This document shows, in pieces, positions 1 through 50,291 of a stretch of DNA of 50,291 bases (the stretch's first letter is position 1; each line of letters starts with the position of its first letter). The notes under the pieces are model-generated. The model worked only from the letters and a program-made list of their open reading frames with translations. It did not search any database and was not told the DNA's origin. Source of the DNA: Candidatus Peregrinibacteria bacterium (GTDB lineage: Bacteria > Patescibacteriota > Gracilibacteria > Peribacterales > Peribacteraceae). Location of the stretch: contig JABGQH010000003.1 in the NCBI GenBank assembly GCA_018648865.1, forward strand, positions 1 through 50,291. Direction: 5' to 3'. The translations under genes and the position numbers were made by a program.

Positions 1-1268
1 AATGTTAATGCTGCACGTACATCTTCCTCTGACATAAGTGGATCAGGGAGCATATTTGCTCTCTGCTCATCGTTATATACAAAATGCCATTCAAGTGAAT
101 CTATGAATGCTACATTTGAACTACCAAATGATGTTGGTAAATTAGCCCGCAAGAATTCATGTGCTAATGCTGGATTTAATAACCATTGTGATGCTCCTGA
201 TACCTGCATATCCACTTGGGATCTTTGTGCTGCAATATACCTCTCACTAAGTTGTGGCCCCAAGACTATTCCAAAACGATCTAATGTAACTGTTGGACCA
301 AACTTCTCTAATGAGAGATCTGTAAATATTTCTGTAGTTCTAGCATCTACATTTCTTATTCTTCGACCTCGTCCTTGCATTCTAGGTTGTAAATCTTCTT
401 TTAAACCTGGAACATCATTTGTATTAATAGAAGCATCACCTTCTAGTGATCGCTTCATATACAATAAATATTCCTCTCTAGAGAGAGTATTTGCTTCTAC
501 ACTAGAAGGTTCAGCATTTAATCTAGAAAAATCTGTTGCTTCTGAGATCCCTTGCTCAACCCTATCTTCATGCGATTCCACAATATGTGAAGCTATATTA
601 AATGAATAATCTACTGTTAAGTTTGGCCTTCTAGCTCCTAACGTATCCATTTGATCTGCTACCTGCGCCTGCATGTGTTGGTAATATGACAAAGAGACGT
701 CTATAAGGAAGCTATTGGAATTAATAGAATTGCCGGCTTCCCAAGAAGTTTCTGCTTGTTCAACCATCCTAATATATGCTCTACCTAGTTCAGCATTGTC
801 TGTAATGTCACCTATCTCTTTTAATATATTCTCTGGTATAGATGCATTTAACAGTTCACCTATTGCTTGTTCTTTTTCAGTCTGGTCCAATGCCTCAAAT
901 CTACCAATAATATTGAACGGATCTGCTGGATTGATTTGATCTCTGCCTACTTCCCTATAATCAATTGCACCATCTGAACCTGCGCTAGTCGCTGATTCAT
1001 CAATTATTCCATCTAAAAGTAATGTAATTAAATATGGTCTTTCTTCTGAGGCACTAGATAAGATTTCTTCATACCTCCTTATTACTATTGGGTTATCATA
1101 AATTTCTAACGCCTCCATTAGATCTGGGTTTTCCTTTAAATATTCAACTGACTCAATAGTCTCTGCAATGTTATGTATGCTCTCTGATCCAGAGCCTACT
1201 TCTGCGCATAAGCGATTCTCTTTATTAGAAATCTCTGAGTGCCTAAAATGTAAATTTGTGTGTTTCAT
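1..1268 (-). CDS. Hypothetical protein, C-terminus cut by window edge
   Basis: The reverse strand is open without a stop from an ATG at 1268 to the window edge, giving at least 422 residues. The start, MKHTNLHFRHSEISNKENRL, lies 3 nt after the stop of the upstream gene (1272-3299), so the two are probably co-transcribed. The visible protein is soluble-looking, rich in Glu, Asn and Ser, with no signal peptide or membrane segment. I recognise no domain. The N-terminus loosely resembles that of the 511-residue protein at 15663-17198 (MKNKHTHLY, then Asn/Ser/Glu-rich), which may indicate a lineage-specific family; this is weak. No ribosome-binding site is visible before the ATG. Confidence 0.75.
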   Translation of the reverse strand, partial: MKHTNLHFRHSEISNKENRLCAEVGSGSESIHNIAETIESVEYLKENPDLMEALEIYDNPIVIRRYEEILSSASEERPYLITLLLDGIIDESATSAGSDGAIDYREVGRDQINPADPFNIIGRFEALDQTEKEQAIGELLNASIPENILKEIGDITDNAELGRAYIRMVEQAETSWEAGNSINSNSFLIDVSLSYYQHMQAQVADQMDTLGARRPNLTVDYSFNIASHIVESHEDRVEQGISEATDFSRLNAEPSSVEANTLSREEYLLYMKRSLEGDASINTNDVPGLKEDLQPRMQGRGRRIRNVDARTTEIFTDLSLEKFGPTVTLDRFGIVLGPQLSERYIAAQRSQVDMQVSGASQWLLNPALAHEFLRANLPTSFGSSNVAFIDSLEWHFVYNDEQRANMLPDPLMSEEDVRAALT

Positions 1269-1271
1269 ATT

Positions 1272-3299
1272 TTAAATTTCTGCATTTAAAATTCTATAAA
1301 TTCCTTTTGCAGTACCAACTACTGCCTTCCCACCTGCTTTTGCAGTATTTACAGGCCATGCTGCTGGGTCTTTCCAAGAACCTCCTTTTACAAGTGGTTT
1401 TAATCCATGTGTCCAAGTTGTCCACTTTGTTGCTCTAGCTATCGCCCTTCTTTTCCTAGCGGTTTTCTTTTTTGAATATTCAATAGCTCCACTTACAGCA
1501 CCCTGATAAGCGCTTGGGATATCACCAGAAAGTGCAAGTTGCACTGCCTTTTGGAATCCTTTTTGCTGATGCTCTGCATCTGCCTGTTTCTTTACATCCT
1601 CTGGGATATCTGCGATATCAAATTCCTCTGTTAGCCTTCTACTATGTTCACGTACAAGAATACGCATGATTTCATCCCGTTGGCTGCGAACATAACCAGT
1701 GTTATTCAATGTTCCATTTTGAACCATTGTTCGAAGCCCATAATATGCAGTAATCAATTGAGGATACTGCAACCTACCCCATGCAGGTCTAGCATTATTC
1801 TTTCGGTAAGTAATCCATAAACGTTTTGTTCCTTTATTATCTTTAAAAGTTAGTCCTTTACCAGTACCTCTGCCCTTTGGAATACCTATTTGAGGGCTCT
1901 CTGCAAAATTACATACATATGTTTCCTGCCTTCCCTCTACTAGCTCCTTGCCTTTTTGAGAAGTCCAATCTTCTATCTTTGTATTTGGTTGATTCCATAC
2001 TTCTGGGTTATCTACTGAGTCCTGTGCTACTTGCATATCTTTTCTACCTACTGCATTACGAGAATATAGTTCCCTTGCACGCTCACGTGCTTCTGATGCA
2101 GAAAGTCCTTTCTCATTTTCAAAGTACATTTGATACGTAACAAGCACTGCCTCTCTTCCAGAGAGTGCACTTTCTTCTGCTTTCTTGACTGCCTCTTGAT
2201 TATCTTTTAATTCTTGTTTGTATTTAGCTGTGTCTTCCAATGCAAGTTCAGTACGGATTTTTTGTACTAGTTCACCAATATTCATTTCAATATTAATTTT
2301 TGTTTTATCTACACCATTGGCAGATACCAAATCATTTAGAGCCTGAGAAGTTACTCCGATTAAATTTGAATTATCGTAGATTGCTTTTAGTTTATTCGAA
2401 ACAAAAGTGAAATATTCAAAGCTTTTCCTTAATTCAACATGCCTGGCTAGAAGATTAATGCGTCTACTATTTTGTCCTAGCACTGTCTGACTTGTCTGAC
2501 CTCCTGTCTTTATATCATCAGCCAAATTTTTTACTTCATCTTCCAATTCATCCATGTTCATTCCCATATCAAATCCTCTAGGCTTGGTTTTTTCTAATGA
2601 ATCTAAATGGCCAGAAATATTTAGATTAGCTTTTATCTTTTCTGCTTCATCTTCTAGTTCATTCTTTTGGCTTCGCAATGCACCAAGTACAGGGTCTGGT
2701 TGCTTGGCTGCTAGCATCAAAGCAGTTTGAATATTAAATTCAGAGACACCATCTGCACCAAATACAGCACGTAAACTCTTTAGCTCTCTGTGCTTTTTTG
2801 CTTCTGCTAAGAATTTTTTAGCTATAGCTTCTTGTTCAGCTTGACCTATTGGCATTGTTGTACCATTCAAGAAAATTATTCCATTTGTTGGAGGTGTTTT
2901 AGTTAATTCAGTGATTATCTCTGATTCTGTTCTTTTCTCATCCATCATATATGGATTCCTAATATCAAATTCTAATTCCGCCTTATGTTCTTTGAACTTA
3001 ATATTTGGAAATTTAATTTTCCCTTCCATTTCTTTTGCAAGTAACTCTTCGGAAACAGACATTCTTTTGGAAGCATTAATAGAAGCTCTTCTTTCATGAG
3101 CCGATCTATTAGTTGGATCATTATCAAAATGCTGTAATTTAGATTCTTTAAGTAGTACAGAATACATTGATTCTCTAACAGGAACAGATACGCTCGCAAT
3201 ATCTTTTAATACTTGTTTTTCTACATCAGTCACAGCCTTATCCACACGTGGATCGGTTGAAACATAATCTGCAGAATTTTCTGATGTTTGTTTTACCAT
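1272..3299 (-). CDS. Hypothetical helical, charged protein (675 aa)
   Basis: A long open frame with an ATG at 3299 placed 11 nt after an extended -10 box (TGC-TATACT, 3316-3311), so the mRNA is probably leaderless. The protein is rich in Lys, Glu and Ala. Coiled-coil-like stretches lie around residues 200-260 and 350-420. A more globular part follows at about 470-600, with Trp/Tyr-containing segments such as KRLWITYRKN. The C-terminus is basic (TARKRRAIARATKW). No signal peptide or clear membrane segment is present. It sits third of four co-directional unknown genes and is followed 3 nt later by the next one. I do not recognise the family; a structural or envelope-associated role would be a guess. 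Confidence 0.8.
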   Translation of the reverse strand: MVKQTSENSADYVSTDPRVDKAVTDVEKQVLKDIASVSVPVRESMYSVLLKESKLQHFDNDPTNRSAHERRASINASKRMSVSEELLAKEMEGKIKFPNIKFKEHKAELEFDIRNPYMMDEKRTESEIITELTKTPPTNGIIFLNGTTMPIGQAEQEAIAKKFLAEAKKHRELKSLRAVFGADGVSEFNIQTALMLAAKQPDPVLGALRSQKNELEDEAEKIKANLNISGHLDSLEKTKPRGFDMGMNMDELEDEVKNLADDIKTGGQTSQTVLGQNSRRINLLARHVELRKSFEYFTFVSNKLKAIYDNSNLIGVTSQALNDLVSANGVDKTKINIEMNIGELVQKIRTELALEDTAKYKQELKDNQEAVKKAEESALSGREAVLVTYQMYFENEKGLSASEARERARELYSRNAVGRKDMQVAQDSVDNPEVWNQPNTKIEDWTSQKGKELVEGRQETYVCNFAESPQIGIPKGRGTGKGLTFKDNKGTKRLWITYRKNNARPAWGRLQYPQLITAYYGLRTMVQNGTLNNTGYVRSQRDEIMRILVREHSRRLTEEFDIADIPEDVKKQADAEHQQKGFQKAVQLALSGDIPSAYQGAVSGAIEYSKKKTARKRRAIARATKWTTWTHGLKPLVKGGSWKDPAAWPVNTAKAGGKAVVGTAKGIYRILNAEI

Positions 3300-3372
3300 A
3301 AAATCTAATTAGTATAGCAAAAAACTGCACTTACGTCCATATGCATAATGTCTAATTTATTTAACTACCGAT

Positions 3373-5556
3373 TTACTCATTTTCAGGTGGCGTTTCAGCC
3401 TCTGTTTCAGGTGATGTAACTGGGGTAGTTTGCTGTGGAAGCAAGTTACCATATCTTGCTCTAAACAACTCAGAGGTTGCATTTGTCCCAGTTGATGATC
3501 CCCTATTTTTTAGCTTACGTACTGGTGATGATCTTATTCCATCTGGTACTTTTCTTTTTGTGCTTGGCTGGATAATTAATTCTGAGTTTCTTCCTTTCAA
3601 CCTGCCTGAACGCATTTCACGTCCATCACGAATTCTATTTAGTTCAGTTAAAACAAAATCCAAAGAATCATTACGATCAAATGTATAACTAGTTTTAGCT
3701 AACTCAATAGCACTTATATATTGCGCGACTTTTGCATCGTCTAGCTTTTCCAATTTGGCTTTTATAAGTGCTTCTTTTTTCTTATCACCTGAAGTTATTC
3801 TTACTCTTACACTTATTAAGTTATCAATTTCTACTAGTGCAGCTACTGAACTTTTTTGATCTGCACTCATTGTAGAAACAACAATTCGTCTTTTAAATGC
3901 ATTTGCATTTATTTTGATTTTTACCTTTTTCCATTTATCTAAATCTTCTTTTTCTGCTTTTTCTGCGGCCTCCTTTGCTTTTTCTGCAGCTTCCTTTGCT
4001 TTCTTATTTGCCTTAATTACTGCTGGATTATTTTTAATCTCCAGCCTTTCATTTGATTCAAATATTTCTTTTGCATCAGATTTTGCTTTTTCTGCTGCAG
4101 CCACAGCAGCTTCTACTGCGCTCGCTGCTGCCTCTGCTTTTCCTATCCTAACTAATACATGGTCAGATGATATTTTTAGATCATTTTCAGATTTTCCATT
4201 AATAGCTGAGGCAATTTCTTGAGCACTCGATTCATCTAACCAGCCTTGAATGGAAACAACTACCACTTCTTCTTGTAGTGGAGGGATGGAAGGCTGTGGA
4301 TCAAGAGTGGAAGAGGCATCTTTTACTGGTCTTGCTGGACTGACAACAACCTCCTCTTCTTCTTCTGATTCAGGTGCTTCTGCATCGGGATCTTTAGGGA
4401 GTTTTCTTCTAAAAAGTCGACTCACTCTTTCTTTTAGGGGCCATAATTTTATTCCAAGTCCTGTAAAAAAAGAGGGGCTATCATCTTCTTTCCATTCATC
4501 ATCTTCTGGCTTTTCTTCTACTTGTTCTTCTTCTAGTTCTTCTTCTTCAGATCCCTTTACTGCTGGTTTATCTGGTGATTCCTCAATAGCTGGCTTTCTT
4601 GTTTTTTCTAATTCCACTTTCTTCATTTCTAATACATTATCAATATATTTAAGCAATTTGCTACACACTCGTTTTTTTAATTTCCCACTATCTATGGATT
4701 CTATGATTTGAGCTTTAATTGATTCTAGAGTTGAAATTGGATATCTAGAAATTTTAGATATAATTTCATCCTTATCCATTGATAACGAATCATCTAATAA
4801 TCTAATAGCATTTCTTTCAGCATCTGAGATGCTTTCATCATAATCAGGTAAATCATCTGAAGCATGTTTATTTGCTGCATTTGTTCTAGCTTCTTCAATT
4901 TGTTTATTATCCATAACACTAAGAATCTTCCCTCTTTTTATCCCCTCAGATATTAATATATTTGAAATATCGCTATATCTAGATAAATCATTGTCACCAC
5001 CAATAACTTTAAAAATTAGGTCAATACCATTGATATCATGATCAGATAACTTTCCAAGTTTTTTCTCCAAACTTTCTATAGAATCTTCATCATAATTTAT
5101 ATTATATTTTTTTAATTTTATATTTATTCTTGTTACATATTCAGGAATTTCCTCTTGAAGTTCCACATCTACAACAGCAGCAGCGCCCCTGCTGGTTTCA
5201 ACTTGTATAGCTGGGACTGTATCAGAATTAGGATTTAATATAGTATTTGTAAACCCTATTACTAAAGAGCAATCTTCAAAAGATACATAATCGTTATCAT
5301 ATAATGCCATTACTGATATTTTGAACTTTTCTAAATCTTCATTTTTATTTTCTCTTAAAGCAGACATTAATTCATCCTCGCCCATCTCCATTGCTCTTTT
5401 TAGCATAGCCATATTTTCTCCGTATCCATCCCACATAAGATGTATATCAAATTTAATATCATCCTCATCATCATCAATAAAAGGGGATAAGCCTGATAAA
5501 TCTAATTTCAGACTGCTACTTTCTGGATCAGTTATTTTTGGATCTTTTTCATTCAT
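3373..5556 (-). CDS. Hypothetical protein with Glu-rich and Ala/Lys coiled-coil regions (727 aa)
   Basis: The ATG at 5556 follows an extended -10 box (TGG-TATAAT, 5571-5566) by 9 nt. The N-terminal part is acidic and carries a Pro/Glu-rich linker around residues 330-430 with runs of Glu. An Ala/Lys/Glu heptad-like coiled coil lies around 470-550 (repeats of KAKEAAEKAEK type). The C-terminal third is basic and Ser/Thr/Pro-rich, ending ETEAETPPENE. There are no membrane segments and no signal peptide. The low-complexity Glu and Ser tracts also create long shadow frames on the other strand, which I discount. Function unknown. It lies between two other unknown charged proteins read in the same direction. 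Confidence 0.78.
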   Translation of the reverse strand: MNEKDPKITDPESSSLKLDLSGLSPFIDDDEDDIKFDIHLMWDGYGENMAMLKRAMEMGEDELMSALRENKNEDLEKFKISVMALYDNDYVSFEDCSLVIGFTNTILNPNSDTVPAIQVETSRGAAAVVDVELQEEIPEYVTRINIKLKKYNINYDEDSIESLEKKLGKLSDHDINGIDLIFKVIGGDNDLSRYSDISNILISEGIKRGKILSVMDNKQIEEARTNAANKHASDDLPDYDESISDAERNAIRLLDDSLSMDKDEIISKISRYPISTLESIKAQIIESIDSGKLKKRVCSKLLKYIDNVLEMKKVELEKTRKPAIEESPDKPAVKGSEEEELEEEQVEEKPEDDEWKEDDSPSFFTGLGIKLWPLKERVSRLFRRKLPKDPDAEAPESEEEEEVVVSPARPVKDASSTLDPQPSIPPLQEEVVVVSIQGWLDESSAQEIASAINGKSENDLKISSDHVLVRIGKAEAAASAVEAAVAAAEKAKSDAKEIFESNERLEIKNNPAVIKANKKAKEAAEKAKEAAEKAEKEDLDKWKKVKIKINANAFKRRIVVSTMSADQKSSVAALVEIDNLISVRVRITSGDKKKEALIKAKLEKLDDAKVAQYISAIELAKTSYTFDRNDSLDFVLTELNRIRDGREMRSGRLKGRNSELIIQPSTKRKVPDGIRSSPVRKLKNRGSSTGTNATSELFRARYGNLLPQQTTPVTSPETEAETPPENE

Positions 5557-5602
5557 CTAGCAACTATTATACCAGAAATGCAGATATTTGCAATAACCTG
5601 TT

Positions 5603-6901
5603 TTATCTCTTCTTAGATCTCTGCCACCACTTTCTTTTCTTTGGCTCTTCTTTTTCCCCCATCTTCTCCCAAAAAGCATCATCTTTGAATATAGGATCGC
5701 ATTCATCATCTTCACCACCAATTAAATCAACTAAGTCTACATCGCTATCTAAAACAACTACTTCTGATGAACCAGGTAAATCTTTTAATAAGTTTGGATT
5801 TAATATCAATTCATCAGATGAATTTAGTAAAGACATAGCTTCAGATGAAGTTAAGCCTTCGTCTGAAGCTGTTGGTTCTGGAGTTAGTAAAAAATCATCT
5901 TCTACAAGCATAGGCAGATCACTTATTGAACTATCAAGACCTATAACTATCCCTGACGAGTCAGATAAACCTTCGCATGGATCTGGTTCTAATAGAAAAT
6001 CATCACCCACAGGAAGATTATTCAAATAAGCTGGATCTTCTAAATCTTCAACGCTATCTAAAGGCAAAAGAGAGCCACCTCCCCCATCATCTAGTCCATT
6101 GTTTTCGCTATCATCTAATAAATGAACATCCGTTTCCCCATCATCAAACTCACCCTCTGCTGCAGGTCTTAACAGAAAATCTTCATCTAAAATTTCCTCT
6201 TCTCCCCCACTTCCATCATTACCTAAAACCAATTCATCGAATTGGTCATCACCTGAATCTTGATTATCAGATCCACTTAATATCTCTATTGGATCATCCC
6301 ATATGTCATTTTGATTAATAGGTGCATCTTCTTTTGGCACTTCAACAACTGACTCATCAGTCAAATCCGATTCGTCTTCCATATCAAGTATAGCCATTGC
6401 TTCTTCTGCTGCTATATCTGGAACAAGATCAAGAACACTATCATCTACTATTTCCAAACCATCAAATACTTCATCATCAGATTCAATTTGAACAAATGTA
6501 GGCTCTTTTACTGCTCTTCTATCTGGCAAAATAATATTCATTCCAGATGTAGAAAAGAACTTTTCTAATATTCTTCTAATATCGTTAGGGTCATCTGGTA
6601 TATAAACTAAATCATCATCTAAATCGGGTAATACGCATGTCTGGTGCCATGTACCATCTATTTCAGTATCAGCGCTGTCTCTTGTAACCTCCCATTCCTC
6701 AAAAACATCCTCATCTGGTTCAATCGGAGTAAAAATAGGCTTTTCTATTTCTCTATCTGGTGAAGAGAAAAATGTTTCTGGTGAAGAAAAGAACGTTTCT
6801 AATGCACTCCTTACCTCTTCTGATGTAGGAATATCCAATTCACCAGAGCGTACTTTAATTGTTTTAGAACCTTTATTGTCATTTATATTCTCATTCGGCA
6901 T
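5603..6901 (-). CDS. Highly acidic protein with repeated DxFLLxP motifs (432 aa)
   Basis: The ATG at 6901 follows a CATAAT -10-like box (6913-6908) by 6 nt. The protein is dominated by Asp, Glu, Ser and Leu and is probably largely disordered. Two N-terminal units, about residues 28-72 and 107-150, resemble each other (FFS, then PDR, then a Pro-Phe/Ile-Glu segment, then D(D/E)VF), suggesting internal duplication. A short motif recurs three times in the middle: EDFLLRP, DDFLLEP and DDFLLTP. The last residues switch to a basic Trp-containing tail, KKRKWWQRSKKR. This suggests a scaffold with docking motifs, but no family is recognised. It is the first gene of the four-gene minus-strand series. 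Confidence 0.78.
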   Translation of the reverse strand: MPNENINDNKGSKTIKVRSGELDIPTSEEVRSALETFFSSPETFFSSPDREIEKPIFTPIEPDEDVFEEWEVTRDSADTEIDGTWHQTCVLPDLDDDLVYIPDDPNDIRRILEKFFSTSGMNIILPDRRAVKEPTFVQIESDDEVFDGLEIVDDSVLDLVPDIAAEEAMAILDMEDESDLTDESVVEVPKEDAPINQNDIWDDPIEILSGSDNQDSGDDQFDELVLGNDGSGGEEEILDEDFLLRPAAEGEFDDGETDVHLLDDSENNGLDDGGGGSLLPLDSVEDLEDPAYLNNLPVGDDFLLEPDPCEGLSDSSGIVIGLDSSISDLPMLVEDDFLLTPEPTASDEGLTSSEAMSLLNSSDELILNPNLLKDLPGSSEVVVLDSDVDLVDLIGGEDDECDPIFKDDAFWEKMGEKEEPKKRKWWQRSKKR

Positions 6902-6958
6902 GGACAGATTATGTCACTATTAATTCACATTGCAAGTATTTGCATCCCCTCTCCCCTG

Positions 6959-7084
6959 CCCTCTCCCCTCGGGAGAGGGAGACGAAATCCAATCTTCTTT
7001 TTGTAATACAATTTTTTATCTTAATACTGCTATTTACCCCACACTCTAACGCCCCTCACCCTGCCCTCTCCCGCCGGGAGAGGG
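6959..7084. repeat. Two copies of a CCCTCTCCC/GGGAGAGGG palindrome
   Basis: In the gap between two minus-strand genes, perfect 9-bp stems occur at 6959-6979 (loop CTC) and 7064-7084 (loop GCC). The surrounding words are alike (CCCCTC, CCTGCCCTCTCCC). A relaxed relative sits at 41414-41436 (TTCTTCTCCC/GGGAGAAGAA). They could end transcription of the lamin-tail gene weakly, but no T-run follows. A dispersed intergenic palindrome family fits better. Confidence 0.6.
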
Positions 7085-7123
7085 TGTGTAGGAATATATT
7101 GAAATTGGATTTATGAATTAATA

Positions 7124-7151
7124 CTTATCCTTCGACTTTGCTCAGGACAAG
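7124..7151. repeat. Hairpin with TCGACTTTGCTC loop core
   Basis: The arms CTTATCC and GGACAAG (one A-C mismatch) enclose TTCGACTTTGCTCA. The same loop core, TCGACTGCGCTC, occurs at 49725-49736 between different but matching arms (GCCAT/ATGGC). It lies just downstream of the lamin-tail gene (minus strand, ending at 7189). It appears to be a dispersed palindromic element. Confidence 0.5.
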
Positions 7152-7188
7152 AAGCTCAAGTCTTAAAGCTTAAAGCTCATAGCTTTTA

Positions 7189-9369
7189 CTATCCTCTTCC
7201 CATTAAAAACCACCCTGGTAGTACAAAAACTGCAAAGAATAACAACTCAAAAGGAAAACTCATATCAGATTCCTCGGCTACAACATCAGCTGACTGTGCG
7301 GCTTGAGCTTGTAACTGAGAAAATATAGGAGACATAGTAATTTTAGATCCAGTAGATTCACTTGGGACAATATTTTCGTAAATAGTTTTTAGAAACGGTA
7401 TTTTGCTTTTTGGGCTTATAGAGTTTTTTGAAACATGATTAACTGATTTAGAGGATGAGTTGTACAAATTATTTATACAACTATTGTCTTGCCCCTTAGT
7501 TGGGGCTTTGGAAACACAATCAAGATTTGGAATGTATGACTCCCCTCTTTTTATTGCGTTGAAAGAAACTCGTAATCTTTCATCTCCATTCGGATCAATT
7601 AATCGAACATCATCCCCCGTATTATTTAGTGCAAGTTTAGTTACATCTCTTTCAAATATTAAATAGGACCCAGATGAAATTAGCCCTAGCTCTGGGGGGA
7701 TAGTCCATGCTTTGCTACCACCCCCTGCAATATCGTCCAATTGCCAATTAGTTAAATCTAACTGCTGAGGATGTGGATTAAATAATTCTATCCATTCTAA
7801 ATCCCCTACATTGGGGGAAGGAAATATTTCTGAGATTGTTGGTATAAAATCATATTCTAAAATTTCTGCAGAAGATGAATACAATGAGCTTGAACTAGTA
7901 GACGAAATTGAAGAATGAAATGAACTACTTGAATTCAAACTTGAGGATGCACCCCCTTTCTCTGTTACCTCCCCTCGCAAGGTATCTAAACTGTAATCTC
8001 CACACATATTATATGTTCTTAACTCTATCCAGAATCTACCAACGGTATCAAAAGTGTGAGAGGGCGGGTTGCAAGAATAATTAGTGAATCCATCACTGTA
8101 TTGCCATTCACAAGTGACAATATTAAGTGATCCATCTAGTGCTTTTGCTTGCAGGTTAAGTGCTACTTTCCCCTCCCCTTTTGTAAAACCTGATTGAACA
8201 GAAATTGCCACATGTTGATCAATTTTTGTATTCGGGGTACCGGGCGTAGGGAAGCACAAAGGATAGGTTGTACCATACAAAATTCCATAACTAATATCTT
8301 CATCTGTTTCTGGGTATTCCAATTCATCTATTAATAAGCTTCCGCTCCAAAGCTCTACTATGTCACCTGCATTCCGCAAAGATAGCTTTGTTTTTTCTTT
8401 ATAAAACAGTATCACTCCATTCATAAAAACATCCTCCTGTGTTAGTTCATACTCCTTCTTACCAACCTTTAATATCCATCCATTAATTGTTACTGGATGT
8501 GATTCCTGATTAATTAACTCTATCCATTCTAAGTCATCTTTACCTTTTGGATTTGCAAGGACTTCGGAGATTCGTACTTTTGGAATAATTACAGCTGCAG
8601 TAGATGTTGCAAAACTTGAAATAATTGAAGAGGAAGCAGACGAAGAAGAATACGAATGCGATGAAGACACATCTGATAAAGAAGATGAGCCAGAAGAACT
8701 TTCTAAGGAAACTACAGAACCAGAGGAATTGCTCTCTAAACTACTACTAGACGAAGGCCCAATAATTGGTACCTCTATTATGAATGAACCATTTGTATAA
8801 CCTGGCGTGCCTAGTACAGGAGCAGATACATCTATTCCATTAGAAGTCTGCGCAGTCATCCAATTAGATTTGTCGTTCTCTCCAAATACATCAATTTTTT
8901 CCATACTCATAAAAGTTCCAGATCCAGAATCTTTGCCACCTGCATATGGCGCACCAACTGAGTCATCCACTTGATCTATTAGAGCCCCACTACTGTTATA
9001 TAAACTAAGGAGTAGTTTTGTATTTGGTAAAGAAACTGCAGAGGTTACAAAATCAGGATTAATATCTACTGCGCTATCTACGCTTGCGTAATTAGAAATT
9101 ACAATAAATTGCCCCATGCTAATAAATGTTCCGGATGGGAATCTGATCATCTCTTTTTCTCCACTACTAGATAGTGTTGTGATAAACCAATCAGATATAT
9201 CAATTGATTCATCTGAAGTTAGTTCTATCCATTCATCTGCAGTACTTACATGTGATCCTACCCAAAGTACTTCAGAAATAACAACACGAGCATGAGCTGT
9301 GAATGGGATACAAATAGCCAATATAAAACCTGCAATCCAATAAAATGGATTAAAATTAAATAATTTCAT
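7189..9369 (-). CDS. Secreted protein with three lamin-tail domains, membrane-anchored
   Basis: I chose the internal ATG at 9369 because it gives a clean signal peptide (MKLFNFNPFYWIAGFILAIC, ending AHA); the frame is open to 9405, which would add 12 residues. Three lamin-tail (LTD) repeats are marked by the pattern ISE(V/I) followed by EWIEL: about residues 30-165, 265-380 and 505-615. A PKD-like segment (YSDGFTNYSC, then SHTFDTVGRF) lies between the second and third. Ser-rich linkers separate the modules. The C-terminus carries a hydrophobic segment (FELLFFAVFVLPGWFLMGRG) ending in a basic residue, so the protein is probably displayed on the surface. LTD domains occur in many bacterial secreted proteins and nucleases, but no nuclease domain is visible. 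Likely an adhesive or structural surface protein. Confidence 0.85.
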   Translation of the reverse strand: MKLFNFNPFYWIAGFILAICIPFTAHARVVISEVLWVGSHVSTADEWIELTSDESIDISDWFITTLSSSGEKEMIRFPSGTFISMGQFIVISNYASVDSAVDINPDFVTSAVSLPNTKLLLSLYNSSGALIDQVDDSVGAPYAGGKDSGSGTFMSMEKIDVFGENDKSNWMTAQTSNGIDVSAPVLGTPGYTNGSFIIEVPIIGPSSSSSLESNSSGSVVSLESSSGSSSLSDVSSSHSYSSSSASSSIISSFATSTAAVIIPKVRISEVLANPKGKDDLEWIELINQESHPVTINGWILKVGKKEYELTQEDVFMNGVILFYKEKTKLSLRNAGDIVELWSGSLLIDELEYPETDEDISYGILYGTTYPLCFPTPGTPNTKIDQHVAISVQSGFTKGEGKVALNLQAKALDGSLNIVTCEWQYSDGFTNYSCNPPSHTFDTVGRFWIELRTYNMCGDYSLDTLRGEVTEKGGASSSLNSSSSFHSSISSTSSSSLYSSSAEILEYDFIPTISEIFPSPNVGDLEWIELFNPHPQQLDLTNWQLDDIAGGGSKAWTIPPELGLISSGSYLIFERDVTKLALNNTGDDVRLIDPNGDERLRVSFNAIKRGESYIPNLDCVSKAPTKGQDNSCINNLYNSSSKSVNHVSKNSISPKSKIPFLKTIYENIVPSESTGSKITMSPIFSQLQAQAAQSADVVAEESDMSFPFELLFFAVFVLPGWFLMGRG

Positions 9370-9405
9370 GTATATATGATTATTTATCTTTATTCTAAGA
9401 AACAT

Positions 9406-9791
9406 ACATCGGTGCTATTTATATATAAGATTTAAGTAGTTTTCCTTTATAAATAGACATTTTCTACGTTCTACTGGGTAGTGGAACAAGCTAATAATTA
9501 TTATTAATATGTAACCTTATTTTAGTTAGTCAATCTTCATTTTAAGCTTCTAACCAATTATTAGTAAAAAGCATTCCTCTATTGCTCGCAAAAACAGTAA
9601 TAAATAGCTATAATAAGCATGCTTATATATAAATATAAGCCTTCAATTGTTACTTAACTGCTGATAATGCACTTTTCACTGGATAATCAGAGCTGCACGC
9701 GCGAGCAGACGTTCGTTGCGTCGTACGAAACTGTTCTTCTATACAGAGGTATTTTCAGAGGTATTTTTTCATCATTTGACCCAACACTATT
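9406..9791. other. Intergenic region upstream of rny
   Basis: This 386-bp stretch lies between the divergently read lamin-tail and RNase Y genes. It is mostly AT-rich, with a short GC-richer patch around 9690-9730. A tandem 12-bp repeat, CAGAGGTATTTT, occupies 9744-9755 and 9756-9767, just upstream of rny. A TATACA box at 9740-9745 could be the rny -10 element, giving a leader of about 40 nt, longer than for most genes here. I see no gene in it. Confidence 0.5.
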
Positions 9792-11348
9792 ATGGAATTC
9801 ACTATCGTTTTTCTTGCACTCCTCGCGGGTGTACTCCTAGGACTATTATCTGGATGGTTCTGGTTTTCTCAAGGTAAAAGAATTAGCGCCTCTTTGCAGT
9901 CAGAAATAACTCAAAAAGAAAGAGAAATACAAAAACTAGAATCAAAGATTTCTGATGCAAAAAATAGTATAAAAACAGCAGAGGCAGAAGCTAGGGCAGC
10001 CTCTAAAGAAATAATCAGTGAAGCAAAAATTAGAGCATCTGAAATGGAAACTAGGCTTGAAAAAGAACAAGGTAGACTAGAAGAAAAGGAAAAAGGAATA
10101 GACGAGAAAGTTAAGGAGGTAGAAAGGCAACGAGCTAATTTAAAAGAACAAGAGAATAAAGTAGAAGAGCTAAAACAAGAACTTTCTACCGCAAGTGCAG
10201 AGCATAGAACAGCGCTAGAAAAGGTTGCTAAACTAACTCAAACAGAAGCTAAAGAGCAGCTTTGGAAAGAGTTAGAAACTGAATATTCTGAATATTTCGC
10301 ATCTCAAATTAAATTAAAGAAAGAACAAATGAATGAAGAACACGAAGAAGAAGCTAAGAACTTACTTGCAGAAGCAATGCAAAGATACGCTGCAGAAGTG
10401 GCTACGGAATCAACTTCTACAATTGTTCAGTTGCCGTCTGATGATGTAAAAGGAAAAATTATTGGTAAAGAAGGTAGAAACATTATCACTTTTGAAAAAC
10501 TAACTGGTGTAGACATAATTATAGACGACACCCCAGAAGCAATTGTAATTAGTGGATACGATTTAGCTCGCAGATATGTAGCTAAGCTTGCAATGGAAAA
10601 GCTAATTAAAGATGGACGTATTCAACCAGCTAGAATTGAAGAGGTTGTTAACAAGATGAAACAAGAGGTTGGAAAAATGATGTTGGAATTTGGAAAACGT
10701 GCAACAGATGAACTCGGCATAACCAACTACCCTCAAGACCTATTAAAGATTATTGGAAGACTTAGGTTTAGAACTAGTTATGGTCAGAATATTCTAAAAC
10801 ACTCCGTAGAAATGGCCAATATGGGTAGAATATTGGCAGAGGAAATTGGCGCAGATGCAAAGATAGTTACAGAAGCATGTTTGTTACATGATATTGGGAA
10901 AGCTCTAGATCATGATGTTTCCGGTACTCATGTAGAGATCGGAGTAGAAATTAGTAAACGATTCAAAGTACGTCCAGAAGTTATCCATTGTATAGCAGCC
11001 CATCACGAAGATATACCAATGGAAAGCCCAGAGGCATTCATTGTTGCGGCTGTAGATGCTATTTCTGGTGCTAGACCTGGCTCTCGTAGAGAATCTATGG
11101 AGTCATACATCAAACGACTTAAAGAGCTAGAAGGAATAGCAAAAGACTTTGAAGGAGTAGAGAAAGCCTTCGCAATATCTGCCGGTAGAGAAGTTCGTGT
11201 ATATGTAGATACGAATAAAGTAGATGATTTAAAGCAACAGAAACTCGCAAAAGATATTGCCAAGAAGATAGAAGAAGAACTTACCTACCCTGGAGTTATT
11301 AAAGTAAATGTTATTAGAGAAAGAAGAATAGAAGAACAAGCTACTTAA
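9792..11348 (+). CDS. rny: Ribonuclease Y
   Basis: RNase Y is a membrane-anchored endoribonuclease that starts mRNA decay. The order is complete: an N-terminal membrane helix (residues 1-27), a long coiled coil (about 30-200, rich in Lys/Glu/Ala), a KH domain with the GKIIGKEGRNI signature around 220-230, and an HD domain around 330-430 with LLHDIGKALDHD as the metal-binding His-Asp pair. The length of 518 residues is normal for the family. The start is the first ATG, which gives an intact membrane anchor. A prepilin gene follows 46 nt downstream of the stop, apparently in a separate functional group. The assignment is secure. Confidence 0.97.
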   Translation: MEFTIVFLALLAGVLLGLLSGWFWFSQGKRISASLQSEITQKEREIQKLESKISDAKNSIKTAEAEARAASKEIISEAKIRASEMETRLEKEQGRLEEKEKGIDEKVKEVERQRANLKEQENKVEELKQELSTASAEHRTALEKVAKLTQTEAKEQLWKELETEYSEYFASQIKLKKEQMNEEHEEEAKNLLAEAMQRYAAEVATESTSTIVQLPSDDVKGKIIGKEGRNIITFEKLTGVDIIIDDTPEAIVISGYDLARRYVAKLAMEKLIKDGRIQPARIEEVVNKMKQEVGKMMLEFGKRATDELGITNYPQDLLKIIGRLRFRTSYGQNILKHSVEMANMGRILAEEIGADAKIVTEACLLHDIGKALDHDVSGTHVEIGVEISKRFKVRPEVIHCIAAHHEDIPMESPEAFIVAAVDAISGARPGSRRESMESYIKRLKELEGIAKDFEGVEKAFAISAGREVRVYVDTNKVDDLKQQKLAKDIAKKIEEELTYPGVIKVNVIRERRIEEQAT

Positions 11349-11394
11349 AATTTTTAATTTGTATTTGTCCTTATCTACTTTTAAACTCAAATCT

Positions 11395-12486
11395 ATGCAA
11401 TGTAGTGAAAGCAAATCTAGGAAAAAAGGATTCACCATAATGGAACTTTTAGTTGTTATAGGATTAATTGGTATTATTAGCGCGATTGTGATGGTTGTTG
11501 TAAATCCTGCAGAGCAATTTAGAAAAACCAGAGATACAAAAAGAATGAGTGAAACAATGGAAGTACAAAATGCTCTTAATCAGTATCAAATAAAGAATGG
11601 GTCTTTCCCTGATAATTTAATAGAAGGATTTGGTAACTCTCTTCCAATTTGTCAGATTAACCGAACTGGAACCTCATGTTTAGATTTAAGCGCATTAGTA
11701 CCTGAATATATTGTTGAGTTGCCAATTGATCCATTAGTTGAATCTGGCTCATTGCATTCTGGGTACGAAGCATATTTTAGCTCTGGACAAGCATTTGTTT
11801 ATGCTCCAAGTCTTAACGAAACAATGCCAATAGATTACATAGGAAGATGGAAGTTTACAGAACCTTCTGGCTCTACTTTTGCAGATGTATCTGAAAGTGA
11901 GAATGTTGCTACATGTAGCAACTGCCCTTCTAATGCAGGGCTTGGGAGACTAGACGGATATGCTACAAGCTTTGATGGTAGTAATGTTGATCTAACAATT
12001 GCAGGCAATCCATCTGAATTGCAAATAACAGGCGATCAGACAATTTGCCTCTGGTTATACCCCACTGCACTTAATGCTCGCAGAAATCCATTCGCAAAAG
12101 CATATGGAGGAGAAGGAACTATTACTCAGGAAACCAATGGCTCACTAAGTTACTATTATGGAACTGCAGGTGGGAATAATAGCCCATATATGGGTTTTGG
12201 ATCAGGAGGAGGTAGTGTAACTATAAATACATGGAACCATGCTTGTATTATTAGAAATCTAGATAACATGCAACTAAGTTGGTATGTGAATTCAGAACTG
12301 AAGAATTCAGGAGCCGCATCTTACTCACTTGCAGTTGCCAGCACATTAAATGCAACTATTGGTGATGGGTATGTATCTGGATACCATGGAAAGATAGATG
12401 ATATACGAATCTATAATCGTGCTTTAAGCGAAAGCGAAGTTACTGCACTTTATGAAGAGAATTATAATATAAGCACGTTGAACTAA
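11395..12486 (+). CDS. Type IV prepilin-like protein fused to a LamG domain
   Basis: The frame is open from a TTG at 11359, but the ATG at 11395 gives a standard 12-residue prepilin leader: MQCSESKSRKKG, then the cleavage site G|FTIMELLVVIGLIGI with the conserved Glu at +5. The N-terminal helix is followed by a short pilin-like region (RKTRDTKRMSETMEVQNALN) typical of type II pseudopilins. From about residue 155 to the end there is a LamG/concanavalin-like domain: an early GRWKFTE strand, then WNHACIIRN, and the family hallmark GKIDDIRIYNRALSESEV near the C-terminus. LamG domains bind glycans or proteins, so this is probably an adhesive minor pilin tip. No pilus assembly genes are in the window. 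Confidence 0.9.
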   Translation: MQCSESKSRKKGFTIMELLVVIGLIGIISAIVMVVVNPAEQFRKTRDTKRMSETMEVQNALNQYQIKNGSFPDNLIEGFGNSLPICQINRTGTSCLDLSALVPEYIVELPIDPLVESGSLHSGYEAYFSSGQAFVYAPSLNETMPIDYIGRWKFTEPSGSTFADVSESENVATCSNCPSNAGLGRLDGYATSFDGSNVDLTIAGNPSELQITGDQTICLWLYPTALNARRNPFAKAYGGEGTITQETNGSLSYYYGTAGGNNSPYMGFGSGGGSVTINTWNHACIIRNLDNMQLSWYVNSELKNSGAASYSLAVASTLNATIGDGYVSGYHGKIDDIRIYNRALSESEVTALYEENYNISTLN

Positions 12487-12532
12487 AATGTATTTTAATG
12501 TATAATAGTGTATTAAAAATACATATTCATCA

Positions 12533-13900
12533 ATGCATAACAAAACGTCACTTCTTGTAACTATATTCAGTATTTCTCTCTGCGTTCTGGCGCTAGAATC
12601 TGGTGTAATACTTGCTCAAGTTACTAATTCTGGATCCATAGAGGAAAACAGGCCTTTGTACAGAGATGGTAAATTGGTTGGAGAATCTGGTGAAAGTGGC
12701 GGGTCATCTTCGATTTCTGAAGTTTTAGAAGAAGGAACATCTTCATCTACTATTTCTGTTAGCGAACCAGAATCTAGTGAACCAGAGACCGAAGCAACAC
12801 AGTCTTCCTTTGAAACTTCTAGCCAAGGAGCAGATTCTTCATCTGAAACAGAGGAAGAATTACCTCAAACAGAAACAGGTACGGTGACAGAAAATGAAAG
12901 TGGAAGTAATATTTCTGAAAGTAATGTTGAACCTGAAAGCACAGAAAGTGGTGAAACAATTCCTATTGATGAGGGCGCACCAGCCCCAGAAGAAATCATA
13001 GATCCAGCTGAGGGGGCACTCCCCCCACCTGAACTACCAGAACAATTAATTGTTGATGAAGAAGAAATTGCAGGAAACGTAAATGTTACAAATGTTTCCT
13101 CTTATGAAGAGGAATCCGAATTTCTCAACATGAAAAATCTATTAATGCTTGCAGGAATTATATTTGTTATTGGAGGTTCTACATTCTTGATTAAACATAG
13201 AAAAAAGAAAATAAAAGGATCAGACGATCTGCCAGAAGCACCTATCCATAAAGGGACAAAGAAAAAGACAAAAAAGACCAAACTAACAAAATTAGAACAA
13301 GTCCTAGCAGAAATGGAAGAAGATGAGGATGAAGAAAGAATAGAAGATACTTCTATATCAAAAAATTCTCCTAAAGAAGAAGAGATACAAAAAGAAACTC
13401 CAATTGAAGAAATTGATAATAAAGAACCAAGTAATCTCGTAGAGGAACCAGCTCAAGAAGAAATTACTGAGGCTAAGGAATCAGTTCCAGTTGAAGGAGA
13501 GAAAATCGAAGCTCCAGTGGAAACACCTGAGCCAGTTGAAACTGTTAAAGATCCGGAGCCAGCTCCAGAAACTCCTGTAGTAGAAGAAGTAGCACCAACA
13601 GAACCAGAGGTTGTTAAAGAAACACCTCAGCCAGAAGCTCAAGTTAAAGAGGAGATAGAAGAAAAGAAAATCGAAGCTCCAGCTCCAACAAAGCCAGTTG
13701 AAGAAATAGCTAAAAATGAAGTTCCAGAAGAGGCAGTGAATGAAGAAGTAATAAAGGAAGTTGAGCCAACACCTCCAATAGAAGAAGTACCAGCAAAAAA
13801 GGAAGAGATAGTTAGTGAAAAACCTTTGAATGATGATTTAGTTAGTGATGAATCAGTGAAGGAAGAGACTCCTAACAATCAAACAGAAGGCAATGTTTAA
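12533..13900 (+). CDS. Single-pass membrane protein with Ser/Glu-rich exterior and Glu/Pro-rich tail
   Basis: The ATG at 12533 gives a signal-peptide-like start (MHNKTSLLVTIFSISLCVLA, ending near LAQ). A Ser/Thr/Glu/Pro-rich segment follows to about residue 190. One membrane helix then lies around 201-220 (LLMLAGIIFVIGGSTFLI), followed by a basic stop-transfer (KHRKKK) and a Lys-rich then Glu/Pro/Val-rich tail of over 200 residues. The topology is an exposed low-complexity stalk outside and a charged tail inside. A TATAAT box at 12501-12506 precedes the gene by 26 nt. The stop overlaps the start of the next gene by 8 bp, so the two are likely translationally coupled. Function unknown; a link between the S-layer and the cytoplasm is possible. 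Confidence 0.8.
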   Translation: MHNKTSLLVTIFSISLCVLALESGVILAQVTNSGSIEENRPLYRDGKLVGESGESGGSSSISEVLEEGTSSSTISVSEPESSEPETEATQSSFETSSQGADSSSETEEELPQTETGTVTENESGSNISESNVEPESTESGETIPIDEGAPAPEEIIDPAEGALPPPELPEQLIVDEEEIAGNVNVTNVSSYEEESEFLNMKNLLMLAGIIFVIGGSTFLIKHRKKKIKGSDDLPEAPIHKGTKKKTKKTKLTKLEQVLAEMEEDEDEERIEDTSISKNSPKEEEIQKETPIEEIDNKEPSNLVEEPAQEEITEAKESVPVEGEKIEAPVETPEPVETVKDPEPAPETPVVEEVAPTEPEVVKETPQPEAQVKEEIEEKKIEAPAPTKPVEEIAKNEVPEEAVNEEVIKEVEPTPPIEEVPAKKEEIVSEKPLNDDLVSDESVKEETPNNQTEGNV

Positions 13901-15587
13901 TCAACTTATTGCTCAACGAAGAAACAGAATAGCTCTAATGGGGTCAATAACAATAACTCTGTTCTGTGTACTACTTGCTATGAGTAGTACTCAATACTTG
14001 TATCTTAGGGCAGGTCTATTAAGCGATGTCTCTAAAGTCTCATATGAGGGGCAATCAATTACTTATCTACAAGAAAGAGGAATCGTGACAGGATTCCCAG
14101 ATGGCACTTTTAAGGGCAATAACCCTGTAAACCGTGTAGAAGCTGCAAAGATGTTACTACTTGCAGCTGATTACACACTTAGACATGTGCAAAATTCAGG
14201 TCAGTTTCCAGATATTCAAAGTAGTGCTTGGTATGAGCAATATGCACTAAATGCTGTGGAACATGGATTAATGGATGGATACCCAAATGGAACATTTGGG
14301 CCAGATAAACCCGTACTTAGATCTGAATTTTTAAAGATGCTATCAAATGCGTTTACTCTTCCTTTTAACAATCCACATCATTACACAGATGTACCTAATG
14401 ATGCTTGGTTTAGTGGATACGCAGGCAATGCAGAGCAGTACAATACATTCTTATATGATAAGAGTCAGTTATTGCCTTCTGCTCCAATGAGTAGAGAGGA
14501 AGTCTCTTGGGCTATTTATCAAATGCTTATTAATTATAAATATAACCTAGTAATTCGCACTCCATTTGATTATGAGTCCCCTCTCCCCGTTAAAACACCA
14601 GGGCATACAAATACAATCCCAACACATGCTGCAGCCTCTGATTCTTCATCTAGCGAGTCATCTGCTAATGCACCAATAATTATTACCCCAGCTAGTTCTG
14701 CACCTTATACTCCTACACCATCTCTGCCTCCTATAACTACTGAAACATGTACAGATTCAGACGTTTCTAAAACATTCCCAGAAGGAATTAATGAGTATTC
14801 AAAAGGATCTACAGTTAATCTATTAATGAGTAGAAACAATGTATATGAAGATAGCTGCGTAGAAGGAACAAACACGCTATATGAATATTATTGTAATAAT
14901 AATGGATTTGTAGAACGAAAAAGAATCAATTGCCAAGTAACATGTAGAGATGGAGTATGTTCAACCGAAGAAGAAAGTTCTAGTTCTTCTATCTCTAGCT
15001 CATCTAGAAAATCTTTTAGTAGTATCAGTTCAAGTGAGCCAATATCCACAACTTGCACAACTACAGACTCCACATTTAGGTTTATAAATGGTCGTAATGC
15101 TTTTGCAAAAGGAACAGCTAATGGTCCAACAAGAGAAGGAATACGAGTTTCATATACAGATAGCTGCAAAGACTCCAATACTGTTAAGGAATATTTCTGT
15201 GATAACGAAGATTTTGTAGTTTCAGATGAAATATCCTGTACATTTGGGTGTGAGGATAATGCTTGTGTATCTATTGGTGGAACTGGTAGATGTTCTGATA
15301 CAGACGTAAGTAGCAAAAATCCAGATGGAATTGATTTCTATACAGTAGGAACATTAGAAGTTTTGCATCCAGAGGAGGGATTCTTTAAGGAAGATGATTA
15401 CTGTGCATCTAGTACTTTATTAAACGAGTTCTACTGCTTTGATGGAGGAAGAGTAGGTAGATATACCGTAAAATGCGACTGTACAGATGGACATTGTGCA
15501 GAAGGGTCTATTGAAGATGATGATGATGACGGGGGGAGTGTAAGCAGCAAAAGCTCATCTTCAACATCATTTATACTGATTTATTAA
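13893..15587 (+). CDS. S-layer homology (SLH) domain protein with Cys-rich repeats
   Basis: A membrane-spanning N-terminus (about residues 10-30) is followed by SLH modules, recognisable from ITYLQERGIVTGFPDGTFKG, NAVEHGLMDGYPNGTFGPDK, and a degenerate third ending MSREEVSWAIYQML. SLH domains anchor proteins to cell-wall polymers. A Ser/Pro linker leads to three related Cys-rich repeats, each starting C-T/S-D and containing a DSC or DYC, an E(Y/F)(Y/F)C and a final C-x-DG-x-C or similar. Ser-rich spacers separate the first and second repeats, and the C-terminus is acidic and Ser-rich. It overlaps the previous gene by 8 bp. The repeats look like disulfide-stabilised extracellular modules. The exact ligand is unknown. 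Confidence 0.88.
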   Translation: MFNQLIAQRRNRIALMGSITITLFCVLLAMSSTQYLYLRAGLLSDVSKVSYEGQSITYLQERGIVTGFPDGTFKGNNPVNRVEAAKMLLLAADYTLRHVQNSGQFPDIQSSAWYEQYALNAVEHGLMDGYPNGTFGPDKPVLRSEFLKMLSNAFTLPFNNPHHYTDVPNDAWFSGYAGNAEQYNTFLYDKSQLLPSAPMSREEVSWAIYQMLINYKYNLVIRTPFDYESPLPVKTPGHTNTIPTHAAASDSSSSESSANAPIIITPASSAPYTPTPSLPPITTETCTDSDVSKTFPEGINEYSKGSTVNLLMSRNNVYEDSCVEGTNTLYEYYCNNNGFVERKRINCQVTCRDGVCSTEEESSSSSISSSSRKSFSSISSSEPISTTCTTTDSTFRFINGRNAFAKGTANGPTREGIRVSYTDSCKDSNTVKEYFCDNEDFVVSDEISCTFGCEDNACVSIGGTGRCSDTDVSSKNPDGIDFYTVGTLEVLHPEEGFFKEDDYCASSTLLNEFYCFDGGRVGRYTVKCDCTDGHCAEGSIEDDDDDGGSVSSKSSSSTSFILIY

Positions 15588-15662
15588 GAAGAGAAAGATT
15601 TAAGTATTTGTTTGTTTAGTAAAAAAACAGACTCTACATTAATTCATTAGTTTGAATATTTA

Positions 15663-17198
15663 CTAAACAATAGAAGTTTTACTGTCTACGAAATTGAATA
15701 TTTCTTGTTCTGATATTGATTCATTTCTAAATACAAATTCTCTACTGTTTCTATCAAACAGTAAATTACTCTCTAATATGATTGGCTCACCACTTATATT
15801 GTTTGTATATACGTACGTTTCTCCATTTATATCTAGGTTCATTTCATTCGTTTCTTGATTCTTTCTAAAACTAACTTCTTGCCCATTTATATCTATTGGA
15901 GTCTCTTCCAATAATAGATCAACGCCATTCAAACTATCATTGTATAAATCAGTTCTATCTGAAGGTGATGATGAGCTCTTAGAAGAAGTCTCAGGATTTT
16001 CCACCTCTCCACCTACGCCAGTATCAGAAGGTGAACTTGGATCAATTTGATCAAAAGTAATCGGAGCTTGTATTTCTTCAGGAGCAGCCACAACTGTTTC
16101 TTCTTCTGTTTCAGAAACATCTTCTTGAGTTGAAACAACCGGCACAGGAGAATATTCACTTACTGAATCCCCCATCATAAATAACAATCTACGGGCAACA
16201 CGGTCATTATTGCTACCTAAGTAATCTCCAGTTGAACCAAAATATTTACCTCTTAGTATATTTCGTTCAAAGTCTCTGTTACTGGCTGCTGTAGCCCTGT
16301 TTCCATCGCTTACTGAACTAGTAAGTGCAGTTCTATCATATGCATCTATTATCTCTTGTCTTGTAAGACCAAAATCTTCTGGATTTACATTTGTTATCCA
16401 TGTTTCACCATTTGATCCCTCGCCTGGAATACAATATTGCGAACCTCCTTCTGGGGCATAAGCGAGTAATACATTCCTTCTAATATTCCTACCTGACTCT
16501 GCATCTACCTGTAACACATCTGCTCTTTTATAAATAAATACATTTCCTGCAATATCTGATATCCCATATCTAGGCAACGTGCCCCAACTATCATTAGGTG
16601 GTGCTTCATAATATTTTTGAACTTCCCTTAATTCTAGTTCTCTTTCTGCGTTTATGTCCATATTTCCATATTCCTGATTAACGTAGTCTTCTACATTGTT
16701 TAATGTTCTTAGATCTAGCATTCTTTTATGGTCATTTGGATTCACAATTTTATTCTGTAGGGTTTCTGTGAAATCTTTTAAGAAGTCACCTTTATATAAA
16801 GAGACTCTTAGGTCTTCAGTGTTTTCTAACCCTGCCCATCCAGGCCTATCTGGAAATCTATGAACATTCTGTAAGCAAAGATTAAGATCAGCCTCTGAAA
16901 CATTTGGTCTGAGTTGAGTTGTTCCATCATCTGCAACTTCATATAGATGTCCAAAAGTCATATTAATTATATAAGGCTCCTGTTCTTCTAATGTCATATC
17001 TGCAAATGCCTTTCTAGTAACTTCTACTGCACTTTCTGCTTCAACGTTAATATCAAGGCTTGCCCCTTCTGGTGTATCAGGAATACTTTCTGGCTCAGGA
17101 ACTTCAGATGGAGCTTCACCACTGAACTTAAGTAATCTTCGTTCAGATTCTGAATTTATGTCCGTATTTGTATATAAATGTGTGTGTTTGTTTTTCAT
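15663..17198 (-). CDS. Hypothetical protein (511 aa)
   Basis: An ATG at 17198 with AT-rich promoter elements upstream (TATAAT on the minus strand at 17228-17223 and TAGAAT at 17215-17210, the latter 11 nt before the ATG). The N-terminus is MKNKHTHLYTNTDINSESER and lacks a signal peptide. The middle (about residues 60-330) looks globular, with repeated Asn/Tyr/Arg-rich segments such as RYGISDIAGNVFIYKR. A Ser/Pro/Glu-rich linker follows (about 345-410), then a small C-terminal domain (about 415-511) with beta-like segments. I recognise no family. It is convergent with the SLH gene and divergent from EF-Tu. Confidence 0.75.
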   Translation of the reverse strand: MKNKHTHLYTNTDINSESERRLLKFSGEAPSEVPEPESIPDTPEGASLDINVEAESAVEVTRKAFADMTLEEQEPYIINMTFGHLYEVADDGTTQLRPNVSEADLNLCLQNVHRFPDRPGWAGLENTEDLRVSLYKGDFLKDFTETLQNKIVNPNDHKRMLDLRTLNNVEDYVNQEYGNMDINAERELELREVQKYYEAPPNDSWGTLPRYGISDIAGNVFIYKRADVLQVDAESGRNIRRNVLLAYAPEGGSQYCIPGEGSNGETWITNVNPEDFGLTRQEIIDAYDRTALTSSVSDGNRATAASNRDFERNILRGKYFGSTGDYLGSNNDRVARRLLFMMGDSVSEYSPVPVVSTQEDVSETEEETVVAAPEEIQAPITFDQIDPSSPSDTGVGGEVENPETSSKSSSSPSDRTDLYNDSLNGVDLLLEETPIDINGQEVSFRKNQETNEMNLDINGETYVYTNNISGEPIILESNLLFDRNSREFVFRNESISEQEIFNFVDSKTSIV

Positions 17199-17277
17199 AG
17201 ATTTATTTGATTCTATCGACTAATTATAGCAGAAATTTGGGTTTTGTGGAACCTTTCTAACTTGCTCAAAGCTCCAA

Positions 17278-17305
17278 CCTACGCCAAGGCTTCGGTCGGC
17301 AGGCA
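17278..17305. repeat. Dispersed CCTACGCCAAGGC palindromic fragment
   Basis: The word CCTACGCCAAGGC, followed by TTCGGTCGGCAGGC, forms an imperfect palindrome upstream of the EF-Tu gene. The same word recurs at 50252-50264 near the right window edge (GCCTACGCCAAGGC, then ATTGCCTG). Both copies are intergenic. Two copies suggest a dispersed repeat family, but the sample is small. Confidence 0.4.
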
Positions 17306-17434
17306 AAGCTCAAAGCTTATCTATCCACTATTCCCTGCTCTTTTGCATTGACTCTTTTTCAAGATATTCCTAGACTAGCGCGGCTAAGAGGGGTTATCCT
17401 CTATTCTGATTTACATCTTTTCTACACTTTTGAC

Positions 17435-18610
17435 ATGGCTGACAAATTCGACCGAAGCAAAACGCACGTAAATGTTGGTACCATTGGACACGTTGACCAC
17501 GGTAAAACAACATTAACAGCTGCATTATCTATGAACTTCTCTCCTGATACAGAGAAAAAGGCTTTTGACCAAATCGACAATGCTCCAGAAGAGCGTGAAC
17601 GTGGTATTACAATCGCAACATCTCATGTTGAGTACGAATCCGACAAACGTCACTACGCTCATGTGGACTGTCCTGGTCATGCTGATTACGTTAAGAACAT
17701 GATTACAGGAGCAGCACAGATGGACGGTGCTATCCTAGTAGTATCAGCTGCAGACGGACCTATGCCACAGACTCGTGAGCACATCCTTCTTGCAAGACAG
17801 GTAAACGTTCCATACATAATTGTCTACATGAACAAAGTAGACATGGTTACTGATCCTGAACTACTAGAACTAGTAGAAGTAGAGATCCGTGAACTACTTA
17901 ATAAATATGAATTCCCAGGTGATGACACTCCAGTAATTATGGGTTCTGCTCTAAAAGCAGTAGAAGGAGATCCAGAGCAAATCGAAAAACTAAAGGAGCT
18001 TCTTAATGCTTTAGATACTTTCATCCCAGATCCAAAACGAGAAATAGACAAACCATTCCTAATGCCTGTAGAGGACGTGTTCTCTATTAAGGGACGTGGA
18101 ACAGTTGCTACTGGTCGTATTGATCAGGGAGTTATTAAAGTAAATGAAGAAGTAGAGATCGTTGGAATTAAAGAAACAAGAAAGGTAGTAGTGACTGGAG
18201 TAGAAATGTTCCACAAACTACTAGACGAGGGAATGGCAGGAGACAACGTTGGTCTTCTACTAAGAGGTATTGAAAGAGAAGAAATTGAACGTGGTCAAGT
18301 TCTAGCAAAAGCTGGTTCTATAACTCCACATACAAAATTCGAGTCCGAGGTATACGTATTAACCAAGGACGAAGGTGGACGTCACACTCCATTCTTTAAA
18401 GGATACAAACCTCAATTCTACATTCGTACAACAGATGTAACAGGAACTGTTGAACTACCAGAAAACGTAGAGATGGTAATGCCAGGTGACAATGTAAAAT
18501 TCGTTGTTACTCTTGGTGCACCAATCGCCCTAGACGAAGGAACACGTTTTGCTATTCGTGAAGGCGGACGCACAGTAGGTGCTGGTGTTGTTACCAAAAT
18601 AGTCGAGTAA
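17435..18610 (+). CDS. tuf: Elongation factor Tu
   Basis: This GTPase carries aminoacyl-tRNA to the ribosome. The frame is open from a TTG at 17348, but the protein begins at the ATG at 17435 ([20 protein letters not shown]), giving the usual 391 residues. The G-domain motifs are [13 protein letters not shown] and NKVD, and domains 2 and 3 are complete to the end (AGVVTKIVE). A TACACT box lies 6 nt before the ATG, so the transcript may be leaderless. It precedes the S10 gene, the familiar end of the str operon order, with an intergenic hairpin between them. Its codons are more biased and somewhat richer in C-ending forms than those of its neighbours, as expected for high expression. Confidence 0.98.
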
Positions 18611-18617
18611 TTCAAAT

Positions 18618-18652
18618 GCTTAAGCCGAGAGTTAATAGCTCTCGGCTTAAGC
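18618..18652 (+). terminator. Perfect 14-bp hairpin between tuf and rpsJ
   Basis: The arms GCTTAAGCCGAGAG and CTCTCGGCTTAAGC enclose a 7-nt loop. Only a weak T-rich tail follows (TTAATTCT), so it is more likely an attenuator or mRNA-processing/stability element that lowers rpsJ relative to tuf than a full terminator. Confidence 0.65.
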
Positions 18653-18689
18653 TTAATTCTACCTCCCTGCTCTTTTTCCCACCAAGACC

Positions 18690-19097
18690 ATGACAACAGA
18701 GAAAAAAACACCTGCAAAGAAAACTAAGAAAGCTACACCTGCTAAAAAGACAGACGAAAAGCCAAGCGAGGTTATTTCTTCAAAGACTAAAGTTTCTGCT
18801 ATTCGCATTCGATTGAGTGCTTTTGATCATATAGTTTTAGATGAAGCAGTATCAAAAATAATTGAAACAGCAGAAAGGAGTGGTGCAGTTATTCATGGTC
18901 CTATTCCACTACCTACAAAGATCAGAAAGTTCACTGTTAATCGATCTACCTTCGTTCACAAGGACGCTAGAGACCAGTTTGAAATGCGTACCCACCGAAG
19001 ACTTATTGATCTTACAGAAACAACCTTCAAGACAATTGAAAGCCTCCAGAGCTTAAGCCTCCCTTCTGGTGTGGATATAGAAATTAAAATGAGTTAG
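18690..19097 (+). CDS. rpsJ: 30S ribosomal protein S10
   Basis: S10 binds the head of the small ribosomal subunit and also partners NusB in antitermination. From about residue 34 the sequence follows the family: IRIRLSAFDHIVLDEAVSKI, GPIPLPTKIRKFTV, the FVHKDARDQFEMRTHRRLID motif, and a C-terminal SLPSGVDIEIKM. The length of 135 exceeds the usual ~102 because of a Lys/Thr-rich N-terminal extension (TTEKKTPAKKTKKATPAKK type). I see no ribosome-binding site before the ATG. The end overlaps the end of the convergent RNase III gene by 4 bp. The nusB gene is nearby on the other strand. Confidence 0.95.
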   Translation: MTTEKKTPAKKTKKATPAKKTDEKPSEVISSKTKVSAIRIRLSAFDHIVLDEAVSKIIETAERSGAVIHGPIPLPTKIRKFTVNRSTFVHKDARDQFEMRTHRRLIDLTETTFKTIESLQSLSLPSGVDIEIKMS

Positions 19098-19786
19098 TTC
19101 CATTTTTTTACCTGTATCCCCTGTTTTGCAGCTGCTTGCTCTGCACGTTGTTTGCTGTTGCCTTTTCCTTCTGCAACTCTTTCATCTTGCAAGAATACAG
19201 CACATGTAAATTCTTTATCATGATCAGGGCCTTCTTCTGAAATCACTTCATAATGAGGAGTAATTCCAAGTAGCTCTTGTGATTTTTCTTGGAATACACT
19301 CTTAAAGTCTTGATGTTTTCCTTCTGCAAGTAATTTCTGCAAATGATTTAGAATAAACTGATCGCAGAAGTCTTTTGCCTTGTCGTATCCCTGATCCAAA
19401 AATAGAGCACCAATTAATGCCTCTACCGCATTTGCAAGTGTAGATGGCTTCTCTCGACCACCACTGGCCTCCTCTCCCCTACTCATGAATATATATGATC
19501 CAAGCTGAATCTCGTTTGCAACAGTAGCTAAATGTTCACCCTTTACTAATGCACTCCTCCAACTGGTTAATTCTCCTTCTGATTTGTCTGTAAATTGAAA
19601 CAAATACTCAGTAGAAACCAACTCAAGTACAGCGTCCCCTAGGAACTCTAGCCTTTCATTGTGACCAATAGATCTGCTCTGACGAACAGAGCTTCTGTGG
19701 GTAAGCGCTCTTACAAGCATGTTCTTGTCTTTAAACAAAACACCAATTGTTTTTTCTAAATTAATAAATGAAGCAGGTTGAGACAT
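19094..19786 (-). CDS. rnc: Ribonuclease III
   Basis: Double-strand-specific endoribonuclease for rRNA and mRNA maturation. The catalytic signature NERLEFLGDAVLEL (about residues 43-56) carries the metal-binding Glu and Asp, and the second acidic site appears in NAVEALIGALFLDQG (about 117-131). The C-terminal dsRNA-binding domain (about 155-228) ends with the typical GKGNSKQRAEQAAAKQGI. The 230-residue length is normal. It lies 24 nt downstream of nusB on the same strand. A TACACT box 8 nt before the ATG may add an internal promoter. Its end overlaps that of rpsJ by 4 bp. Confidence 0.96.
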   Translation of the reverse strand: MSQPASFINLEKTIGVLFKDKNMLVRALTHRSSVRQSRSIGHNERLEFLGDAVLELVSTEYLFQFTDKSEGELTSWRSALVKGEHLATVANEIQLGSYIFMSRGEEASGGREKPSTLANAVEALIGALFLDQGYDKAKDFCDQFILNHLQKLLAEGKHQDFKSVFQEKSQELLGITPHYEVISEEGPDHDKEFTCAVFLQDERVAEGKGNSKQRAEQAAAKQGIQVKKWN

Positions 19787-19810
19787 ATGACATTAGTGTA
19801 CGTGTTATTA

Positions 19811-20218
19811 CTAGTGATGGGCAATCGCATTAAGTACCCCATTAACAAATTTTCCACTCTCTGCTGTTCCATATTCTTTCGCTATATCAATTGCCTCATT
19901 CATAACAACTGCAGGAGGTGCATCATTTCCATATCTAATCTCATAAGTACTTATAAGTAGAATCACTCTAGAGATGGGATCCATTTGATCCAGTGGCCAA
20001 TTTGGTGCGTCTTTTTGTATTATCTTCTTTAAGTCATCTTGCTTTTCAATAACTCCATGCAACAAAGATATTGCAAATTCTTTATCTACATCTCCACATT
20101 CTTTAATAAGCTCATCTATGTTCCTATCTAAACAAGTATCTTCGTCTGTACTGTGTAATTCTTGCTCAAATAGCACTTGCATAACAGCTATTCGCGAAAG
20201 ATGACGTTTACGAGCCAT
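19811..20218 (-). CDS. nusB: Transcription antitermination factor NusB
   Basis: NusB binds boxA RNA with S10 to keep transcription of rRNA operons going. The sequence fits throughout: RHLSRIAVMQVLFEQEL at the N-terminus, DQMDPISRVILLISTYEI in the middle, and VVMNEAIDIAKEYG followed by GKFVNGVLNAIA at the C-terminus. The length of 135 is typical. It lies between a small basic protein gene (26 nt upstream) and rnc (24 nt downstream) in one minus-strand operon. Its partner S10 is encoded 0.7 kb away on the opposite strand. Confidence 0.95.
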   Translation of the reverse strand: MARKRHLSRIAVMQVLFEQELHSTDEDTCLDRNIDELIKECGDVDKEFAISLLHGVIEKQDDLKKIIQKDAPNWPLDQMDPISRVILLISTYEIRYGNDAPPAVVMNEAIDIAKEYGTAESGKFVNGVLNAIAHH

Positions 20219-20243
20219 AATGGAATAGAGAAATAAGAAATGA

Positions 20244-20429
20244 TTACGCTTTTACCCTTGTGATACCTTCTAATGCCTTATCTGCAGCATTCTTTGGTTT
20301 TGCTCTAAGGGCATATGGCGACTTGCTCCTATTATTTAGGCGTCGTATCTGTTTTTGCACATAAGCTGCGAACTGATCTCTTCCTTTGCTCTTTGCGCGC
20401 CGTTTCTTTGGTGTAGGACGTTTAGACAT
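20244..20429 (-). CDS. Small basic protein, candidate ribosomal protein L32
   Basis: A 61-residue very basic protein (start MSKRPTPKKRRAKSKGRD). It heads the nusB-rnc operon, a place where rpmF (L32) is often found near rnc. The N-terminal P-KKR-x-SK-type pattern is reminiscent of L32, but it lacks Cys and the middle segment (RRLNNRSKSPYALRAKPK) is not diagnostic. It could be L32 or another small RNA-binding protein. A weak TACACG box lies upstream; the mRNA leader would be short. Confidence 0.6.
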   Translation of the reverse strand: MSKRPTPKKRRAKSKGRDQFAAYVQKQIRRLNNRSKSPYALRAKPKNAADKALEGITRVKA

Positions 20430-20681
20430 AAAAAATCCCGTGTAGATTACGTTGAGAACCCCCCTTAGTAAAGTAAATAGTGGTGTTTATAATTAAACGT
20501 CAAATGGTTTATATCACTTCCTACAGAATTATACACATAAATCATCTAAGGAATCTGACCAATTATTCGATTTGAATATATCGAATTACATATTTGTTTT
20601 TTCTATTTGCGTATTTGCGCAAGTATGCAAATAGAAATTGTCAAAAGTCTAAAACTTGAAAGTGCCAACTAATTCATTACA

Positions 20682-20850
20682 TGTTCATTTTTTGTCTTGA
20701 TACAAAAAACGAACCAAAAAAGATCAAGACAAGCGCAGACTCGTTCGTCGCATACTTGCTCGATATATGTTTGACTCACAGAGACAAGTCATCTGTTCGT
20801 GCCAAATTCGAAGCAATGCAATGCTCCTCACTCAAACAAATGCGCTTGCC
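20682..20850 (+). repeat. Long dispersed repeat, copy 1
   Basis: From TGTTCATTTTTTGTCTTGAT at 20682 to 20792 the sequence is almost identical (about four substitutions) to the reverse complement of 41199-41309. A second shared block follows at 20820-20850 (AATGCTCCT, then CTCAAACAA, then TGCGC), matching 41108-41138. The first part can fold into alternative hairpins: GTTC/GAAC with T6G/CA6, or TCTTGAT/ATCAAGA. No protein is encoded. It looks like a non-autonomous intergenic repeat. Confidence 0.75.
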
Positions 20851-20911
20851 ACTGTTTCACTGTTTTACTGCTTTACTTCCTTGCTCCTCTCTCAAACAAG
20901 TGCGCTTGCCA
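20823..20911 (+). repeat. Direct repeat pair, 60-bp period
   Basis: The 29-nt unit GCTCCTC-x-CTCAAACAA-x-TGCGCTTGCCA occurs at 20823-20851 and 20883-20911 with two differences. The 31-nt spacer is rich in ACTG/TTAC words. The first unit is the end of dispersed repeat copy 1, so the second may be a remnant of a tandem or truncated copy. Confidence 0.6.
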
Positions 20912-21007
20912 TTTTTTATTCTGCTCTGAGCTTATGGCTTAAGTCTTAAAGCTTTCCAAAATACTTACGATCTAAAAATATAGCTGCTATCAAATAAATA
21001 CGTTTTC

Positions 21008-21016
21008 TGCTATAAT
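21008..21016 (+). promoter_or_regulatory. Extended -10 promoter TGCTATAAT for a leaderless gene
   Basis: A perfect TGn-TATAAT element ends 10 nt before the ATG at 21027. Transcription would begin at or a few nt before the start codon. It is the clearest example of a pattern seen at about 21 genes here. Confidence 0.7.
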
Positions 21017-21026
21017 ACTATGATTT

Positions 21027-21884
21027 ATGCCCGAAATTCTCGGTTCACTACTGGCGCAAATAAACTATGGAAATCTAGACCCATGTCCATTGGGATCAGG
21101 TCTATCTTGTGTTGGTGCAGGAGGTGGCACAGCATATATTCGAAATCTTATTATTGGCCCACAGGGTCTTCAAATTGCATTTGTAGGAATACTATTTGGA
21201 ATGTCTCTGTTTTATGGAGTTTTGCTAATTATTGGTAGTAGATCAGAAAGTATTATTTCAGAAGTTAAAGTCGCATACGGACAAGCAGTGGGCGCAGCTC
21301 TATTAGTTGGTGGAGCGTTGTTTTTGGCAGATACGTTTGCCTCTAGCACCCCACGAATTGTAGAACCATCTCCGTTTCACATACTCGCAATGAATACCAT
21401 TGAGTTTATGTCTGCTTTAATAGCAACTGCGGTAATCATTAACATTACTTTGCAAGGTATTCGCTTGGTTATAGCCATGGAAGATGGAGATATAGATAGA
21501 GCTAAAAAAGGATTTAAACAGGGCATAATTGGAGCTGCAATTGCGATTCTAGCTATCCCAATCGTTAGAACATTTACTAATGTAAATACATTAGATGGTG
21601 TTATAAATCCTGGCGGTCCGCAGTCTTTAATAATCGAATTAATTGGTATTGGTAGATACTTCACTCTAATTCTTGGTAGCCTTTCTGTAACTGGAATAAT
21701 AGTTGCAGGAATATTCCTTGTTATATCTGTAGATGAAGGAATGAAAGATAAAGCCAGAAAGCTAATTGCTACATCTTTAATTGCGTTAGTTGTTGCACTT
21801 ACATCGTATGGTTTGGTGCAAATGTTTTTACCAGATCAACTTTCTACAGCTTTTATAAATGTTTCAAATATAATTATCTCTTAA
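21027..21884 (+). CDS. Multi-span membrane protein with repeated VirB2/TrbC-like hairpins, 1
   Basis: 285 residues with about six hydrophobic helices arranged as three helix-short charged loop-helix units: around residues 45-105 (loop with GSRSESIISEVKVAYGQ), 115-185 (AMEDGDIDRAKKGFKQG) and 205-275 (SVDEGMKDKARKLIA). Each unit resembles one VirB2/TrbC-type pilin hairpin, where a small cytoplasmic loop carries D/E then K-A-K/R residues. There is no classical signal peptide. It is followed after 3 nt by a second protein of the same design, so the two likely work as a pair. No secretion ATPase genes are in view. Family naming is by pattern only. Confidence 0.8.
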   Translation: MPEILGSLLAQINYGNLDPCPLGSGLSCVGAGGGTAYIRNLIIGPQGLQIAFVGILFGMSLFYGVLLIIGSRSESIISEVKVAYGQAVGAALLVGGALFLADTFASSTPRIVEPSPFHILAMNTIEFMSALIATAVIINITLQGIRLVIAMEDGDIDRAKKGFKQGIIGAAIAILAIPIVRTFTNVNTLDGVINPGGPQSLIIELIGIGRYFTLILGSLSVTGIIVAGIFLVISVDEGMKDKARKLIATSLIALVVALTSYGLVQMFLPDQLSTAFINVSNIIIS

Positions 21885-21887
21885 AAA

Positions 21888-22751
21888 ATGATTATTTCTC
21901 CTTTTGTATCGGCTATTGCTTCAATTATAAAATTAGTGTGCTTACAAATTGCACATGCTGAATTTGTAATAGATCCCGGCTCTGCGATTAATCAAGTAGG
22001 TGGCAATTTAAATACTACCTTGGTTGGTGGAAATATAGGCCAAGTTCTATCTGGTTCATTTTCGCAATACCTTCCACTGGCCAATTTGATTGCCGTAATA
22101 ATTATTATTGGGACAGGCTTGTTTTTAGTAACAGCCCAAGATGAAAATCAAATTCCAAAAGCAAGAAACACACTTATAGCATTAATATTTGCAATTATTT
22201 CTATGAATCTAGCAGAAGCATTTGCAGGAGGTGTTGTTATTGGTTTATTTGGCGCTACTGGTGCGCAGCAGGGTGCATCCATTATTTCAAGAGAAATTAT
22301 AGGATTAATCAATTTCCTAGAAGTACCAATAGTAGCAATAGCCATTATTATGATCTTATTGAGTGGTATTCGTGCAATGTTAATGTTTGGAACAGACCAA
22401 GGAAATGCAGATATGCGAAGAACAGTAATTGCTGTTCTTTCTGGGATATTAATAATATCTGCAAAGATGGTACTAGCAACAGCAATAGGAGCAAACGAAC
22501 ACGATGTATTAATACAAGGATCACCAGATAGCGAACCACTTGTATTGCTAATTGCTGATGCATTAAAAATTATACTTAGCTTTATGGCACTTGCTGCTGT
22601 AGTAGTTATTGTAATTGCAGGAATAATGCTGGTAGCAAATAGAGGTGATCAAGACGTTATGGATAAATCTAGAAATATGATAGCCAGAACAATTATTGGC
22701 TTAATTATAATACTAGTTAGCTCTGGATTAGTTTCTGTAGTTTTAATTTAA
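21888..22751 (+). CDS. Multi-span membrane protein with repeated VirB2/TrbC-like hairpins, 2
   Basis: 287 residues, starting 3 nt after the previous stop with no ribosome-binding site. An N-terminal helix (LVCLQIAHA) may be a signal peptide. Three hairpin units follow: about residues 65-120 (loop TAQDENQIPKARN), 135-200 (MFGTDQGNADMRRT) and 220-287 (ANRGDQDVMDKSRNM). The last unit is clearly paralogous to the last unit of the upstream protein (IVIAGIMLVA compared with IIVAGIFLVI, then D, then K-A/S-R). This suggests duplication within and between genes. A role in a pilus or conjugation-like channel is inferred from the family pattern, not shown. Confidence 0.8.
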   Translation: MIISPFVSAIASIIKLVCLQIAHAEFVIDPGSAINQVGGNLNTTLVGGNIGQVLSGSFSQYLPLANLIAVIIIIGTGLFLVTAQDENQIPKARNTLIALIFAIISMNLAEAFAGGVVIGLFGATGAQQGASIISREIIGLINFLEVPIVAIAIIMILLSGIRAMLMFGTDQGNADMRRTVIAVLSGILIISAKMVLATAIGANEHDVLIQGSPDSEPLVLLIADALKIILSFMALAAVVVIVIAGIMLVANRGDQDVMDKSRNMIARTIIGLIIILVSSGLVSVVLI

Positions 22752-22757
22752 TATTAT

Positions 22758-23570
22758 TTAGGCTGCTGTATTTGATGCAACTGCACATCCTCTGCCTACC
22801 TCTTTTACATCATGCGTTCTAATAAACTCAGCACCATTTAATACGGATATACAGGAGGCAGCAATTGTCTCTGGTAATCGTTCGCTTGGTGGTAAATTAT
22901 TTTTCCCAGAAAGGAAAGATTTTCTAGATGGACTAACTAATATTGGTAATTTTAAAGCATCTTTCAACTCTTTTAATCTTGCTATTATTTCAAATGAATA
23001 CTTGGGATTAGATGAAACAAAATGCCCCATCCCCGGATCAATAATTATTTGATCATATGGAATCCCAGCAGTACGTGCGACATCTATTCTAGATTTTAAG
23101 AACTCAATTATTGTATTAATCACATCTTCGTATTCGTTTTCTTTTATAGTTGTTCTTGGTGAATTGTCTTTTGAATACATTAGAACAATGGGGACTTTAT
23201 TTTTAGCAATAGTGTTAAACATGTTTTTATCACCTCTGCCTGCTGTTACATCGTTAACTATTGTTGCTCCTACATCTATTGCCTCCTGCGCAACTGATGA
23301 TTTATACGTGTCTATAGAAATTTCAAGATTAGGATATTTATCCTTACAAGCTTTAATTATTGGAATCACACGATCGCTCTCTTCATTCGCAGAAACTTCT
23401 TTTGAACCTGGTCCTGTAGATTCTCCACCAATATCAATAATATCTACACCTTCTTCTATCATTTCTTCAATTCTAACTAATGCTGAATCTACATCTAAAT
23501 ATTTTCCTCCATCAAAATATGAATCTGGAGTTGTATTTAATATTCCAACTATTTTATATTCCTTTTCCAT
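22758..23570 (-). CDS. folP: Dihydropteroate synthase
   Basis: It joins pterin pyrophosphate to p-aminobenzoate in folate synthesis. The motifs are in order: NTTPDSYFDGG (residues 12-22), DIGGESTGPGSKEV with the EES-R that follows, SIDTYKSSVAQEA, VNDVTAG, IIDPGMGHF, and the C-terminal SRKSFLSG and FIRTHDVKE. The length of 270 is normal. The ATG at 23570 follows a TAGAAT box by 6 nt. It is convergent with the membrane protein gene, 6 nt away. No other folate gene is in the window. The substitution of the common H-M-Q-G segment by MYSKDNSPRT is a deviation but lies in a variable loop. Confidence 0.93.
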   Translation of the reverse strand: MEKEYKIVGILNTTPDSYFDGGKYLDVDSALVRIEEMIEEGVDIIDIGGESTGPGSKEVSANEESDRVIPIIKACKDKYPNLEISIDTYKSSVAQEAIDVGATIVNDVTAGRGDKNMFNTIAKNKVPIVLMYSKDNSPRTTIKENEYEDVINTIIEFLKSRIDVARTAGIPYDQIIIDPGMGHFVSSNPKYSFEIIARLKELKDALKLPILVSPSRKSFLSGKNNLPPSERLPETIAASCISVLNGAEFIRTHDVKEVGRGCAVASNTAA

Positions 23571-23623
23571 AAGGACATTCTATATCTAATAATCTTATTA
23601 ATCATACACAATTTATATGTATT

Positions 23624-25285
23624 CTATGCTGTCCAAGCCTTTTCTATGTACTCATTAACACATCTATTTGTGTTAAAGAAACCAACAAGCCCTATTGCTC
23701 GTTTCATACGCCTAATCCATCTAATTCTATTCTCGTAATAATATTCTGGGATTACCTCAAATTGTAATTGTGTATACAAATCCTCAGCATCTATTTTTCT
23801 GTGTGCCTCACCATCCGTAGCCCTAGCCAGTGGCCCTATTCTCCATCCGCTTTCTGGATCTTTACTGTACCCCTCTATCCACCAACCATCTAATGTGGAT
23901 AGATTTAATACTCCATTCACACATGCTTTCATCCCAGATGTTCCAGATGCCTCAAATAAACGCATAGGAGTATTAAGCCAAACGTCTGCACCACTTACCA
24001 TAAGTTTTGCAAGATCAGGATTATAGTTTTCTAAAAAAACAATTTTTACAAAATCTTTTAGTGAACTAGACCTCTGCACCATTCTTTGTATTACATCTTG
24101 AGAAAACTTATCGGAAGGATGTGCATTACCAGCATGAATAATTTGTACTCTACCTCCTGCTACTTCTTTTAGTCTTTCTAGATTCTGATACAATAGTTCT
24201 GGTCTTTTATACGGAACAACACGGCGCGCGCTTGCTATTGTTAGTGTATCTGAATCAAATGGAGTCACTGTGTGTTTGTTTACCTCTTCTATTAATCTTT
24301 TCTTTGCAGATTGATGTGCATTCCATATCTCTTTGTCTGGGATATCATCACAATCTAAAACGGTAAGTACCGATGGATCTTTTTTCCATCCAGATGCATA
24401 TTTATCGAGTACTTTAGACATCTCATCACATGCCCATGTTCTATGGTGTATTCCATTCGTTATATAATCGACTTCTTCGTCTGGAAACATAGAAGCAGAA
24501 ACTTCCCCATGAATTTCTGAAACACCATGCGTGTAATGACTCAAGTGCATAGCAAGTAGAGTCATAGATAATGAATCCTGACCTGCTAGATCTTTTATAT
24601 GCCAAGGTAACATGTCTCCTACTACTCTATGTGCTATTTCATATGAAAATACATCATGACCAGCTTTTACTGGAGTATGAGTTGTAAAAGCACAATTAGG
24701 CCTTACGAGTTCATCTTTATAATCTCTTTCTTTTAGTAACTCTAAAGTTAAAAAAGCTGCATGTCCTTCGTTCATATGGAATGTCCCAATATTGTTGTAG
24801 TTCAGGGCTCTTAGCATTCTAACCCCACCAATACCAAGTACTACCTCTTGTTTTAGTCTCATATATCCATCTCCTCCATAAAGATATTTTGTTATCTCTC
24901 TATCTTGTGGGGAGTTCTCTTCTAAATTTGTATCTAAAAATATAACTGGGACTATATTCTCTTCTATACCTGCAACATCGTATATCCATGCGCCTACTTT
25001 AATTTCTCTCCCCTCTACTGTTACAGAAATTGTTTTATCCACTTTCTTCATTACATCTATGGGATTCCATTTTCTATCTTCGTATGTTTGTGAGCCATCT
25101 GCATGGATTGTCTGTTTCATATATCCATGCTGCCAACACATTGTTACACACGCAGCATTTACACCCATATCTGCACATGAGCGCATCATATCCCCTGCTA
25201 ACATCCCAAGTCCGCCTGCATATGTTGGAACATCGGACCTTAGGCCGATTTCCATCGAAAAGTATGCAACTTTTAAATCAGACAT
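23624..25285 (-). CDS. glgP: Alpha-glucan (glycogen/maltodextrin) phosphorylase
   Basis: A GT35 enzyme releasing glucose-1-phosphate from alpha-1,4-glucans with pyridoxal phosphate. The start has YFSMEIGLRSDVPTYAGGLG, typical of the short archaeal/bacterial class, followed by NEGHAAF and THTPVKAGHD in the middle. The PLP-lysine segment near the C-terminus is EASGTSGMKACVNGVLNLST with LDGWW. At 553 residues it is shorter than E. coli GlgP (about 800), as in that class. An extended -10 box (TGGTATAAT) lies about 18 nt upstream of the ATG. The divergent neighbour is a phosphohexomutase, which would convert its glucose-1-phosphate product to glucose-6-phosphate. Confidence 0.94.
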   Translation of the reverse strand: MSDLKVAYFSMEIGLRSDVPTYAGGLGMLAGDMMRSCADMGVNAACVTMCWQHGYMKQTIHADGSQTYEDRKWNPIDVMKKVDKTISVTVEGREIKVGAWIYDVAGIEENIVPVIFLDTNLEENSPQDREITKYLYGGDGYMRLKQEVVLGIGGVRMLRALNYNNIGTFHMNEGHAAFLTLELLKERDYKDELVRPNCAFTTHTPVKAGHDVFSYEIAHRVVGDMLPWHIKDLAGQDSLSMTLLAMHLSHYTHGVSEIHGEVSASMFPDEEVDYITNGIHHRTWACDEMSKVLDKYASGWKKDPSVLTVLDCDDIPDKEIWNAHQSAKKRLIEEVNKHTVTPFDSDTLTIASARRVVPYKRPELLYQNLERLKEVAGGRVQIIHAGNAHPSDKFSQDVIQRMVQRSSSLKDFVKIVFLENYNPDLAKLMVSGADVWLNTPMRLFEASGTSGMKACVNGVLNLSTLDGWWIEGYSKDPESGWRIGPLARATDGEAHRKIDAEDLYTQLQFEVIPEYYYENRIRWIRRMKRAIGLVGFFNTNRCVNEYIEKAWTA

Positions 25286-25332
25286 ATAATTTTTATTTCA
25301 TGTATATTATACCACATATTGATGTGTAGGTC

Positions 25333-25373
25333 GAAAGTCTTAATGTCAAAGGTCAAAGATCTTAAAGACTTTC
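25333..25373. repeat. Hairpin between divergent glgP and phosphohexomutase genes
   Basis: The arms GAAAGTCTT and AAGACTTTC (9 bp, perfect) flank a loop holding GTCAAAGGTCAAAG. The complementary word TTTTGACCTGTGAC follows at about 25377-25390, so alternative foldings exist. It is in a promoter-proximal position for both genes, so it is not a terminator for either. Similar words (GTCAAAGGT, CTTAAAGCTC) are scattered in other gaps. Confidence 0.4.
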
Positions 25374-25441
25374 AACTTTTGACCTGTGACATTCGACACA
25401 TTACTACACGATAGCAACATAACACTGTATGATAATAAACA

Positions 25442-26818
25442 ATGGCATCAGTTGATCCAAACATTTTTCGTGCATACGACATAAGAGGAAAAGCACATAC
25501 TCAAATCACATCAGAAGCATGTGAGCTAATAGGCAAAGGATTTGGCTCTATATTAATTGAAATGTATGGGGAATCACCAAATATTGTAGTTGGTAGAGAC
25601 GCAAGAACTCATGGAAAAGAATTTGAACAAAGCATAATTAATGGCCTTGTTTCTACTGGATGTAATGTACATTTGATTGGTCAAACACCTAGCCCAGTAA
25701 ATTATTTTACAATATGCAATGAAAAGTTAGATGCTGGTGTACAAATAACTGCTAGTCATAATCCAAAAGAAGACAATGGAATTAAATTACAAATTAGAGA
25801 TGCAGAAGCATTTGCAGGAGATGATTTACAAACTTTAAAAAATAGAATATCAGAAGGTTCTTTTGTATCTGGTGCAGGAGAAGTACACGAACTTGATGGA
25901 ATTACTCCTTACGTAGAGCGCTTGGTAAGTTCTTTTAAAAGAGTTGGAGATGGATTGAGCATTGGGATAGATTCTGGGAACGGAGTTGCAGGACCTTTGT
26001 ATAAAGAAGTTTTAGAAAAAGTAGGCTGCACTGTATATGGGTTATTTATTGAGCCAGATGGAGAGTTTCCAAATCATCCTGCCGATCCAAGCAAACACTC
26101 AACTCTGGCTGATCTGCAAAAATTAGTTAAGACTGAATCACTTAATTTAGGTTTTGCTTATGATGGAGATGGGGACAGAGTTGGCTTAGTAGATGAAAAT
26201 AGCAAAATTATTACAGCTGATGAAGTACTTCTTATGCTTGCAAAGGATCATCTACAAAGATTCCCTAGTAATCCTGTTATTTTTACTGTTAGCAATTCTG
26301 GTACTTTGCATACAGAGATAGAAAAATGGGGTGGCAAACCTGTTATGTGCAAAGTAGGACATTCATACGTAGAACATGCAATGAGAGACAACAACGCATT
26401 GCTTGGAGGAGAGCAGTCTGGTCATTTCTTTTGTGCAGAAGAATATTTTGGGTTTGATGATGCGCTTGTTACAACACTTCGCCTACTAAGTATTTTTAAA
26501 AATTCTGGAAAATCTGTATCTGAACTTTGTTTAGATTTCCCAAAAGTTTATCAATCGCCAGAACAAAGACCATTTTGCCCAGATAATGCAAAGGCTTCTA
26601 TCATTGAGAGAGTTATAGAACATTTTACGAAAGAATATCCTGTAGAAACTATGGATGGTGCCCGTATAGATTTTGGAAAAGGAGGGTGGGCAGGGATAAG
26701 AATGAGCAATACAAGCCCATGTCTCTCTATTTGCATAGAAGCTAGAAGTGAAGAATCTCTGCAAAATATTGAACAAATAGTGCTGCGTCATCTAAAAACA
26801 TATGACGAACTAAAGTAG
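25442..26818 (+). CDS. manB: Phosphomannomutase/phosphoglucomutase
   Basis: Alpha-D-phosphohexomutase interconverting hexose 1- and 6-phosphates. All four family motifs are visible: the phosphoserine loop GVQITASHNPKEDNGIKL (Ser about residue 102), the metal-binding YDGDGDRVG, the sugar-binding GGEQSGH, and the phosphate-binding RMSNTSPCLSI near the C-terminus. The length of 458 is typical of the PMM/PGM (AlgC-like) group. A TATGAT box lies 8 nt upstream of the ATG. It is divergent from glgP, suggesting glycogen use. Specificity for mannose or glucose cannot be told from the sequence. Confidence 0.94.
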   Translation: MASVDPNIFRAYDIRGKAHTQITSEACELIGKGFGSILIEMYGESPNIVVGRDARTHGKEFEQSIINGLVSTGCNVHLIGQTPSPVNYFTICNEKLDAGVQITASHNPKEDNGIKLQIRDAEAFAGDDLQTLKNRISEGSFVSGAGEVHELDGITPYVERLVSSFKRVGDGLSIGIDSGNGVAGPLYKEVLEKVGCTVYGLFIEPDGEFPNHPADPSKHSTLADLQKLVKTESLNLGFAYDGDGDRVGLVDENSKIITADEVLLMLAKDHLQRFPSNPVIFTVSNSGTLHTEIEKWGGKPVMCKVGHSYVEHAMRDNNALLGGEQSGHFFCAEEYFGFDDALVTTLRLLSIFKNSGKSVSELCLDFPKVYQSPEQRPFCPDNAKASIIERVIEHFTKEYPVETMDGARIDFGKGGWAGIRMSNTSPCLSICIEARSEESLQNIEQIVLRHLKTYDELK

Positions 26819-26886
26819 AAGATTGCGCAAATAATATGTAATTCATCCTTCGAAATGAGGCTATCTTTTGCTATACTCTTCTGGCT

Positions 26887-27045
26887 ATGAGGTTCCCCCT
26901 TTGTCGTAAACGTAAGAGCAAGACACAACGAGCCGTTAGACACGCAATTGCAGGCCTAATTATTGGAGGCGCTGTTGGTTCTGTTGTAGGTCGTCACCTT
27001 ATGGAAGAAAATGAAGAAACTGATGAAGAAGAAAAAGGTGAATAA
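26887..27045 (+). CDS. Small one-helix protein with Gly-zipper and acidic tail (52 aa)
   Basis: A start ATG 9 nt after an extended -10 box (TGC-TATACT, 26872-26877) supports a real gene. The 52-residue product has a basic N-terminus (RFPLCRKRKSKTQR), a Gly-rich hydrophobic helix (AIAGLIIGGAVGSVVGRHL) and a very acidic tail (EENEETDEEEKGE). The Gly-x3-Gly spacing suits helix packing in a membrane. The stop TAA abuts the end of the convergent asparaginase gene with no gap. Family unknown. Confidence 0.75.
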   Translation: MRFPLCRKRKSKTQRAVRHAIAGLIIGGAVGSVVGRHLMEENEETDEEEKGE

Positions 27046-28041
27046 CTAATCCATTGAAAATTCTCCTACCAAATTCTTTTCCATTATTTCTTTTAATTTC
27101 TTTTGTGTTTTTGCCTGCTTAAGTGCCCACATTAGTTTTACTACAGTACATTCAAAAGTCATATCCATTCCAGAGATTATTCCCAGTTCCTCCATCATCA
27201 TTTGTTTGCGATATTTATGTAAATCTACAGTTCCTCGCAAAGATTGAGATGTAACTACAATAGGAATGTTTCTTTCGGTTACTCTTCTTATCCAAGGGAA
27301 TAATGAATCTGGCAACATTCCAGATCCATATGACCTTAATATAATTCCATGTGGATCCGATTTAAGCATTGCATCTAAGTATGATTCATTTAAACCAGGG
27401 TGCATTGTAAGAAGTAATATGTTTGGATCAAACGATGGATTGCACACCAAGGATCTTTTCCTGCGAACTATGCGATGGTCACTCAAATTAACCTCTGTTG
27501 TAAATTCTGCCAGTGGCAATACTTTTGGACTATCAAAAGTACGCAAAAATGAATGATCTACCTTCTTAGATCTAGAGCCACGAAGTATATGAGGTCCCAG
27601 AACAATACAAACTTCAGCAATATCTAATTGAGCAGCACGTATTGCAAATATCAAATTCATTCGACCATCTCCAGCTAAATCATTTATTGGAAGCAGCGCC
27701 CCAGTTAATACAATAGGTTTACTTAAACCCTGCAATGCAAAACTTAATGCAGCAGCTGTGTAACTCATTGTATTTGTACCGTGGACAATCACAAATCCTT
27801 CAAATTGGTCATAAAGCTTTTTAATCATCTGCGCTATCTCTACCCAATGCTCTGGAGTTATGTCTGATGATCCAACATTAGTAATCGAATAAAATGTTAG
27901 GGATACATCTCGTTGAAGTTCAGGCAAAAGCCTATGAATCTCTGTGAGAGATTCAATTGGTTCTATCCTCCCCGTTTTCTTGTTCATTTGCATTCCTATG
28001 GAACCGCCGACGTAGAGTAGTGCAATCTTAGGTCGAGCCAC
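27046..28041 (-). CDS. ansA: Type I L-asparaginase family protein, altered catalytic residues
   Basis: The fold and motifs match cytoplasmic L-asparaginase I (331 residues): an N-terminal YVGGSIGM, then VHGTNTMSYTAAALSFALQG, GALLP, a GSRSKK lysine segment, and C-terminal helices. In active enzymes the first motif reads GGT (nucleophile Thr) and the second GTDT (catalytic Thr-Asp). Here these are Ser14 and Asn90, both confirmed in the DNA, while Thr89 and Lys159/160 remain. Activity may be weak, altered or absent. The start is a GTG, 6 nt after TGC-TAAGCT. It could still act on asparagine or a related amide. Fold assignment is secure; function is uncertain. Confidence 0.85.
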   Translation of the reverse strand: MARPKIALLYVGGSIGMQMNKKTGRIEPIESLTEIHRLLPELQRDVSLTFYSITNVGSSDITPEHWVEIAQMIKKLYDQFEGFVIVHGTNTMSYTAAALSFALQGLSKPIVLTGALLPINDLAGDGRMNLIFAIRAAQLDIAEVCIVLGPHILRGSRSKKVDHSFLRTFDSPKVLPLAEFTTEVNLSDHRIVRRKRSLVCNPSFDPNILLLTMHPGLNESYLDAMLKSDPHGIILRSYGSGMLPDSLFPWIRRVTERNIPIVVTSQSLRGTVDLHKYRKQMMMEELGIISGMDMTFECTVVKLMWALKQAKTQKKLKEIMEKNLVGEFSMD

Positions 28042-28171
28042 GGCACAAGCTTAGCAGCTAGAGAAGTTTTGAGCTATGAGTTATGAGTTATGAGTTGTTA
28101 TCAATAATCGTAATATTTGATGTATTACAAAAAATAATTTATATATTTAAAATATATTTTGTACTCATATC

Positions 28172-28759
28172 TCAAAACTCAAGACCCATAACTGTCTCTA
28201 CTTCTTCAATTGTTTCATCCAATTCTCCTTCTCTATTAATTATTTGAAAATCACATTCAGTGGCATATGTAAGTTCTTGTTCCATGCTTGCAATTCTACG
28301 AGCTAGTTCTTGTTCAGAAATTGGAGCCCTATTTGTAATACGAGTAATTAGCTGACCCTTGTCATCTGGCAAAATAAATATAGATTTGAGAACATAAGGA
28401 GCCTGCTCACCGCGAAATAGCTCATGGGATTTTATGCTATCAAACCCTTGTACATCTACTTCTCTTATTACTATTTTACCTTCTTCAATTGGAGGAATAA
28501 TTTCCTCTATCAAAGTACCATACCTAGCACCACCATGAACGACTGCCCATTCTAAAATCTTTCCATCTTTCTGCATTTGATCAAACTCCTCATCCGTTAC
28601 AAAGTGATACAAGTCATTCCCCTCCCCTTGCCTTTGTTGTCTTGTAGTTGCAGATTTTGGGAAATGTAATTCTGGGTTCCTTTCGCGCAATGTATTTAGT
28701 ATTACGCTCTTTCCAACTCCACTTGGACCGATAATAAGGATTAGTTTTCCCTGATTCAT
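28172..28759 (-). CDS. gmk: Guanylate kinase
   Basis: Phosphorylates GMP to GDP using ATP. The P-loop is GPSGVGKS (residues 11-18). The GMP-binding segment SATTRQQRQGEGNDLYHFVT follows at about 36-55, and EVDVQGF, corresponding to the usual DVQG segment, at about 112. The length of 195 is normal. The ATG at 28759 follows a TACAAT box by 6 nt. It stands alone on the minus strand, divergent from the ncRNA described next. Confidence 0.96.
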   Translation of the reverse strand: MNQGKLILIIGPSGVGKSVILNTLRERNPELHFPKSATTRQQRQGEGNDLYHFVTDEEFDQMQKDGKILEWAVVHGGARYGTLIEEIIPPIEEGKIVIREVDVQGFDSIKSHELFRGEQAPYVLKSIFILPDDKGQLITRITNRAPISEQELARRIASMEQELTYATECDFQIINREGELDETIEEVETVMGLEF

Positions 28760-28784
28760 AATAAGATTGTACTAAATTGCAGGA

Positions 28785-28813
28785 TTGCATGCGAGCCGTA
28801 ATTAAGGTATAAT
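28785..28813 (+). promoter_or_regulatory. Promoter TTGCAT-N17-TATAAT for the ncRNA
   Basis: A -35-like TTGCAT (28785-28790) is separated by 17 nt from a perfect -10 TATAAT (28808-28813). The predicted start of transcription is about 28820. No convincing protein frame follows. Confidence 0.7.
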
Positions 28814-28819
28814 AATTTG

Positions 28820-29256
28820 ATTTGTTCTTTTTAAATCTTTGTCCCTTAAACGTAGAGAGAGGCGAGGAGTGACGCCGTAAAAGCACGGTGCAAATGGTTT
28901 TTAACTCTTTGTATCCATGTAGTTACGGTCCATATCCTGGGCGAAGCCCAGGACACTCACTTCTGTGGGTTTTCAGCCACTCCTCACCCCTCCCTACTTG
29001 CGAATTCACCACTCGCGTTAATACAAAAATACATAGTCTCCTCATTAGACGTTAAACAAGAGACCTGATGTCCTGGTTACGGACTAAATACAAAAATAAA
29101 AAAGGCGGTACGCCATTCTCGTACCAAGTGGTAGGGATTAGCAATTGGTAATTGCAGCTCATTAATTAGTATTTCATTTATGAAATGCTTAATGGGATAG
29201 CCGGGTATCTACTGGTGACGATCTTTGATCGCTACCAGCTGGGTGCCCGGTTTTTT
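28820..29256 (+). ncRNA. Candidate structured noncoding RNA (~437 nt), class unknown
   Basis: The element has a good promoter (28785-28813) and a strong terminator (29201-29256). Between them several stems are visible. A closing stem pairs GAGGAGTG (28864-28871) with CACTCCTC (28978-28985) and extends outward with mismatches. An 8-bp GAA-loop hairpin TCCTGGGC/GCCCAGGA lies at 28935-28953. Others are GGTACG/CGTACC (29107-29125), GCAATT/AATTGC (29141-29155), and a long AT hairpin at 29160-29194 (CATTAA, ATTTCAT/ATGAAAT, TTAATG). I compared it mentally with tmRNA, RNase P RNA, SRP RNA, 6S RNA and common riboswitches and could not match it. A 53-codon frame at 28894 has no coding character. Start and end are predictions. 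Confidence 0.65.
29201..29256 (+). terminator. Rho-independent terminator of the ncRNA
   Basis: The outer stem CCGGGTA/TGCCCGG (one G-U) encloses inner stems CTGGT/ACCAG and CGATC/GATCG, followed by six T residues (29251-29256). The T-run is on the plus strand, so it ends a rightward transcript. The only rightward transcript here is the ncRNA. Confidence 0.8.
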
Positions 29257-29416
29257 AAATTAAATATAAAAATAATCTCAAATTATGAATTGGTAGATGA
29301 GGGATATTTTGAATTTTGTAGGTAAAACGATTAGAATCGGTAAATTGTGTGGAAGTTGGATTTTAAGAACTTGAGATGAAGAATCTAAACTATGTAATAT
29401 GAGCTCAAATAAAATA

Positions 29417-30040
29417 TTATGGAATAATCTTACATATAGAATTTTCTACAACAATTGCTTGGTCATCATTGAGTAAAATAGTTTTATAATCAGTGGTGTC
29501 GTAATATTGCTTAATTGAATTAGCTCTGTCCTTAAAGTCAGCGTCATCCCAATGTGGGATAACTACAAAGTCACACAAATGTAATCCACTATCAATCATT
29601 TCATATGTTGGTGAATCGGCTTCATGAAATGTTTTAATAGTTGGTCCAGCAACGATTGCTCCTGCACTTCCACCTCCATAAACAATTCCTGATTGTATTA
29701 ATTCTTTTAAATGTTTATCGAGTTCAGTTATTTTTAATAGATAGCGAATATAATAAGTATTTCCACCACCAATCCAAATAACATCAAAATCCTTTAGCTT
29801 GCCTACAATTGCATCACCATTGTTAATGTATTCATGAATATCAATAAGTTCTATTTGCATACCGAGATTCATGAGTGCAGAACGAGTATCGTATACAAAA
29901 CCCTTATTCTCTTCTTTGTGCAAATCTGATGCATTTTCTATTAATGCAAATCTGATACTACCTAATTCTTTACCAACTAGTGCCTTAAAATAAGGCAGCT
30001 GTTCATTGTTTATATTTTTGGATGATAGAAATAACTTCAT
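29417..30040 (-). CDS. Peptidase S51 (dipeptidase E-like)
   Basis: A serine peptidase of the class I glutamine-amidotransferase-like fold. The nucleophile elbow is GGGSAGAIVAG, preceded by IWIGGGNTYYIRYLL, both typical of S51 (PepE releases N-terminal Asp dipeptides). A downstream HWDD segment supplies a likely catalytic His. I prefer the ATG at 30040 (MKLFLSSKNINN), 7 nt after a TACAAT box, over the longer start at 30082, giving 207 residues. The substrate may be Asp-dipeptides or another peptide, for example in cyanophycin-like degradation, which cannot be told here. Confidence 0.88.
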   Translation of the reverse strand: MKLFLSSKNINNEQLPYFKALVGKELGSIRFALIENASDLHKEENKGFVYDTRSALMNLGMQIELIDIHEYINNGDAIVGKLKDFDVIWIGGGNTYYIRYLLKITELDKHLKELIQSGIVYGGGSAGAIVAGPTIKTFHEADSPTYEMIDSGLHLCDFVVIPHWDDADFKDRANSIKQYYDTTDYKTILLNDDQAIVVENSICKIIP

Positions 30041-30122
30041 AAGCAGGATTGTATATCCTGATCTATAAAAGTTCGACCTCATAGGCTTGCCATAAGAGAA
30101 CGAACGTAGTGAGTGAATCGAA

Positions 30123-30199
30123 TGGTGGAGCTAGCGAGAGTCGAACTCGCGACTTCTTGCATGCCATGCAAGCGCTCTGGCCAACTGAGCTATAGCCCC
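30123..30199 (-). tRNA. tRNA-Ala (anticodon GGC), CCA encoded
   Basis: On the minus strand the cloverleaf begins GGGGCTATAGCTCAG. The anticodon arm is CTTGC-ATGGCAT-GCAAG, the T-arm contains GAGTTCGACTC, and the acceptor end is TAGCTCC-A-CCA. The anticodon GGC reads GCC/GCU. The CCA is in the gene. Confidence 0.95.
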
Positions 30200-30320
30200 A
30201 AAGCTGAATTGCAGATGAGTAAGGAACGAAGTGACGAAATGAATCGCAAGATACTTTGTCCTCCGAAGTTACGCCGTAGGCGGACGAAGGAGGGCTATGA
30301 AACTAATCAATTATTTATAT

Positions 30321-30398
30321 TGGTGCGCCCGGCAGGATTTGAACCTACGATCTCCTGGACCGCAACCAGGCGCTCTATCCAGACTGAGCTACGGGCGC
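30321..30398 (-). tRNA. tRNA-Arg (anticodon GCG), CCA encoded
   Basis: On the minus strand the gene begins GCGCCCGTAGCTCAG. The anticodon arm is CCTGG-TTGCGGT-CCAGG, the T-arm contains GTAGGTTCAAATCCTGC, and the end is GGGCGC-A-CCA. The anticodon is GCG, reading CGC/CGU, instead of the common ACG that TadA edits to ICG. The fold is complete, so it is a real Arg tRNA with an unusual anticodon. Confidence 0.93.
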
Positions 30399-30496
30399 AA
30401 AAGTAATAAATAACTCGCAAAGCGTAGCATTACACAGAGCCTTATTCTAGAAGTCGTGTTATATTTTCCCTCAATTTATGCTACGTTCTTCTTAAT

Positions 30497-31183
30497 ATGC
30501 TTAATCCATTACGTACTAATCACAAAGACTCAATCCTAATAGCCTCTAAAAAAGAGCAACACGAAGCCATAGAAAGCCTGATCCAACAGGGTTCTATGAA
30601 AAATGGTTATTACTTACTACTAATGATTGCAACTGCAATTGTTACACCTGGGCTACTTATGAATAATGTAGCTGTAATAATTGGAGGGATGATTTTAGCC
30701 CCATTGATGATTCCTTTATTGTCGATTTCACTTTCACTGGTATCTGGTAGCTTGCATGGTCTACTAAGATCATTAAGGATTCTTGCGATTTCCATAATAC
30801 TAACGTTATCACTTTCTGCGATACTCACATTAGCTCTTTCTCAATACGATGTTATCACTTGGATACCTGAACAAATAACTCCAGGTGTATATATATTCAT
30901 CGCATTCTGTTCTGGTCTTGCTGGAGCTTTTGCTTGGGTAAAAAAGAATCTTTCTTCCTCTGCTGCTGGTGTTGCAATCGCCGTCTCATTACTCCCACCA
31001 CTTTGTGCTTCTGGTATTGGTATGGCTCTAGGCCAGTTTGTTCTTGTTCGTAATTCTCTTGTAATCTTTGGTGCTAATCTTGTTGGAATATGTATGGCTG
31101 GATTTATAGTATTCTGGATGCTTGGATTCTTAAATTCAGGTAGAACAGAAGAAAAAGAGATAGAGAAAACCGAGCAGGCTTAA
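30497..31183 (+). CDS. DUF389 (TIGR00341-like) membrane protein
   Basis: 228 residues, with a short cytoplasmic start and about five or six membrane helices. The family signature NNVAVIIGGMILAPLMIPLL appears near residues 55-75, and SSSAAGVAIAVSLLPPLCAS around 155-175. DUF389 proteins are widespread multi-span proteins of uncertain role. The ATG at 30497 follows an extended -10 box (TGC-TACGTT) by 9 nt. The C-terminus is charged (RTEEKEIEKTEQA). Upstream are two minus-strand tRNAs; downstream is purE. Confidence 0.92.
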   Translation: MLNPLRTNHKDSILIASKKEQHEAIESLIQQGSMKNGYYLLLMIATAIVTPGLLMNNVAVIIGGMILAPLMIPLLSISLSLVSGSLHGLLRSLRILAISIILTLSLSAILTLALSQYDVITWIPEQITPGVYIFIAFCSGLAGAFAWVKKNLSSSAAGVAIAVSLLPPLCASGIGMALGQFVLVRNSLVIFGANLVGICMAGFIVFWMLGFLNSGRTEEKEIEKTEQA

Positions 31184-31250
31184 TTGCCAAATTATTAAAT
31201 AAAATAGTAACCCTATTTTAAAAAAATCCACACTGCTATACACTTGAACT

Positions 31251-31697
31251 ATGAAAACTACACTCCTACTTGGCTCTAAGTCAGATACAGAATTTGCAGA
31301 AAAGATTGGAAAAGTTCTAGATGAATTTGAAATTCCTTGGGAGATAATCGTTGCATCTGCACACAAGGTGCCAGAAAAAGTAGCGCAGATTGTAGATGAA
31401 CTAAATAAAGAAACACCGCAAGTAGTTATTACTATTGCTGGAATGAGCAATGGTCTTGGTGGAGTAGTAGCAGGAGGATGCGTACATCCAGTAATCACCT
31501 GCCCTCCTCATGAATCCTTAGAAGAATACATGGTAGATGTTCACTCTAGCCTGCGTATGCCGTCTGACGTGCCTGTAATGACAGTACTCAATTATAAAAA
31601 TGCTGCAATTGCTGCTGCAAAGATTCTTGCAGAGAGTAACCCCGATCTCCAAGAAAGAGTTCAAAGGAGAATTGAAGCAGTAAAAGCAAAATACTAG
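31251..31697 (+). CDS. purE: Phosphoribosylaminoimidazole carboxylase PurE, class II type
   Basis: PurE acts on aminoimidazole ribotide in purine synthesis. The sequence begins LLLGSKSD and has SAHK (residues about 42-45) and AGMSNGLGGVVAGG. In class I (N5-CAIR mutase) the matching segments are SAHRTP and GAGGAAHLPGM. SAHK together with AG-x-SN-(G/A)L, PVITCPP and SSLRMPS is the class II pattern known from metazoan PAICS and some bacteria, where CO2 is used directly. An extended -10 (TGC-TATACA) ends 8 nt before the ATG. The class call is inferred from motifs, not tested. PurM is encoded elsewhere in the window. Confidence 0.9.
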   Translation: MKTTLLLGSKSDTEFAEKIGKVLDEFEIPWEIIVASAHKVPEKVAQIVDELNKETPQVVITIAGMSNGLGGVVAGGCVHPVITCPPHESLEEYMVDVHSSLRMPSDVPVMTVLNYKNAAIAAAKILAESNPDLQERVQRRIEAVKAKY

Positions 31698-31757
31698 AAC
31701 CATTTATGAATTCAGCATGAACCCATAACTCATAATCCATAACTCAGAACTTTAACA

Positions 31758-32306
31758 ATGGAACTAACAATCGAGGAGCTCCAAAATAAACTTAAGGCAT
31801 GGAAAGGGTGTGAATTAGCAAAGAACTCTAATCCTGTACTAGGAGAAGGAAATCCAAAAGCAGAAATAATGTTTATAGGGGAAGCCCCAGGGCAAAAGGA
31901 AGACGAACAAGGCAGGCCTTTTGTAGGCTCTGCAGGAAAATTATTAAATGAATTGATAGAATCTATTGGACTAAAGCGTGAGGATGTTTATATATCTAAC
32001 GTTGTTAAATATCGACCACCAGAAAACAGAGATCCAACTGATGAAGAGAAAGCCCAATGTATGCCGTGGTTAAAAATGGAGATTTTAATAATTAAGCCAA
32101 AAGTTATTGTTCCACTTGGCCGGCACGCTCTTGGACACTTTTTCCCAAAGCTTGCTATAAGCAAAGCACACGGGTTACCACAAAAAGTAAGTGATAAATT
32201 AACTATATTCCCTATATATCATCCTGCAGCAGCTCTACATAATGGAAACATTAGACAGCCACTATTTGATGATTTTGCAGCATTAAAGAAATACTTAGAG
32301 ACCTAA
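31758..32306 (+). CDS. Uracil-DNA glycosylase, family 4/5-like
   Basis: Removes uracil from DNA. The active-site motif is GEAPGQKEDEQGRPFVGSAG (residues 35-54), and the C-terminal YHPAAAL supplies the conserved His. Family 4 enzymes normally hold a 4Fe-4S cluster on four Cys, two in an N-terminal C-x2-C. Here that region reads AWKGCELAK with a single Cys, and one further Cys (AQC) precedes the helix before the LGRHAL segment. The cluster may therefore be lost or changed. Length 182. It lies 60 nt after purE on the same strand, separated by a spacer with repeated CATAACTC words. Confidence 0.88.
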   Translation: MELTIEELQNKLKAWKGCELAKNSNPVLGEGNPKAEIMFIGEAPGQKEDEQGRPFVGSAGKLLNELIESIGLKREDVYISNVVKYRPPENRDPTDEEKAQCMPWLKMEILIIKPKVIVPLGRHALGHFFPKLAISKAHGLPQKVSDKLTIFPIYHPAAALHNGNIRQPLFDDFAALKKYLET

Positions 32307-32308
32307 AA

Positions 32309-32671
32309 TTAATGGTCCAAAGCAAGCTCTATAAATATAAACACACCTAGAATCATTGGTGTTATCCACCAATTAAGCAGATTTAGCAGATGGAATATTA
32401 GTATTACATCTACTGCACATCCTAATAAAAATCCTTGTCGCAAAGATATAGATAGTAATTTTCCTCTATCCCATGCATGTATAGGGATCACTCGCCACAT
32501 TGCATATAACAACAGCGCTCCTAGTGTACTAACAGCAAGAAAAATACTTATGAAGAATACTGGCACAGCCTGCGCTGGTGCGGTTAAAGGACTTACTCGC
32601 ATAAGAACAATAATCAAAGATGTAACAGATAGCAGTGCCGACAAACTGATCCCAAACAAAAGAGAGTTCAC
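32309..32671 (-). CDS. Small four-helix membrane protein (120 aa)
   Basis: Four hydrophobic helices are visible at about residues 4-24, 35-62, 78-100 and 102-117. A conserved-looking cytoplasmic segment (RVIPIHAWDRGKLLSISLRQG) lies between the second and third. The start is a GTG, 7 nt after a TACAAT box (32684-32679), so leaderless. The gene is convergent with the UDG gene (2-nt gap) and divergent from pheS. Family not recognised. Confidence 0.72.
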   Translation of the reverse strand: MNSLLFGISLSALLSVTSLIIVLMRVSPLTAPAQAVPVFFISIFLAVSTLGALLLYAMWRVIPIHAWDRGKLLSISLRQGFLLGCAVDVILIFHLLNLLNWWITPMILGVFIFIELALDH

Positions 32672-32714
32672 AACCTTTATTGTAATGAAAGAATAGAGAG
32701 GTACAATACAATAG

Positions 32715-33725
32715 ATGATTGATACAAAACCTTACATAGAGAAAATTAGTGCAGCCAAAACTGTAACTGAGCTAGGAAACATAACTCAGGAGCTATTTGG
32801 AAGAAAGAACGGAGTAATAACTCTTGCAATGAGAGAACTAAAATCACTTCCTGATAAAGATAAAAAGTCTCATGCTAAATCATTAAATACTGCAAAAGCT
32901 GAATTAAATACTGCAATAGATGAAAAAAAAGCTGAACTTACAGGAGCATCAGGAGACACTCTTAAGAATACAGATAACATAGATGTAACTCTTAATCTAC
33001 CGCAGGAGGAGCGTGGGCACCTACATTTGATTCCATCATTTATAGAAAAAGTAGAAGAAGTATTTGGTCGAATGGGATTCGATACAGCTTCTGGTCCAGA
33101 AATTGAGAATGAGGAACTAAATTTTGATTTACTTAATTTTCCAAAAGATCACGCTGCCAGAGACGCTCAAGATGTTTTCTTTATAGAAAGTGATGCACCA
33201 GAAGATAATAAATTACTGCTTCGTGCACATACATCCCCTGTGCAAATTAGATATATGCGAGAACACAAGCCTCCATTCCGAGCGATCTTCCCTGGAAAGG
33301 TATACAGGAAGGACGCTGACGCAACACATTCCCCAATGTTCCATCAATTTGAGGGTTTAATGATTGGTAAAGATATAACACTCGCAAATATGAAAGCTGT
33401 TATGACTACCGCTATACGGGAGCTAGTTTCAGAAGACGTTGAATTCCGCTTTCGTACTGCTTACTTCCCTTTCGTAGAACCAGGGTTAGAACTAGATATG
33501 CGATGGAGAGGAGAAGATGAATCTAGCCGAGAGGGCAAATGGATGGAGGTTGTTGGATGTGGAATGACTCATCCAAATGTTCTTAGAAATGTGAATATTG
33601 ACCCAGAAATATGGCAGGGCTTCGCATTTGGATTTGGAGTAGAGAGGATGCTAATGATTAAGCATCAGATAACAGATCTACGCCTATTCTTTCAAAACGA
33701 TCTAAGGTTCTTAAGGCAGTTTTAA
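32715..33725 (+). CDS. pheS: Phenylalanine-tRNA ligase alpha subunit
   Basis: Class II aminoacyl-tRNA synthetase catalytic chain. An N-terminal coiled-coil arm (about residues 10-85) precedes the core. Motif 2-like segments are LRAHTSPVQIRYM and ATHSPMFHQFEGLMIGKDIT; the ATP-binding GFAFGFGVERMLMIKHQITD is motif 3. The length of 336 is typical. A TACAAT box lies 7 nt before the ATG. No pheT (beta subunit) follows: the next gene is the large convergent surface protein. The beta subunit must be elsewhere or unlinked. Confidence 0.96.
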   Translation: MIDTKPYIEKISAAKTVTELGNITQELFGRKNGVITLAMRELKSLPDKDKKSHAKSLNTAKAELNTAIDEKKAELTGASGDTLKNTDNIDVTLNLPQEERGHLHLIPSFIEKVEEVFGRMGFDTASGPEIENEELNFDLLNFPKDHAARDAQDVFFIESDAPEDNKLLLRAHTSPVQIRYMREHKPPFRAIFPGKVYRKDADATHSPMFHQFEGLMIGKDITLANMKAVMTTAIRELVSEDVEFRFRTAYFPFVEPGLELDMRWRGEDESSREGKWMEVVGCGMTHPNVLRNVNIDPEIWQGFAFGFGVERMLMIKHQITDLRLFFQNDLRFLRQF

Positions 33726-33770
33726 TAATTGAGCAAGATTTTTGATCATGTATAATTTTTTTATACATAA

Positions 33771-33810
33771 AAAAACCACCATCCCATGCAAAGATGAGGA
33801 TGGCGGTTTT
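33771..33810 (-). terminator. Terminator of the giant surface-protein gene
   Basis: The hairpin AAAACCACCATCC/GGATGGCGGTTTT (one mismatch) is followed on the minus strand by seven T residues. It lies 88 nt past the stop of the giant gene and may also end pheS weakly on the plus strand (T4 only). Confidence 0.75.
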
Positions 33811-33897
33811 GGCTCATTAATTGAGCTTAAGGTTTCTTTCATAAGATCTGTGTTAGAGCCGGAGGAATGGAATCCTATAGCTCTTCAAAATCTTCTA

Positions 33898-36800
33898 CTA
33901 CCCTGAGTACAACGTCGACCTAATTACCGATTCTGGAATTAAGTCGAGCCAGTCATAATCCTCGGACACGTCATCGATATCCCACACGGAAATATGACTC
34001 CCGTCGAGACCGAAGTCGAGGTCAGGATCCGAAAAGCTTTCGAAGCTTATCTCAAGTGACGATGGGTAACCATTTACCGATGTGCTCGGATCTTGGATGA
34101 CCATTTCTAACGCTAGAGTCAGATCATCACCCTGATAGATTGCCGTATCGACTACACTTCCGTACAGCTCTTCGAACACTGCATAATACGTTCCGTTGCC
34201 GACGAATGCCGATGTCATCAGGGTTCCAACAGAATCGAAAATACGACCCTGCATCTTCGATGCATCTGAAGAATTACTTGTGTTGTAAATCTTCGGAATA
34301 GGATCCATTTTTACATGAGCTACCGTAATGGTGAACATGATGTCATCAATTGCAACATCATTGAGCTGCCCGCGGGAGTTTTCATGCTCAGCAGCAACAA
34401 ACTTGAATGCTCCGACATCACTGCGTCCCATAGGCATCGGACTTCCATTCGGAATATTACTTGCGTTTTCGATGGAAGTGATCTTCGCCATTACAACAGT
34501 GTTTTCACTGCCTAGAATGGTTGCATCAACCTGAATGCTTCTTCCAGAAGCATCTCCGCGAGCGTAGACTTGATTCACAACGGGTGTAAATCTGTCCCCT
34601 GGAACACCACCGTCTACATCGCTCTTGACCTTTGCTCGGACCAGAACATGCCTCTCTTCCCCCTCGTTAACAACGAACGATCGAGAAAGCATGTAAGTCC
34701 CAAAATCATCTCCGACCTCTGCACTGCCTCTAAAAGCAAAGGCGAATGGTTCTGTTTCGCCTGCAAAGAAAAGCTCAAATCGATCAATTGACCGATTCTC
34801 GCCTTCTGCGTCGATGCCGATGTATGTAACATCGACAGGTTCGTCATACGCATTGAAATTCATGCGTAATAGAGGTTCGCTAAGCTCTCCTCCTAGAACC
34901 TGATGAGATGGAAGAACGATTGCATTTTCAAGTGACAGTCTGCCTTGCGACTCGAACATCCATTCCGTCGACTTGGCCGTTGTTACGAATATTTCATCGT
35001 AACTCGTTTGTGGAACATCATTGATGGTGATGCCACTCATAGACGATCCGTCGTCTAATTCCTCGGCCTCGATGAAGTTATGAGTGTCGATTGCGAATCC
35101 GAGCTGTAGCCTGTCGCTTGAAAGCGATTGAGCCACATCGGCGTGGACCTCAAATACGACAGTGTCCTCAGAAGGAATGACGTACCCCCCTTGTGCAAAG
35201 TCACTGAAAATTATCTGGTCGAGCTGTGAGTAAACACCGTCTTCCAGAATCGTGTCTACAGACGAGTTGCCATCCGTATCCACCCAGAACGAATAGTTAT
35301 AACAGTTAAGCAAGCTTCCCTGCTCAGCCACAAGAGACATTCGTATTAACAGAATGTCTTCTGCTTCGGACGCCGTTGCTTCGAGACGAAGAAGTGTAAT
35401 GTCCTTCTGGTTCGAAACCGCAGTATCAGATGAAGCAAGAGTATCCTGCACCACCGTTAGGTTGGCAACAGAAATTTCATGGAAGTTTCCAGAAATCACA
35501 CCAGTGGGACGCACATCGGAGACGAATTCGCCTGAATTCAAGCCTTCGACTCTTAATTGATAAGCCGTGGTAGCCCACGGAAGAATTCCGCCGAAATCGG
35601 TGCCAACGGAATTCGGAAGCCCGTTTACAATTTGCGGGTCACCACAAATCATGATCTTGAACTTGTCACCGTTTTGCGGCGACGAGCCCGAACCATTATC
35701 GATAAAGTCGACCCGAAATTCCCAGGTCTCTTCACCATTAACGATGAAGTCACCAAATCTGTAGATTTGGTAGGTACCGTTTGTCGATCCATTGGAAGTG
35801 TCGTAGTCACTGGGGCCAGTAAGTCGTGTCCCGTCAATCGTACGACCGGTCGTCAGGTTACGAATCTCCACGTCTTCCATAACATGAGAGATACCAACAT
35901 CGATTGGATCACCGGAAGCGTTCTGACCGAATACTAGGACATACATGTCCTTGACATCGACCGCCACGCTACCAGTTAACATTTCGATGTTCGCGAGTAC
36001 TGCGTCGTTGTCGTCCCGCGTGTAGTTTTGCGTCGACGGTCCATCGATACCGAGAGTGAATTCTCCAGTTCCGATGGTCACCGTGTCTGCCACGGGGAGA
36101 TAAGGAATGTGAACGGGCGAACCGTAGGTCTGACCATTAATCCCATACCCGTACAGAGACCCCAAAGCAGAGATGTCTGATGACTCTTCAAAGTGCATGA
36201 TGATTGAATCACCAGCGCCACCGACGATGTCGGCAACCACTTCGAGTGCGACACTGTCGCCTTCGAGCACCGTAAACGGAGGATCGAAGTTGAGTGTAAC
36301 AAAGTCATCAACTGTAGATGCAACAGTGTTTGTAAGCACTGTCCCATCTGTGCGACGGACCGCGATATTAGTAAAATCGCCATCCGATGCTGAACTGTTC
36401 TGCTCGAAGGTCATCGAATAAAACGTCTGATCCTCGGTAAAATCGGCCGAAACATCAAATGCTCCAATGACAACCTGCGTCATTCCAAGTGACACAGAAT
36501 CTGGCTGAACGGAATTGTAATCCACCGTCACCGTGCCGCTTTCGACAGCAGCAACCATGAAGGTATTACCCCGTATGGGGAAATTGCCTTCGACGTCACC
36601 GGCTGAGCGAATATCGGACGGCGATTCCAACACGAAGTTGTGCATGCCGACAAACGTGGCATCGGTGTTGAACGCCGCGAAGACGTCCAATGTGACGGTC
36701 TCGTTGGGATCGATCGTCAGAGCGCGATGGCTAAATCGCAAATCGATCGTCTGATCTTCCGAATCGATCGTACGCGCACGTGTAATTCGCTGGCCATCCA

Positions 36801-38031
36801 GACTCAGATACACGTATCTTATGTCTTGGCTATCACCCATACCTTCGTGAGTCAGGATGACATCCTCTACAAGGATCGGCTCATCCTGAGCCGCCGTGAG
36901 CTCAAACGACATCATGTGGACAACAGATCCTTGTGGGATCGTATCGGCCACAGGAGTAGTCGACGAGAGTTCGACGACCAATCCATCATCAGAAACAACA
37001 TTCGTCATCACCGTCGCCGAGTTGTTACTCAGGTTCGGATCAGCGATCGTGGACGAAACCTTGGCACGAACTTGTACCTGTTCGACATCATCGATCACGT
37101 CGAACGCGATCGTTTCCGTAACCGGATCGTTCATCCAATCGATGTGATAAACAACCTGACCATCCCCTTGAATCGCCTTTACAGACGACGCATTGGGATT
37201 GAAAACCGTTCCAGTCGGAACGGTGACAGACACATCCATGTTCTCTGCCCAATCGGGACCGTTATTGAACACGGTTATGGAGTACCCGAGGGTATCTCCA
37301 ACATGCGCCTCAGCCGGACCGTTAAGTCCAACCGACAAATCAACGGACGCTCGATCAATTGTAATAGTCGGGTTTTCAGGCCCGAACTGCTGCACCATGA
37401 TCGGACGACCCCATTGGGTCATGTTGATCGTGGGCTCGCCGAGTTGAAATTCTTGCTCCGGCGCATCCGTGTGGATGTCGCCGAGAACACGAAGTGGCAA
37501 CCCAGTTTGGGGAACCTGAATCCCCCACGAACCCAAGTCAAACTGAATGGTACCGTAGTTCGACGTCGTGGTTGTGTCCAGATTGGTCTCGTATCGACCA
37601 TCCTGTACACCCCAATTGCCGTCTTCGTCCATCAGGTCAGCCCAGAGGGTTGCACTCGAAAGTGCGCCATCATCACCAACGCCAGGATACGTAATGCAGT
37701 TAAGCAGCGTACCCGGACCTAAAGCGATGACATCTTCCTGTGCCAACGTGACTGTTGGATTCCAACGACTGGGATCAACTTCGTGATCCCAAACGTGATC
37801 CGTAATGACAAACGCACCCATCTGTTGAAAAGGAGCTGCCGAAATCTCTGCAATCGAGCTTTCACCCGATGTGACTTGCGGGGCCCCTACGAGGGGGTTT
37901 GCCGACAAGAGTTGTCGGTCTTCACATGCTTCGAAACGAAGTGATCTGTTCTTGAGTCGCATACCACGCTGGTTTCGACCACTTTTCAACGAGAATCCAT
38001 TCAGAAAGAATCCGTTCAACAAATTGTTCAT
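33898..38031 (-). CDS. Giant secreted repeat protein with Planctomycetes-type N-terminus (1377 aa)
   Basis: The N-terminus has a basic stretch, then RSLRFEACEDRQLLSANP (about residues 28-45), closely like the LEDR-x-LLSA signature of planctomycete extracellular proteins. From about 210-345 a DUF11-like domain follows (SITVFNNGPDWAENMDV and DPNLSNNSATVMT). The rest is beta-rich repeats with FxVxA-type segments and many Asp, Ser, Val and Thr. No C-terminal membrane anchor or sorting signal is seen. Base composition differs from its surroundings: two 60-bp blocks I counted had 34 and 29 G+C, against 22 in a native block. It has its own promoter and terminator. Acquisition from a Planctomycetes-like donor or an assembly join are both possible. 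Confidence 0.85.
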   Translation of the reverse strand: MNNLLNGFFLNGFSLKSGRNQRGMRLKNRSLRFEACEDRQLLSANPLVGAPQVTSGESSIAEISAAPFQQMGAFVITDHVWDHEVDPSRWNPTVTLAQEDVIALGPGTLLNCITYPGVGDDGALSSATLWADLMDEDGNWGVQDGRYETNLDTTTTSNYGTIQFDLGSWGIQVPQTGLPLRVLGDIHTDAPEQEFQLGEPTINMTQWGRPIMVQQFGPENPTITIDRASVDLSVGLNGPAEAHVGDTLGYSITVFNNGPDWAENMDVSVTVPTGTVFNPNASSVKAIQGDGQVVYHIDWMNDPVTETIAFDVIDDVEQVQVRAKVSSTIADPNLSNNSATVMTNVVSDDGLVVELSSTTPVADTIPQGSVVHMMSFELTAAQDEPILVEDVILTHEGMGDSQDIRYVYLSLDGQRITRARTIDSEDQTIDLRFSHRALTIDPNETVTLDVFAAFNTDATFVGMHNFVLESPSDIRSAGDVEGNFPIRGNTFMVAAVESGTVTVDYNSVQPDSVSLGMTQVVIGAFDVSADFTEDQTFYSMTFEQNSSASDGDFTNIAVRRTDGTVLTNTVASTVDDFVTLNFDPPFTVLEGDSVALEVVADIVGGAGDSIIMHFEESSDISALGSLYGYGINGQTYGSPVHIPYLPVADTVTIGTGEFTLGIDGPSTQNYTRDDNDAVLANIEMLTGSVAVDVKDMYVLVFGQNASGDPIDVGISHVMEDVEIRNLTTGRTIDGTRLTGPSDYDTSNGSTNGTYQIYRFGDFIVNGEETWEFRVDFIDNGSGSSPQNGDKFKIMICGDPQIVNGLPNSVGTDFGGILPWATTAYQLRVEGLNSGEFVSDVRPTGVISGNFHEISVANLTVVQDTLASSDTAVSNQKDITLLRLEATASEAEDILLIRMSLVAEQGSLLNCYNYSFWVDTDGNSSVDTILEDGVYSQLDQIIFSDFAQGGYVIPSEDTVVFEVHADVAQSLSSDRLQLGFAIDTHNFIEAEELDDGSSMSGITINDVPQTSYDEIFVTTAKSTEWMFESQGRLSLENAIVLPSHQVLGGELSEPLLRMNFNAYDEPVDVTYIGIDAEGENRSIDRFELFFAGETEPFAFAFRGSAEVGDDFGTYMLSRSFVVNEGEERHVLVRAKVKSDVDGGVPGDRFTPVVNQVYARGDASGRSIQVDATILGSENTVVMAKITSIENASNIPNGSPMPMGRSDVGAFKFVAAEHENSRGQLNDVAIDDIMFTITVAHVKMDPIPKIYNTSNSSDASKMQGRIFDSVGTLMTSAFVGNGTYYAVFEELYGSVVDTAIYQGDDLTLALEMVIQDPSTSVNGYPSSLEISFESFSDPDLDFGLDGSHISVWDIDDVSEDYDWLDLIPESVIRSTLYSG

Positions 38032-38147
38032 AGCTCTACCCCTAATAAAAAAAGAAAGAAACCTTTGCTGTGAATGAGCGATACAACTTGCACCGCTAAT
38101 TAATAAAACATTCGTTAGCAGTTCCTTTCAATTCAAATTGCTGATAG

Positions 38148-38175
38148 ATTTTACCTTTTTTTGTATGTTTGTCAA
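38148..38175 (-). promoter_or_regulatory. Sigma-70-type promoter TTGACA-N16-TAAAAT with long leader
   Basis: On the minus strand a -35 TTGACA (38175-38170) and a -10 TAAAAT (38153-38148) sit 16 nt apart. A second TTGACA lies at 38194-38189. The leader to the ATG at 38031 would exceed 100 nt and ends with a purine-rich TTAGGGGTAGAGCT, a possible ribosome-binding site. Both traits contrast with the leaderless neighbours. Confidence 0.6.
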
Positions 38176-38244
38176 TGCTTTCTATATATGTCAAGCATAA
38201 TAATGCACAAAGTATTTAGGCTTAATACATATGTTTCAAGATAT

Positions 38245-38883
38245 TTACAACTTTTCTCCCCAAGCTTTTGGATCACTAGAGAACTCAGCGACTTTGCTTA
38301 TGTCTTCTTTGGTCAATCTACCCTGATCCCCTGCTACTTTTAGTAGGATTGAGAGGCTTGCAAGAGGATGAAGTTTTACACTCGCAGATTGTGCTTTTTC
38401 GGTAGAAGCGAGCATTTCATACGTAAATATTGCAATCACGTCACTTACATTACCATCCACCTCCTCTCGCAATGCCTCGACAGATGAAATCGCACTTCCC
38501 CCTGTGGAAAAAAGATCTTCTATCAATACAATGTCTTTTCCATGTGGAATGTCTCCTTCAACCCTCTTTTTTGCACCATGGCCCTTCGCTTGCGACCTAA
38601 CATAAACAAAAGGCAGTCCAAGACGCTCTGCGACTAATGCAGCCCACCCAATGGCCCCTGTTGCTGTTCCAGCGATAACATCTGGCTCTACTTGCATACT
38701 TTTTACACGCTGCACCAATGCATCTACTACAAATTTCCTAGCATCTGGGTGACTATAAACCATACGATTATCACAATAGATTGGCGATTTAATGCCACTT
38801 GACCATGTAAATGGAGGATCAAGTGAAAGCTTAACAGCCCCAATGTCTAATAGAAGTTCTGCGATGCGTTGTCCATTTGGCAT
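38245..38883 (-). CDS. pyrE: Orotate phosphoribosyltransferase
   Basis: Joins orotate to PRPP in UMP synthesis. The PRPP loop is IVLIEDLFSTGGSAISSV (about residues 113-130). The N-terminal part has the family feature FTWSSGIKSPIYCDNR (about 28-43), and GTATGAIGWAALVAERLGLP supports the core. I chose the ATG at 38883 (MPNGQRIAELL) because the frame open to 38919 adds 12 unrelated residues; the product is 212 residues. It is divergent from rsmG, sharing a promoter region of about 70 bp. Confidence 0.94.
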   Translation of the reverse strand: MPNGQRIAELLLDIGAVKLSLDPPFTWSSGIKSPIYCDNRMVYSHPDARKFVVDALVQRVKSMQVEPDVIAGTATGAIGWAALVAERLGLPFVYVRSQAKGHGAKKRVEGDIPHGKDIVLIEDLFSTGGSAISSVEALREEVDGNVSDVIAIFTYEMLASTEKAQSASVKLHPLASLSILLKVAGDQGRLTKEDISKVAEFSSDPKAWGEKL

Positions 38884-38951
38884 AGGAATATAGGTGGAAG
38901 AATTGAGAATTACATACATTTCAGTATGCTTGCATACGCATATTGCCAGAA

Positions 38952-39632
38952 ATGATCAACGAAGAACAACATTGTCGGCTAGAAGAACTCAGTAGAGTGT
39001 TCTTAAAAGAGAACGGTAAGCTAAATCTTTCGGCATTCCGAACAAAGGAAAGCTGTTGGATGGGCAATATTATGGACTCACTTGCAATTTTGGATCAGAG
39101 GATTTGCCCATTGAATATAGAAGGTATGCAAGTTTTAGATATAGGAACTGGTGGAGGCTTTCCATTACTACCTATAGCCATGTGTTTTCCAGAAGTTAAA
39201 TGTACTGGTTTAGACTCAACTGAAAAAAAGATACGAGCTGTAGAAAATATGGCTAAAGAATTATCTTTAAATAATGTTAATTTGATATGTGGACGCACAG
39301 AAGAAGTTGGAAACGATCCTAGATTTAGGGAGCAATATGACGTTGTAACTGCCAGAGCGCTTGCTCCACTTAATGTACTGCTAGAGTTTGCATCACCATT
39401 TGTAAAACCAGGGGGATATATAGTCGCTTGGAAAAGTATGAATACAGAAGAAGAGATGAAAGAATCTCTTCTTGCCAGAGCAGAACTCTCTTGTGAGCTG
39501 GCAGGAAATTTTGAATATGATTTAGGAGAAAGCTGGGGCAAACGCCAACTTATTTTCTTTAAAAAACGTTCTAAGTTAAATAGTAAATATCCTAGAGCTA
39601 CTGGTATCCCAAAAAAGAGTCCCCTTTTGTAG
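38952..39632 (+). CDS. rsmG: 16S rRNA m7G527 methyltransferase RsmG
   Basis: Methylates guanine N7 in the 530 loop of 16S rRNA with S-adenosylmethionine. The SAM-binding motif is VLDIGTGGGFPLLPIA (around residues 58-73); LDSTEKKIRAVENMAKEL and VVTARALAPL follow as in the family. The frame is open from a TTG at 38943, but the ATG at 38952 gives a family-like start (MINEEQHCRLEEL) and lies 7 nt after CATATT. Length 226. The C-terminus ends in a basic Pro-rich tail. The rlmE gene starts 2 nt after its stop, so they form an rRNA-methylation operon. Confidence 0.94.
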   Translation: MINEEQHCRLEELSRVFLKENGKLNLSAFRTKESCWMGNIMDSLAILDQRICPLNIEGMQVLDIGTGGGFPLLPIAMCFPEVKCTGLDSTEKKIRAVENMAKELSLNNVNLICGRTEEVGNDPRFREQYDVVTARALAPLNVLLEFASPFVKPGGYIVAWKSMNTEEEMKESLLARAELSCELAGNFEYDLGESWGKRQLIFFKKRSKLNSKYPRATGIPKKSPLL

Positions 39633-39634
39633 AG

Positions 39635-40222
39635 ATGATATACGTACCAAATGACAAATGGTCTAGAAAGGCAAAAGAAGAAGGATATAGGGCACGCAGT
39701 GTTTATAAGCTTCGTGAGTTAGATGAACGATTTAAACTAATCAAGAGTGGAATGACTGTGTTAGATGCAGGTGCCGCACCTGGTAGTTGGATGCAATATA
39801 CCTCACAAAAAGTTGGGCCAACTGGGAAAGTAATAGGCTTAGATCTGCAAGAGATAGAGCCAATTGCAGAAAATGCTATTACGGGCAAAGTAGATATTAC
39901 AGACAAAGAAAGTGTTAAGACCTTTTTAAAGAAACATGATGTTTCTAGAATAGATTTAGTACTTTCGGACCTTGCTCCAAGTACTAGTGGAATAAGAGAT
40001 ATTGACCAATGGAGGTCTATTGAACTATCTGAATCTACAGTGTCTCTTGCTAGATCTTTAATGAGAAGAGGTGGCATATGCGTGCTTAAAATATTAAGAG
40101 GAGCAGATTTTGATTCATTTTTGTTTCAAGCAAAAAAACATTGGAAGCTAGTAAAAGTTACTACTGTTAAGACAAGTAGAAGTACTAGCAAAGAAGTTTA
40201 TGTAGTTTTAAAGAAAATCTAA
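39635..40222 (+). CDS. rlmE: 23S rRNA 2'-O-methyltransferase RlmE (FtsJ/RrmJ)
   Basis: Methylates U2552 of 23S rRNA at the ribose. The N-terminus carries the basic KWSRKAKEEGYRARSVYKL. The SAM motif is VLDAGAAPGSWMQYTS (about residues 42-57). The catalytic set K-D-K-E is visible: K in the N-terminal YRARSVYKL segment, D in LVLSDLAPSTSG, K in CVLKILRG, and E in SRSTSKEVYVV. The length of 195 is near normal. It starts 2 nt after rsmG with no ribosome-binding site. A 60-nt spacer separates it from ftsE. Confidence 0.95.
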   Translation: MIYVPNDKWSRKAKEEGYRARSVYKLRELDERFKLIKSGMTVLDAGAAPGSWMQYTSQKVGPTGKVIGLDLQEIEPIAENAITGKVDITDKESVKTFLKKHDVSRIDLVLSDLAPSTSGIRDIDQWRSIELSESTVSLARSLMRRGGICVLKILRGADFDSFLFQAKKHWKLVKVTTVKTSRSTSKEVYVVLKKI

Positions 40223-40282
40223 TATATATACTTCCGCACTAACTGGCACTATCCTCAATTCGTAATTTGGTCATCATCATTC

Positions 40283-41059
40283 ATGATGTACGGGATGATA
40301 ATTTTAAAGAATGTATGTAAGTCCTACGGCAAGTCTGATGTTCTTAAATCTGTGTCTTTCCGCATAGACCCAAAAGAGTTTGTTTGCATTACAGGGCCAA
40401 GTGGAGCTGGAAAGTCTACACTGCTTCATATAATGATGGGTGCAGAGGAAGCTAGTAAAGGATCAATTTCTGTAGATCAGGTAGATTTAAATGATTTGCC
40501 TCCTACTGTCTTACAACTTTTCCGTAGGAGGATTGGTGTAGCTTTTCAAGATTACAAACTTTTGTGGAACAGAACAGTTGAAGAAAATGTTGCCTTCCCA
40601 TTAGAAGTAAGTGGAGTACATGAGGACGAAATAGAAAAGAGAGTAAAACAGATTTTAAAAGAAATGAGTCTAACTAAACATAAGGACACACTGGCTTCTG
40701 CCCTATCTGGAGGAGAAAAAGCCAGAGCATCAATAGCCAGAGCATATGTACATGAGCCAATGATTCTGTTTGCAGATGAGCCAACAGGTAATCTGGACCC
40801 TGATCAGACTGACATGATTATTGAACTCCTTGAACAGATTCACAAAAATGGAACAACTGTAATACTGGCAACTCACGAAGCAGATATTGTAGATAAATTA
40901 CAAACTAGAGTACTTAGGTTAGAAGAAGGCGAACTAATTAGAGATAGCGTTGGTGGATACGACAAGGAAAGTAAAAAAGTATCTAGATCTAAACCAAAAG
41001 GGCTACATGATATTTTTGATGAAGGAGATGGGGTTCGGATTGAAGTTTCTAGCGAATGA
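40283..41059 (+). CDS. ftsE: Cell division ATP-binding protein FtsE
   Basis: ABC ATPase that, with FtsX, controls peptidoglycan hydrolases at the septum. Walker A is TGPSGAGKS, the Q-loop AFQDYKLLWNRTVEENV is FtsE-like, the signature is LSGGEKARASIARAY, Walker B is MILFADEPTGNLDP, and the switch His is in LATHEAD. The length of 258 exceeds the usual ~220 because of a charged C-terminal extension (KSKPKGLHDIFDEGDG region). A start at the second ATG (MIILKNVCKSYG, about 40295) is possible. No ftsX gene is adjacent, which is unusual. The stop is TGA, showing the standard genetic code. Confidence 0.92.
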   Translation: MMYGMIILKNVCKSYGKSDVLKSVSFRIDPKEFVCITGPSGAGKSTLLHIMMGAEEASKGSISVDQVDLNDLPPTVLQLFRRRIGVAFQDYKLLWNRTVEENVAFPLEVSGVHEDEIEKRVKQILKEMSLTKHKDTLASALSGGEKARASIARAYVHEPMILFADEPTGNLDPDQTDMIIELLEQIHKNGTTVILATHEADIVDKLQTRVLRLEEGELIRDSVGGYDKESKKVSRSKPKGLHDIFDEGDGVRIEVSSE

Positions 41060-41107
41060 GAAAGTTGTGAGTTATGGATTGTGAGTTATGAGTATGAAGA
41101 AAGGAGG

Positions 41108-41309
41108 GGCGAGCGCACTTGTTTGAGTTAGGAGCATTCCATAGTCTCTAGTGATATATGAGCAGATGGCGAGCAGATTTTTAGCGAAGCTAAAAAATAT
41201 GACTCGTCTCTGTGAGTCAAACTTATATCTAGCAAGTATGCGACGAACGAGTCTGCGCTTGCCTTGATCTTTTTTGGTTCGTTTTTTGTATCAAGACAAA
41301 AAATGAACA
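41108..41309 (-). repeat. Long dispersed repeat, copy 2
   Basis: Blocks 41108-41138 and 41199-41309 match, in reverse complement, the blocks 20820-20850 and 20682-20792. The intervening 60 nt differ between copies (here containing TTTTTAGCGAAGCTAAAAA, itself a palindrome). The lengths and order agree, so the copies share an origin. No transposase or terminal duplication was found. Confidence 0.7.
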
Positions 41310-41489
41310 GATAATTTGAATTAATTGTTACATAGAAACAAGGTACATTATTTATTTTCTCTAAAAATTAATCTGTATTTAATAAATTTAAGATATTGAA
41401 CCCCCTCTTCTCTTTCTTCTCCCTAGGGGAGAAGAAGGTGCATAGAAGCATTTGTGTTTACTGGTATATTTTTTTGTTTGTGTGACAAT

Positions 41490-41541
41490 GTAATACAAAA
41501 GCAATACAACGTAATACGTTGTAATACAAATGCAATACAAT
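41490..41541. repeat. TAATACAAA/GCAATACAA repeats around a palindrome
   Basis: Two near-copies of TAATACAAAWGCAATACAA flank the palindrome ACAACG-TAATA-CGTTGT (41506-41522). It lies just past the 3' end of the minus-strand gene at 41547 and could fold in RNA, but there is no T-run. The repeats are too short and too few for a CRISPR or an iteron origin. Confidence 0.45.
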
Positions 41542-41546
41542 TTAAT

Positions 41547-42017
41547 TTATAAACTGTTGTTTTCCTCAAACAACGGTGTATCTAAATCCTCTTTTTCTAC
41601 CTTTGGAGTTTCTATCTTTTCTTTTTCTTTCAACTCTGCAGGGAAATACCTAATTAGTAGAGCCGCTGTAATAATAAAATAAATCATCTCTGGAAGCAGT
41701 GTCATTGCTCCCATCTGACCTCGTGCCAATACTATTACATCAGTTAAGAATAATAGGAACTGAGCAAGTGCGAGTAATAATACAATCCCCGAATGCCGAA
41801 CAGGATGTGCAAATGCTAAAAATGCACCTATGCCAAGTACAATTAATATTGCACCAAGACCCGACCCTAAATAAAGATGCATACTATCTAAAATCGCATC
41901 TTCGTATAGTGAACTTAATGTGTCTGGTTTAAATAGAAAAAGCGTAGCAAAAGCAATATTTGCTACTCCTATAGCTAGGAGTGTGATTCTAAGTGATCTG
42001 GAAGAAGAATTATCCAC
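41547..42017 (-). CDS. Four-helix membrane protein (156 aa)
   Basis: A GTG start lies 6 nt after TAGCAT. Four membrane helices are visible: about residues 9-29, 45-68, 76-97 and 103-124. A charged Glu/Lys-rich cytoplasmic tail (ELKEKEKIETPKVEKED) ends the protein. The topology is like many small integral proteins of unknown function. It is divergent from purM. Confidence 0.75.
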   Translation of the reverse strand: MDNSSSRSLRITLLAIGVANIAFATLFLFKPDTLSSLYEDAILDSMHLYLGSGLGAILIVLGIGAFLAFAHPVRHSGIVLLLALAQFLLFLTDVIVLARGQMGAMTLLPEMIYFIITAALLIRYFPAELKEKEKIETPKVEKEDLDTPLFEENNSL

Positions 42018-42073
42018 AGCGAAATGCTACACGAAAGTTTGTTTAGAAGACAGTGACTTGGTACCGTACTGGT

Positions 42074-43141
42074 ATGACAACTTACAAAGACTCCGGTGTA
42101 GACATAAATGCAGGTGACTCAGCATCAAAGAATGCTTATAAGAGAGCATCTGAAACTTTTAAAACTCGAAAAGGTAAAATTGGTGAACCTGTATTAGATG
42201 ATGGAGGATTTGCAGGGCTACTAGATATGGGTGACTACTATTTAATCCAATCAACAGATGGGACTGGTACAAAAATCGACCTAGCTGCGCAGATTAATAA
42301 ATATGACAGTATTGGGTACGACTTACTAGCAATGGTTTCAGACGATGCAATCTGTGTAGGGGCTGAAATTATAAGTATTACAAACTGTATAGACGTACCA
42401 AAAGTAGACCCACAAATGATAGATGAAATGATGAAAGGACTAGCAAACGCTTGTACTGAGCAAAGCATTGCAATCCCCGCAGGAGAGATTGCAGAAGTAC
42501 CAGGTGCTGTAAGCAGAGCTGTTTGGAGTGCTAGTGCTATTGGGATAGTAGAGAAAGACAAAGTAATTAATCCTAAATCGATTAAGGAAGGTGACGCAGT
42601 AATTGCACTAAAATCTGGAGTTGTACGAAGTAATGGATTATCTCTAGTTAGGAAAATTATGAGTGATGCTCATGGTGAAGATTGGAATAACAAAGAATGG
42701 AAAGATGGAACAAACTGGGGGGAAATACTGCTAACTCCAAGTATTGTTTATCACAATGCAATTTTAAGTTTGATTGGTAGATACAAAGAAGAGCGAAAAG
42801 TAGATGTAAAAGGGATTGCCCACATAACCGGTGGAGGAATACCTAGTAAATTTAGGCGTGTATTAAAAAAGAATAGCCTAGGAGCAGATTTAAATAATTT
42901 GTACCCAGCTCATCCTGCACTACTTAACTTGATAGAGCTCGGATCCGTACCTATGGAAGAAGCCTACAAAACATGGAACATGGGTAATGGAATGCTTCTT
43001 GTAGTATCACCAGAGGATGTTGAACGTTCTATTGAACTACTATCTGAACAAGGAATAACCGCACAGGAGGCTGGAATAATCACATCTAATCCAGAAATCG
43101 TAATAACAGATGATTCTGGAAACGAACTTAAATTTAATTAG
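42074..43141 (+). CDS. purM: Phosphoribosylformylglycinamidine cyclo-ligase
   Basis: Closes the imidazole ring to form aminoimidazole ribotide, the substrate of PurE. The N-terminal YKDSGVDINAGDSA is the AIR-synthetase start motif. The ATP/Mg-related segment TDGTGTKIDLA and the SDDAICVGAE segment follow, and the Gly-rich HITGGGIPSKFRRV sits in the C-terminal half. The frame is open from a TTG at 42053, but the ATG at 42074 gives the family start and 355 residues. Purine steps are thus present at two separate loci in the window. Confidence 0.95.
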   Translation: MTTYKDSGVDINAGDSASKNAYKRASETFKTRKGKIGEPVLDDGGFAGLLDMGDYYLIQSTDGTGTKIDLAAQINKYDSIGYDLLAMVSDDAICVGAEIISITNCIDVPKVDPQMIDEMMKGLANACTEQSIAIPAGEIAEVPGAVSRAVWSASAIGIVEKDKVINPKSIKEGDAVIALKSGVVRSNGLSLVRKIMSDAHGEDWNNKEWKDGTNWGEILLTPSIVYHNAILSLIGRYKEERKVDVKGIAHITGGGIPSKFRRVLKKNSLGADLNNLYPAHPALLNLIELGSVPMEEAYKTWNMGNGMLLVVSPEDVERSIELLSEQGITAQEAGIITSNPEIVITDDSGNELKFN

Positions 43142-43162
43142 ATTATTTTTTATTTTAGAATC

Positions 43163-43190
43163 TTGACATAACCTAGAAGGGGCGTACACT
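43163..43190 (+). promoter_or_regulatory. Promoter TTGACA-N16-TACACT of the micro-gene
   Basis: The -35 TTGACA (43163-43168) and -10 TACACT (43185-43190) are 16 nt apart, the best -35/-10 pair among the leaderless genes. The ATG of the micro-ORF follows 10 nt after the -10. Confidence 0.7.
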
Positions 43191-43200
43191 TCGCATCGTT

Positions 43201-43272
43201 ATGAACAAACAAGCTCTATTGCTTGGCGCATCCCTCCTCCTCCTTATGGCGGAAGAGCGACTGCGTGCATAA
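43201..43272 (+). CDS. Predicted 23-residue hydrophobic peptide
   Basis: An ATG at 43201 opens a 23-codon frame ending in TAA. The peptide has a basic start (MNKQ), a hydrophobic core (ALLLGASLLLLM) and an Arg/Glu-containing end (AEERLRA). It has its own promoter (43163-43190) and a terminator (43297-43326), giving an RNA of about 130 nt. A single short membrane helix is likely. It may be a regulatory membrane peptide, a toxin-like peptide or simply a small RNA with a chance frame. I cannot decide among these. Confidence 0.55.
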   Translation: MNKQALLLGASLLLLMAEERLRA

Positions 43273-43296
43273 CAAATCCTATAAATAGCACGAGTT

Positions 43297-43326
43297 CCTC
43301 TTCCACGCTGGAAAGAGGTTTTTTTA
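43297..43326 (+). terminator. Terminator of the micro-gene
   Basis: The stem CCTCTTCC/GGAAAGAGG (one bulge) with loop ACGCT is followed by seven T residues. It ends the rightward micro-gene transcript. Confidence 0.75.
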
Positions 43327-43348
43327 TTTTTATCCCAATATTTATACC

Positions 43349-43741
43349 ATGAAGAATCCAGAATCATCAGAAACGCCAATCATAGATAGAGCAAATGAAG
43401 CATGTAAACGTATTATGGGCGCAATAGCTGCAGGGCAAATACAGACACAAAAAGATGTGGAAGGAATACTATCTAACGTATTCGGTAGCAGGGCAAATAA
43501 CGGGCAAAGAGCAAATGTTGTTAAAGCTCTGGTTAATGAAATTGCATTCAGGGCAGAAAAGCACAGAGTAGTTATGCATCTATGTGGGCAAGGAGATGCT
43601 TTTCCAATTAATGTACCAACAGAATGTGATGCATCACCAATCAATGTACCAACAGATCAATTAGACGAAAGAGGTCGCTACTGTGATCATGAGAGAAGTA
43701 TGATGAGAGAAGCTGCAGAAGTTTTAGATGGACGAGCGTAA
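43349..43741 (+). CDS. Hypothetical small protein (130 aa)
   Basis: The ATG at 43349 lies close after AT-rich boxes (TATACC ends directly before it). The product is soluble-looking, with an alpha-helical first half (IIDRANEACKRIMGAIAAGQ) and a repeated PINVPT segment in the middle (FPINVPT and SPINVPT, about residues 86-102). The C-terminus is charged and contains CDHERSMM. No family is recognised. A hairpin follows at 43756-43799. Confidence 0.72.
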   Translation: MKNPESSETPIIDRANEACKRIMGAIAAGQIQTQKDVEGILSNVFGSRANNGQRANVVKALVNEIAFRAEKHRVVMHLCGQGDAFPINVPTECDASPINVPTDQLDERGRYCDHERSMMREAAEVLDGRA

Positions 43742-43755
43742 TCATAAGTTACTAA

Positions 43756-43799
43756 ATACCGCACCACATTCTTTTAAATAGAGTGTGGTGTTTTGGTAT
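43756..43799. terminator. Bidirectional hairpin terminator between convergent genes
   Basis: The stem CACCACATTC/GAGTGTGGTG (one G-U) with outer pairs ATACC/GGTAT encloses about 9 nt. It lies between the ends of the 130-residue gene (plus) and the peroxiredoxin gene (minus) and can serve both. Confidence 0.6.
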
Positions 43800-43827
43800 T
43801 GTTACGCATTTAAAACCAGATAGATGC

Positions 43828-44391
43828 CTATATCTTTCCAACCAAATCAAGACCTGGCTTAAGTGTTGCTTCTCCTGGCCTCCAATTTGCTGGACACACT
43901 TCCCCTCCGTGTTCTGCAACAAACTTAGCAGCGCGTATTTTACGCAAAAGCTCTGTACCACTCCTCCCGATGCTATTGTCGTGGATTTCATATGCTTTTA
44001 AAACCCCTTCAGGATCTATAACAAATGAACCTCTTAAACTAAGCCCCTCTTTTTCTATATATGTTCCAAATGCCTTACATAGATTGCCTGTTGGATCTGC
44101 AGCCATAGGGAATGTAATTCCCTTTATGGCTTCCGACTCATCGTGCCATGCTTTGTGGACAAATACTGTATCAGTACTGATACTAATAATTTCCGCATTC
44201 TCTTTTTGGAATTCAGAATACAAACTAGCAGCTTCTTTTAGCTCCGTAGGGCATACAAACGTAAAATCTGCAGGATAGAATAGTAAAATAAGCCATTTAC
44301 CTCGAAAACTTTCCAAACTCATGGTTTTTGTATCCTCATTATGGAATGCTTCAAAGGAAATATCTGGAATAGTGTCGCCAATATTAATCAT
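43828..44391 (-). CDS. ahpC: Peroxiredoxin, 2-Cys AhpC/Prx1 type
   Basis: Reduces hydrogen peroxide and alkyl peroxides. The peroxidatic Cys is in FTFVCPTEL (about residue 47) and the resolving Cys in EVCPANWRPG (about 166), which is the typical 2-Cys set. The length of 187 is normal. The ATG at 44391 has a TATAAT box 28 nt upstream, so this gene has a short leader. No AhpF or thioredoxin reductase gene is adjacent, so the electron donor is unknown. Confidence 0.95.
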   Translation of the reverse strand: MINIGDTIPDISFEAFHNEDTKTMSLESFRGKWLILLFYPADFTFVCPTELKEAASLYSEFQKENAEIISISTDTVFVHKAWHDESEAIKGITFPMAADPTGNLCKAFGTYIEKEGLSLRGSFVIDPEGVLKAYEIHDNSIGRSGTELLRKIRAAKFVAEHGGEVCPANWRPGEATLKPGLDLVGKI

Positions 44392-44501
44392 AGGAGTTGT
44401 TGAAAAAATAATTGCACATATTATACATAATATGAGTGTTTTAATGTATAGATATGGTAATAGTATGATGATTTAAAATATTGTATCCTTTAATTCACCA
44501 T

Positions 44502-44576
44502 TGGGGAGTCGCCAAGTGGTAAGGCACATGGTTCTGGTCCATGCATTCGGGGGTTCGAATCCCTCCTCCCCAGCCA
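44502..44576 (+). tRNA. tRNA-Gln (anticodon CTG)
   Basis: The cloverleaf begins TGGGGAGTCGCCAAG. The anticodon arm is CATGG-TTCTGGT-CCATG, the T-arm contains GGGGTTCGAATCCC, and the acceptor end is CTCCCCA-GCCA. The anticodon CTG reads CAG. CCA is encoded. Confidence 0.95.
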
Positions 44577-44669
44577 TAATTTGATTATTGAATATGGGTA
44601 AGATAGAGCCTAAGCATGCAAGATAGTGGATGTTTGACTATATTGTATAATCTAGTATAGAATACTAAT

Positions 44670-45683
44670 ATGAATCCAGATAGAACAGAGTTTAAATTAG
44701 ATGATGGGCAAGATTACCCTCAGGATCAAAATGCTAAAATTTTCTTCAATAGACTTTCTCCATATGGAAGTTTTGTACGTGCGGACCCAGAAAAACCAGG
44801 TAGGAATGTCATCATTATAAAACACTATCATTCTAGACCCAATGAAATAGAAGCATTTGCAAATGCTCCTGAAAAATTCGAATATTTTCTAAGACATCAA
44901 GATGCAGTCTACAAAGCATTAATGGCTATTAATAATAGTGCTGGAGATAATGGTCGCTTTATAATGGAACGCTTGCCAGTTTCTCTACAAAAACTTACAG
45001 ATTCTTTTAAATCAGAATTAAGACAATCAGCAATAATACAAAACCTGCGCTTACAAGGGGACTCAACAGAATATGACAAGGCTTGTCAAAGTATTTTAAA
45101 TGCAGATCAAGATGCTGCTGCTTATTTGCAAATGGTGAATGGTGCACAAAGATTTTCTGCTCAGTGCCTAGATCGTGCTGACCACTTAATCATTCCTGGA
45201 AAATCAATTAAAAATATGAATTATGTTTCTTTTGTAAATATTGAGATTAACAATCTTTTTCAGAGAGTACTGTGTGGGCAAGAATTAGAAGATAATGAGC
45301 TCGAATTGCTTGCGCTGAAAATAAGAGAATCTGTTAACGAAGATCATAAAATTGATCACCAATTTGTAAGACAGCAAGTGTGCAAATGCCCATCAAGCGT
45401 ACACACAGTGTGTATAGTATATGGAGGAGATCACGCAGAATCAGGTTATCATGAATCTCCTGAAAATATCTCAAAATTACCACTAGAGGAGTCCTTCAAT
45501 GATCATCGGATTTTTGTGTTTGAGCCACAAGAATATAGCAATGTCACTGGCATAGGATCTTCTATGGAAGATTCAACATTATCTCCACAAAATGCCACTG
45601 CAGATGCAATCCGCAGAGTACTACAGTCAGGATTGGATAGATTTCGATTATCTGGAGGTGACACATCTCAGATAGATAGCTAG
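44670..45683 (+). CDS. Hypothetical protein (337 aa), possible ChaN/TraB-like
   Basis: The ATG at 44670 follows a TAGAAT box by 6 nt. An early segment RNVIIIKHYHSRPNEIEAF (about residues 45-63) and a late segment HTVCIVYGGDHAESGYHES (about 245-263) are reminiscent of the two His-containing strands of ChaN/TraB/EreA-type folds. The rest is helical and shows no signal peptide or membrane helix. Cys-rich KCPSS lies just before the second segment. The resemblance is by eye and weak; treat it as unknown. It stands between tRNA-Gln and Elp3. Confidence 0.72.
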   Translation: MNPDRTEFKLDDGQDYPQDQNAKIFFNRLSPYGSFVRADPEKPGRNVIIIKHYHSRPNEIEAFANAPEKFEYFLRHQDAVYKALMAINNSAGDNGRFIMERLPVSLQKLTDSFKSELRQSAIIQNLRLQGDSTEYDKACQSILNADQDAAAYLQMVNGAQRFSAQCLDRADHLIIPGKSIKNMNYVSFVNIEINNLFQRVLCGQELEDNELELLALKIRESVNEDHKIDHQFVRQQVCKCPSSVHTVCIVYGGDHAESGYHESPENISKLPLEESFNDHRIFVFEPQEYSNVTGIGSSMEDSTLSPQNATADAIRRVLQSGLDRFRLSGGDTSQIDS

Positions 45684-45748
45684 TAGGGTTGTTTTTAATC
45701 CGAAATTTAAAGACTGGATTTTCTAGACAGGTAATTACATTTCTAAAA

Positions 45749-47329
45749 TCAAATCCCCTTCACCATATACTCATCTTTTAATGTGTATCCCTGTTTTCTG
45801 TAATAATCACGAACACCAATACCAGATATTATTGCGATCTTCTTTTTACCATGTTTTTTGCTAATCCTTTCTGCTTCTTTTAATAATTTTTTACCTAGCC
45901 CTGTATGCTGAGCGGATTTTCCCTTATCCCCTATCGGAGTGTGCATTCCATATACATGCAATTCTCGAACAATTGCAGCATATTTTAATGCAGAGAAATG
46001 CATCTTGCTATCGCCACTTGGAATCCTAAGCCTAAGCATAGCTACTAACTTATCTTGCGTGTTATCTTCATATGAAATGAATATTTCCTTTCCACCTACT
46101 GCTTCGTATTCCCTATTAACTAGAGAAAGTTCATTTACTTTTAAACTACGTATTTCTCTGCAACGAATACACCTGCATTTCATACCTTTTTGCTGCAATA
46201 TTTGTCGTAAGTTAGAGCTCTTTGAACCAGCAACAATATCTGTACTTGGAATGTCCCTAATGACTCTAATTACTCTGCAATATTCTGGAATAAACTTTTT
46301 AATTTTGATTATTGTGTCTGCTAGCACATCATCTGAATATGGCTTCCATTTGCCATCCTTGTACCAAGTTGCAAGCTCTGCATCTTTTGTAAGAACACAT
46401 GGATATATTTTTATTTGGTCTGGGCAAAATGCGGGGTTAGAGAAAAGTTCTTTGAACATTTCTACGTCTTGTTTTGGATTAGACCCTGGCAAATTAAGCA
46501 TCATGTGATACACAACCTTAAACCCTGCGTTCCGCAGTAACTCTGTTGCAGTAATTACCTCTGCAACTCCGTGTCCTCTTTTACATAAATTATGTACCTC
46601 ATCACTTAATGACTGAACACCCATCTCTACTCTGGTACAACCAAACCTACGCATCTTTTTTATCTCTTTTTCTGTTATCCAATCTGGTCTGGTTTCTAGT
46701 GTTAATCCTACACATCTATGCGGAGCCGATTCATTTAATTTCTGTTCTGCCTCTAATGATTTCACTAAACCTTTTGTTTCATTTAATGCATGATAACAAG
46801 CTCTGATATAACTTGTTTGATAGCTTGAAGGTATAGCAGACCATGTGCCTCCCATTATTATTAGTTCAACCTTAGAAGTATCGTGCCCTGTAGCCTCTAG
46901 TGCCTTTACCCTGATTCTAACTTGCTTAGACGGAGAAAATCTAACTGTGAGTGCACGAATAACTGCAGGCTCTGTTGGCAAATAGCTCTTTGGCATATTT
47001 GCAGGAGTTGGGCAGTACACACATTTACCTGGACAACCAAAATTTCTTGTAAGCATTGCAACTACAGCAACCCCAGATTCTGATCTGATAGCTCGTTTTC
47101 TACATAGCAACCTCCATTTTTCTGCGAGTGAGGTAGGTAGTTCAGTTGCAGATGCAAGTAATTCATCACTGCGTAAGATTGGCTGTTGAGTAGCTTTAGA
47201 AAACGCACGAATGGCTTTATCTAGGGCTGTTCTATCCTCTGGGACTGATTCTTGACTAACTAAGAACCTAGTCGCTAAGTCGATTCTTTTTTTATCTAGC
47301 CTATCTAATTCTAGCTTTCTGCGTGTCAT
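45749..47329 (-). CDS. elp3: Elp3-like radical SAM / acetyltransferase tRNA modification enzyme
   Basis: Elp3 makes the cm5U-type modification at wobble uridine 34 using acetyl-CoA and a radical SAM mechanism. The cluster-binding motif is C-P-G-K-C-V-Y-C with Cys99, Cys103 and Cys106. The LETRPDWI and GCTRVEMGVQSL segments follow, and CRCIRCRE (about residues 385-392) is typical of Elp3. The C-terminal GNAT domain has QHTGLGKKLLKEAE (about 475-488). At 526 residues it is complete. The start ATG overlaps the divergent promoter region of a Trm9-like methyltransferase, 19 nt between starts. Confidence 0.94.
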   Translation of the reverse strand: MTRRKLELDRLDKKRIDLATRFLVSQESVPEDRTALDKAIRAFSKATQQPILRSDELLASATELPTSLAEKWRLLCRKRAIRSESGVAVVAMLTRNFGCPGKCVYCPTPANMPKSYLPTEPAVIRALTVRFSPSKQVRIRVKALEATGHDTSKVELIIMGGTWSAIPSSYQTSYIRACYHALNETKGLVKSLEAEQKLNESAPHRCVGLTLETRPDWITEKEIKKMRRFGCTRVEMGVQSLSDEVHNLCKRGHGVAEVITATELLRNAGFKVVYHMMLNLPGSNPKQDVEMFKELFSNPAFCPDQIKIYPCVLTKDAELATWYKDGKWKPYSDDVLADTIIKIKKFIPEYCRVIRVIRDIPSTDIVAGSKSSNLRQILQQKGMKCRCIRCREIRSLKVNELSLVNREYEAVGGKEIFISYEDNTQDKLVAMLRLRIPSGDSKMHFSALKYAAIVRELHVYGMHTPIGDKGKSAQHTGLGKKLLKEAERISKKHGKKKIAIISGIGVRDYYRKQGYTLKDEYMVKGI

Positions 47330-47348
47330 TAATTACAATCGTAACATA
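47330..47348. promoter_or_regulatory. Compact divergent promoter, elp3 and methyltransferase
   Basis: Only 19 bp separate the two start codons. A plus-strand TACAAT (47334-47339) is 9 nt before the methyltransferase ATG, and a minus-strand TACGAT (47343-47338) is 8 nt before the Elp3 ATG. The two -10 boxes overlap, so the genes may compete or be co-ordinated. Both would give leaderless mRNAs. Confidence 0.55.
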
Positions 47349-48095
47349 ATGACTAAATCCAACTCAGAAATACATCGCCTTTCATCAGATGAACTCAGGT
47401 CATATGTAATAGAAAGCTATGACTCAATTGCAAAAGAATGGGATATTTCTAGATCAGATAATCGAGCTTCTTTTTTCTTATTAAGAGATAGAATTTCAAA
47501 AGGATCAAAAGTTTTGGATATCGGGTGTGGGAACGGTCGTCTTTTTCCATTTTTAAGAGATGAATTTAACGTTTCCTATACCGGAATGGATAATTCCAAA
47601 GAGCTTATAGAAATAGCAAAGAAGAGGTATCCCGAAGCAAGTTTCGAGGTTGCAGATGCACTCGCTTTACCTTACGAAGATGAAACGTTTGATTTCGTAA
47701 CTAGCTTTGCAGTCCTTCATCACATCCCTGGTGAATTAAATAGACAGAAGTTTGTAGAAGAAATTACTCGTGTCCTAAAACCAAATGGGAAAGCACTAAT
47801 TACTGTTTGGAATGTTTTTCAGCCTAGATATATAAAATATCTAAAATGGAGAAGGCTTAAAAAGATTTTTAATCTTATCACAAAGAAGAATCCCGAATTC
47901 TCTAGCCAAGATGCCTTAATTCCTTTTGGGAAAAATAAGGTGCCACGTTACGTTCATGGGTTTACTCCAAATGAGTTGAGCTCTCTTGTCCACTCCCCTT
48001 TAGGGATTGATGAGATTTGTTTCACCACAAAAGAGGAAAAGATGAAGAGATGGAAAAAGACATATAATTTATGTTTGTTTGTTACAAAGAAATAA
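47349..48095 (+). CDS. Trm9/ALKBH8-like SAM methyltransferase
   Basis: A class I methyltransferase of 248 residues: motif I VLDIGCGNGRLFPFL (55-69), YTGMDNSKELIEIAKKRYP, VADALALPYEDETFDFV, and AVLHHI (121-126). It shares with eukaryotic Trm9/ALKBH8 the pre-motif YDSIAKEWDISR, LKPNGKALITVWN, and a late RYVHGFTPNELSSL that resembles their RYYH-x-F-x3-EL. Trm9 turns cm5U34 into mcm5U34, the step after Elp3, whose gene is divergent here. Generic UbiE-like methyltransferases also share motif I and AVLHH, so the Trm9 call rests on the C-terminal pattern and the neighbour. Confidence 0.8.
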   Translation: MTKSNSEIHRLSSDELRSYVIESYDSIAKEWDISRSDNRASFFLLRDRISKGSKVLDIGCGNGRLFPFLRDEFNVSYTGMDNSKELIEIAKKRYPEASFEVADALALPYEDETFDFVTSFAVLHHIPGELNRQKFVEEITRVLKPNGKALITVWNVFQPRYIKYLKWRRLKKIFNLITKKNPEFSSQDALIPFGKNKVPRYVHGFTPNELSSLVHSPLGIDEICFTTKEEKMKRWKKTYNLCLFVTKK

Positions 48096-48134
48096 CACTC
48101 AAAAAGTTAATATTATCTGTATACTTAATTGTAG

Positions 48135-48953
48135 ATGACACTATTTGCTTATTTCGCTGGAATCAACCCTATCTGGCAGGCACTAATAGCTACTATTTTC
48201 ACATGGGGGCTTACTGCCGCTGGAGCTAGCTTGATATTCTTTGTAAAAACTATTAACCGAAAACTATTGGATGGAATGCTTGGATTTGCAGGAGGTGTAA
48301 TGATTGCCGCTAGCTTTTGGTCACTTTTGGCACCAGCTATAGAACTTTCAAAACATGGCACCCTACCTATATGGGTTCCTGCTGCTGTTGGATTTACTCT
48401 GGGAGGAATATTTCTAGGAATACTAGATAAGATTATTCCTCATCTTCACCTTGGGTTTCCTAAAAAAGAAGCAGAAGGAATACACACAAAATGGCATAAA
48501 ACAACGCTTTTGGTAATGGCAATCACTATGCACAACATCCCAGAGGGATTAGCTATTGGTGTTGCATTTGGTGCACTTGGTGCAGGATACCCTGCTGCAA
48601 GTATGACCGGAGCGTTAGCTCTAGCAATTGGAATAGGTATCCAAAACTTTCCAGAAGGCTTTGCTGTGTCTGGCCCACTTAGAAGAGAAGGGATGTCATC
48701 TAAAAAAAGTTTTTGGTATGGGCAACTATCTGCAACTGTTGAACCAATTGCAGGTGTAATTGGAGCAGCAGCAGTGATATTTATGCAACCAATTTTGCCA
48801 TATGCTTTGGCATTTGCAGCAGGGGCTATGATTTATGTAGTGGTTGAGGAAGTTATTCCAGAAAGCCAAAGAGCTGGTAATACAGATATTGCAACGACAG
48901 GAGCAATGATCGGTTTTCTAATAATGATGACCCTAGATGTTGCTCTTGGATAA
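48135..48953 (+). CDS. ZIP family metal transporter
   Basis: 272 residues with about eight membrane helices. The ZIP metal-binding helices are clear: HNIPEGLAIGVAFGALG (His and Glu) and GIGIQNFPEGFAVSGPLRREG. A His-containing loop (HLHLGFPKKEAEGIHTKWHK) lies between helices. It likely imports zinc or other divalent cations. The ATG at 48135 follows a TATACT box by 9 nt. GufA/ZupT-type subgroup cannot be distinguished. Confidence 0.93.
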   Translation: MTLFAYFAGINPIWQALIATIFTWGLTAAGASLIFFVKTINRKLLDGMLGFAGGVMIAASFWSLLAPAIELSKHGTLPIWVPAAVGFTLGGIFLGILDKIIPHLHLGFPKKEAEGIHTKWHKTTLLVMAITMHNIPEGLAIGVAFGALGAGYPAASMTGALALAIGIGIQNFPEGFAVSGPLRREGMSSKKSFWYGQLSATVEPIAGVIGAAAVIFMQPILPYALAFAAGAMIYVVVEEVIPESQRAGNTDIATTGAMIGFLIMMTLDVALG

Positions 48954-48995
48954 TCTAACCTGTGCAATTAACAAAAAATTAGATAGAATCTGATC

Positions 48996-49715
48996 ATGAA
49001 TCACGAAATAATCCTAAGACCAAGTTATAGTGCACTTAAGTGCATGCTAAATACAGGTGAATCTATTCGAGCAGAAACAGGAGCAATGCTTGCGATGGAT
49101 AAATCCTGTGAGATTGAAGGTAAAATGCAGGGCGGAGCATGGAAAGCGATTAAAAGAACTGTTCTAACAAGTGAAACATTCTTTATAACAACTATCACCT
49201 CTAAAAAAGATAATAGTGAAGTGTATTTAGCTCCGCGTGCTACTGGCGACATAGAGATGCTAGATCTTAATAATGATTCTTACATAATACAGGGTGGCTC
49301 ATACTTGGCGTCTGAGCCAACTGTAACTACCGATTCACACTTTACAGGCTGGAAAGGGTTTTTGAGTGGTGAGGGTATCTTTATGATCCGCGCAGAAGGA
49401 AAAGGTAAAGTATTTACTTCTAGCTTTGGAGGTATATGGAAAAAGGAACTATCTGCAGGAGAAGAATTCGTAGTAGACAATGGACACATTGTTGCCTTCT
49501 CTGGAAATATGAAATATGACATTCAGAAAGTAGGGTCAGGTGTTGTGCAAATGGTAACTTCAGGAGAAGGCTTAGCAGTTACATTCACAGGACCTGGAAC
49601 TATATATATGCAAACTAGAAACCTACGCACATTTGCAGAAGCTCTTAATCCATTTGTTCGTGAGCGTACAAGAGGCCAAGGCAGAGGGCTTCTGGGTAAT
49701 ATATTTGGTAGTTAA
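48996..49715 (+). CDS. AIM24/TIGR00266 family protein
   Basis: 239 residues of beta-rich sequence typical of the AIM24 family (DUF124). The N-terminus YSALKCMLNTGESIRAETGAM, then GTIYMQTRN and the Gly-rich end (GQGRGLLGNIFGS), match the usual pattern. The role in bacteria is unclear; eukaryotic AIM24 works at mitochondrial inner membrane. No signal peptide. The ATG follows a TAGAAT box by 6 nt. It stands downstream of the ZIP transporter with a 42-nt gap. Confidence 0.92.
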   Translation: MNHEIILRPSYSALKCMLNTGESIRAETGAMLAMDKSCEIEGKMQGGAWKAIKRTVLTSETFFITTITSKKDNSEVYLAPRATGDIEMLDLNNDSYIIQGGSYLASEPTVTTDSHFTGWKGFLSGEGIFMIRAEGKGKVFTSSFGGIWKKELSAGEEFVVDNGHIVAFSGNMKYDIQKVGSGVVQMVTSGEGLAVTFTGPGTIYMQTRNLRTFAEALNPFVRERTRGQGRGLLGNIFGS

Positions 49716-49719
49716 TGTC

Positions 49720-49741
49720 GCCATTCGACTGCGCTCATGGC
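49720..49741. repeat. Hairpin with TCGACTGCGCTC loop core
   Basis: The arms GCCAT (49720-49724) and ATGGC (49737-49741) enclose TCGACTGCGCTC. The element at 7124-7151 has the same loop core with different, complementary arms. It lies 5 nt after the AIM24-type gene. Confidence 0.5.
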
Positions 49742-49857
49742 AAGAAAATCAAAGGTTGAAGGTCACAAGTATTATAAGTTTTGCTTATTATTTATGAATA
49801 TTACTACAACTATTTAGTTAAATAGTTGTTAGATTTAATAGTCAAAATTAATAATGA

Positions 49858-50094
49858 TTAAAGATGTTTGTTTCTAAAAGCTCTCCCCGATCCAGACTTT
49901 AGATATAATTCAAACTCTGCAGCTTTCCTTCTATCAAGAAAACCTGAAAAATAAATTAAATACCAAGGTTTTAATTTTCTAGTTGAAATGTTTTTACCAT
50001 CATTATGTTCAGATAAACGACGCTTAATATCATCTGTTAAGCCAATATAATGTTTTCCCCATTGATTTTCTATTATATATACGTAATGCCACAT
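49858..50094 (-). CDS. GIY-YIG domain protein
   Basis: A short nuclease-fold protein of the UPF0213/SLX1-like group. I prefer the ATG at 50094 (MWHYVYIIENQWG), giving 78 residues; the frame is open to 50133. The motif Y-V-Y-I-I-E and HYIGLTDDIKRRLSEHN holds the tyrosine pair and the catalytic Arg-type position. The conserved E is in AAEFELYLKSGSGRAFRNKH near the end. Such stand-alone proteins are common, and mostly untested, in bacteria. Confidence 0.88.
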   Translation of the reverse strand: MWHYVYIIENQWGKHYIGLTDDIKRRLSEHNDGKNISTRKLKPWYLIYFSGFLDRRKAAEFELYLKSGSGRAFRNKHL

Positions 50095-50291
50095 AAAAAT
50101 TAACCTAACTAAATTAAACTTATAAGACAACAAAAATCATAGTGGCTATGAATGAAATATTTATAAAGCCAATTAGCATTCTACATAGTTAATGAATATT
50201 GGCTTGCCAGCCGTAGCAGGAGGAAATATTTATTAAGTATAATAAAGCCCGCCTACGCCAAGGCATTGCCTGTCAAAATCTATGATAAATA

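Follow-up and report, generated by a model that had tools for sequence, protein, structure and literature searches.

A structured, probably non-coding RNA gene with a boxA-like start, conserved across Peribacteraceae

We describe a gene for a structured RNA in Peribacteraceae, for which comparison of genome sequences documents conservation, a common fold, a promoter followed by a boxA-like element, an intrinsic terminator and independence from the neighboring genes. We hold, with considerable confidence, that this is an independent, ~440-nt non-coding RNA gene of the family, the product of which would act in trans, either within a stable ribonucleoprotein (RNP), of which it would form the core, or as a structured regulator.

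An RNA gene between gmk and a peptidase gene

The window, that is, the whole 50,291-nt stretch of DNA that was analyzed, represents a single contig from a genome of 1.13 Mb. Among named genomes, its gmk is closest to those of Candidatus Peribacteria/Peribacteraceae (61-69% identity), followed by Peregrinibacteria (43-53%), and the source genome of the RNA belongs to a CPR lineage. In the gap between gmk and the gene for an S51-type peptidase, the first-pass annotation had found no convincing protein frame, and a check of the open reading frames agrees with it. The same annotation proposed that the gap holds a structured RNA of no recognized family with its own promoter and terminator, and the comparative evidence presented below supports this proposal. 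The promoter, the branched terminator ending in T6 and the GAA-loop hairpin that it had listed are all present (Table 1). The stem GAGGAGTG/CACTCCTC also exists; it does not, however, close the RNA as a whole but forms the upper part of helix P2, and the RNA is closed by the shorter helix P1. Further features, beyond those listed in the first pass, are the boxA at the 5' end, an H-type pseudoknot, kissing loops and AC-rich linkers.

Transcription is predicted to start at about position 28820, which, with the predicted 3' end, gives an RNA of ~437 nt from promoter to intrinsic terminator. The segment 28820-29256 folds with an energy of -154.3 kcal/mol, compared to -108.9 +/- 6.3 kcal/mol for its shuffled versions (z-score of -7.2; none of 100 shuffles was as good). 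We consider it confirmed that positions 28785-29256 of the window are a self-standing gene for a structured RNA.

Table 1. Coordinates of the RNA gene, its predicted structural elements and the flanking genes in the window
Feature	Positions	Strand	Remarks
gmk	28172-28759	-	neighbor on one side of the RNA
Sigma-70 type promoter, TTGCAT-N17-TATAAT	28785-28813	+	read directly from the sequence; -35 TTGCAT 28785-28790, spacer 17 nt, -10 TATAAT 28808-28813
boxA-like 5' end, GATTTGTTCTTTTTA	28819-28833	+	GTTCTTT begins 10 nt after the -10 box
P1, 5' strand of the closing helix (TCCCT)	28842-28846	+	pairs with 29133-29137
P2 helix with peripheral domain inside	28852-28997	+	28852-28871 with 28978-28997; upper P2 is GAGGAGTG 28864-28871 with CACTCCTC 28978-28985
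GAA-loop hairpin, CCTGGGCGAAGCCCAGG	about 28937-28953
P3 hairpin, loop ATTCACCAC	29000-29016	+	ACCA 29008-29011 is the putative kissing sequence
AC/A-rich single-stranded linker 1, AATACAAAAATACATA	29020-29035	+	ACAAACACACA-type linker here in most homologues
P5 double hairpin, GTCTC/GAGAC, then GTCC/GGAC	29036-29084	+	matches the GAGCCGATGCCCGAGCACTCGGGCT element of relatives
AC/A-rich linker 2	29086-29103	+	aligned in A2 and A4
H-type pseudoknot	29104-29125	+	pairing scores against shuffles, covariation; S1 GGC 29104-29106 with GCC 29112-29114, S2 GGTAC 29107-29111 with GTACC 29121-29125
P1, 3' strand, GGTAGGGATT	29130-29139	+	alignment A2: GGG invariant, AGGGAG nearly so
P6 hairpin, GCAAT-TGGTA-ATTGC	29141-29155	+	loop TGGT 29146-29149 predicted to kiss the P3 loop
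P7 hairpin, CATTAA/TTAATG	29160-29194	+	sequence and MFE fold; hairpin here in many relatives
Branched intrinsic terminator, T6 end	29200-29256	+	sequence and fold; predicted 3' end of the RNA
S51-type peptidase gene	29417-30082	-	neighbor on the other side of the RNA

From 5' to 3', the family comprises the promoter, boxA, the 5' strand of P1, P2 with its peripheral domain, P3, an optional hairpin, an AC-rich linker, the P5 double hairpin, a second AC-rich linker, the H-type pseudoknot, the 3' strand of P1, P6, P7 and the intrinsic terminator. In the relatives, P1 is formed by CTCTCTACCC with GGGTAGGGAG and similar sequences, the 3' strand being GGTAGGGAG in the anatomy of the homologue family. 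The base of P2 is GCAGGGAG...CTCCCTGC in most homologues. The inner P2 domain (GTGACGCC...GTCACTTCTC) occurs in some genera, and others have a short hairpin in its place; given this variable 5' peripheral domain, only the core of the RNA is strongly conserved. The optional hairpin following P3 (TTCCCTCC/GGAGGGATC) was detected in some homologues and is absent in the window.

Homologues and covariation of the structure

Plain blastn searches among the relatives yielded mostly AT-rich chance matches. The matches in three genomes (G008, G016 and G011), however, were weak but real, and all were located directly upstream of gmk, in divergent orientation, which revealed the synteny with gmk. This gene was sought in 74 genomes of the family and matched in 60, and the sequence upstream of it was then read. 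With an iterated nucleotide profile, the 3' domain of the RNA was recovered in 46 homologues, from dozens of genera across Peribacteraceae and nearly all beside gmk, so that the search for homologues suggested in the first pass led to the same locus. The distance from boxA to the first T-run in these homologues ranges from 306 to 681 nt, with a median of about 410 nt.

A covariance model of the 3' domain (R1) matched about 47 of the 57 sampled Peribacteraceae genomes, with one credible copy in each; in the window, the match covers 29089-29155 (48.5 bits). Outside the family, R1 gave only five chance-level matches among ~230 genomes of the class. These weak out-of-family matches (L230-L234), along with second matches within the family (L225-L229), were rejected because they lack the promoter-boxA unit and P2 and, in several cases, lie in coding sequence. 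At three of the rejected intergenic sites in Peribacteraceae (L225, L226 and L227), AC-rich linkers similar to ACAAACACACA flank GC-rich hairpins; such linkers are possibly a habit of this lineage for unstructured joints. The refined model (R2), run over 380 genomes of the phylum, detected the RNA in Peribacteraceae only, with the addition of one doubtful match in another family (L250, G645:C39:2557-2635; E-value of 3.3e-6). This match contains the GGGTAGGGAG stretch and an AC linker but neither boxA nor P2. The sequence in its upstream part seems to run antisense to a coding region, and we regard the match as probably due to chance. The RNA may occur elsewhere in forms that are too diverged for R1 and R2.

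The covariation of the stems, the other comparative check proposed in the first pass, turned out to be strong. When the top-scoring H-type pseudoknot of every homologue was taken, the mean pairing score was 22.0, compared to 5.0 in shuffles of the same segments. In alignment A4, which includes 48 sequences, each of the five S2 pairs was changed on both sides in at least some sequences, with 83% of the cells paired. Covariation over the structure as a whole scored 0.357, more than in any shuffle or any slid version. The strands of P1 pair with their own partners better than with swapped ones in 2000 of 2000 permutations.

The loops of P3 (typically CTGACCA) and P6 (typically TGGTCA) are complementary in each genome and co-vary: the respective P3/P6 pairs are GCCAAC/GTTGGC in L093, CGACTA/TAGTCG in L047, CGACT/AGTCG in L079, GGCT/AGCC in L092 and AGACCA/TGGTCT in L049. 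Loops from the same homologue paired better than permuted ones in all 5000 trials with hand-delimited loops of the listed homologues, and in all 2000 trials in which fixed windows replaced the P3 loop. Furthermore, the two partners are lost together, the complementary P3 loop being absent from the three homologues without P6 (L041, L045 and L056). In the model-fitted alignment, parts of P6 are out of place (47.9% paired there), and the claims on P6 and the kissing contact therefore rest on the loop permutation tests. These structure tests correct for relatedness only in part, but the sequences represent dozens of genera, in which changes arose repeatedly and in differing directions. At the level of sequence comparison, they establish a defined tertiary core of the RNA.

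The same comparison bears on the coding capacity of the locus. A frame of 55 codons (28888-29055) would be the candidate for a small conserved protein gene hidden within the structured transcript. The start of this frame, however, lies within the peripheral domain, for which entire genera have a short hairpin instead, and across the homologues, paired regions change in pairs and lengths vary freely; a hidden gene of this kind is accordingly the least probable of the explanations considered here.

The promoter-boxA unit, the terminator and the neighboring genes

The promoter-boxA unit was defined as a TANNNT -10 box followed, at a distance of 8-11 nt, by G[CT]TC[ACT]TT, usually with TTG at -35. 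This unit precedes the RNA in 41 of the 46 homologues, compared to 0.78 expected from shuffles; in these homologues, a boxA is found near the 5' end, as in boxA-dependent antiterminated transcripts. An intrinsic terminator occurs at the matching place in 39 of the 46 (1.8 in shuffles). The boxA consensus across the homologues is TG[CT]TCTTTnA(C/A)A; the core of the Escherichia coli boxA is TGCTCTTTAACA.

Comparable starts were observed in other stable RNA genes. The RNase P RNA genes of Peribacteraceae, judged by eye, begin with TGCTCTTTGATGATCGCC or a close variant in ~17 of 20 upstream regions; in these regions from 20 genomes of the family (L251-L270), a boxA-like TGCTCTTT directly follows the promoter in ~17. 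Two tRNA-Lys genes of the source genome are led by GATTTGTTCTTTTTA or a near copy. The boxA start that is common to the RNase P RNA and these two tRNA-Lys genes groups the RNA described here with the stable RNAs of the lineage. In the 16S rRNA leaders of the same genomes, a TTCACAGCATCGTGTAGTAGAG element that includes part of a boxA is located upstream, and a clear boxA near the start is present in only some. In L238 and L242-L245, the conserved element upstream of the 16S rRNA is TTCACAGCATCGTGTAGTAGAGA, partly overlapping a boxA-like word. Separately, truncated 5' ends of tRNA-Lys (and tRNA-Leu), complete with leaders, were found upstream of the intact tRNA (L175, 3800-4180 of G000:C20; L189; L191). 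These truncated copies are joined to the repeat CACCTTCGCCCTACGGGCTTCGGTCGGCAGGCAG..., an arrangement that would fit an insertion of the repeat into tRNA genes accompanied by duplication.

The boxA might itself be the functional part of the RNA, which would then serve as a sponge for Nus factors, titrating NusB/S10 and tuning rRNA transcription. The fixed place of boxA in the 41 homologues is compatible with such a role, but the co-varying pseudoknot and kissing loop would be left unexplained. Moreover, this boxA also leads the RNase P RNA genes and therefore looks like the general start of stable RNA genes in these bacteria. We consider a Nus-factor sponge very improbable.

A structured 5' region of this length ending in an intrinsic terminator could also be a cis-acting leader, that is, a riboswitch or attenuator of a neighboring gene, and an L-asparaginase-like gene indeed lies downstream on the same strand in some relatives. 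However, no constant same-strand downstream gene, as expected for a cis leader or riboswitch, was found among the 45 homologues scored: the next downstream ORF is convergent in 25, as it is in the window, and co-directional in 20. The position relative to gmk varies as well. The RNA is located ~2 kb from gmk in one genus (g14; genomes G014 and G065), and on the strand of gmk in G023 and G024, in contrast to the divergent arrangement in most others; the linked genes are inconstant, too. Because both distance and strand vary, the RNA is tied to no neighbor, and the varying orientation of the flanking genes indicates that it is not a cis leader and argues for action in trans. The cis-leader interpretation is thus largely refuted, and we assign it a low probability, little above that of the sponge. 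Through the promoter region that it shares with the divergent gmk, the RNA gene may nevertheless influence gmk in cis.

Relation to known RNAs and proposed role

A search of the window against Rfam 15, as recommended in the first pass, was negative, with no match at the gathering score and only chance-level matches up to an E-value of 10; no known family was detected at the gathering score in 20 homologous loci either. The raiA motif RNA (RF03072), ROOL, GOLLD and OLE were not among the matches to the window at E<=10.

The first-pass annotation had left a choice between a divergent housekeeping RNA and a new class. The size, the single copy and the stable-RNA-like promoter with boxA would all fit a very divergent RNase P RNA, tmRNA, signal recognition particle (SRP) RNA or 6S RNA. 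However, none of these is matched by Rfam at the locus even at E<=10, and two are encoded elsewhere in the genome. The true RNase P RNA (bacterial type A, RF00010) is on contig C9 (G000:C9:266753-267149, 129.6 bits), and a tmRNA (RF00023) with its tag is on contig C10 (C10:11808-12256, 78.7 bits), with both ARAGORN and Rfam negative for tmRNA at the locus. SRP RNA (RF00169, RF01854) was detected neither at the locus nor in the sampled genomes of the class (50 searched with the small model, 20 with the large one), and the Ffh model matched nothing in the source genome and gave only one weak match among 20 genomes. With SRP RNA and Ffh both undetected, there is no SRP for the RNA to serve. These results contradict the first three versions. 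6S RNA (RF00013) is a long hairpin with a central bubble that binds RNA polymerase, and the fold predicted at the locus is branched. A divergent housekeeping RNA is thus improbable, although less so than a cis leader, and the RNA is better described as a new class, for which no Rfam family or describing paper was found. In the literature surveyed, mostly openly readable papers, there is no description of such an RNA in Peribacteria or Peregrinibacteria; a five-genome study of Peribacteria, which used Rfam for rRNA only, reports no such element. As a side observation, the whole SRP pathway seems to be lost in the sampled genomes of the class; absence of SRP subunits from many CPR bacteria has been noted earlier (PMC8080830).

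The nearest functional precedent is the raiA motif RNA, or ModT. Like that RNA, which is stable, structured and trans-acting, the Peribacteraceae RNA has pseudoknots, its own promoter and terminator, a variable gene neighborhood and housekeeping-like conservation (PMC11706538), and it presumably shares the stability and the action in trans. In contrast, ModT has a core of about 215 nt and occurs in Bacillota and Actinomycetota, and the Peribacteraceae RNA, with no RF03072 match, falls outside that family. ROOL, GOLLD and OLE are likewise large structured bacterial RNAs with unclear function and long-range tertiary contacts (PMC12286853), but are found in other taxa. With RNase P RNA, the RNA shares similar size, single copy and the same boxA start in the same bacteria, but a separate, recognizable RNase P RNA exists in the source genome. 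The boxA of E. coli rRNA also lies early in a long untranslated RNA, where boxA recruits NusB/NusE and counters Rho (PMC4807359); unlike in E. coli, the putative boxA here is located almost at the 5' end, without a recognized boxB. The wider kind, large structured bacterial RNAs without a known function, is already known, and no unprecedented mode of action is shown here.

In our view, the locus is best read as the gene for a stable structured RNA that is specific to this lineage, acts in trans and probably forms the core of an RNP. The sigma-70 promoter would start transcription almost at boxA, which probably loads NusB/NusE, such that the untranslated transcript would escape early Rho-dependent termination, as in rRNA, until transcription stops at the intrinsic terminator. 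In the predicted RNA, which is presumably abundant, P1 would close the molecule, and the 3'-near pseudoknot and the P3-P6 kissing contact would form a compact body, leaving the AC-rich single-stranded joints open. Most likely, the RNA then acts in trans, as a stable RNP core or a structured regulator. The joints (ACAAACACACA) would provide an obvious open surface and, together with P5, are the likely contact sites for a putative protein partner.

Near-universal single-copy structured RNAs beyond the known housekeeping set are rare, and earlier ones pointed to unknown biology. The alignment and the models offer a starting point for detecting the transcript in metatranscriptomes of groundwater, probing its structure and pulling down possible partners. 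We regard the chances as even that the RNA represents an undescribed class, stable and acting in trans, which serves as a core cell component in one CPR lineage, is boxA-led like RNase P RNA and has a function with no known counterpart. That RNase P RNA has the same boxA start points to a mode of expression for stable RNAs that is common to the lineage. Given the small genomes of CPR bacteria, an RNA gene of 306-681 nt that is kept in most genera of the family likely matters to the cell.
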